From: Mycobacterium sp.
GTDB lineage: Bacteria > Actinomycetota > Actinomycetes > Mycobacteriales > Mycobacteriaceae
NCBI GenBank assembly: GCA_020438905.1
Contig: JAGQTQ010000117.1
Location: forward strand, 1-35,901
Direction of reading: 5' to 3'
Length of the DNA: 35,901 bases
Position numbers and translations under genes: made by a program. Within the stretch, counting starts at the first letter, position 1; each line of letters begins with the position of its first letter. Under the pieces are notes generated by a model. The model made no database searches. It saw only the letters and a program-made list of their open reading frames with translations, and had not been told where the DNA came from. Below are positions 1 through 35,901 of the stretch, piece by piece.

Positions 1-2151
1 GCCGACGCCGCCGACGCAATCGCCCTGGCCGCACTGACCACCGGCAACATCGTGCTGGCCCTGGCCGACGCCGAAGCCCAACTACGCGCCAACCCCGCCA
101 TCCAAACCGGCGTCGACAACGCCGTCACCGACGCCCTAACCCAACTCCTCGGCGACACCGCGTTCGTCGAGGTGCTCGGCGAGACCCTCACGACCCTGGC
201 AACCGGGCTGCTGGAAGACACCATCGTCGACCAGGCACTCGGCGCCGGGCTGGGCGCACTGGTGACACAGGCTCTGGCCGGCTCACCGATCGCCGAGCCC
301 GTCGGCCAGGCCGTCGGCGCGGCAGCCGAGCAGTTCCTGGCCAGCCCCGGGGTCGGCGCCGAACTCGGCACCGTCATCGGTGCTTTCCTGCCCGACTTCC
401 TCGACCAGACCGGAGTCGCCGCTGCCCTGGCTACCGCCGCCGGCGAACTCGCCGCGGCCGCCGTGGCGGGCACCCTGGACTCGGTGGCCTCCGAGGTCAT
501 CAAGGAGTTGACGACCAACACCGACATCCTGAACGCGGTCACGGTGACAGTCACCGATGCCGTCGAACCATTACTGGCCGACACCGCGGTGGTCCAGGCT
601 CTCGGTGCGAGCCTGACGACGCTGACCAGCGGGCTGCTGGAGAACACCGCGGTGCAGCAGGCGCTCAGCGGCGAGGTGGCGACGTTGGTGACCAAGGCGC
701 TCGCCGATTCCCCGATCGCCGAGCCCGTCGGCCAGGCGATCGGCGCCGCCGTCCAGCAGTTCCTGGCGGTTTCCGGCGTCGCCGCCGAGCTCGGCACCAT
801 CGCCGGCGCGGTCCTGCCGGACTTCCTCGATCAGGCCGGCATCCCCGCGGCCCTGGCCGCCGCCGCCGGCGAGCTCGCCGCAGCAGCCCTGGCCGGCACG
901 TTGCCCGCGGCACTCAATGAAGTGGCGGCGCAACTGTGGGCCAACCTCGACGTCAAAGCAGCCGTCAAGGTCACCCTCGCAGACACCCTCAACCTGGTCG
1001 ACTCCACGCTGCTGAGCGACCCGGCGGTTCAGCAGGCCCTCGGCGCGATCACGACGACGCTCATCGAACAGCTGGCCGCCAGCGCCGCGGTCCGCGCCTA
1101 CGTCGCACAGCAGCTCGGCCCGGTCCTCGGCCCCGCCATCGCCGACCTGCTGGCCAACACGACCGCCGTCGATGACATCGCCACGGCGTTCGGATCCGCG
1201 GTGACCCAATTCCTGGCCTACCCCGGGTTCAACACCGCCGTCACCGATGCCATCGACCAATTCGCCGATGCGGTAATCGACGGAACCGACCCCGACACGG
1301 CGCTTCAGGCGGCGCTCGCCTGGCTCGAGGCCGATCCGACCTACCAGGCCGCGGTATCGGCGATCATCCCGAACACACTGAACACGCTGTTCAAAGATGG
1401 CGTCTTCCGGGACGCCATCGCCGCCGCGACCAAGGCCATCGTCATCGAGCGCCTCAAAGAGTCCGGCATCAACAATGCCTTCATCGACGGGATCGCCGGC
1501 CAGGTCGCCGGGGCCAGCGTCGGCTCCTTCCTGGCCAAACCGACCGGCGAAGCCCTCATCGACAACGTCGTAGTCGACATCCTCGAGGGCATGCCGCTGA
1601 GCCAGGTGACCGATACCGTCATCCAGGCGGTCCTGAGGGATCCGATGCTGCAAACCGCGCTGGGCACCTCCATCGGCACTGGAATCGGCTCGCTGTTCGG
1701 CGACAACATCGTCGGCCTCCTGGTCGGCGGCGTCGCCGGGATCACGGCCACCGTCGTGATCGCCGTCGCCTCCGGGCTGACGCTGCTGTTCAACGGCTCC
1801 GCCGCCGGGCCGGCGGCCGCGGGCCAGCCGGTGAACGGCAGCCACTTCTTCCAGCCGCTGCCGGCGCCCGGTGACCTCTACGTCATGAGCGCGGTCATCG
1901 CGACCCCGCAGGCCGCCGCAGCCGTCGGGCCGGCGGTCGCGGCCGATGGCGGACTGGTGCTCACCGGGATGAGCGTGACGGGCCCCGCCGGGGCCGCAGC
2001 CGATGCCCTCGACATCCAGATGACCGTCGGCGCAGCCGGGGCCGGTCAGATGCAGGTTGGGTTCAGGTTCGCCCTGGACCAGCTGCTCGGCGTTCCCGCA
2101 GCGACCCCCGCTGTGGGAACGGAGGTCCGGCCGGCTGAGCGGGTTTCATGA
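1..2151 (+). CDS. Giant alanine-rich helical-repeat protein, C-terminal part (5' end outside window)
   Basis: The frame is open from base 1, so the gene begins upstream; the GTG at 52 is just an internal codon. About 716 codons are visible, ending TGA at 2149-2151. The product is very rich in Ala, Val, Leu, Thr and Asp, in helix-like blocks. A 142-residue unit occurs twice in tandem (from bases 154 and 580), followed by more divergent units. Bases ~1708-1792 encode a roughly 28-residue uninterrupted hydrophobic stretch (IVGLLVGG... to GLTLLF), probably a membrane helix. A C-terminal region of about 115 residues follows, with motifs DLYVMSAVI and ALDIQM. I recognise no family: it has no PE/PPE signature and no PGRS glycine repeats. 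The whole visible part aligns with the gene at the right window edge, in opposite orientation. I infer an envelope-anchored repeat protein; function unknown. Confidence 0.85.
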   Translation, partial: ADAADAIALAALTTGNIVLALADAEAQLRANPAIQTGVDNAVTDALTQLLGDTAFVEVLGETLTTLATGLLEDTIVDQALGAGLGALVTQALAGSPIAEPVGQAVGAAAEQFLASPGVGAELGTVIGAFLPDFLDQTGVAAALATAAGELAAAAVAGTLDSVASEVIKELTTNTDILNAVTVTVTDAVEPLLADTAVVQALGASLTTLTSGLLENTAVQQALSGEVATLVTKALADSPIAEPVGQAIGAAVQQFLAVSGVAAELGTIAGAVLPDFLDQAGIPAALAAAAGELAAAALAGTLPAALNEVAAQLWANLDVKAAVKVTLADTLNLVDSTLLSDPAVQQALGAITTTLIEQLAASAAVRAYVAQQLGPVLGPAIADLLANTTAVDDIATAFGSAVTQFLAYPGFNTAVTDAIDQFADAVIDGTDPDTALQAALAWLEADPTYQAAVSAIIPNTLNTLFKDGVFRDAIAAATKAIVIERLKESGINNAFIDGIAGQVAGASVGSFLAKPTGEALIDNVVVDILEGMPLSQVTDTVIQAVLRDPMLQTALGTSIGTGIGSLFGDNIVGLLVGGVAGITATVVIAVASGLTLLFNGSAAGPAAAGQPVNGSHFFQPLPAPGDLYVMSAVIATPQAAAAVGPAVAADGGLVLTGMSVTGPAGAAADALDIQMTVGAAGAGQMQVGFRFALDQLLGVPAATPAVGTEVRPAERVS
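154..1005 (+). repeat. Two tandem 426-bp (142-aa) coding repeats
   Basis: Within the left giant gene, the unit starting GDTAF/ADTAV at 154 recurs at 580 with the same order of blocks: a TLTTL helix, SPIAEPVGQA, FLA, GTI.GA, LPDFLDQ, and a GELAAAA.AGTL ending. The period is exactly 142 codons. Similarity between the two copies is very high; the next unit, from about 1006, is much more divergent. The gene continues upstream of the window, so more copies probably lie there. Confidence 0.85.
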
Positions 2152-2156
2152 TCTAG

Positions 2157-3466
<1,310 letters not shown>

Positions 3467-3467
<1 letters not shown>

Positions 3468-4582
3468 TGCTAGGACCACTCGACGAATACCCCGTCCACC
3501 AACTCCCCCAGCCGATCGCCTGGCCCGGCCCCTCGGACCGGAACTTCTACGACCGCTCCTACTTCAACGCCCATGACCGCACCGGCGACATCTTCGTCAT
3601 CAGCGGCATCGGCTACTACCCCAATCTCGGGGTCAAGGACGCCTTTGTCCTCGTACGGCGCGGCGATATCCAGACCGCCGTGCACCTGTCCGACGCGATC
3701 GACCAGAACCGGCTGAACCAGCACGTCAACGGCTACCGCGTGGAGGTCGCCGAGCCGCTGCGCAAACTGCGCATCGTGCTGGAGGAGACCGAGGGTATCG
3801 CCTGCGATCTGACCTGGCACGGTCTCTTCGACGCGGTCCAGGAGCAGCGCCACGTGATGCGATCCGGCGCCAAGGTCACCCTGGATGCCCAGCGCTTCGC
3901 CCAACTGGGCCGCTGGAGCGGTCATCTGGTGATCGACGGCGAGCGGATCACCGTCGACCCGGCCAGCTGGATCGGCAGCCGTGACCGGTCCTGGGGCATC
4001 CGCCCCATCGGCGAAGCCGAACCACCAGGCCGCCCGGCCGATCCGCCGTTCGAGGGTATGTGGTGGCTCTACGTTCCGATCGCCTTCGACGACTTCGCCA
4101 TCGTCCTCATCATCCAGGAAGAGCCCACCGGGTTCCGCACCGTCAACGACTGCACCCGGATCTGGCGCGACGGCCGCATCGAGCAGCTGGGCTGGCCCCG
4201 GGTCAGCGTCCATTATCGTTCCGGCACAAGAATTCCCACCGGAGCGACGATCGAGGCCACCGACGCGCACGGCCGGCCGCTCCGGTTCGAAATCGATTCC
4301 AAACTGGCGGTTCCGATCCACGTCGGCGGCGGATACGGCGGTGACGCCGATTGGCTGCACGGGGTGTGGAAGGGCGAGAAGTTCACCGAGCGGCTTTCCT
4401 ACGACATGACCGACCCGGCGATCGTCGCGCGTTCCGGTTTCGGGGTGATCGACCATGTGGGCCGCGCGGTCTGCCACGAGGGAGACTCCGTCCCGCGAGA
4501 GGGCTGGGGACTGTTCGAGCACGGCGCCTTGGGCCGCCACGACCCGTCCGGCTTCGCCGACTGGCTCTCCGTCGCACCGTGA
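3467..4582 (+). CDS. Conserved Rv3169-like protein (DUF7064/7065, AttH/tocopherol-cyclase-like beta fold)
   Basis: The protein has 371 residues and starts with the ATG that overlaps the stop of the kinase-like gene. It has no signal peptide or membrane helix. Features typical of the CrtC/AttH/tocopherol-cyclase-like double lipocalin group are visible: SWIGSRDRSWGIRP in the middle, then FEGMWWLYVPIAF and WLHGVWKGEKF. These proteins are all-beta and are thought to bind or modify hydrophobic small molecules. Coupling to the kinase-like gene suggests they act on the same compound. The order kinase-like, this gene, aofH, hpx matches Rv3168-Rv3171c of M. tuberculosis. The family assignment is from motif memory; the biochemical role is unknown. 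Confidence 0.82.
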
Positions 4583-4592
4583 CCGCCGCGCG

Positions 4593-5585
4593 TCAATCCG
4601 ACGCCGCGAGTCCCTCGACGATCTCCGCCAGAGCCTCCACCGGGATCGGGCCGGGCTGGTAGAGGCACACGGTGTCGGCCAGCCCCCCGGCGGCATCGAC
4701 CCGCTCTCGGATCCGGGTGGCGATCTGCCCCGGCGTGCCGCACGCCGCGACGGTGTGGAGCATCTCGTCGCTGACCATTCCGGCCATCTCCGACCACCGG
4801 CCCTGCTTGGACATCGCGTTGAGTTCGGGTTGCAGTTCACCCCAGCCGTGCAGGTCGAGCACCGGGCGGTAGGCCGGGGTGGAGCCGTAGAACGCCAGCA
4901 GCCGCCGGGTGGCCTCGTGGGCTGAGTCGTCTTCGCCCACCGAGACGATCACCTCGGGCACCACCGCGAAGTCCGAGCGCCCAGCCAGGCCCTCCCGCAC
5001 CAGCGGCATGGTCACCTCGCGCAGGTAGCGGCGGGAGGAGAAGGGCATCACCAGCAGCCCGTCGGCCACCTCGGCCGCCGTCCGGGTCATTCGCGGGCCG
5101 AGTGCCCCGAGATAGATCGGCGGCGGCCCGAAGGGGTTCGGGCCGGGATTAAACGTCGGTGTCATCAGGGTGTGGCGGTAAAACTCGCCTCGGAAGTCCA
5201 GCCGCTCGCCGTTCTGCCATGCCCCGAAAATCGCCCGCAGCGCTGCGATCAGCTCACGCATCCGGCCCACCGGGCGGTCGAAGGACGTTCCGTAGCGGTT
5301 CTCGATCTGGGCCCGGATCTGGGTACCGAGCCCGAGGGTGAACCGGCCCCCACTGAGCAGCTGGTGGTCGTAGGCCTGGTGGGCGAGCTGAATGGGATTG
5401 CGCGGGAACCCGATGGCGACGTTGGTCATCAGATCCAGCCCACCGGCCGTCGAAGCCAGGGTCAGCGGCGCGAACACGTCGTGCGGGCCCTCGAAGGTGA
5501 AGACACCGGCGGCACCGGCGTCGCGCAGGGCATGAGCGCGCCGGACGGCGTCGGTGGGCCCGAAAAGGGCGGTGAGCACTTTCAC
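4593..5585 (-). CDS. LLM-class F420-dependent oxidoreductase (TIGR03617-like)
   Basis: This 330-residue protein has a luciferase-like TIM barrel. Its features include [45 protein letters not shown] and [21 protein letters not shown], the usual signature of mycobacterial F420-linked members. The start is GTG at 5585; AGGAGG at 5589-5594 (minus strand) gives a near-ideal ribosome-binding site. It would use F420 or its reduced form in a hydride transfer on an unknown substrate. It is divergent from aofH across 83 bp and convergent with the DUF7064 gene, whose stop is 10 bp away. In M. tuberculosis, as I recall, no gene sits here between Rv3169 and aofH, so this looks like an insertion into the conserved block. 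Confidence 0.88.
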
Positions 5586-5668
5586 TGCCTCCTGACCTTA
5601 GAGCGACTTGGGCACAGAAATCGCCGCTGCGCGAAGGTTTACGCGGCGGAATCGGGGAGACTGGACTC

Positions 5669-7009
5669 ATGGCACATGACGTGGTGGTGATCGGCGCCGG
5701 TCTGGCGGGCCTGACGGCAGCCCGCGAACTCACCCGCAAGGGATTCGACGTAGTGGTCCTCGAAGGCCGTGACCGGGTGGGCGGCCGCACCTTTTCAGGA
5801 ACGCTGGCCGGGGTTCCGGTGGACCGCGGAGCTTCGTTCGTCGGCCCCACCCAGGACGCCGTGCTCAAACTGGCCGCCGATCTGGGCTGCGAGACCACCC
5901 CGACCTATCACGACGGGGCCAACCTGATCCGGTGGCGCGGAAACATCCGCCGCTACCAGGGCACCATCCCGAAACTCGGACTGGTCGGCCTGCTCGACAT
6001 CGGCCGCATCCAGTGGCAGTTCGACCGCATCGCCGCGCGCGTCAGCGTCACCGAGCCGTGGAACTCCGAGGGTGCCGCCGAACTCGACGCCATGAGCCTG
6101 GGCGCCTGGCTGCGCTCGGTGCGGGCCACAGCCGGTTCCCGTGACCTGATGGCGATCATGTCCCGGGTGACCTGGGGTGCCGAGCCCGACGAGGTGTCGA
6201 TGCTGCACGCCGTGCGCTACGTCAAAACCTCCGGCGGTCTGGACCGGATGCTCGGCACGGTCGGCGGCGCCCAGCAGGACCACTTCGTGGAGGGCACCCA
6301 TCAGATGTCGGTCCGGATGGCCGAGGAGCTCAGCGACCGGATCCGGCTGGGGGCGGTGGTCTCCCGTATCGAATGGTCCGAGGACGCGGTGGCGGTGACG
6401 TCCTCGGCCGGTGTGGTCGAGGCCCGCCGGGCCGTTGTGGCCATCGCGCCGATGCAGCGCCTGGACATCGACATCGCCCCGGCGCCGCCGATCGAGTACC
6501 AGCAACTGGCCCAACGCTGGCCGCTGGGCGCGCTGACCAAGTCCTATGCCGCCTACCCGACCCCGTTCTGGCGGGCCAAGGGGCTCTCCGGTCAGGCGCT
6601 GTCGGATCAGGGGCCAGTGTTCATCACCTTCGACGTCAGCCCCGGTGACGGCGGACCGGGGATCCTGTTGGGTTTCACCGACCCGCGGGGCTTCGACTCT
6701 CTTCCCGACGGGCAGCGCCGCGAGCAGGTTCTGCAGTGCTTCACCGCGCTGTTCGGCGAGCAGGCGGCCGAGCCGATCGACTATCTCGACCAGCGCTGGG
6801 GAGCGGAGTCCTTCGCACCCGGCGGGCCGACGGCCGCGGTGCCGCCCGGATCCTGGACGGAGTTCGGCCGCCTGCTGCGCACACCGGTGGGTCCGCTGCA
6901 CTGGGCCGGAACCGAGACCGCCGACGAGTGGACCGGTTTCATGGATGGAGCGGTGCGCTCCGGTCAACGGGCCGCCGACGAGGTGACCCGGGCGCTGACG
7001 GCGCCTTAG
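5669..7009 (+). CDS. aofH: Flavin-containing monoamine oxidase family protein AofH
   Basis: This 446-residue protein begins with the FAD dinucleotide motif GAGLAG (residues 9-14), followed by the acidic end of strand 2 ([11 protein letters not shown]). It ends with the second FAD motif of amine oxidases ([26 protein letters not shown]). There is no Cys at the position where mammalian MAO links FAD covalently, so FAD is probably non-covalent. It has no membrane tail and should be cytosolic. The expected reaction is oxidative deamination of an amine to aldehyde, ammonia and H2O2. The ATG at 5669 has GGGGAG about 10 nt upstream. The stop overlaps that of hpx (TTAG at 7006-7009). Length and context match Rv3170. 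Confidence 0.9.
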
Positions 7010-7968
7010 GAGCTGATCTTCTCGGCCATGACCGTCGATCGGACCAGATCCCGCAGATGGCCGTTGACGTCGCCGGGGTGTTCGAGGATCGCACAATGCC
7101 CGCCCGGCATCTCGACCAGTTCGACCAGATTGGGCGCGGACTCGGCGATCACGCGGGCCTGCGACATCGGCAGCAGCCGATCCCCGGTGCTGCCGATCAC
7201 CAGGGTGGGCACAGTCAGTCCGGACAGGTCGATATGCACCCGGTGCCCGATCTCCTCAACCAGCACCCGAGCCCATGCCCCACGCCCGGTGGCCGGGGTG
7301 GCCGCGAACAGATCGTGCAGGAAGCGGGTGATCGACGGATCGGCGTCGGAGCCCACCGCCATCATCTGCAGGAAGCGCCGGCTGCCGGGTTGGGTGCCGT
7401 TGACCAGCGGAGCGCCGCCGAGTGCCCGGATCATGGTCCGGGCGGCCGCCACCCGGGTGGCCCTGAACATGCCGGGAACCGGAAGCAGTTGGATCTTGTC
7501 GAGCAGGTCGCCGGTGGTGGTGTTGATCAGGGCCACGGCGTCGACCCGTTCCTGGACACGGTGGCGGAAACGGTCCGACCACGAACTGATCGCGATGCCA
7601 CCCATGGAATGACCGGCGACCACGGCCCGCTCGCCGGGCCGTAGAACCGCGGTCAGCACCGCGTCGAGGTCGGCGGCAAGGTGGTCGAGGCTGTACTCCG
7701 ACGGCGCCGGAACCCCGCTGCGCCCGTGTCCGCGATGGTCGTAGGCGATCACCCGATGATCGCGGGCGAGGTCGTTGATCTGCTCGTGCCAGACCTGCAG
7801 CGAGCAGGTGATGCCGTGCGCGAGCACGATCGGATAGCCGTTGGTGGGCCCGAATACCTCGGTGTGCAACCGGGTGCCGTCGGCAGAATGCACGACCATC
7901 GTCCTGCTGGGCGGCAGGGCGGGGCCACGCCTCTTCTGGGACCTCTTCTGGGCCTGCGGTGACGGCAT
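7006..7968 (-). CDS. hpx: Alpha/beta-fold hydrolase, Rv3171c (Hpx)-like
   Basis: The protein has 320 residues in the order expected of an alpha/beta hydrolase: oxyanion-hole region LAHGITCS (about 49-56), [10 protein letters not shown], nucleophile elbow GHSMGG with Ser121, then Asp263 (GSTGDRLLP) and His291 ([10 protein letters not shown]). This is a complete catalytic triad. The M. tuberculosis orthologue is named a non-heme haloperoxidase; in this family that usually reflects perhydrolase side activity, and an esterase or lactonase role is equally likely. The basic N-terminus (QKRSQKRRG) is not a signal peptide. The ATG at 7968 has GAGGAG upstream. The gene is convergent with aofH and has a 16-bp inverted repeat 47 bp upstream of its start. 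Confidence 0.87.
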
Positions 7969-8014
7969 CGTCGCTCCTCACCGGAGCGGCCGCGCTGCCG
8001 CCCCGCGAGGTCAG

Positions 8015-8030
8015 CGTAACCGTTGTTACG
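8015..8030. promoter_or_regulatory. Inverted repeat CGTAAC-N4-GTTACG upstream of hpx
   Basis: A perfect 6-bp inverted repeat with a 4-base spacer (CGTTs) lies 47 bp upstream of the hpx start. Its size suits a TetR- or MarR-type dimer. In M. tuberculosis this block is flanked by a TetR gene (Rv3167c), which would lie outside or be missing here. No regulator can be assigned from the window. Confidence 0.45.
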
Positions 8031-8198
8031 TTCGGCGACCCGGAAACGGGCGTATTCCCGCTCCACCCGCAGCCCAAACGAGTATCGAGAGTTCACACCC
8101 ATCACATCCCCACCCCTTCACTGCACGGCCGGACCGAACCGACGAATCGCTGCACCCTGAGCGCCCCCGCGCATACCGTGAGTTTGCTAGCTTGGCAT

Positions 8199-8214
8199 GT
8201 GGCGCGTGCGCCAC
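8199..8214. promoter_or_regulatory. 16-bp palindrome before the LGFP lipoprotein gene
   Basis: GTGGCGC-GT-GCGCCAC is a perfect 7-bp inverted repeat ending 30 bp before the ATG at 8245 and just before the ribosome-binding site (GAGGAG). It may be an operator or part of the 5' leader. A possible -10 (TAGCTT at 8188-8193) lies immediately upstream, which would put the palindrome around the transcription start. Confidence 0.4.
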
Positions 8215-8244
8215 CGTCATCCGACAAGAGGAGAACCACAGATA

Positions 8245-8919
8245 ATGACCACCAAACTGGCTCGTGCTGCGGCCGCGGCGGGCAGCCTGGCCATCGCGGC
8301 GGCGTTCGCCGTGAGCTGCTCTGAGACCAAGGACGCCACCAAGGACGTGCTGTCCAGCGCCTCCAGCATGGGTTCGTCGGCCGCGAGTGCGGCCAGCAGT
8401 GCCATGAGCAGTGGAGCCAGTGCCGCAAGCAGCGCTGCGAGCAGTGCCGCAAGCGTGGCCAGCAGCGCTGCCAGCAGCGGGGCCAGCGCGGCCTCATCGG
8501 CGGTGTCCTCCGTGCTCAACGGTGCCCCGACCACCATGAACGTCCCGGGAATCGGTGAGGTCTTCCTCGACGGGCCGACGGCCGAGGCCTATCACAAGTT
8601 CGGCGGCGAGACCGTGCTGGGCATGCCCAGCGGCCAGCCCGAGCAGGTCGGCGACGGCACCGTTGCGGCGTTCGCGAACGGCACCATCTTCTCCTCGCCG
8701 GAGTCCGGCGCGCACTTGGTTCAGGGCGAGATCCTGCGGGTCTACAACGAGCAGGGCGGCCCCGGTGGCGCTATGGGCTGGCCGACCGCGGGCGAATCGC
8801 AGACCGGCGGCGGACCCGACGTCTCCGGCGGCGGCTGGATGACCGAATTCCAGAACGGCACCATCACCTGGATCAACGACGGCAACGGCAACTTCACCGA
8901 AACCATCACCAAGAAGTAG
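8245..8919 (+). CDS. LGFP-repeat cell-envelope lipoprotein with Ala/Ser-rich linker
   Basis: This 224-residue product has a lipoprotein signal peptide with lipobox AVSC (Cys25). Next comes a low-complexity stretch of about 65 residues made almost only of Ser, Ala and a few Gly (around 37-92). The C-terminal half contains LGFP-type repeats (TVLGMPSGQPEQVGDG... and GAMGWPTAGESQTG, each followed by an F-NGTI segment). LGFP repeats are found in mycobacterial and corynebacterial envelope proteins and are thought to bind the wall, so I infer a lipid-anchored protein whose flexible linker presents a wall-binding domain. I chose the ATG at 8245 for its GAGGAG site and signal peptide. A 13-bp-stem hairpin follows the stop. 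Confidence 0.88.
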   Translation: MTTKLARAAAAAGSLAIAAAFAVSCSETKDATKDVLSSASSMGSSAASAASSAMSSGASAASSAASSAASVASSAASSGASAASSAVSSVLNGAPTTMNVPGIGEVFLDGPTAEAYHKFGGETVLGMPSGQPEQVGDGTVAAFANGTIFSSPESGAHLVQGEILRVYNEQGGPGGAMGWPTAGESQTGGGPDVSGGGWMTEFQNGTITWINDGNGNFTETITKK

Positions 8920-8930
8920 GCGCCAGGCGC

Positions 8931-8968
8931 GAACGGCCCCCGGCCCATTCGGTTTCCGGGGGCCGTTC
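8931..8968 (+). terminator. Strong hairpin after the LGFP lipoprotein gene
   Basis: Perfect 13-bp arms (8931-8943 and 8956-8968) flank a 12-base loop, starting 11 bp after the stop codon. There is no long T tract, as is usual for mycobacterial terminator-like hairpins. It separates the lipoprotein gene from the downstream promoter. Confidence 0.75.
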
Positions 8969-9004
8969 TACATCCACAGCGGTAACACCGCGGCCGCATG
9001 TGGT

Positions 9005-9010
9005 GATAAT
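9005..9010 (+). promoter_or_regulatory. -10 element GATAAT, leaderless start at 9017
   Basis: GATAAT ends 6 bases before the ATG at 9017, and no Shine-Dalgarno sequence is present. Transcription would begin at or next to the A of the start codon. Confidence 0.5.
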
Positions 9011-9016
9011 GACGTC

Positions 9017-9370
9017 ATGAAGCACAAACTTTTAGGCACCGTCCTGACCGCCATGGCCATGGCGGCGGTTCCCTTCACCATCGCCCCGGCAGCCCAGGCC
9101 GAGGTATGCGGTGACGTCGGTGGGCGTCATGCCGACATCGGCGGATGCTCCAACATCGGTGGCGATATCGCCGACGCCGCGATCGTCGGCGCCGCGGTCG
9201 ACCGCCCCTACGGCTACGGGGATCCCTATGTCGCGCCGCCGCCGGCCGCATGGCCCCCGCTGCCCCCCGGCTACCTGCCCTACCCGTCGTTCCCCGGAGA
9301 GCTGCCCTGCTACACCCCGGAGGGACAGCCGTACTACACGCCGGGCAACGCTCCCTGCTACCCCGCCTGA
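9017..9370 (+). CDS. Small secreted Pro/Tyr-rich protein
   Basis: This 117-residue protein has a clear Sec signal peptide cleaved after AAQA (about residue 28), leaving a mature protein near 9 kDa. The N-terminal mature part is Gly/Asp/Ile-rich with two Cys (VCGDVGG, GGCSN). The C-terminal half is Pro/Tyr-rich (PYGYGDPYVAPPP, PCYTPEGQPYYTPGN, PCYPA) with two further Cys. Four Cys in an exported protein suggest disulphides. I recognise no family. The gene is probably leaderless and is bracketed by hairpins at 8931-8968 and 9409-9436, so it looks monocistronic. Confidence 0.78.
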   Translation: MKHKLLGTVLTAMAMAAVPFTIAPAAQAEVCGDVGGRHADIGGCSNIGGDIADAAIVGAAVDRPYGYGDPYVAPPPAAWPPLPPGYLPYPSFPGELPCYTPEGQPYYTPGNAPCYPA

Positions 9371-9408
9371 TCAGGCGAAACGACCCCAATAACAACACCA
9401 CCGGCAGT

Positions 9409-9436
9409 CGGCGGCGCGGGATTACCCGCGCCGCCG
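9409..9436 (+). terminator. Strong hairpin after the small secreted-protein gene
   Basis: Perfect 12-bp GC-only arms (9409-9420 and 9425-9436) flank a 4-base loop (ATTA), 38 bp after the stop. TCTAGTCTT follows, which is mildly T-rich. It isolates the downstream receptor-like gene from read-through. Confidence 0.78.
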
Positions 9437-9502
9437 TCTAGTCTTGACGGTCGGGTCGGGGTGGCCGGCCGGAGGGTTTCAGAGCCGAAAGGTTAGTAGA
9501 CG

Positions 9503-10612
9503 GTGGGTGTTCGCCTGCGCGCGCTGAGCGCTGTAGCGCTGCTGGTGACGATGATCGGAGCACTCCCGGGCCTGATGCCCTCAGCAGGTGCTGCCGACCC
9601 GGTCGTGGTCACCGTGGCCACCCACAACCTCGAACCGTTCGTGATGACCCGGGACGGCATCAAGTCCGGTTTCACCATCGAGTTGTTGGAGGCGGTCGCC
9701 GAGCGGGAGAACGTGACGCTGGAGTACGTCGACGTCGCCAACGTCGCCGAGCAGCTCCGAGCCGTCACCGACGGCCGGGTGGACGCCGCCGCAACCGCCA
9801 TCTCGATCACCGCCGAGCGCACCAAGGACTACGACTTCTCCCAACCCATTCTCAACTCCGGCCTGCAGATCATGGTGCCGACCACCCAGTTGCAGCGCTC
9901 CACACCCACCCTGAGCGAATTCCTGGGGCTGCTGTTCTCCAAGATGATGCTGGTCTGGCTGGTGGCAGGGCTGCTCATCTCGGTGATCCCCGCACACATC
10001 ATCTGGTTGTCCGAACGCAAACACGGCAACTCGATGGTGCCCAAGGCCTATCTGCCCGGGGTGTTCCGATCCTTCGGCTGGAGCCTGGGCATGCTCGCCG
10101 GACAGCCAGACGACGTACCCAAACACACGCTCACCCGGGTGCTGGCCGTCCTGTGGGCCTTCGTCGGCATCATCTTCGTGGCGTTCTACACCGCGACGCT
10201 GACCGCGAACCTGACAGTGGAGAAATTCGACGCCCAGATCAATTCACCGGCGGACCTGCTGGGCAAGCGGGTCTGCACGGTCGCCGAGACCGAACCGGCT
10301 CAGTACCTCAACTCGATCGGCGTGTCCGCCCAGGGCGCGGCCCAGATCGAGGACTGTTACGCCGCACTGCGGGGCGGCAAACTCGACGCGATCGTCTTCG
10401 ACGCGCCGGTGTTGCGGTTCTACGCCAACCACGAAGGATCCGGTGTCGGCCAGATCGTCGGCACCATCTTCGAGCCCGAGGACTACGGTGTGGCCTTCCC
10501 CAACGGCAGCGAGATGCGCAAACAGTTCAACCGGGGTCTGCTGTCCGTTCGGGAGGACGGCACCTATGAACTGATCAAGCAGAAGTGGTTCGGCAGCGAC
10601 GATTCCGGCTAA
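9503..10612 (+). CDS. Bacterial ionotropic glutamate receptor homologue (ligand-gated channel)
   Basis: This 369-residue protein has the full minimal iGluR order. A signal peptide ends near AGA (28-30). S1, the first half of a periplasmic-binding-type domain, spans ~31-140, with ISITAERTKDYDFS holding Arg106 at the position that binds the ligand carboxylate. M1 lies at ~148-169. A re-entrant pore loop (FRSFGWSLGMLAGQ, 188-201) follows. The next helix (~211-238) ends FYTATLTANLTVE, the counterpart of the SYTANLAAF gate. S2 spans ~244-369, with Asp300 (VFDAPVLRFY) at the amino-group site and Cys258/Cys285 that could pair. There is no amino-terminal domain or M4, as in cyanobacterial GluR0. The pore lacks the K+ signature TVGYG. 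A solute-binding transporter component is less likely because of the M1-P-M2 core. Start GTG 9503 has only a weak GAAAGG site. Confidence 0.87.
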   Translation: MGVRLRALSAVALLVTMIGALPGLMPSAGAADPVVVTVATHNLEPFVMTRDGIKSGFTIELLEAVAERENVTLEYVDVANVAEQLRAVTDGRVDAAATAISITAERTKDYDFSQPILNSGLQIMVPTTQLQRSTPTLSEFLGLLFSKMMLVWLVAGLLISVIPAHIIWLSERKHGNSMVPKAYLPGVFRSFGWSLGMLAGQPDDVPKHTLTRVLAVLWAFVGIIFVAFYTATLTANLTVEKFDAQINSPADLLGKRVCTVAETEPAQYLNSIGVSAQGAAQIEDCYAALRGGKLDAIVFDAPVLRFYANHEGSGVGQIVGTIFEPEDYGVAFPNGSEMRKQFNRGLLSVREDGTYELIKQKWFGSDDSG

Positions 10613-11232
10613 ACCGGGTCGAACCCGGACACCAGCCAGCGCTCGCCCACTTTGTCCAAGGTGACCCGCAGACTTGAGGCCGAGTTGCTGGGCGCGCTGC
10701 CCTCCATGGTGACGGTCTGGTCGACGAACACCAGCACCACGGCATGATCGGCGTCGGCGGACACCGAGGCCGCCGCAGGAACCCTGGCCTCGGTCGAGAT
10801 CCCCTTTGCCCGAGCACCGGGGACCACGATCCGGTCCACCAAATCGGTGTAAGAATCCAGGAAGGCCCCGGTGATCCGGTCTCGGGCGGCCGTCAGATCC
10901 GCCTCGACGGTGTCGGCTCGGTAGCTCAGGATCGCCACCGTCGCCTCGCGGGCGGCGGCGACCGATTCGGTGCGAGCGGTGTCGACCGCGTCCCTCGCGA
11001 CGTACTTCCAGAGCAACAGCCCCGCGCCGACGGTCAGGGCGAGAGTCGTCGCCGGGAGTACGCCGAAAGCGGCGATCCGCTGCCAGTCGGCAGCACCGCG
11101 AAACCCGGCCCCCTCCGACGCAGCGACCGTATCCTCGGCCTCGTCTGCTTCGACATCGGCTTCGATCTCGGTTTCGAAGTCGTCGTTCGGGTGAGCGTCG
11201 TGATCCTCGTTCCCGGTCTTCTCCTCGGTCAC
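10609..11232 (-). CDS. Mce-associated membrane protein (Mam), downstream copy
   Basis: The product has 207 residues. An acidic cytoplasmic N-terminus (FETEIEADVEADEAEDTV) precedes one membrane helix (~FGVLPATTLALTVGAGLLLWKY). The extracytoplasmic domain has the Mam pattern: a helical ARDRITGAFLDSYTDLVDRIVVPGARAKGI segment, then strands VSADADHAVVLVFVDQTV and a LRVTLDKVGERWLVSGFDPV ending. Mam proteins stabilise or assist Mce lipid importers; here no mce genes are nearby, so this is an orphan pair. I chose the GTG at 11232 because it overlaps the upstream stop as GTGA (11229-11232), implying coupling. Its own stop overlaps the receptor-like gene's stop (CTAA, 10609-10612). Confidence 0.85.
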   Translation of the reverse strand: MTEEKTGNEDHDAHPNDDFETEIEADVEADEAEDTVAASEGAGFRGAADWQRIAAFGVLPATTLALTVGAGLLLWKYVARDAVDTARTESVAAAREATVAILSYRADTVEADLTAARDRITGAFLDSYTDLVDRIVVPGARAKGISTEARVPAAASVSADADHAVVLVFVDQTVTMEGSAPSNSASSLRVTLDKVGERWLVSGFDPV

Positions 11233-11834
11233 GACACGAAATCCACCTTCGAGATCTTGGCCTCGCCGCCGACCCTGTTGACCGTCAGCTTCATTCGCCA
11301 GTAACGAGGCGGAGGCGGTTCGGCCACACCACGATTGGTGGTCTGAACCGTCACCGCCACCAACACCTGACCCTCGTCGGCGGTCATCGACTCCACGCCG
11401 GCCTCGGTGACCACGCCCGAGGACACCGACTGGGCCTTTCTCACGACATCGATGAAAGGATCGGCCCGGCCGGCGAACTCGTCGCGAAACGCGCCGGTCG
11501 CCGAGTCGAGGATGCGCTCCACGTCCGCCTCGACGGTCTGATAGTCGACGGTGGTCAGATTGACCGCCGCCTGCCTGCCCGCCTCGAGGAACAGCGCCCT
11601 GGCCTGCTCGGCCTGGCCCTGCCCGTGGACCCGGTAGCCCAGCCACCCGCACAGCGCGCTCAGGCCCAGCACCACCACCAGTCCGATGACCGCGACGCGG
11701 GCGACCGACTCCGGCATCGTGCGGCTCCACCGAGCCCCTGCCCATTGGGCCTTGTCCGGCTGAGACGTGTTCATGGGCTCGTCACCGTCGGAGCCGTTGT
11801 CGACGGACTCGTCGACAACCTCCTCATCGGCCAT
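11229..11834 (-). CDS. Mce-associated membrane protein (Mam), upstream copy
   Basis: This protein of about 201 residues has an acidic N-terminus, one membrane helix (VARVAVIGLVVVLGLSALCGWLGYRV) and a Mam-type outer domain (VEADVERILDSATGAFRDEFAGRADPFIDVVRKAQ, then VLVAVTVQTTNRG and YWRMKLTVNRVG). It is a paralogue of the next gene and coupled to it by a GTGA overlap. I chose the ATG at 11834 because TAGCCT ends 6 bases upstream, fitting a leaderless promoter. A GTG two codons earlier (11840) is the alternative; neither has a Shine-Dalgarno site. The pair probably forms a hetero-oligomer in the envelope supporting an Mce system encoded elsewhere. Confidence 0.84.
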   Translation of the reverse strand: MADEEVVDESVDNGSDGDEPMNTSQPDKAQWAGARWSRTMPESVARVAVIGLVVVLGLSALCGWLGYRVHGQGQAEQARALFLEAGRQAAVNLTTVDYQTVEADVERILDSATGAFRDEFAGRADPFIDVVRKAQSVSSGVVTEAGVESMTADEGQVLVAVTVQTTNRGVAEPPPPRYWRMKLTVNRVGGEAKISKVDFVS

Positions 11835-11983
11835 AACCACAGGCTACTCAGTAGGCCGTCAGTCCTGTACCGCCACGCCCGGGCGCGGTCCTCGTCGAAG
11901 CAAGCCGCATCGACCACCGTCCAGAACCGTCTCCGCACGCCTTAGCGAACGTGGTTCCACGGGGGGAGCCATTCCCGGGGAAT

Positions 11984-13396
11984 TTACGCTGCCGCGCTGG
12001 TGCTTTCGCGGCCGCGTAACGCACGGGCGACGAACGCCGTGAGTGCGGCCAGCAACACACCGCTGATGGCGCAGTTGACGGCCAGGCTGGTGGTGAACGC
12101 AGCGGTGTCCACCGACTCGGTGAAGTTCGCCTTGCCCTCGCTGAAGATCATGTAGAGCACCGAGACGATGCTGCCGGTCAACGCGATACCCAACGCGTTG
12201 CCGAGTTCGAAGGCGGTCTCCGAGATGCCGGTTGCCGCACCGACGCGGTCCTTGCTGGCGCTGGTGAGCACCAGATCGGACGCCACGGTCACCACCGCCC
12301 CGAAGGAGAATCCCAGCAGCATGAGCGGCACGACCATCGTCACGTAGGAGACCGGAATCGCCACGCCCAGCAGGACCAGACCCAAGGCGCCGACTCCGAG
12401 ACCCGCCAGCAAGACCCGCCGATGACCCAACCTGCCGATAAGACGCGCGGCGGCGGCGGCGGTCACCATGCTGACGACGGACTGGGGCAGCACCGCCATG
12501 CCGGACTGCAAGGCTGAGAAATCGGCCACCTGACGCAGGAAGATCGGCAGGAAGAACAGGGCGCCGACGTTGGCGAACACCACCGCCAACTGCGCAACGA
12601 CCGCCGCGGTGAACCGGATCTGAGTGAACAGGTGCAGATCCAGCAACGGCATCGGCAGCCGGAGTTGACGCTGCATGAACACCCACAACAGCAACCCGCC
12701 CAACACCAGCGCGACATAGCCCGGCCAGAAGCCCAAACCGGCATGAGCCAGTTCCGTGATGCCGTAGACGACGGCCAGGATCCCGGCGGTGGAGTAGACG
12801 ACGGAGAGCGGGTCCAGCGGGTGACGGACCTCACTGCGGGCTTCCGGCAGCACCCACGCGCCGACCGCGACGATCAGTGCGACAACCGGAAGGTTCACCA
12901 GCAGAACCGAACCCCAGTAGTAGTGCTCGAGCAGCACCCCGGCGACCGTGGGACCCATGGCGGCACCCGCAGCCCCGCCGGCGCTCCAGATCCCCACCGC
13001 CCGGGTCCGTTGGCGGTCGTCGGCGAACACGGTGCGCAGCAACGCCAGCGTTGAAGGCATCAGGCCCGCACCGGCCACACCCTGGACCGCTCGGGCGGCG
13101 ATGAGCAGCCCCGCGGTCGGCGCCAGCGCCGCGGCCGCCGAGGCCGCACCGAAGGCGATGCTGGCGATCAGCAGCAGTCGGCGGCGGCCCAGTCGGTCCC
13201 CCAGGTTGCCCATGGTGATCAACAGCCCGGCCAGGACGAAGGAGTAGATGTCGCCGATCCAGAGCACCTGGTTGTAGCTAGGGTGCAGCTCCTGGGTGAT
13301 CGCCGGCACCGCGACGCTGATGACGGTCGCGTCGACGGCGACCATGAACACCGCCAGACACAGAACGAACAGCGCAGCCACCTGACGCTTGGTCAT
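11984..13396 (-). CDS. MFS multidrug exporter, DHA2 (EmrB/QacA, 14-helix) family
   Basis: This 470-residue membrane protein starts with helix 1 carrying the DHA2-type motif (VFMVAVDATVISVAVPAI, with Asp in the helix). Motif A follows (GNLGDRLGRRRLLL), then motif C in helix 5 (GAAMGPTVAGVLLEHYYWG). About 14 hydrophobic segments can be counted. These are proton-coupled exporters of cationic drugs and dyes, such as LfrA, SmvA and QacA. A repressor is usual next to such genes, but none is adjacent here. TAGCAT (13405-13410, minus strand) lies 8 bases before the ATG with no Shine-Dalgarno site, suggesting a leaderless start. The actual substrate cannot be told from the sequence. Confidence 0.9.
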   Translation of the reverse strand: MTKRQVAALFVLCLAVFMVAVDATVISVAVPAITQELHPSYNQVLWIGDIYSFVLAGLLITMGNLGDRLGRRRLLLIASIAFGAASAAAALAPTAGLLIAARAVQGVAGAGLMPSTLALLRTVFADDRQRTRAVGIWSAGGAAGAAMGPTVAGVLLEHYYWGSVLLVNLPVVALIVAVGAWVLPEARSEVRHPLDPLSVVYSTAGILAVVYGITELAHAGLGFWPGYVALVLGGLLLWVFMQRQLRLPMPLLDLHLFTQIRFTAAVVAQLAVVFANVGALFFLPIFLRQVADFSALQSGMAVLPQSVVSMVTAAAAARLIGRLGHRRVLLAGLGVGALGLVLLGVAIPVSYVTMVVPLMLLGFSFGAVVTVASDLVLTSASKDRVGAATGISETAFELGNALGIALTGSIVSVLYMIFSEGKANFTESVDTAAFTTSLAVNCAISGVLLAALTAFVARALRGRESTSAAA

Positions 13397-13431
13397 GAGC
13401 GGTCATGCTACGGCTTCGAGTGCGCGACGCC

Positions 13432-13707
13432 TCAGGGCTGCGCCCACCCCCGGCACTGCCGGGTGAACGGGTCGCAGGCGACCGGGCCGTTCGTCCAGCC
13501 GCCGTAGTAACCCGGGGTGTTCCAGGTCTCCATCAGCTGACCGTTCCAGGGTGCCGGCGTGCAGCCGCTCTGGTTGAGCACGCCCACGCAGGCGGTGTCC
13601 GCCACGGCATCGGGCGCGGCGGACAGCGAGCCGGCGATTGTGGCCGCGAGAGCGATCACAAGGCCCCCGAACATCAAAAGGCCCCTGAACATGATGAGAT
13701 TTTTCAT
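13432..13707 (-). CDS. Small secreted protein with four cysteines
   Basis: This 91-residue product has a signal peptide (hydrophobic core LLMFGGLVIALAATIAGSL, cleavage near AVA-DTA at ~36-37). The mature peptide of about 55 residues has four Cys (ACVGV, GCTP, ACDP, QCRG) and many Trp and Gly (APWNGQ, ETWNTPGYYGGWTNG). Two disulphides are likely. The ATG at 13707 follows GGGAGGT with good spacing. I recognise no family. It lies head-to-tail with the MFS gene, 35 bp upstream of that gene's start, but the MFS gene seems to have its own -10. Confidence 0.78.
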   Translation of the reverse strand: MKNLIMFRGLLMFGGLVIALAATIAGSLSAAPDAVADTACVGVLNQSGCTPAPWNGQLMETWNTPGYYGGWTNGPVACDPFTRQCRGWAQP

Positions 13708-13753
13708 CGGTTACCTCCCCGCACAGCACGTTATGGGAGCCCACCGACAACTC

Positions 13754-14179
13754 TCAGCCGTCCGGGGCCAGCTGATCCATCGGTGGAAACAGGGCCCGCA
13801 CCGGGGCCACCCAGTCGGCCAGTCGTTCAGCGGCGTTCGAGTTCGCCCCGCCGCATTCCGAACCGCTCAGCGCAAAGCTGACCGCGCCGCCCTCAGCGAC
13901 CGAGACGGTGAAGCCCGTACCGCCGGTGCACCCTTCGGCCGGTTCCTGAACGACGAGGTCGCGCGGGATCGAACCCGCTACCTGCTGCCAGAGCCCGGTG
14001 TTCATCGGAGCGGTCTGTTCTGCGAGCACCTGGCCGTAGCTGTCGACCACGATGCGCGCCCGATCGCTGTCGAAGGTGAGGACAAAACTTCGGTGGTACG
14101 GGGGCGGTACCGACGCGTCGTGGAATTCGTAGGTGATCGTCTCGGCGGGCGGCGGCTCGTTGATGGGCGGCTCGGTCAT
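13754..14179 (-). CDS. Hypothetical protein of 141 residues
   Basis: I do not recognise this protein. It starts MTEPPINEPPPAETITYEFHDASVPPPYHRSF, has no signal peptide, and then looks beta-rich: FVLTFDSDRARIVVDSYGQVLA, GFTVSVAEGGAVSFALSGSECGG. It ends with a helical APVRALFPPMDQLAP segment. The pattern of substituted phenylalanine-free strands and a YGxVLAE turn resembles small mycobacterial conserved proteins of unknown role. I chose the ATG at 14179 because AAGGAGG precedes it by about 4-5 bases; the frame stays open 10 codons further upstream. The upstream membrane-protein gene ends 34 bp away on the same strand, so the two may be co-transcribed. Confidence 0.75.
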   Translation of the reverse strand: MTEPPINEPPPAETITYEFHDASVPPPYHRSFVLTFDSDRARIVVDSYGQVLAEQTAPMNTGLWQQVAGSIPRDLVVQEPAEGCTGGTGFTVSVAEGGAVSFALSGSECGGANSNAAERLADWVAPVRALFPPMDQLAPDG

Positions 14180-14213
14180 GGGCCTCCTTGTTCCTGAACT
14201 GTCCCGCAACCAC

Positions 14214-14753
14214 TCAGCGCAGCAGATTGTCCAGCGCCGAGGCGGTGAGGATATAGGCGGCGTGGCTCCCGGCCGAGCTGGCCTGTGCGTCCAGGGGCCA
14301 GCGCCACGGCGGCGGCGTGCCGCCCAGCAGCGGGAACGCCACCGAGGTCATGGTGGCCAGCGCGCCGCCGAAGATCAGGGTGGCCCGGGGCTCTCGCATC
14401 CGGTTGCGCAGCAGGACGTGCAGGATGCCGAATGCCGAGCCGTAGGTCCAGCGCAGGACCAGGGTTATCGCTCCGGCCTCCCGAGGCGTCGGGGTGGGCA
14501 GGTTGAGGATGTTCGCGACGATCTGACCGGGCACGACGCTGTCGTCGTAGTCCAGACCCGCGTGTGACCACAACCCTTCGACGGGCGTCCCGTCGGCCAG
14601 GGCCGTTACCCCGGTGTAGCGGCCGCGACGCAGCGCACGCTCAAGGTGGTACCAAACCGCCATGGCCGCAGTGCCACCGGCTCCGGCGACCAGACCGCGG
14701 CTCAGCCAGGGCAGCCTGCGGCGTCCAATGGCTTGCACCGGTATCAGCCCCAT
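14214..14753 (-). CDS. Small integral membrane protein of unknown function
   Basis: The likely product has 179 residues and three to four membrane segments: GLVAGAGGTAAMAVWYHL, AGAITLVLRWTYGSAFGILHVLL, ATLIFGGALATMTSVAFPLLGG and a C-terminal hydrophobic helix. A DYDDSVVPGQIVANI loop lies between the first two. The frame is open to 14921, but the upstream 56 residues are Arg/Ser-rich (SVSRRRRRASPSVRR) and unlike protein, so I chose the ATG at 14753. No good ribosome-binding site or -10 supports it, so the start is uncertain. I recognise no family; the position suggests co-transcription with the 141-residue hypothetical gene. Confidence 0.65.
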   Translation of the reverse strand: MGLIPVQAIGRRRLPWLSRGLVAGAGGTAAMAVWYHLERALRRGRYTGVTALADGTPVEGLWSHAGLDYDDSVVPGQIVANILNLPTPTPREAGAITLVLRWTYGSAFGILHVLLRNRMREPRATLIFGGALATMTSVAFPLLGGTPPPWRWPLDAQASSAGSHAAYILTASALDNLLR

Positions 14754-14913
14754 CCCGAACAGTCGTGCGTCTCGGGAGAAGGTTAACCGCCGGAGACCGG
14801 TTGCCGCGGCCTTTGATGACGAGAGACCGGAACCCGCCCTCCGGACAGAGGGCGATGCCCGGCGTCGACGCCGGGAGACGGACAACCGAGGCTCCGTCCG
14901 GCCACATACCGTT

Positions 14914-14965
14914 TTGCCCACCTCCGCGCGACTAAGGGTGTCCTTAGTCGCGCGGAGGTGGGCAA
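14914..14965. repeat. Perfect 24-bp inverted repeat with 4-base loop
   Basis: Arms 14914-14937 and 14942-14965 are exact reverse complements around GTGT. It lies 37 bp after the reductase stop (minus strand), so it could end the hcp-reductase transcript, though no T tract follows. The arm starts TTGCCCACCTCCGCGCGAC, similar in outline to the arm of the 18617-18696 repeat (a C-rich CACC/CTCC run, then CGCGA). Both look like members of a dispersed mycobacterial hairpin class. Confidence 0.85.
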
Positions 14966-15002
14966 TAAGGATGGTGATGACCCCCTGGCCATGGCGGGAC
15001 CG

Positions 15003-16094
15003 TCAGGTGACTGCGGAGAACCGTTCGGCGTGGATCTGATCGACGGGCACCCCGACGGCGGTCAGCGCGGCATAGGCGGCATCGACCATAGGCGGCGGCC
15101 CGCAGACGTAGACGTCGGGGAACTCCCCGGATTCCCCGCCGAGCACCGCGGCCTCGGCCGCCGCGAGGTCGACCGGGTTGCCCACCGCTCCGGACCAGGC
15201 CGGGTCCGGGTGCCACACCACGGTGTCGGCCCGGAAGTCCGTCATAGCCGAGGCCAGCACCGCCAATTCCGCCTGCGCGAACACCTCCTCGCAGCGGGTG
15301 ACGCCGAAGAACAACCGGGCCGACTGCGGATCGCCCCACTCCGCCATCCGTCTCAGCATCGACAGCAACGGGGACAGACCAGTGCCGCCGGCGATGAACC
15401 AACGCGGCCGAAGTCCGTTCTCCGACAACGCGAAATCGCCATCCGGACTCGTCACGGTGAGCACGTCGCCGAGGGCCGCGCGAACGTTCAGGTACTCCGA
15501 CATGACCCCCCCGGGCAGCAACCTGATGTAGAACTCCAACCGGCCGTCCCAATTGGCCACATTGGCCGGCGAATAGGCGCGACGCGCCGGCGATCCGGGA
15601 TCGGTGCCGGGCACCATCATCCGCACGAACTGGCCGGACTCGAAGTCCGCCGACGACGAGCCGTCCTCGCCGGGCCTCAGCGTGAGCTCCAGGCGCATCA
15701 CCCCCGCGGCCACCCGATCCAATCCGGTGATCTCGGCGTCGTGCCGAGTGGGCGGAGCGGTGACGATCTTCGCGCTGCCGTAGGGCAACTCGATCCGGCA
15801 ACTCTCGCGGGGAAAGCTGCGGCACAACAGGATTCCGCCCTCGTCCTCAGGTACCTCGATCACGTCGGGATCGTGGTCATACATCTCCACCCGTCCCCCG
15901 CGCAGCACTGCCGAGCAGGCCCCGCAACCGCCGGCTTGACATGACGACTTCAGCACCAGCCCGGCCTCCTCGGCGGCGGCCAGGATGGTGGTCTGCGGGT
16001 CGCAGACCACCGTCGACTCCTGACCGTCGGTGGTCACCAGGGTGATGTCGTATCCCACTGCGGTCCCGGTGGGTATCCCCACGGCCTCAGTCAT
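15003..16094 (-). CDS. hcr: Hybrid-cluster protein reductase: N-terminal [2Fe-2S] plus FAD/NAD(P)H reductase
   Basis: This 363-residue protein has two modules. The N-terminal plant-type ferredoxin binds [2Fe-2S] through CQAGGCGAC (Cys52, 57, 60) and Cys91 (LLCRSFP). The C-terminal ferredoxin-NADP reductase-like module has the FAD motif RRAYS (171-175), the nicotinamide-binding start GGTGLSP (236-242) and a YVCGPPPMV ending. It should pass electrons from NAD(P)H through FAD and the [2Fe-2S] cluster to Hcp. The module order is that of BenC/MmoC-type oxygenase reductases and the reverse of E. coli Hcr, which carries its ferredoxin at the C-terminus. The start at 16094 directly abuts the hcp stop (TAGATG), so the pair forms one transcription and translation unit. 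The name is by context. Confidence 0.87.
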   Translation of the reverse strand: MTEAVGIPTGTAVGYDITLVTTDGQESTVVCDPQTTILAAAEEAGLVLKSSCQAGGCGACSAVLRGGRVEMYDHDPDVIEVPEDEGGILLCRSFPRESCRIELPYGSAKIVTAPPTRHDAEITGLDRVAAGVMRLELTLRPGEDGSSSADFESGQFVRMMVPGTDPGSPARRAYSPANVANWDGRLEFYIRLLPGGVMSEYLNVRAALGDVLTVTSPDGDFALSENGLRPRWFIAGGTGLSPLLSMLRRMAEWGDPQSARLFFGVTRCEEVFAQAELAVLASAMTDFRADTVVWHPDPAWSGAVGNPVDLAAAEAAVLGGESGEFPDVYVCGPPPMVDAAYAALTAVGVPVDQIHAERFSAVT

Positions 16095-17777
16095 CTAGGC
16101 ACCCGCCATGGCAGCGGCGAGATCCTCGGCGGGGTCACCGATCGGCTTGAGCGCGAACTTGTCCACCAGGATGTCCACCACCGCCGGGGTCAGGAAGGCC
16201 GGCAGCGTCGGGCCGAGCCGGATGTTGCGGATGCCCAGCGAGAGCAGGGTCAGCAAGACCGCGGCCGCCTTCTGCTCGAACCAGGACACGAACAGGCTCA
16301 GCGGCAGGTCGTTGACCCCGCACTCGAACGCGTCCGCCAGCGCCAGCGCGATCTGGATCGCCGAGTAGCTGTCATTGCACTGGCCGACGTCGAGCAACCG
16401 CGGAATGCCGCCGATATCACCGAAGTCGTGGGTGTTGAACCGGTACTTGTTGCAGCCCAGGGTCATCAGCACGGTATCGGCCGGTGCCTGGTCGGCGACG
16501 TCGGTGTAGTAGTTGCGCCCCGGGGCGGCACCGTCGCATCCACCGATGAGCAGGAACCGCTTGATGTCGCCGGACTTGACCGCCTCGATCACCTTGTCGG
16601 CCACCGACATCACCGCGCCGTGGGCGAAACCTGTGGTGACCGTCTCCTCGGGGGCGTCAGCGGTGAAGCCGGGCAGCGACTGCGCCGCCTTGACCACCAG
16701 CGACAGGTCGTCGGTGTCGACGTGCCGGATGCCCGGCCAGCCGACAGGGCCGGTGGTGAAGATCCGGTTGCGATAGGCGGGCTGCGGCTCGATCAGACAG
16801 TTCGACGTCATCACGATGGGACCCGGGAAGGCGGTGAAGTCACTCTGCTGGTCCTGCCAGGCCCCACCGTAGTTGCCCGCCAGGTGCGGATGTTTGTGCA
16901 ATTCGGGATAGCCATGAGCAGGCAGAAGCTCACCGTGGGTGTAGACGTTGATACCGGTGCCCGCGGTGGCCTCCAGAACCTTCGCCAGGTCGTGCAGGTC
17001 ATGCCCGGAGACCAGGATGGCCTTGCCCGCCACCGGAGTCACCCGCACGGGGGTGGGTACCGGGTCGCCGAAGCTCCCGGTGTTGGCCGCGTCGAGCATC
17101 TCCATCACCTTGAGGTTGACGGCGCCCAGTTCCAGGGCGTGGCCGAGCAACGCGTCGGCCTCGGTGGGGCCGGCGGCCAGGAAGTCCAGCCCGGCCTCGA
17201 TTCCGGCGTCGGTCTCATCGCTGCGGTAGCCCAGCGCATGGGCGTGATGAGCGTAGGCACAGACGCCTTTGAGTCCGTAGAGGTTGAGGTTGCGCAGGCC
17301 GACGATATCCGGACCCAGATTGTCCAGGTCGGCGTCGACGCCGACCGTCGCGGCCTGGGCGACGACCGCCGAGATGGTGTTGGCCGGAACGAACTGGGCT
17401 GCACCGCTGAGGGTTTCAGGTTCCTGGTCGGCAGCCTTCGCAGCCTGTTCGTAGGCCGCTTTCGCCCGATCGCGCACATCGACCGCCTCGGCGATCAAAG
17501 CCATGAACCGGGTGGCGTTGAAGTTGACGTTCGTCAACGTGGTGAACAGGTCGAAGCTGGCGTGCGCGGCGTATTGCGGGTCGGGCGCGCCGAGTTCACG
17601 GAGCTTCTTGGCGTACTGGCCGATGCCCAAGTCCACCTCGACCAGAACGTCCTGCAGTGCCGCGGTGGTGGCGTCCTTACCGCAGTTGCCCTTGACCGCA
17701 GAGCAGCCGAACGCCAGCAGATTGGGGCGCTCGGGGTCGGGCGTGCGGTCGGTCTGCTCGCACTGGTAACAAAACAT
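16095..17777 (-). CDS. hcp: Hybrid-cluster protein (hydroxylamine reductase / NO reductase)
   Basis: This 560-residue protein carries all hybrid Fe-S-O cluster ligands: His259 (SGHDL), Glu283 ([13 protein letters not shown]), Cys327 (SNCLI), Cys414 (IGGCDGA), Cys442 (TLGCNKYRF), Cys467 (VGQCNDSY), Glu501 and Lys503 (WFEQKAA). The N-terminal cluster motif is C-X2-C-X18-C-X6-C (Cys3, 6, 25, 32). The last X6 spacing matches the facultative/E. coli class, while the middle loop is about 7 residues longer. Hcp reduces NO or hydroxylamine and protects against nitrosative stress; it has also been linked to protein S-nitrosylation. The ATG at 17777 follows GAGGAG. A TTGAC-N4-ATCAA box lies 59 bp upstream, and the DNR-like regulator gene is next. 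Hcp is uncommon in mycobacteria as far as I know. Confidence 0.95.
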
Positions 17778-17791
17778 CGGGTCTCCTCGGT

Positions 17792-17807
17792 TGAACGGAC
17801 CCGTTCA
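17792..17807. promoter_or_regulatory. Inverted repeat TGAACG-N4-CGTTCA in the hcp leader
   Basis: A perfect 6-bp inverted repeat with a 4-base spacer lies between the FNR-type box and the hcp ribosome-binding site, 15 bp before the ATG. It could be a second operator or a leader hairpin. Nothing in the window identifies a binder. Confidence 0.4.
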
Positions 17808-17835
17808 GGCTAGGAAGCCGGCACCGGATCACCGT

Positions 17836-17849
17836 TTGACCTAGATCAA
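17836..17849. promoter_or_regulatory. FNR/DNR-type operator TTGAC-CTAG-ATCAA
   Basis: The site matches the Fnr/Dnr/Nnr consensus TTGAT-N4-ATCAA in 9 of 10 defined positions. It lies 59 bp upstream of the hcp start, in the 91-bp gap after the regulator gene. That distance fits activation from near -41.5 if transcription starts about 15-20 bp before the ATG. The adjacent regulator has the matching recognition residues (E200-T-F-S-R204). Confidence 0.72.
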
Positions 17850-17868
17850 GAGGACGCTGTGGCGACGA

Positions 17869-18591
17869 TCACAGCACCGATTGACTGCGCGCGTGGGCGT
17901 CGAGGGCGGCGACGTCGGGAATCCGCACCACCGAACCGTCCACCGAGATCAACCCCTGCGCAACCAGCGCGCGGACCGCCCGGGAGAAGGTCTCCGGGGT
18001 CATCCCCAGCCGGGAGGCCAGGACCTGCTTGAGGGCGGGCAGTTCCACCGTGATCGACGGCCCGGCGGGCGCGGCCGAGTCCGAACCGGGATCACGCATG
18101 GCCCCCAGGATGTAGGCCACTATCCGCTGGGAGGCCGACTGCAGCGACAACATGGCGATGTCCTGAACCTTGGCCTGCAGCCGGCGGGCCATCGAGGCCA
18201 GCATCAGCCGGGCCAACGCGGGGTCGCCGTCGAGAATGGTGTCGACCGCGTCGGCCGGCACAAACACCAGATGGGTGTTCACCAGCGCCGTGGCGTCCAC
18301 CGGGTAGGGCTCGCGGAGGAACATGACGGCGTGGCCGAACGCTCCCCCGGGGCTGACGATCTCCAGGACCTTCACCACGCCCTGGGAGTTGGACACCGAG
18401 AGTTGCATGCGACCCTCGCGGACCACGTAGAAACCCGTCGACGGCGTCCCGCGACGGAACAGCACCTGCCCGCCTGGCAGCTGGATCGACCGGCTCCGGG
18501 CGGCGAGAAACTCGGCGTGCGCGCGGTCGAGACCGTCGAACATCGGGGCCGATGCGATGGCCCCCATGGCGGCCTCGGGCGACTCGGTCAC
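17869..18591 (-). CDS. Crp/Fnr-family regulator, DNR-like (cysteine-free), of the hcp unit
   Basis: This 240-residue regulator has an N-terminal cyclic-nucleotide-type beta barrel (~17-115: GGQVLFRRGTPSTGFYVVREGRMQL, SPGGAFGHAVMFLREPYPVDATALVN). A dimer helix follows (~125-165), then a winged helix-turn-helix (~183-230). The recognition helix, MTPETFSRAVRAL, has Glu200, Ser203 and Arg204, the trio that in Fnr/Dnr reads TTGAT. The protein has no Cys at all, so it cannot bind the Fnr [4Fe-4S] cluster; a haem-based NO sensor of the Dnr/Nnr type fits. The barrel lacks a full cAMP signature. The GTG start at 18591 follows TAGCGT with a 7-base gap (leaderless). It probably activates hcp through the box at 17836-17849. 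Confidence 0.88.
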   Translation of the reverse strand: MTESPEAAMGAIASAPMFDGLDRAHAEFLAARSRSIQLPGGQVLFRRGTPSTGFYVVREGRMQLSVSNSQGVVKVLEIVSPGGAFGHAVMFLREPYPVDATALVNTHLVFVPADAVDTILDGDPALARLMLASMARRLQAKVQDIAMLSLQSASQRIVAYILGAMRDPGSDSAAPAGPSITVELPALKQVLASRLGMTPETFSRAVRALVAQGLISVDGSVVRIPDVAALDAHARSQSVL

Positions 18592-18598
18592 CCCGCAA

Positions 18599-18604
18599 AC
18601 GCTA
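18599..18604 (-). promoter_or_regulatory. -10 element of the DNR-like regulator (leaderless)
   Basis: On the minus strand the hexamer reads TAGCGT and ends 7 bases before the GTG at 18591. No Shine-Dalgarno sequence is present. The -35 region would fall in the left arm of the 27-bp inverted repeat. Confidence 0.45.
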
Positions 18605-18616
18605 GATCCCCTGCCG

Positions 18617-18696
18617 CACCCCTCCCGCGAACAGACACAAAAGGCACCAAATGGCGGCGTGTCGCGGGACTTTTGTGTCTGTTCGCGGGAGGGGTG
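18617..18696. repeat. Perfect 27-bp inverted repeat between divergent regulator and ldh promoters
   Basis: Arms 18617-18643 and 18670-18696 are exact reverse complements with a 26-base loop. The arm contains CCCGCGAACAGACACAAAAG. The repeat fills the divergent spacer: the left arm covers the expected -35 region of the regulator promoter and the right arm that of ldh. It resembles a dispersed mycobacterial hairpin carrying CGCGAACAGAC, from memory; copy number elsewhere cannot be judged here. Confidence 0.85.
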
Positions 18697-18716
18697 AGCG
18701 CGACGAAGCGACGGTG

Positions 18717-18722
18717 GATAAT
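18717..18722 (+). promoter_or_regulatory. -10 element GATAAT of ldh (leaderless, start 18729)
   Basis: GATAAT, preceded by TG, ends 6 bases before the GTG at 18729. The same arrangement (GATAAT-N6-start) occurs at 9005-9017. It supports 18729 over 18714 as the ldh start. Confidence 0.5.
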
Positions 18723-18728
18723 GCGGAT

Positions 18729-19682
18729 GTGGCCGAACAGCACGCCGCCAAGGTGTCCATCGTCGGGGTCGGCAGCGTCGGGACCGCGATCGCCTACGCC
18801 TGCCTGATCCGCGGGTCGGCCAAAGCGCTGGCCCTCTACGACATGAACGCCAAGAAGGTCCGGGCGGAGGTTCTCGACCTCAACCACGGCAGCCAGTTCG
18901 TGCCCAACTGCGTGGTGACCGGATCGGATTCCATCGACGTCACGGCAGGCTCGGCGATCGTGGTCGTCACCGCCGGGGCCAAGCAGCGGCCCGGGCAGAG
19001 CAGGCTGGAGCTGGCCGCCACCAATGTGGCGATGGCCCAGACGCTCACCCCGCAGCTGCTCGAGCAGTCCCCCGGCGCGGTGATCATCTTCGTCACCAAC
19101 CCGGTCGACCTGGTCACCTACGCCGCGGCGCGCTCGGTCGACGTCGCCCCCGGGCGCGTCTTCGGATCCGGGACGGTGCTGGACTCCAGTCGTTTCCGCT
19201 ACCTGATCGGGCGGCGCGCGAACGTGGACGTCGGCAACGTGCACGGCTTCATCGTCGGCGAGCACGGGGACTCCGAGATCCCGCTGTGGTCGAGCGTGTC
19301 CATCGGCGGGGTGCCGGCCACCGAGTGGCGCTCCGGAGGAGGGCTCGTGTTCGACGAGGCCACCCGGGCCGGCATCGCCGAGGGTGTGGTCAACGCCGCC
19401 TACGAGATCATCGAGGGCAAGGGCGCCACCAACCTGGCGATCGGGTTGTCCACGGCACGGATCATCGAGGCGGTCCTGGGCGACCAGAACCGGGTACTTC
19501 CCATCTCCTCGGTGCAGAACGGGGTCTACGAACTCACCGACGTCGCGCTGTCGCTGCCCACCCTCGTCTCACGCAAAGGGGCCGGCGAGGTGTTGCAGGT
19601 TCCCCTGGCGGTCAAGGAGCTGCTGGGGCTGCAAGGCTCGGCCAACACACTGCGGCAGGCACGAGACTCGCTAGGTCTCTGA
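18729..19682 (+). CDS. ldh: L-lactate dehydrogenase
   Basis: The protein has 317 residues, the usual LDH length. The NAD site is GVGSVG (13-18), with Asp38 ending strand 2. The substrate loop reads AGAKQRPGQSRLEL, with Gln86 selecting lactate/pyruvate rather than malate (Arg in MDH) and Arg93 closing over the active site. Asn124 (VTNPVD), Asp152/Arg155 (VLDSSRFR) and the proton-relay His179 (GEHGDSE) complete the site. It interconverts pyruvate and L-lactate with NADH in the cytosol. The GTG at 18729 is favoured by the GATAAT six bases upstream; GTG 18714 is the alternative. It is divergent from the DNR-like regulator, which suggests joint control during oxygen limitation or nitrosative stress; that link is inference. 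Confidence 0.92.
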   Translation: MAEQHAAKVSIVGVGSVGTAIAYACLIRGSAKALALYDMNAKKVRAEVLDLNHGSQFVPNCVVTGSDSIDVTAGSAIVVVTAGAKQRPGQSRLELAATNVAMAQTLTPQLLEQSPGAVIIFVTNPVDLVTYAAARSVDVAPGRVFGSGTVLDSSRFRYLIGRRANVDVGNVHGFIVGEHGDSEIPLWSSVSIGGVPATEWRSGGGLVFDEATRAGIAEGVVNAAYEIIEGKGATNLAIGLSTARIIEAVLGDQNRVLPISSVQNGVYELTDVALSLPTLVSRKGAGEVLQVPLAVKELLGLQGSANTLRQARDSLGL

Positions 19683-19745
19683 GCCGCCCGCGCTAAGTGC
19701 TTTCGCGCACTCTCCTAACCGGCCGACAGCGCGGTTCGGCGCGCC

Positions 19746-19751
19746 TACACT
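19746..19751 (+). promoter_or_regulatory. -10 element TACACT, leaderless start at 19759
   Basis: TACACT ends 7 bases before the ATG of the GPGPV-repeat protein, and no ribosome-binding site is present. Confidence 0.45.
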
Positions 19752-19758
19752 GACGACC

Positions 19759-20076
19759 ATGCGCGCCATAGGGAAATACGCGGCCTACGCCCTGACGGTC
19801 GTGGCTGCACCGCTGGCCGGACTCGCCTCACCGGCCCATAGCCTCGCCGACGACAACTGCGGCCCCGGCATGTACTTCAACGTCGAGAACAACCAGTGCC
19901 AGTATTACGCCATCGTGGGCCCGGCCGGCCCCGGCCCGGTGGGACCCGGACCGGTAGGCCCCGGCCCGGTAGGCCCCGGCCCGGTAGGCCCCGGACCGGT
20001 AGGCCCCGGCCCGGTGGGACCCGGCCCGGTGGGACCCGGCCCGGTGGGACCCGGACCGGTAGGCCCCGGCCGCTAG
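19759..20076 (+). CDS. Secreted protein with nine GPGPV repeats
   Basis: This 105-residue protein has a signal peptide cleaved near HSLA-DD (about residue 30). The short mature head contains DNCGPGMYFNVENNQCQYY, a C-X12-C loop that probably forms a disulphide. The rest is nine perfect GPGPV pentapeptides and a final GPGR. The repeat is elastin- or collagen-like and should be extended and flexible. A related two-Cys head (C-X11-C followed by Q) is seen in the secreted protein at 31908-32321. I recognise no function; a surface or wall-spanning peptide is plausible. The start is probably leaderless. Confidence 0.82.
   Translation: MRAIGKYAAYALTVVAAPLAGLASPAHSLADDNCGPGMYFNVENNQCQYYAIVGPAGPGPVGPGPVGPGPVGPGPVGPGPVGPGPVGPGPVGPGPVGPGPVGPGR
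19927..20061 (+). repeat. Nine tandem 15-bp units encoding GPGPV
   Basis: Nine in-frame 15-bp units follow one another with no interruption; a tenth, partial unit ends in Arg and the stop. Units differ only at GGC/GGA, CCC/ACC and GTG/GTA positions, all third-codon positions. The array should vary in length between strains by slippage. Confidence 0.92.
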
Positions 20077-20163
20077 CCGATCACGACGGGTTGCGGTACC
20101 GACCGGACCCGGCCCCGCCATTACCGCCCCACCGGCGCGGAGTTTGCACCATGATCTTCGGAC

Positions 20164-21414
20164 ATGCAGAGCATGCAGATCACCGAACTCTCCGCCGACC
20201 TTGCCCGCCATGAAGACGCCGGAGAACATCTGGCTGTCATCGCCGGCGTTCGCGAGCTGATCGCCGCCGACCCCTCCGCGATGACAGACCCGTGGGTCAA
20301 GGGCTGGATCGGCCGGCGCTGGCGTGACCTTTTCCTGCAGGAGGCGGTGAAGGACAAGGACGCGGTCGAGTTCGCCTCCAAGCCCTCATTGCTGGCCGCT
20401 GTGCCGCTGCCGTCGATGTTGAAGAAGAACAACCCGCGCCGCGCCATCGCCGAACGTTTCCTCAAGGACTGCCCGGCCAGCGAGTGGCAGGCCGAACTGC
20501 CCGAGGCACAGTATGACTCGATCACGAACACCACCTTGATGCTGTGCGGCGGACTACTCACCGGGCTGATGTTCCCGGGGGCGCACGCCTTTCCCCTCGA
20601 GGCCGACCAGCTCTACAAGGACCGGGGCTGGCGCACCATCCGGGCCGACGTCCATCCCATGCGATCGTGTGAGGCCAACGAGGCCGATATCGAGGCGGCG
20701 TTCCGCGGCGAGGGACTCGATGCCGCCATGGCTCCGATCACCGACCCCCAACCCCCGGACAACGTCTTCATGCTCGGCTACAGCAAGGGCACTCCGGACA
20801 TCCTGTCGTTCCTGGTCAACCACCCCGACTACCACGACCGGATCAAGGGTGTGTACAGCTGGGCCGGCGCGGTGGGCGGCTCCTACACCGCCGACGGCGT
20901 CTACAGCCAGATCAAGGACCTTCCGACCGAAGGCTCCTACGAATACGTCAGCAAGCTGCTGAGCGTGATCAGCCCGGCGATGCTCAACCAGGTCGGCGTT
21001 CGGCGGCTCGACGAGTACGACGTGAAGGGCGCGATGAACGACCTCCGCACCGAAGTCCGCGAGGCGTTCAACAAGAAGCACGCGGAGTACCTCGACAGCC
21101 TCGGCATTCCGATCTTCGCGGTCACCGCCGCCACCACTCCGCTGGAGGTGCCCAACATCCAGTTCATGGACGCCGTGCGCCTCAGTGAGTACGACGCCAA
21201 CAACGACATGCAGCTCACTCAGAAGCAGTCGCTGTTGCCGATCGGGATGAACACCCACGTCGCCATGGCGCACGCCCACCACTGGGATGTGGCCTATGCG
21301 GCGTTCCCGCTGGCAATGCGCGCAATGAGCCCCAATCTGGAGAACCGCTGGCCGCGTTACGCCGCGCTGGTCGCCAGTTGGGAGTTGCTGGCCGAGTTGG
21401 GCCTGATCGACTGA
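20164..21414 (+). CDS. Alpha/beta-hydrolase-like protein of unknown function
   Basis: This 416-residue protein has a helical N-terminal part (~1-120), then a region with the order of an alpha/beta hydrolase. This comprises strand and oxyanion region MLCGGLLTGLMFPGAHAF, RTIRADVHPMRSC, and nucleophile elbow VFMLGYSKGTPD with Ser207. Then come VYSWAGAVGG, IPIFAVTAATTPLEVP and a late His in THVAMAHAHHWD. It has no signal peptide. Two in-frame ATGs (20164, 20173) are possible; neither has a ribosome-binding site. I recognise no named family. A co-directional secreted-protein gene starts 37 bp after its stop. Confidence 0.75.
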   Translation: MQSMQITELSADLARHEDAGEHLAVIAGVRELIAADPSAMTDPWVKGWIGRRWRDLFLQEAVKDKDAVEFASKPSLLAAVPLPSMLKKNNPRRAIAERFLKDCPASEWQAELPEAQYDSITNTTLMLCGGLLTGLMFPGAHAFPLEADQLYKDRGWRTIRADVHPMRSCEANEADIEAAFRGEGLDAAMAPITDPQPPDNVFMLGYSKGTPDILSFLVNHPDYHDRIKGVYSWAGAVGGSYTADGVYSQIKDLPTEGSYEYVSKLLSVISPAMLNQVGVRRLDEYDVKGAMNDLRTEVREAFNKKHAEYLDSLGIPIFAVTAATTPLEVPNIQFMDAVRLSEYDANNDMQLTQKQSLLPIGMNTHVAMAHAHHWDVAYAAFPLAMRAMSPNLENRWPRYAALVASWELLAELGLID

Positions 21415-21450
21415 GTGACATACGTTGACCGGGTCGCGAAGGGAGACCCA

Positions 21451-21999
21451 ATGATCCGTGCACGGGCCCATGTATTGGCGCTGACAGCGAGCGCGCTGGC
21501 GGTTCTGGCAACGACGATGCCGGCGGCCGGGGCGGATCCGACGCCGCCGACCCCAGATCCGGGGTACGACGAAGTCACCTACCTGATCGGCAAGTGCTGG
21601 GACCCCGGCATGGCGGTCGAGCAGGAGCCGACCACGCTGAAGTACAACTGCGACGGCACCGCGGCGATGGAAAACATGATCTGGACGTCCTGGGGCGCCG
21701 ATGGCGCCAACGGCACCGGGACCGACAATGCGGTTGAATGCCAACCGAATTGCGCGCAGGGACAGCGGTTGTTCAACCCGATCGTCGTACACGCCTGGAA
21801 CCCCCGCCCGGCCGAAGGCTGCCCACCGTATCTGCAGTTCTACAGCGATATCACCATCGCCTATCCGCAGGGTGTGCCGCCGTGGATCAAGCCGGGCACC
21901 CAGTGGTCGCCGGACACGGCGTTCACCTACGTCGACGGCATGCCGGCGGTTCACTACACCGATCAGGGCACGCAGAGCTGCGCGCCGCTCGCGCGTTAG
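21451..21999 (+). CDS. Secreted cysteine-containing protein of unknown function
   Basis: The protein has 182 residues and a signal peptide cleaved after PAAGA (~27), then a Pro-rich linker (DPTPPTPDPGYDE). The mature part has about six Cys (GKCWDPG, KYNCDG, VECQPNC, EGCPPY, QSCAPL), several Trp and a C-terminal beta-rich region (TYVDGMPAVHYTDQG). I chose the ATG at 21451 for its GGGAG site and the signal peptide right after it; an open frame 12 codons longer has neither. I recognise no family. Its stop overlaps that of the convergent TetR gene (TTAG, 21996-21999). Confidence 0.8.
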   Translation: MIRARAHVLALTASALAVLATTMPAAGADPTPPTPDPGYDEVTYLIGKCWDPGMAVEQEPTTLKYNCDGTAAMENMIWTSWGADGANGTGTDNAVECQPNCAQGQRLFNPIVVHAWNPRPAEGCPPYLQFYSDITIAYPQGVPPWIKPGTQWSPDTAFTYVDGMPAVHYTDQGTQSCAPLAR

Positions 22000-22616
22000 A
22001 CCGGAATATCCGGCCGCAGACAGCGACACGCCACCAGGGCGAGGTCGGCGGCCGCGGCCTCGGGCGTCTTCGTCGGCGTCAAGATGTGGCTTAGGCACAG
22101 GCGCACAACGCTTTCCACCATCACACGCACATCGTCGGGGTCCGCCGACGGCCACTGTTCATTCACCCAGCCGCCGAAGACCTTGATCGCGGTGCCGATC
22201 AGGGGCTCACCCCGCACGGTGAGTAGCGAGAGCAGCGACACGTCGCCGCCGTTGGCCGTCGTGCGGGTCAGAATGGTCTCCAGCAGCGGGTTGTCGCGCG
22301 CCACCGACACCATGTACTGCGCGGCCGAAGAGACTCCCCCGGCCAGGTCACCCGGGTGCTCGGCCAAACGGACCGCGACACCGTCGAAGAACTCCGCCGT
22401 CTCCCGCATCACGAGTGCGTTGCCCAGATCGTCCTTCGTGCCGAACTCGGCATGCAGGCTTTGGCGGCTGATGCCGATCGTCGTCGCGATCGCACCCATG
22501 CGGACCGCCGACCAGCCCCGTTCCAATACGACCTCGCGGGCCGCGTCGAGGGCCACATCGCGCAGCCGGGCGCGCCCGAAGGCACGGGTCTCGGCGCGAA
22601 GGTCGGCGACAGACAT
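21996..22616 (-). CDS. TetR-family repressor, divergent from the P450 gene
   Basis: This 206-residue protein has the TetR helix-turn-helix in its first 65 residues: RLRDVALDAAREVVLERGWSAVRMGAIATTIGISRQSLHAEFGTKDDLGNAL. The rest is the all-helical ligand and dimer domain. It is divergent from the P450-ferredoxin pair across 108 bp, where a 15-bp palindrome covers the P450 -35. By this arrangement it should repress the P450 operon and itself, with the P450 substrate or product as a likely inducer (inference). The ATG at 22616 follows TAGACT with a 7-base gap and no Shine-Dalgarno site, suggesting a leaderless start. Confidence 0.88.
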   Translation of the reverse strand: MSVADLRAETRAFGRARLRDVALDAAREVVLERGWSAVRMGAIATTIGISRQSLHAEFGTKDDLGNALVMRETAEFFDGVAVRLAEHPGDLAGGVSSAAQYMVSVARDNPLLETILTRTTANGGDVSLLSLLTVRGEPLIGTAIKVFGGWVNEQWPSADPDDVRVMVESVVRLCLSHILTPTKTPEAAAADLALVACRCLRPDIPV

Positions 22617-22623
22617 GGCACGG

Positions 22624-22629
22624 AGTCTA
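22624..22629 (-). promoter_or_regulatory. -10 element TAGACT of the TetR gene
   Basis: On the minus strand TAGACT ends 7 bases before the ATG at 22616, suggesting a leaderless transcript. Confidence 0.45.
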
Positions 22630-22660
22630 ACCGAGATGACACTTGAAGATCAGCTGTCGT

Positions 22661-22675
22661 AACTGCTTGACAGTT
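22661..22675. promoter_or_regulatory. TetR operator candidate AACTG-N5-CAGTT over the P450 -35 box
   Basis: The 15-bp palindrome AACTG-CTTGA-CAGTT contains TTGACA (22667-22672), a consensus -35 hexamer for the P450 gene. A repressor bound here would block polymerase directly. A second, overlapping pair (CTGTC-N10-GACAG) extends it leftwards. Downstream is a T-rich run and a weak -10 near 22690. Confidence 0.55.
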
Positions 22676-22724
22676 TTATTTTTTTGTCGGATGCTCGTGG
22701 AAAGACCCGCCTGAGGAGAGACCG

Positions 22725-24005
22725 ATGACGACAGCAGCCCTCACCCGCGCCGCGCGCCCCTACGACCCCGCCGACTTGTCGTCGGTGGAGTTCTGGTCGG
22801 GCACCGCCAAGGACCGGGAGAAGGTCTTCGCCGAGCTACGCGCACTCCGGCCCATCTCCTGGCACGAGCCGGTGAAGAACGGCATGTTCGAGGATCCCAA
22901 CGATCAGGGCTTCTGGGCCGTGGTCCGGCATGCCGACCTGGTGGAGGTAACCCGGCGCCCCGCCGACTTCCTGTCCGGCGAAGGCATCGCGTTCGAGTCG
23001 ATCCCCAGAGAACTCCTCGACGCCGCCCAGGGCTTCATCGCGATGGACCCTCCGCGGCACACCAAGATCCGCCGGCTGATGGCGGCGGCCTTCACTCCCA
23101 AGCAGCTGGCCCGCATCGACGATCACATCGTCGCCAACTCGCGTCGCATCGTCGACGATATCGCCGGCAAGGGCCGGGTCGACTTCGTCACCGAGGTGGC
23201 CTCGCTGGTACCGATGAACAACATCTGCGACATGATCGGAATACCGGAGCAGTACCGCCACACCGTCGCCTACGAATCCCAGTTCGCCGACGGCTGGCGG
23301 GATCCCCGCTTACTCCAGGGCGCCGACCCGCTGACTCGGCTGACCCAGACCATCGTGACGGTGCACGGAATCGCCCATGAGCTCATCGCCGCCCGCCGCA
23401 GCCATCCAGAGAACGACCTGATGACGGCCCTGGTTCAAGCTGAAGTCGACGGTGAACGTCTGAGCGACGACGAGATCTCGTCGATTTTCGTGCTGCTGAT
23501 CATCGCCGGCAACGACACCACCCGGCAGTCCATCAGCCACGGCATGAAAGCGCTGACCGATTTCCCCGAGCAACGGGCTTGGCTGATGGAGGACCTGGAC
23601 GGCCGCCTGCCGATGGCTGTCGAGGAGATCATCCGCTGGGCCACCCCGATCATGACGTTCCGTCGCACCGCGGCCCGCGACACCGAACTGGGCGGCCACC
23701 ACATCACCCAGGGCGACAAGGTGATCATGTTCTACTCCTCGGCCAACATGGACACCGAGGTGTTCGATCACCCCGAGCAGCTGATCCTGTCCCGCTCCCC
23801 CAACAAGCACGTCGCGTTCGGCGGCGGCGGCATCCACCACTGCCTGGGCGCCCAACTCGCCCGTCGCCAGATCACCGCGACGTTCCGCGAGTTGCTGACC
23901 CGGCTGCCCGATATCCACACCGTCGGCGAGCCGGAGTTGGGCAACGGCAACTTCTTCCATACCGTGATGTCAATGCAGGCCGAGTTCACCCCGGAGAAGC
24001 CATGA
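22725..24005 (+). CDS. Cytochrome P450 (CYP125/142-like bacterial class I)
   Basis: This 426-residue soluble P450 has the I-helix AGNDTT (261-266), the ExxR pair Glu301/Arg304 (EEIIRWATP) and the haem loop FGGGGIHHCLGAQLAR with Cys373 as the thiolate ligand. AGNDTT and WATPIMTFRRTA resemble the sterol- and lipid-oxidising CYP125/142/124 group, though the subfamily cannot be fixed without alignment. It needs a ferredoxin, supplied by the next gene, whose ATG overlaps this stop (ATGA, 24002-24005). The start has GAGGAGAG upstream. Regulation by the divergent TetR is likely. A sterol, fatty acid or terpenoid substrate is an inference from the family. Confidence 0.93.
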   Translation: MTTAALTRAARPYDPADLSSVEFWSGTAKDREKVFAELRALRPISWHEPVKNGMFEDPNDQGFWAVVRHADLVEVTRRPADFLSGEGIAFESIPRELLDAAQGFIAMDPPRHTKIRRLMAAAFTPKQLARIDDHIVANSRRIVDDIAGKGRVDFVTEVASLVPMNNICDMIGIPEQYRHTVAYESQFADGWRDPRLLQGADPLTRLTQTIVTVHGIAHELIAARRSHPENDLMTALVQAEVDGERLSDDEISSIFVLLIIAGNDTTRQSISHGMKALTDFPEQRAWLMEDLDGRLPMAVEEIIRWATPIMTFRRTAARDTELGGHHITQGDKVIMFYSSANMDTEVFDHPEQLILSRSPNKHVAFGGGGIHHCLGAQLARRQITATFRELLTRLPDIHTVGEPELGNGNFFHTVMSMQAEFTPEKP

Positions 24006-24193
24006 GGATCGTCGTCGACCGGACCAAGTGCTCCTCGATCGGGTTGTGCGAGGCGACCGCCCCGGACATCTTCGAGATCGGCGCCGACGGCGCTTTGAAC
24101 ATCCTGATGGATGACATCCCCGAGGACCGTCGCACAGACCTCGAGTCGGCCTGCGAGAACTGCCCGACGCAGGCGCTGAGCATCGAGGAATAG
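24002..24193 (+). CDS. [3Fe-4S]-type ferredoxin, partner of the P450
   Basis: This 63-residue protein has Cys10 in KCSSIGLC (Cys16) and a distal CENCPTQAL with the remaining ligand Cys. The small residue where a fourth Cys would sit in the first motif gives a 3Fe-4S cluster, as in other mycobacterial P450 ferredoxins such as FdxD. The acidic surface (DDIPEDRRTDLE) suits docking to the P450. It is translationally coupled to the P450 by an ATGA overlap. No reductase gene is adjacent, so a shared ferredoxin reductase is needed. Confidence 0.92.
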   Translation: MRIVVDRTKCSSIGLCEATAPDIFEIGADGALNILMDDIPEDRRTDLESACENCPTQALSIEE

Positions 24194-24200
24194 CGCACTG

Positions 24201-24206
24201 TACGTT
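24201..24206 (+). promoter_or_regulatory. -10 element TACGTT, leaderless start at 24215
   Basis: TACGTT ends 8 bases before the ATG at 24215, and no ribosome-binding site is visible. It suggests the membrane-protein gene is not only read from the P450 operon. Confidence 0.4.
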
Positions 24207-24214
24207 CAGTCCCC

Positions 24215-25093
24215 ATGGACACCGGTGCGACCCGCGACGCAGTTCGTCAGCGCATCGCCGAACGCCGCCGGCGGCTGACCGAATCCCGCGCGCTGAGCCC
24301 GGTCGCCGCCGTTGCGCGGCGCTTCAAGGAGATTGACGGCGCGACTCAGGGCGTCCTGGTCTCGGTCCAGATTTTCACCGTCGTCATCCCGCTGATGATT
24401 CTCGGGTTCAGCTATTCCACCGGCTTCGCTGAGCACGTCAGCCCGGGCACCGTGTGGATACGGGAACTCGACCTCGACGGACCGGCCAGCGAGGCGGTGC
24501 GCAGCGCGTTCGGCGACAGCGCCGGACTCCGTTCGACGTGGACCGTCCTCGGCTTGGCCGCTTTCCTGGCATGGGGGATCCCGATGTCGATCACGGTGGC
24601 CGGCATGTTCGCCAAGGCCTGGCAGCGCGAGCAGTTCCGGGCGCGCGAAAGGCTGCTGCGCGGTTCGGCGTGGTTCGTGCTGTACCTGACGATGCTGGTG
24701 CTTCGCGAGCGGCTCGCCTTCGGTCCAGAGTATGGCAGCGGAACTCAGGTCGCGATGATCGTCGTCTCCCTGATCCCGGTATGGGTGTTCTGGTCGCTGA
24801 CGCCGGTGATTCTGGTGCGCGACGGCGGCCACGGATTCAAATACCTTGCGCTGGTGGGACTTTCCGGGGTGGTGATCGACGGAATCATCGTCCCGATCAT
24901 CGGCCGGTTCATTTTCCCGGACGTGATCGGCGCCTGGACCCAGTTCGGTCCCATCGGGGTGGCGATGGCGCTGATGACCTGGTGCGCCGTTCTCGGCACG
25001 GCGTGGGTCATCACCGCCTGCATCGGGGCGGTGCTGTGGGAGCGCACCGCCCCGACGGAGACGGTCATCGAGGCGCAGACCGCCGGCGATTGA
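24215..25093 (+). CDS. Multi-pass membrane protein, possibly YihY/BrkB-like
   Basis: This 292-residue protein has a basic N-terminus (RQRIAERRRRL) and about six membrane segments: GVLVSVQIFTVVIPLMILGF, TVLGLAAFLAWGIPMSITVAG, SAWFVLYLTMLVL, VAMIVVSLIPVWVFWSLTPVIL, LVGLSGVVIDGIIVPII and ALMTWCAVLGTAWVITACIGAVLW. The layout and the D-ATQGVLVSVQIF start resemble the YihY/BrkB family, but I cannot confirm it. The function is unknown. A leaderless start is supported by the TACGTT upstream. Confidence 0.72.
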   Translation: MDTGATRDAVRQRIAERRRRLTESRALSPVAAVARRFKEIDGATQGVLVSVQIFTVVIPLMILGFSYSTGFAEHVSPGTVWIRELDLDGPASEAVRSAFGDSAGLRSTWTVLGLAAFLAWGIPMSITVAGMFAKAWQREQFRARERLLRGSAWFVLYLTMLVLRERLAFGPEYGSGTQVAMIVVSLIPVWVFWSLTPVILVRDGGHGFKYLALVGLSGVVIDGIIVPIIGRFIFPDVIGAWTQFGPIGVAMALMTWCAVLGTAWVITACIGAVLWERTAPTETVIEAQTAGD

Positions 25094-25230
25094 GAGCCAT
25101 GCCCGGGTTGGGCCCATCGCCCTAGTGCAGCTTTCCGGTAGTTGAACTGCAGGTATCGCAGGTGAACCTTGGGCGACCCTTCGCCCTGAGAGAGGTTCTG
25201 GCGCATGGCCGCAGCCCTAATCTGCGAGCC

Positions 25231-26517
25231 ATGCCATCCCGCGCCCTCTGCGCCGCCGCGGCGATCCTCGCACTCTCCGCCTGCTCATCCCCATCGCCCA
25301 CGGCGACCCGGTCGTCGGCGGCATCGCCGGCCACCGAGTCCAGCACGCCCGCCGCCGCGGACGGCAACATTCCGGCGCTCGACCCAGCCGGATGGACCTC
25401 GACGGTCTACAAGAAACTCAACGATCTGATCTACGGTTCGGCCGGGCAGAACAAGACCGTGGTGTTCGACTTCGACAACACCACCCAGGCTCGCGATGTC
25501 AGCGAGGCAGTGCTGGCTCGCGTGCAGGAGACCAAGGCCGTGGACCCTGGCTCGCTGGCGTCGGCCATGTTCCCCTCCTTCACCACCGCCGAGGGCAAAC
25601 CCATGGCTCTGTCCGAAGGGCTATCGGAGTACTACGACGCGGTGCTTGACTCCGGTGGTGAGGCTGACCCGTTCCGCGAGTACTCGTCTCTGCCCATGCC
25701 GGCATCGGTGTTCAGCGGCCGCGCCCTCTCCGACTTCATCGACGAGACGTCCGCGGTCTACGACAGCGGTTCCGGTGCCGCGGACCTGACATCGGGGCGT
25801 CAGTCGAAAATCCTCAACGCGGGGAGGCCTTTCATCTACCCACAGATGGCCGATCTCTACGGGAATCTGCGGCGCAACGGCTACGACGTCTGGGTCGTCT
25901 CGGCCGGCATCGGATGGGCGGTGCGGTGGATGGTGCAGAATGCCGTAAATCCCGCGATCGTCGCCAAGTACGGGCAAGATGCGGCCCTGCCTCTAGACCA
26001 CGTCATCGGCGTCACCACACTGATGAAGGACCGCGGCAGCGGCCAGCTGGTCTCGGACTATCAGCTCACCCACAAGACCCCCGATACGGCCTACATCAAC
26101 CTCGCCCCGGCCCGGCTGGCGCAACTGGAGATCCTGGCAGTCCCGTCGGGTCTCACCTCATGGCGCGGCGGCAAGGCAGGCGCGATCGACAACATCATCA
26201 GCCGCGGCGAGTTGTTCATGGCCGCAGGCGATTCGATGGGCGATGTGGAGATGCTCAACCGAGCCCCGAACCGACTGGTCATCTCCCGGCTTAACAAGCC
26301 CGCTCTGGCCGAGGGATTTGCCACCGAGATCGCCGAGGCGCCCGACGCGAACTGGATGCTGCAGCCCGCCATCAACTCCGCGCCGGCCGGCTTCCTGGAG
26401 ACCAAGTGCGAGATGACCGACAAGACCGCCGACGACGGCGACATGCGGGCCACCGCCGATAAATCCCTGGGAGTGCTCAAGGGCACCGGCCGGCTGGGTT
26501 CATTCCTGGACTGCTGA
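25231..26517 (+). CDS. HAD-superfamily phosphatase-like lipoprotein
   Basis: The protein has 428 residues. A lipoprotein signal peptide ends with lipobox LSAC (Cys18) and is followed by a Ser/Thr/Ala/Pro linker (~19-45). The HAD motifs are in order: motif I DFDNT (Asp80, Asp82), motif II VVSAG (Ser), a Lys in the middle region and motif IV AGDSMGD. This is the phosphoserine-phosphatase-like subclass. It should act outside the cytoplasmic membrane on a phosphate ester. I chose the ATG at 25231 because the signal peptide begins there; the frame is open to 25162, but that stretch does not look like protein. The stop lies in the first copy of a 16-bp tandem duplication. A ParB-like lipoprotein gene follows 59 bp downstream and may share its transcript. 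Confidence 0.85.
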   Translation: MPSRALCAAAAILALSACSSPSPTATRSSAASPATESSTPAAADGNIPALDPAGWTSTVYKKLNDLIYGSAGQNKTVVFDFDNTTQARDVSEAVLARVQETKAVDPGSLASAMFPSFTTAEGKPMALSEGLSEYYDAVLDSGGEADPFREYSSLPMPASVFSGRALSDFIDETSAVYDSGSGAADLTSGRQSKILNAGRPFIYPQMADLYGNLRRNGYDVWVVSAGIGWAVRWMVQNAVNPAIVAKYGQDAALPLDHVIGVTTLMKDRGSGQLVSDYQLTHKTPDTAYINLAPARLAQLEILAVPSGLTSWRGGKAGAIDNIISRGELFMAAGDSMGDVEMLNRAPNRLVISRLNKPALAEGFATEIAEAPDANWMLQPAINSAPAGFLETKCEMTDKTADDGDMRATADKSLGVLKGTGRLGSFLDC

Positions 26518-26536
26518 GACCCTGGACTGCTGAGAC
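26505..26536 (+). repeat. Perfect 16-bp tandem duplication across the HAD gene stop
   Basis: CCTGGACTGCTGAGAC occurs twice in a row (26505-26520, 26521-26536). The first copy encodes the last residues and stop of the HAD lipoprotein; the second is untranslated. It looks like a recent slippage event. Confidence 0.9.
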
Positions 26537-26576
26537 GACCTCCCGGCGCAACCCCCGATCGCCCGCTGAAAGGACG

Positions 26577-27608
26577 ATGTCGATGATGCCCCGCACCGCC
26601 TACCGCGCAGTCTGCGCCCTGAGCGTCACCCTTGTGACGCTGAGCGGGTGCGCGACTGCCACCCGCACCGAAGAACGCCCCGCAGCCGCACCTTGCTCGG
26701 GTCCCAACGAACGGTACTGCTCCGCCGCATCCGGCGATCTACTCGAACTGAGCCTGGGTGAACTGCGTCCCACCCAACCATCGCTGGGCTACGACGAGGT
26801 CTACTACCGCCTGGGCCGCTACACCCTCGGCCCCGACGGGACCGAGCAGTTGCTGGACCAGTGGTGTGCGACCAACGGCCAGGAGGCCCTCGGCGAAGCC
26901 CAGACCGGGGCGAAGATCTCCGACCCGACATCGTTCAGCTGTGCCGTTGCGGTCGGTTCGGAGACCGATGAGACCAAGGCCCCGATGAAGACGGTCGTCA
27001 TCGGCCCCGGCGGACAGCCCTACCTGACCGACGGGCATCACACGCTGACCTCGTTCTGGGAAGCACCCGGCGGCGGACCCGATACCCGCGTGCGACTCAA
27101 GGTCGCCGGCAACCTGTCCACGCTGGCACCGGAGGTCTTCTGGAACGAGATGCGCGACCGCGGCTGGACCTGGCTGCAGGATGCCGAGGGCAATCCCGTC
27201 GAACCCGAGGCGCTACCGAAGAGCTTGGGGCTCAAGCAGTTCGCCAATGACCAGTACCGCGAAGTGCTCTATTTCGCGCGGGACGTCGGCTACGAGCAGG
27301 ACGACAACAGCCCCGCGTTCCAGGAGTTCTACTGGGGAGACTGGCTGCGCAGCCAACCCGACCCGAGCCTGCGGCCCGCCGGCACCGACCTCAACGAACT
27401 GACCCCTTATCTGGGGTTGGTGCAAAGGATCGGCGAGGCGATCGTCGCCCTGCCGCCCGACGCGGCGATCGACGCGGGCCGCACCGCCGAGCAACTCGGC
27501 AGGATGGAGCAGTTCGGACAGAAAGCGTTCGACGCCCTGCCCCAGCCGATCGACTCACCGAAGCCGGGAAAACTGGCGTACGCCATCGCCTACAAGGACG
27601 GTCTCTGA
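26577..27608 (+). CDS. Exported lipoprotein with ParB/Srx-like (ParBc_2) domain
   Basis: This 343-residue protein has a lipoprotein signal peptide with lipobox LSGC (Cys25). The domain starting ELSLGELRPTQPSLGYDEVYYRLGRY resembles the ParB/sulfiredoxin fold. The key loop YLTDGHHTLTSF (Asp152, His154, His155) matches the DGHH motif of the putative ParB-like nuclease family. A helical C-terminal half follows, with acidic clusters. ParB-fold proteins normally act on DNA or nucleotides in the cytoplasm, so lipid-anchoring outside is unusual; a nucleotide- or phosphate-related job with the adjacent HAD lipoprotein is speculative. GAAAGGA lies before the start (ATG 26577, or 26583). The promoter is not clear, and it may share the upstream transcript. 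Confidence 0.8.
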   Translation: MSMMPRTAYRAVCALSVTLVTLSGCATATRTEERPAAAPCSGPNERYCSAASGDLLELSLGELRPTQPSLGYDEVYYRLGRYTLGPDGTEQLLDQWCATNGQEALGEAQTGAKISDPTSFSCAVAVGSETDETKAPMKTVVIGPGGQPYLTDGHHTLTSFWEAPGGGPDTRVRLKVAGNLSTLAPEVFWNEMRDRGWTWLQDAEGNPVEPEALPKSLGLKQFANDQYREVLYFARDVGYEQDDNSPAFQEFYWGDWLRSQPDPSLRPAGTDLNELTPYLGLVQRIGEAIVALPPDAAIDAGRTAEQLGRMEQFGQKAFDALPQPIDSPKPGKLAYAIAYKDGL

Positions 27609-27673
27609 GGGCCGGTCCCGATCAGCGCTAGGCTCGGAGGTGGGTCGACCGCAGCCGGCTGGGAGGTGCCCCC

Positions 27674-29056
27674 GTGGATCGCGCAGACATGACGGCAATG
27701 CCGCCGGGACCCCGCCTGCCGAAACCGATTCAGACCGGACTCTTGTTGTGGTCATGGCCGCGCTTCGTCTCCTGGGCACACCGGCGCTACGGTGACGTCT
27801 TCGCCGTGCGGGTGGCCTCCGTGGGGACGATCGTCTACCTGGCCGACCCGGCCGATATCAAGACGGTGTTCGCCGGCGACCCGGCGGTCTTCCACGCCGG
27901 GGAAGCCAATTCGGTGCTGGGCGGACTGATCGGGGACAGTTCGGTTCTGCTACTCGACGACGACCTGCACCGCGACCGGCGCCGGCTCATGATGGCCCCG
28001 TTCCACCGCGACGCCGTCGCCCGCCAGAGCGCGACCATGGCCGAGATGGCTGCCGACAACATCGCCGGCTGGCCCGTCGGCGTCGAGTTCCCAGTGGCCC
28101 CGAAGATGGCCGAACTCACCCTCGAGGTCATTCTGCGCACGGTCGTGGGCGCGACCGATCCCGACCGGCTGGCCGAGTTGCGCAGGGCCATGCCGAGAAT
28201 CCTGAGTATGGGGCCGTGGGCCACCCTGGCGATCGCCAATCCGCGGCTGCAGCGTCGGCTGCCGTGGCGCTACGTGCGCCGACGCATCGAGGACGCCGAC
28301 CGCCTGCTCTACGCCGAGATCGCCGAGCGCCGGGCAGACCCGGATCTGGCCCGGCGCACCGACGTGCTGGCGATGCTGGTGCGCGCCGCCGACGAGGACG
28401 GCCGGCACATGACCGACCGAGAACTACGCGATCAGCTGATGACGCTGCTGGCCGCCGGCCACGACACCACCGCCACCGCGCTGTCCTGGGCGCTGGAGCG
28501 ACTGACCCGCCACCCCGAAGTCCTGGCCAAAGCGGTTGCGGCCGCCGGAGCCTCCGCGGCCGGCGATCCGACCGGCGACGAGTACCTCGACGCGGTCGCC
28601 AAGGAGACGTTGCGCATCCGGCCCGTGGTGTTCGACGTCGGCCGAGTGCTCAAGGCACCCGTCGACATCGGCGGCTACCGGCTGCCCGCCGGCGTGATGG
28701 TCGCACCCGGTATCGGACTGGTCCACGCGAGTCAGGCCGTATACCCGGAGCCCGGCCGTTTCGACCCCGACCGGATGCTCGGCGCCAAGCTCGGCCCCGC
28801 CACCTGGCTGCCCTTCGGTGGCGGCAACCGTCGCTGCCTCGGTGCGACGTTCGCGATGGCCGAGATGCGGATCGTGCTACGCGAGGTGTTACGACGCGTG
28901 GAGTTGGAGACCACCCCCGCCAGCGGCGAGCGGCAGCGCGTCCGCCACGTCATCCTGGAGCCGAACCGCGGTGCGTTGGTACGGGTTCGCTCGAGACGCC
29001 CGGTCGGCACGGCTACCGCGAACCCGCACTCGCTCTCATGCCCGGTGAACCGCTGA
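27674..29056 (+). CDS. Cytochrome P450, CYP135/138-like
   Basis: This 460-residue P450 opens with a proline-rich hinge (MPPGPRLPKPIQT) typical of the mycobacterial CYP135/136/138 type and of eukaryote-like P450s. It has the I-helix AGHDTT (261-266), ExxR at Glu311-Arg314 and the haem loop FGGGNRRCLG with Cys388. I chose the GTG at 27674 for the GGGAGGT just upstream; ATG 27689 is possible. There is no ferredoxin beside it, unlike the P450 at 22.7 kb. The C-terminal ~20 residues (GTATANPHSLSCPVNR) extend past the usual end. Its substrate is unknown. A small membrane-protein gene follows 31 bp downstream. Confidence 0.92.
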   Translation: MDRADMTAMPPGPRLPKPIQTGLLLWSWPRFVSWAHRRYGDVFAVRVASVGTIVYLADPADIKTVFAGDPAVFHAGEANSVLGGLIGDSSVLLLDDDLHRDRRRLMMAPFHRDAVARQSATMAEMAADNIAGWPVGVEFPVAPKMAELTLEVILRTVVGATDPDRLAELRRAMPRILSMGPWATLAIANPRLQRRLPWRYVRRRIEDADRLLYAEIAERRADPDLARRTDVLAMLVRAADEDGRHMTDRELRDQLMTLLAAGHDTTATALSWALERLTRHPEVLAKAVAAAGASAAGDPTGDEYLDAVAKETLRIRPVVFDVGRVLKAPVDIGGYRLPAGVMVAPGIGLVHASQAVYPEPGRFDPDRMLGAKLGPATWLPFGGGNRRCLGATFAMAEMRIVLREVLRRVELETTPASGERQRVRHVILEPNRGALVRVRSRRPVGTATANPHSLSCPVNR

Positions 29057-29087
29057 AGTCCACAAACACCCGCCAGAGAGGGCTCCG

Positions 29088-29489
29088 ATGACCCAGACCC
29101 CTCAGACCACAACCCGGTTGCTGGCGCGGGTCCTGGGCCCGTTCCTCGTCCTGGTTCCCGTCACGGCAGCCGCCCGGGCTCCGCAGATGCAGACGATGCT
29201 CACCGACTTCGAGAGCAACCCACTGTGGCCGTGGATTGTCGGAGCATTCATCCTGCTGCTCGGCCTGATCATCGTTGCGCTACATCAGGTTTGGACTGAC
29301 CCGGTCGCGATCGCCGTCTCGGCTCTGGGTTGGCTGCTGGTGGTCCGGGGCGTTGTGCTGCTGGTTTTTCCGGCCGCCTTCGTCTCGGCGGCCAACGCCG
29401 TCATCGGCACCGGCGTGGTCTGGCAGATCGGCTACGTCGGGGTGGCCTGCCTCGGGCTCTACCTGACCTGGGCGGGTTGGCGCCGCTGA
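29088..29489 (+). CDS. Small four-helix membrane protein
   Basis: This 133-residue protein has about four hydrophobic segments: LARVLGPFLVLVPVTAAAR, PWIVGAFILLLGLIIVAL, PVAIAVSALGWLLVVRGVVLLVF and VWQIGYVGVACLGLYLTWAGW. No catalytic residues stand out. GAGAGGGC lies before the ATG. It follows the P450 by 31 bp and could be co-transcribed with it. I recognise no family. Confidence 0.75.
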   Translation: MTQTPQTTTRLLARVLGPFLVLVPVTAAARAPQMQTMLTDFESNPLWPWIVGAFILLLGLIIVALHQVWTDPVAIAVSALGWLLVVRGVVLLVFPAAFVSAANAVIGTGVVWQIGYVGVACLGLYLTWAGWRR

Positions 29490-29546
29490 GAACACGGCCA
29501 CTTCCTGACGACATCGGCCATTCCCGCGCCGGCCCGAGCGTCGGAA

Positions 29547-29552
29547 TAGAAT
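29547..29552 (+). promoter_or_regulatory. -10 element TAGAAT, leaderless start at 29561
   Basis: TAGAAT ends 8 bases before the GTG at 29561. No Shine-Dalgarno sequence is present. Confidence 0.5.
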
Positions 29553-29560
29553 TTCCGGCG

Positions 29561-31885
29561 GTGGGCACTTGGAATCGGGCCGGACGGTGGAGCGGCCTTG
29601 CCGTGGCCCTCGCCCTCAGCGTCGCCGCCATTGGAAACTGCGCCGTCGTCGGCGCGGAGACGGATTCCGACTCATCGGCCGGAGCCTCAGTCCGAGGTAT
29701 GCGCTCCCCAACTTCCGGCGACGCGGCCGGCCCAAGCCGGCACAGCTCCCCGGAGAGGGTGCAGAACGCCATTGCCCGCCCCACCCCACTGACGCCCCGG
29801 AAGATGGTGGCTGGCCACCATCGGCGAACACCGCTTGACTCGATGGAGTTTCGGGGCGTCCCGATCGCGCAACAGCGGACAGCTGCGATGGCAGCTTCGA
29901 ATTCCTCGGCCCTTCTCGTCGATCCCGCTCTGAACTGGGAAGACGGGATACTGCGAGGGACAACGGGGGCTCAGTCGCCCCATGATCTGACCTATACGCT
30001 GGTGTCACCGCCGAACCTCGGCGGGAAACTCGGCGCCGACGTCAACACCAATCGCACCCTGTTCGGACCCGACGGCCAGTTCTCCTACTTGCCCCCTGCC
30101 ACGGCGCTGGCCGAGCCAGGTCGACTGGAGTCCTTCTCCATCCTGGTCGCCGAGAACACGCCGTTCGACAAGGCGGTGAACAGCATTCCCCTGATCGGTC
30201 TGCTGGCGGGCCAGATCCTGCAAATCCTCCACCGCGACCCGGTTGTGAGCAACCTGCTGGCCCCACTCATCGGCGCATCGCAAACCGTTACGTTCACGGT
30301 GTCCCCCGCGACAGAGGCCGATGGACGGCCGACCGCATTCACCCATCTGGTGCCGTCGTTCGACGACACCCCCATCAGCGTGAACTACTTCCCCGCGCTC
30401 GACCTCGCACGTGGCCTGAGCGCCTCGGCCCCCACGGTTCTCATGGGACCGGGACTGCCCGGTCCCGGGGACACCGACCCTGACAACCCTTTCGGCCAAA
30501 TGCTCTCTGCGGCAAATCAGTTCGGCAGTCTGACACCGGGCATCCCGGTCCTGCGTTCCGGATCCTGGGAGTCAGCGGTCGGCGGTCCGTCGTACCAGGG
30601 CAACGGCGGTTACAACGTCATCACCTGGGATCCGCGTGGCGAGTATGCATCCGGCGGTGTGCTGCAACTGGACAGCCCGTTCTATGAGGGGCGCGACGTC
30701 TCCGCGATTCTGACCTGGGCAACCAGCGGTTCGAACCCGGCACGCAATCAGGTCAGGGTCGATGAGTACGACGACCCGTTGATCGGCATGGTGGGCGGCT
30801 CCTACGGCGGGGGCATCCAACTTGTCGCCGCCGGGACCGATCCGCGTATCGACGCCATCGTTCCCCAACTCGGATGGACCTCTCTGCTGTCCTCGCTCTA
30901 CCCCAACACCAACCAGTTCAAGACGGCGATGGGATCCGGGCTGGCGGCGGCCCTGGCTGTGACCGGGGCGCAGATCAACCCCCAGATCTATCGGGGGGTA
31001 CTGACCGCCCTTTTCCTCGGGCGTCTGGATCAGACCGCTCAGGCGGTGCTGGCCAGTTCTGGACCCACCTCACTGCTGACCCAGTTGCGCGCGCCCACCC
31101 TGCTGTTCCAAGGGATGGAAGACATCCTGTTCCCGTTGGCGGAGGCAGTCACCAACGCCCAGGCGATCCTTGCCAATCCCCACCAGGTCCCGGTGAAGAT
31201 GGTGTGGTTCTGCGGAGGGCACGGCACGTGCCTGGACCCGCTGAATCCGTTCCAAGCCGACCGGGGTTTGATCGACAACCTCAGGTGGCTCGATCAGTAC
31301 GTGGCCGGCACGGCCGGTGATCCGGCCGACATCGTCCCCACCTTCCAGTGGTACGACCAGCGCGGCGTGCACTGGTTCTCCGATCTGCTGCCGTTCGACG
31401 CTGGCTTCAATAGCCCCGAGCCCTTCCAGGCAGAGGGTCCGGGAGGTCTGCTGGGCTTCCTCTCGGTGCTCGGCGGGTCCGGGCCTGCCCCGCTGGACCG
31501 GATGCCGTATTCGATCGGAAACGGGGCAGCCGCATGGAACGCGCTGACCCTCGACGCAGCACCGCCAACCGGCAGCCAGATCGTCGGAGCTCCACAACTG
31601 AGTTTCACCTACACCGGCCTGGGAACCGCCCGGACCGTGTACGCCCAGCTGGTCGACGACGCCACCGGGCGGGTAGTCGGCAACATGGTCACCCCGGTGC
31701 CCGTCGTCCTCGACGGTCGCACCCACAGTGTGAGTCTTCCGATGGAGGTCATCGCCTATACCGTCGGAGTGGGAGACTCCCTGACCCTGCAGATCACCAG
31801 CGCTGCGTCCAACTTCGCCAATTTCACCAGCTTCGGAATCATCGACATCGCCGACATCACGTTGCGCCTGCCGGTCAGATCGTGA
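29561..31885 (+). CDS. Large secreted alpha/beta hydrolase with Ig/VCBS-like and CocE/S15-like regions
   Basis: This 774-residue protein has a signal peptide (SGLAVALALSVAAIGNCAVVGA) and a low-complexity linker. An Ig/VCBS-like segment follows (WEDGILRGTTGAQSPHDLTYTLV, GGKLGADVN...FGPDGQFSYLP). The hydrolase core has nucleophile motif GGSYGGG with Ser414, Asp521 (QGMEDILFP) and His554 (CGGHGTC), plus NVITWDPRGEYASGG. The C-terminal region (~650-774) is beta-rich, as in the jelly roll of CocE/X-Pro dipeptidyl peptidases. I infer an exported esterase or peptidase. GTG 29561 is favoured by the TAGAAT upstream; the frame is open to 29330 but overlaps the previous gene. It is convergent with a small secreted protein 22 bp away. 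Confidence 0.85.
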   Translation: MGTWNRAGRWSGLAVALALSVAAIGNCAVVGAETDSDSSAGASVRGMRSPTSGDAAGPSRHSSPERVQNAIARPTPLTPRKMVAGHHRRTPLDSMEFRGVPIAQQRTAAMAASNSSALLVDPALNWEDGILRGTTGAQSPHDLTYTLVSPPNLGGKLGADVNTNRTLFGPDGQFSYLPPATALAEPGRLESFSILVAENTPFDKAVNSIPLIGLLAGQILQILHRDPVVSNLLAPLIGASQTVTFTVSPATEADGRPTAFTHLVPSFDDTPISVNYFPALDLARGLSASAPTVLMGPGLPGPGDTDPDNPFGQMLSAANQFGSLTPGIPVLRSGSWESAVGGPSYQGNGGYNVITWDPRGEYASGGVLQLDSPFYEGRDVSAILTWATSGSNPARNQVRVDEYDDPLIGMVGGSYGGGIQLVAAGTDPRIDAIVPQLGWTSLLSSLYPNTNQFKTAMGSGLAAALAVTGAQINPQIYRGVLTALFLGRLDQTAQAVLASSGPTSLLTQLRAPTLLFQGMEDILFPLAEAVTNAQAILANPHQVPVKMVWFCGGHGTCLDPLNPFQADRGLIDNLRWLDQYVAGTAGDPADIVPTFQWYDQRGVHWFSDLLPFDAGFNSPEPFQAEGPGGLLGFLSVLGGSGPAPLDRMPYSIGNGAAAWNALTLDAAPPTGSQIVGAPQLSFTYTGLGTARTVYAQLVDDATGRVVGNMVTPVPVVLDGRTHSVSLPMEVIAYTVGVGDSLTLQITSAASNFANFTSFGIIDIADITLRLPVRS

Positions 31886-31907
31886 TTACGGATCTGAGCC
31901 CCGCGAA

Positions 31908-32321
31908 CTACGGGCTGGACGAGATCGTGCTCTGCGGTTGCTCGAATTGCGGCTGGTTCTCCGAAAGTCCAATGCAGACACCGGTGTTCGAACCGTCGCA
32001 CGGGATACCGTCCACCTCGGGAAGCTGCCCGACCCGGCCGGGGTCAGACGACGTGATCGCACCGGGCTGCAGTTGCGCCCCCTCTGGGTCGATCGGATTG
32101 AAGGTAGGCGCGACCACATCCGTGACCGGCTGGCAGACCCCGTTGGAGTCCAGGATCTGATCGTCGGGGCAGGAGGCCACGGCCGGCAACGCCGGGCCCG
32201 CCCCGTGGGAGGCGGCGATCCCCGCAAGCGGGGCGGCGGCGACAAACATCAACCCGGCTGCGATCAACAGACGCTTCAGCGGGGTCATCGGTCGGTTCGT
32301 TGGCGTAATCGGGTTCATCAT
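31908..32321 (-). CDS. Small secreted protein with C-X11-C head
   Basis: The product has about 137 residues. A signal-type segment (RLLIAAGLMFVAAAPLAGIAA) is followed by ASCPDDQILDSNGVCQP, a C-X11-C loop, then a Pro/Asp/Ser-rich region and a second Cys pair (IPCDGSNTGVCIG). The tail is QPQFEQPQSTISSSP. I chose the ATG at 32321 for GGAAAG about 7-8 bases upstream; 32336 is the outer alternative. The head resembles that of the GPGPV-repeat protein (C-X12-C, then Q), suggesting a shared secreted Cys-loop. The function is unknown. Confidence 0.72.
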   Translation of the reverse strand: MMNPITPTNRPMTPLKRLLIAAGLMFVAAAPLAGIAASHGAGPALPAVASCPDDQILDSNGVCQPVTDVVAPTFNPIDPEGAQLQPGAITSSDPGRVGQLPEVDGIPCDGSNTGVCIGLSENQPQFEQPQSTISSSP

Positions 32322-32362
32322 CACTGCGCTTTCCATCGACTGTTTTCGATCAACTATCGGCG

Positions 32363-32405
32363 TACCCCCTTTCGCGGGGTATCACCGATGTCATCGCCGA
32401 TGACA
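32363..32405. promoter_or_regulatory. Two adjacent inverted repeats between ndh and the small secreted gene
   Basis: TACCCC-N7-GGGGTA (32363-32381) and TGTCATCG-C-CGATGACA (32389-32405) lie in the 134-bp gap. Both genes are read leftwards, so these could terminate ndh or be operators for the secreted-protein gene. The second is an almost spacer-free palindrome and suits a dimeric regulator more than a terminator. Confidence 0.4.
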
Positions 32406-32455
32406 ACCGTCGCGTTACAAACGCCGGCTACACGATCGGACTCGGGCGCACGACC

Positions 32456-33865
32456 TCAGGCCCGGTCGAGTTCCTCGGCAAGTTGGCGTTGCGCGGCGGT
32501 CCGGTGCACGTCGTGGGCTGGTTTCTGCAGCTGCTTCTCGACGGCCTCCAAGGCAAGACGGGCGTAAACCCACTGGCTGGTGGTGGCCAGCTGACCTCTG
32601 CTGTTCGAGGTGAAGGTGATGATCCAGCTGAACAGCGTGCTGATCCGGTTCTTGAACCCGACCAGATACAGCAGGTGCAGGAAAAGCCAGGCCAGCCAGG
32701 CGACATACCCGCCGAACTCGAGCTTTCCGATCTTCGCCACCGCATGGTGCCGGGAGATCGTCGCCATGCTGCCCTTGTCGAAGTATTTGAACGGCGCCCG
32801 ATTCGCCGGGGCGTCGGTCCCTTTGACGGTGTGCTTGATGGTCTTGGCCGCGTACTTGGCACCCTGGATGGCACCCTGCGCGACACCCGGCACCCCGGGC
32901 ACGGCGGCCATGTCGCCGACGACGAAGACGTTCGGATGGCCCTTCACGCTGAGGTCCGGTTCGACGACCACGCGGCCGGACCGGTCGATCTCAGTGCCGT
33001 CACACTGTTCGGCTATCACCTCACCGAGCGGGCTGGCCTGAACCCCGGCCGCCCAGACCTTGCACGCGCAGTCGACCCGCCGCTGTTCACCGGAATCCTT
33101 GTCCTTGACGGTGATTCCCATGTAGTCGACGTCGGTGACCACAGAGTTGCCGCATACCTCGACGCCCATCTTCTCCAGTCGGCGCTGAGCCTTGCGGCCG
33201 AGGTTCTCCCCCATCGGCGACAGCACGAACGGAGCGCCGTCGAACAGCATCACCTTGCAGTCGGTGGGGTCGATGGTGCGGAAAGCCCCGGGCAGAGTGC
33301 GCCGGGCCAATTCGGCGATCTGGCCGGCCAACTCGACCCCGGTCGGTCCGCCACCCACGACCACGAAGGTCAGACGGCGGGTTCTCTCGGCCGGATCGGT
33401 GGTGACCTCGGCCGCCTCGAACGCACCCATGATGCGCCCCCGCAATTCGAGAGCGTCGTCGATGGTCTTCATGCCGGGCGCGAAGGTGGCGAAGTGGTTG
33501 TTCCCGAAGTAGTTCTGCTGGGCTCCGGCGGCCACGATCAGACTGTCGAAGGGAACCACCGTCTCCATCGACATCAGCTTCGAGGTGACGGTCTTGCCGT
33601 TCAGGTCGATGTTCTCGACGTCTCCGAGCAACACATGGCAGTTCCGGTTCTTCTTGAGGATCAGCCGTGTGGTGGGCGCGATGTCACCCGCGGAAAGGAT
33701 ACCGGTGGCCAACTGGTACAGCAGGGGCTGGAACAGGTGGCTGGTGGTTTTGGCGATCAGGGTGACATCGACATCGGCCCTCTTGAGGACCTTCGCTGCG
33801 GTCAGACCGCCGAATCCAGAGCCGATGATGACAACGCGGTGACGACGGGCGGCGGGACTGGCCAT
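32456..33865 (-). CDS. ndh: Type II NADH dehydrogenase
   Basis: This 469-residue protein has the FAD motif GSGFGG (15-20) and the NADH motif GGGPTGVELAG (171-181). Next is the second FAD contact FVVGDMAAVPGVPGVAQGAIQGAKYAA, with a quinone-site stretch before the C-terminus. The aromatic membrane-binding segment (FGGYVAWLAWLFLHLLYLVGFKNRISTLFSWIITF, roughly 385-420) is typical of mycobacterial Ndh. It oxidises NADH and reduces menaquinone without pumping protons, on the inner face of the membrane. AAGGAA precedes the ATG at 33865. The gene stands alone; the right-hand giant gene ends 123 bp upstream on the same strand. Confidence 0.94.
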   Translation of the reverse strand: MASPAARRHRVVIIGSGFGGLTAAKVLKRADVDVTLIAKTTSHLFQPLLYQLATGILSAGDIAPTTRLILKKNRNCHVLLGDVENIDLNGKTVTSKLMSMETVVPFDSLIVAAGAQQNYFGNNHFATFAPGMKTIDDALELRGRIMGAFEAAEVTTDPAERTRRLTFVVVGGGPTGVELAGQIAELARRTLPGAFRTIDPTDCKVMLFDGAPFVLSPMGENLGRKAQRRLEKMGVEVCGNSVVTDVDYMGITVKDKDSGEQRRVDCACKVWAAGVQASPLGEVIAEQCDGTEIDRSGRVVVEPDLSVKGHPNVFVVGDMAAVPGVPGVAQGAIQGAKYAAKTIKHTVKGTDAPANRAPFKYFDKGSMATISRHHAVAKIGKLEFGGYVAWLAWLFLHLLYLVGFKNRISTLFSWIITFTSNSRGQLATTSQWVYARLALEAVEKQLQKPAHDVHRTAAQRQLAEELDRA

Positions 33866-33988
33866 TGGGGTTCCTTAGGCGCTCGCGTATTGCTGGCTGC
33901 GCCTTGCAGGCTACCGCTCAGCCGTTACCACCGCCTCCCGGTTTGGCAGAGTCGTGCCGACAGGTCGGCGACCGACGGACCCCGGCTG

Positions 33989-35901
33989 CTATCCAACCCG
34001 CTCAGCCGGCGTCCCCTCGGCCCGGAATGACCGGGCGGGGGCCGGGACGGCGAGCAGTTGTTCCACGTCGAAGGTGAACCCAACCCTCAGTTGGCCGGCG
34101 TCGGTGTGCCCGGCAGCGCCGATGGCCATCTGGATGTCGAGGGCCTCGGCCCGCGACTCGTCGGGCCCCGTCACGGTCATCTCGGTGAGCACCAGGCCGC
34201 CCTCGGTCGCGGCCGCCTCGCCCAGCACCGCGGCGAACTGGGAATCCGGGATGACCGCGGTCATGACGTAGAGGTCGCCCGCAACGGTGACCGTTTCGAG
34301 GAAGTGGCCCTCGGCCAGCTGGCCGCCGGTGGTGGCCGCGGCGCCGATGACGGGGCCGCCGCCGGTGAACAGCAGGGTCAGGCCGGAGGCGATTCCGATC
34401 ACGACCGTCGCGGTGATTCCGGCCACCCCGCCGACCAGGAGGCCGACGATGTTGTCACCGAACAGCGAGCCGATGCCCTGGCCGACGGAGGTGCCCAGGG
34501 CGACCTGAAGCATCGGATCCCGCAGCACGGCCTGGATCACAGTGTTCGCCACCTCGTCGAGCGGCATGCCCTCCAGGACGTTGACGGCGATCCCATCGAG
34601 GAGGATCTTCGCGTTCGGCTTTGCCAGGAAGGAGTCCACCGTGACACCGACCACCTGGCCTACGGCACCGTCGATGACGTCGTTGCTGAAGATCCCGTTT
34701 CCGAGCAGCCCTCCCCTGAGGAGGTCGATCACGATGGTTTTCGCCGTCGTCGCGACCGCCTGCCGGACCTCAGGGTTGCTCAGCAGGGAGTTCAACGCAC
34801 TCGGGACGATCGTGCCCACTGCAGCCCGATAGTCCGGGTTGGCTTCCAGCGCTGCAAGGCCCTCCTGAATCGCGGCGGAAATGTCGGTTCCGTCCAGAAC
34901 CGCATCAGCCATCTTGCCGATCGCGCCGGTCACCGCCCCGTTGAATCCCGGGAAGGCCAGCAGATCGACGATCACCGCGCCGAGGGTGACGGCCACATCG
35001 TCGACGAACGTCGAATCCGCCAGCAGCCCGACGACAGCGGGGCCGAAGCTGGGTCCCAACAGATCGCCGATCGCCGTTCGCGCACCGGGGATCGCCGCCA
35101 GTTGCTCGATGACCGTGGTGACGGTTGAGCCCAAAAGGAGCTGGACGTCGGGGTTGCTCAACAAAGCCGTGTCAACGACGTCGAGGGCGGCGTCGACCGT
35201 CGTCGACAATGCCGACAGCATCGCCGGATCGGCCCCCAGCGCCTGCACAGCCTCTTGCAACGCGGCGCTCACAGTCGCGCCGCTGAGGATGGCATCCGCT
35301 ATCTGTCCCGCGGCGTCGCCCAGCGCGGCCGGCACGCCCGGCTGTCCGAGGAGCGTCGCGACCGTCGTTGTCACCACGTCCACCACGCCATCCACGAGCG
35401 GCGCTTCCGCGAGGATCCCGACCACCGCGTCGCCCACCACGGCCCCTATCTGGGCAGCGCCTGGATTACCGGGCAACAGCGATGCCACCAGAGTCGCCAC
35501 CACCTGGCCGACAGCCACCTGCACCGGCGTGTCCCCGGCCAACTGCTCAGTCAACGTCGTCACCGTGGAGACGACCGCATTCACCAGCGGCTGATCCGCG
35601 AGGAACTCGGTCACGGCGCGGGATACCGTCATTTCGACTGCGGCCTCGACATCGGGGTTCGCTCGCAGCGCAGCGACGACCGCCGTCAGTACCGTGGCCA
35701 GATCCTGGCCGGCCACCGCATCAGCGGCCGCCTCACCGGCGGCATCGGCCAGAGCGCTTACCACCCCGGTCGCGCCGAAGAAGTCAGTGGCCACCGTATC
35801 GACCAGACCGACCAGGGCCGCACCGACCACCGGATCGGTCACCAGATTCATCACGGCAGTAGCCACCTGCGCCCCCACCGTCTCACCGAGGTCCCCGCCG
35901 C
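33989..35901 (-). CDS. Giant alanine-rich helical-repeat protein, paralogue of the left-edge gene (5' end outside window)
   Basis: The frame is open to the window end, so the N-terminus lies beyond base 35901; the GTG at 35878 is internal. About 637 codons are visible. It matches the left-edge gene block for block: GTIVPSALNSLL, TAKTIVIDLL, SFLAKP, LEGMPL, NTVIQAVLRDPMLQ.ALGTS, IGSLFGDNIVGLLVGGVAG. A membrane-like helix (~34370-34455) precedes the C-terminal domain (DLYVMTAVIP, EALDIQMAIGAAG, GFTFDVEQLLAVPAP). Nucleotide identity is also high in the last third. The repeats are more diverged than in the left copy. The gene ends at 33989, 123 bp before ndh, and is convergent with the left copy across about 32 kb. 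Confidence 0.85.
   Translation of the reverse strand, partial: GGDLGETVGAQVATAVMNLVTDPVVGAALVGLVDTVATDFFGATGVVSALADAAGEAAADAVAGQDLATVLTAVVAALRANPDVEAAVEMTVSRAVTEFLADQPLVNAVVSTVTTLTEQLAGDTPVQVAVGQVVATLVASLLPGNPGAAQIGAVVGDAVVGILAEAPLVDGVVDVVTTTVATLLGQPGVPAALGDAAGQIADAILSGATVSAALQEAVQALGADPAMLSALSTTVDAALDVVDTALLSNPDVQLLLGSTVTTVIEQLAAIPGARTAIGDLLGPSFGPAVVGLLADSTFVDDVAVTLGAVIVDLLAFPGFNGAVTGAIGKMADAVLDGTDISAAIQEGLAALEANPDYRAAVGTIVPSALNSLLSNPEVRQAVATTAKTIVIDLLRGGLLGNGIFSNDVIDGAVGQVVGVTVDSFLAKPNAKILLDGIAVNVLEGMPLDEVANTVIQAVLRDPMLQVALGTSVGQGIGSLFGDNIVGLLVGGVAGITATVVIGIASGLTLLFTGGGPVIGAAATTGGQLAEGHFLETVTVAGDLYVMTAVIPDSQFAAVLGEAAATEGGLVLTEMTVTGPDESRAEALDIQMAIGAAGHTDAGQLRVGFTFDVEQLLAVPAPARSFRAEGTPAERVG

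Follow-up and report, generated by a model that had tools for sequence, protein, structure and literature searches.

The locus considered here raises the question of whether a mycobacterial gene encodes an ion channel of the ionotropic glutamate receptor (iGluR) family and, if so, what kind of pore it carries. The window, that is, the whole stretch of DNA that was analysed, comprises 35,901 nucleotides of contig JAGQTQ010000117.1 from Mycobacterium sp., and tRNA and Rfam scans of it gave no matches. The original prediction, made from the letters alone, was that the gene encodes an ionotropic glutamate receptor with a non-potassium pore, possibly an amino-acid-gated cation channel; the sequence features that it named were confirmed, and its interpretation was partly supported. 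The reading frame runs intact from GTG to stop over 369 codons, and its parts are the following:

9503..10612, forward strand: iGluR-like gene with two helices and a P loop, 369 residues, GTG start.
9503..9595, forward strand: putative signal peptide, residues 1-31, a hydrophobic stretch with an SAGAA end (hydropathy only).
9611..9892, forward strand: S1, the first half of the clamshell, residues 37-130, from SBP_bac_3 and Lig_chan-Glu_bd matches and the 2PYY alignment.
9818..9820, forward strand: Arg106, expected to hold the ligand alpha-carboxylate.
9929..10012, forward strand: M1 helix, residues 143-170, from hydropathy.
10058..10120, forward strand: P helix and filter, residues 186-206, without TVGYG.
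10100..10102, forward strand: Gly200, aligned with the Q/R site of the animal receptors (printed alignments).
10112-10114, forward strand: Asp204, at the acidic +4 site (printed alignments).
10124..10222, forward strand: M2 helix (equivalent to animal M3), residues 208-240, from hydropathy and alignment with AMPA/kainate M3.
10184..10210, forward strand: gate motif FYTATLTAN, residues 228-236, the counterpart of SYTANLAAF in the alignments.
10238..10597, forward strand: S2, the second half of the clamshell, residues 246-365, from Pfam matches and the 2PYY and GluA2 alignments.
10274..10276, forward strand: Cys258, a possible disulfide partner within S2 of Cys285 (10355-10357).
10292..10294, forward strand: Glu264, at a side-chain subsite like that of Thr655.
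10400..10402, forward strand: Asp300, within VFDAPV, the presumed contact for the alpha-amino group of the ligand.

The strongest Pfam match, SBP_bac_3, is split over residues 37-364 (E 1.4e-26); Lig_chan lies at residues 151-267 (56.2 bits, cut-off 30.8, E 4.5e-15) and Lig_chan-Glu_bd at residues 36-127 (E 9.8e-8), each of them above its curated cut-off. All three families match every one of the 30 members of a mycobacterial profile, A2, at E ≤0.001. By hydropathy, the helices at 143-170 and 208-240 are separated by a less hydrophobic segment. The best solved relative in the PDB is 2PYY, entitled 'Ionotropic glutamate receptor bacterial homologue' (E 1.3e-46), which we take to be the ligand domain of NpGluR0 from Nostoc punctiforme, a member of Group 2 (see below). 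Profile A2 aligned collinearly over positions 13-364 to residues 394-790 of the GluA2 chain (E 3.3e-35), a stretch that spans S1, M1, P, M3 and S2; ranked above GluA2 were 2PYY and six solute-binding protein sequences, which matched via the ligand domain. The predicted order S1-M1-P-M2-S2 was thus borne out by the Pfam split, the hydropathy and the GluA2 collinearity, and the protein has the arrangement that defines the iGluR family, in which a P-loop pore domain divides the ligand domain into S1 and S2. No hydrophobic stretch was found after residue 241 and S2 ends four residues before the C terminus; the 369-residue protein has neither the M4 helix nor the amino-terminal domain of eukaryotic iGluRs, and it also lacks the C-terminal tail of AMPA/kainate receptors, so that it resembles a pared-down form of the amino-acid-gated channels of animal nerves.

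Some of these matches would also suit the plain solute-binding protein of an ABC importer for amino acids, in which hydrophobic segments have arisen by chance. SBP_bac_3 is, after all, the leading Pfam family, the ligand domain resembles that of GlnH-type proteins in sequence, and the NCBIfam matches are mostly to solute-binding proteins, though all of them fall far under their cut-offs. However, the two helices and the P loop form a channel-like insert inside the binding domain that is homologous to Lig_chan, and no cognate amino-acid permease was found among the ten window genes scanned or among 20 nearby genes scanned at eleven loci. The latter include a phage integrase, an ISL3 transposase and, near the receptor copy in genome G098, a FecCD permease, which may be counted in favour of an importer; FecCD permeases belong to iron/siderophore import. 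On the homology of the insert and the lack of such a permease among the genes scanned, the plain binding-protein reading was rejected, and it is scarcely credible.

In order to judge the pore apart from the ligand domain, the PDB was searched with the membrane segment only (about 124 residues). With the single window sequence, AMPA/kainate receptors accounted for all of the best 60 of 261 matches (best E 8.6e-7), and a profile of five sequences matched an AMPA/kainate receptor at E 4.4e-10. The same was found for a mycobacterial segment with a different filter, L014 (60/60 among the best 60 of 240 matches, E 1.7e-6), and for the cyanobacterial L065 (60/60 among the best 60 of 250, E 4.3e-8). 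The K+ control consisted of one sequence, L040, an actinobacterial iGluR with TVGYG, for which K+ channels were named in 59 of the best 60 of 451 matches (E 8.8e-11); the remaining listed match is titled only 'Lmo2059 protein', presumably also a K+ channel. By these searches, the pore taken by itself, apart from the ligand domain, is homologous to the pores of iGluRs, and with Pfam, 2PYY and GluA2 they uphold the assignment to the family. It had also been considered that the window protein might be the closest bacterial relative of the animal receptors; L065 scores slightly higher against AMPA pores (36.6 vs 32.3 bits), and this idea is not supported.

The pore sequence GWSLGMLAGQ occupies residues 192-201, and TVGYG is absent, as predicted, from the window protein and from all 59 mycobacterial rows of the alignment described below; GYG occurs in 2/59 rows, but within the P helix (FGYGLG, VGYGLG). 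In each alignment examined, the Q/R site, where AMPA/kainate receptors have Gln or Arg, is occupied by Gly200 (by Ala in the profile) and the +4 site by Asp204. Between filter and M2 the protein is one residue shorter than AMPA/kainate receptors, the gap being placed after 204, 205 or further on; the offset of about one residue and the position of Gly200, both of which had been proposed, are confirmed by the printed alignments. Further along, the gate-like helix end that had been predicted is present at FYTATLTANLTVE (residues 228-240, the end of M2), aligned with the AMPA/kainate gate. Pore, gate and ligand domain are therefore collinear with those of the animal receptors, for which an acid at +4 is likewise described in the relevant part of PMC12226733, and the P loop of the window protein would, by homology, be re-entrant.

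A K+-selective channel with an unusual filter could be imagined, given that the pore fold is common to both kinds of channel and that the seven full-length actinobacterial relatives examined from outside the mycobacteria all carry TVGYG or TIGYG. The filter of the window protein is, however, two residues shorter than the K+ type and devoid of TVGYG, and its membrane segment found no K+ channel among its best 60 of 261 matches. Comparison of the window protein with the L040 control in the membrane-only searches led to rejection of the K+ reading, which we regard as very unlikely.

That prokaryotes have iGluRs devoid of a K+ filter was already known. Ger et al. (2010) placed 10 of 22 proteins in 'Group 2', which is defined, in the part of that paper concerned (PMC2950845), without a recording from any Group 2 protein being given. 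The window protein has the topology of this group and a P region without recognisable K+ character; it shares with it the S1-M1-P-M2-S2 order, the conserved Arg and Asp and, in 2PYY, its best solved match, while the sequence that groups with it in the trees is the cyanobacterial L065 rather than any of the ten named Group 2 proteins. The mycobacterial clade differs from Group 2 in its gate, [YF][TS]A[NTI]L, and in having paralog arrays, some Lys/Arg filters and copies that lack the P loop. The K+-selective GluR0 of Synechocystis (Group 1) has the same domain order, two helices with a P loop and the Arg/Asp contacts, as given in the corresponding section of PMC2950845; the window protein differs in lacking TVGYG and in a pore that matches animal iGluRs, although the Group 1 sequence searched was the control L040 rather than GluR0 itself. 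GluR0 is described in a passage of PMC13099474 as a working channel with K+ activity and inverted topology, which affects cell volume after KCl shock. A word search found neither 'actinobacter' nor 'mycobacter' in the text of PMC2950845, and the lineage was not found described in the literature on mycobacterial, actinobacterial or general prokaryotic iGluRs, in which subscription journals were thinly covered. With Group 2 known since 2010, the mycobacterial proteins are to be seen as a new lineage and a variant of a known iGluR type; their filter types, paralog arrays and forms without a P loop were likewise not found described in the literature searched.

With respect to the ligand, S1 carries the motifs PFV (residues 45-47) and SITAER (residues 101-106). 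Arg106, which the original prediction had singled out, lies within ITAERTKDYDFS (residues 102-113) and is Arg in 59/59 mycobacterial rows; the position of Asp300 is Asp in 58/59. Both residues expected to contact an alpha-amino acid are thus conserved. Asp300 had been compared with the Asp of NMDA subunits; the residue is indeed present, but it is no special feature of this protein, as it is found throughout nearly all rows and the Asp at the S2 ligand contact is stated in the section of PMC2950845 concerned to be totally conserved in Groups 1 and 2. The odd residue of the binding site is instead Glu264. At this position Thr occurs in 54/59 mycobacterial rows and Glu in 3/59, namely the window protein, L035 and L131. 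The position presumably corresponds to Thr655 of GluA2, which we take to hold the glutamate side chain; since an acidic residue would occupy this subsite, glutamate is unlikely to be the best ligand of the window copy, and a neutral or basic amino acid may be guessed in its place. Cys258 and Cys285 are mostly gained or lost jointly (both in 28/59 rows, neither in 21/59, one in 10/59), and a disulfide between them, optional within the family, is possible.

The gene was found in at least 49/396 genomes of the genus at E ≤1e-25 (one of them, G043, with a fragment only) and in at least 37/361 genomes of good quality at the same threshold. In a smaller sample of the genus it was found in at least 23/148 genomes at 1e-20, in the family in at least 4/301 genomes and 1/31 genera, and in the order in at least 4/249 genomes and 1/68 genera. 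These tallies are all minimum values, since scoring was limited to part of the first-look candidates in each genome: up to 5 in the 396-genome set, 6 in the family, 8 in the order and 13 in the 148-genome sample. With only 49/396 genomes positive, the gene is evidently dispensable. Across the phylum, Lig_chan was matched in 24/396 genomes and exceeded the cut-off in 10; the phylum reading left out two frames of G429 above the Lig_chan cut-off as well as weaker matches. Group 1 iGluRs with TVGYG or TIGYG occur in several other actinobacterial families (L039, L040, L041, L043, L044, L045, L046).

For the trees, 77 unique frames gave an alignment of 70 rows, 59 of them mycobacterial, in which identical proteins were counted once and for which the fetched genomes represent part of the positive genus set. 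The rows dropped were a duplicate of the window protein, the long or fragmentary Group 1 sequences L041, L046 and L051, and fragments (two from L114, L026, one from L032), while L030 was kept though it has no N terminus. All 59 distinct mycobacterial sequences fall into a single clade (SH-aLRT 98). This clade adjoins the cyanobacterial L065 (support 95/93; SH-aLRT 90 in a second tree) on a long branch, and its placement there is tentative; L065 shares the shortened filter with the window protein and differs in lacking the Asp (IAPAPL). As far as searched, the lineage does not extend beyond a single genus, Mycobacterium taken broadly. The mycobacterial origin of the window gene is supported; a protein of 92% identity, flanked by the same neighbours, is encoded on a 397-kb contig from Mycolicibacterium sp. 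HK-STAS-ACTI-10 (L035). Two records with relatives, L036 and L037, are titled Bifidobacterium breve; contigs that agree with them in length and match coordinates occur as G126 and G111 of the window's genus, L037 also has the gene order of the window, and the labels look wrong. Carriage by phages or viruses was also considered and rejected, as three phage records match via S2 only and one scan of viral contigs found no relative of the window protein.

The filter varies considerably within the clade. In the 57 mycobacterial rows that retain the P loop, Gly (26 rows) and Ala (22 rows) predominate at position 200, and position 201, directly after the Q/R position, is basic in 21 (Lys 14, Arg 7). 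A further 31/57 rows combine an acidic residue somewhere in 202-205 with a position 201 that is not Lys/Arg, and 5/57 have neither the acid nor the basic residue. The gate residues A231 and L233 are invariant in 59/59 rows. A sub-clade of 22 rows (e.g. L013, L014, L017, L025) carries the filter GxGSLVG[KR], with Lys/Arg after the Q/R position in 19/22, which is odd for a cation channel. Three paralog rows, from L116 (G1205), L120 (G1249) and L114 (G1113), have Phe at the Q/R position; plant receptors are described in the passage of PMC12226733 concerned as having mostly Phe or Tyr there.

Selection on the gene was estimated from pairs of related copies. Between the window gene and its counterpart in L035, dN/dS was 0.108 for the whole gene, a sign of purifying selection, and 0.105 for the membrane part. 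When 14 intact pairs were pooled, the P helix and filter gave 0.079, the lowest of five regions, followed by M1 with its linker (0.112), M2 (0.123), S2 (0.145) and S1 (0.187); the difference of P and filter was significant with respect to S1 (p 2e-4) and S2 (p 3e-3, Fisher). Single pairs vary, with M2 at 0.47 in L064/L024 and P and filter at 0.27 in L006/L007, and in the window/L035 pair alone (P and filter 0.10, M2 0.14, S1 0.08, S2 0.08) the pore regions show no stronger constraint than the ligand domain. A decaying gene or an assembly artefact, to which the patchy distribution and the state of the assembly (84.9% complete, 189 contigs) might point, can be practically dismissed in view of the intact frame, the low dN/dS and the recurrence of the same gene and neighbours in another record, L035.

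Copies with an open frame that lack about residues 184-204, and with them the P loop, were found in G032 (L027/L112) and G1188 (L113), the latter flanked by the same neighbours as the window gene; the genus search found no second receptor copy in either assembly. Between the two, dN/dS was 0.79 for M1 and linker and 0.09 for S2, or 0.62 and 0.12 with slightly different bounds. M1 of this pair differs from that of the intact pairs at p 8e-5, a value from small, rounded counts and hand-chosen pairs. We interpret this to mean that M1, being relaxed once the P loop is lost, is held by pore function in the intact members, and that ligand binding is still useful without a pore, since S2 remains constrained.

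These copies lend themselves to another interpretation, in which the protein is a membrane-anchored amino-acid receptor that signals by a change of shape or by complex formation and conducts no ions. Selection on the ligand domain of copies without a P loop in two genomes, one of them at the syntenic locus, makes a non-channel role possible within the family; Lys/Arg at the filter in 21/57 rows is hard to reconcile with an easy passage of cations through those members, and no conserved partner gene was found that would show a use for current. The pooled intact pairs speak against it, as P loop and filter are their most constrained region, and so does the low constraint on M1 where the loop has been lost, as if M1 served the pore. 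A receptor of this kind is rather unlikely. It is a channel, namely a Group 2 iGluR of a mycobacterial lineage, that the window protein would probably be.

The surroundings of the gene were examined for partners and for traces of its history. In the window's lineage, a luciferase-like monooxygenase, an amine oxidase, an alpha/beta hydrolase, an LGFP protein and a small secreted protein precede the iGluR gene, and two putative Mce-associated genes and an MFS transporter follow it; calling the two genes (10609-11840) Mce-associated is our assumption, Pfam having given nothing firm for them. L035 shows the same order, and L037, L071 and L072 show it with gaps. Few neighbours are shared beyond near relatives among the 17 fetched stretches compared, and outside the window's lineage they differ from genome to genome in most genomes examined, as expected of a self-sufficient channel. 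The patchy distribution and the mobile-element neighbours suggest transfer of the gene. In a passage of PMC6172269, GO:0004970 'ionotropic glutamate receptor activity' is over-represented among horizontally acquired Mycobacterium genes, the enrichment being given there without a description of the genes. Receptor-like genes were also seen on a conjugative plasmid of Salmonella enterica (L070, CP074271.1, at 2923-3978, near an ISNCY transposase) and on alphaproteobacterial plasmids (L066-L068); these have solute-binding halves around two helices and other filters, and are annotated merely as substrate-binding proteins.

At the window's locus, four tandem receptor genes are present in G106 (L071, 6285-10723) and three in G003 (L072, 2550-5926), where a separate contig holds another two. 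In the trees, copies from different genomes group together in at least five sets, e.g. L008/L009/L121, L033/L119 and L032/L029/L119, with two further sets from G1205, G1249 and G1113; copies L009_2605, L008_2570, L028_1899, L117 and L122 are less clearly placed in the trees. Because these sets reach across genomes, the duplications behind them are older than the divergence of the genomes, and the multi-gene set at the G106/G003 locus seems, from the trees, to be old. A wider reading is that some mycobacteria possess a family of amino-acid-gated, non-K+-selective channels with pore and gate of the animal type, in which side-by-side subunits (up to four per array, several with orthologs in other species) form mixed receptors, with filters ranging from acidic to Lys/Arg and with P-loop-less proteins as partners or sensors; acidic filters would then pass Na+/Ca2+, Lys/Arg filters would conduct weakly or pass anions, and P-loop-less proteins would not conduct. 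This reading is tentative and less likely than not; if true, it would be a bacterial parallel to the subunit families of animals.

For the window protein itself, the explanation that we favour, with some confidence, is a prokaryotic iGluR without a K+ filter that would act as an amino-acid-gated channel not restricted to K+. By homology, four subunits would assemble with S1-S2 facing outward, and their P loops would dip into the membrane from the cytoplasmic side. Binding of an amino acid from outside in the cleft of S1 and S2 would close the clamshell, which would pull on the end of M2 and open the bundle at FYTATLTAN; ions not restricted to K+ could then pass a filter lined by the small residues A199 and G200 with an acidic ring of D203/D204. 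Opening may depolarise the cell or admit Na+/Ca2+, and we infer that this could serve a fast response to outside amino acids or to osmotic change.

In the passages concerned of reviews on the origin of iGluRs (PMC11479355, PMC6385376), bacteria are represented by GluR0, which is K+-selective. The lineage described here offers a bacterial clade in which pore and gate resemble, by sequence, those of animals and the K+ signature is missing, and the window protein, with about 340 residues after the signal peptide, is a compact object for testing the relation between K+ and non-selective pores. The clade also holds natural experiments in its acidic and basic filters, its paralog arrays and its loss of the P loop. 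If the window protein conducts, it would provide mycobacteria with a ligand-gated route of depolarisation of a kind not found described in the literature searched.
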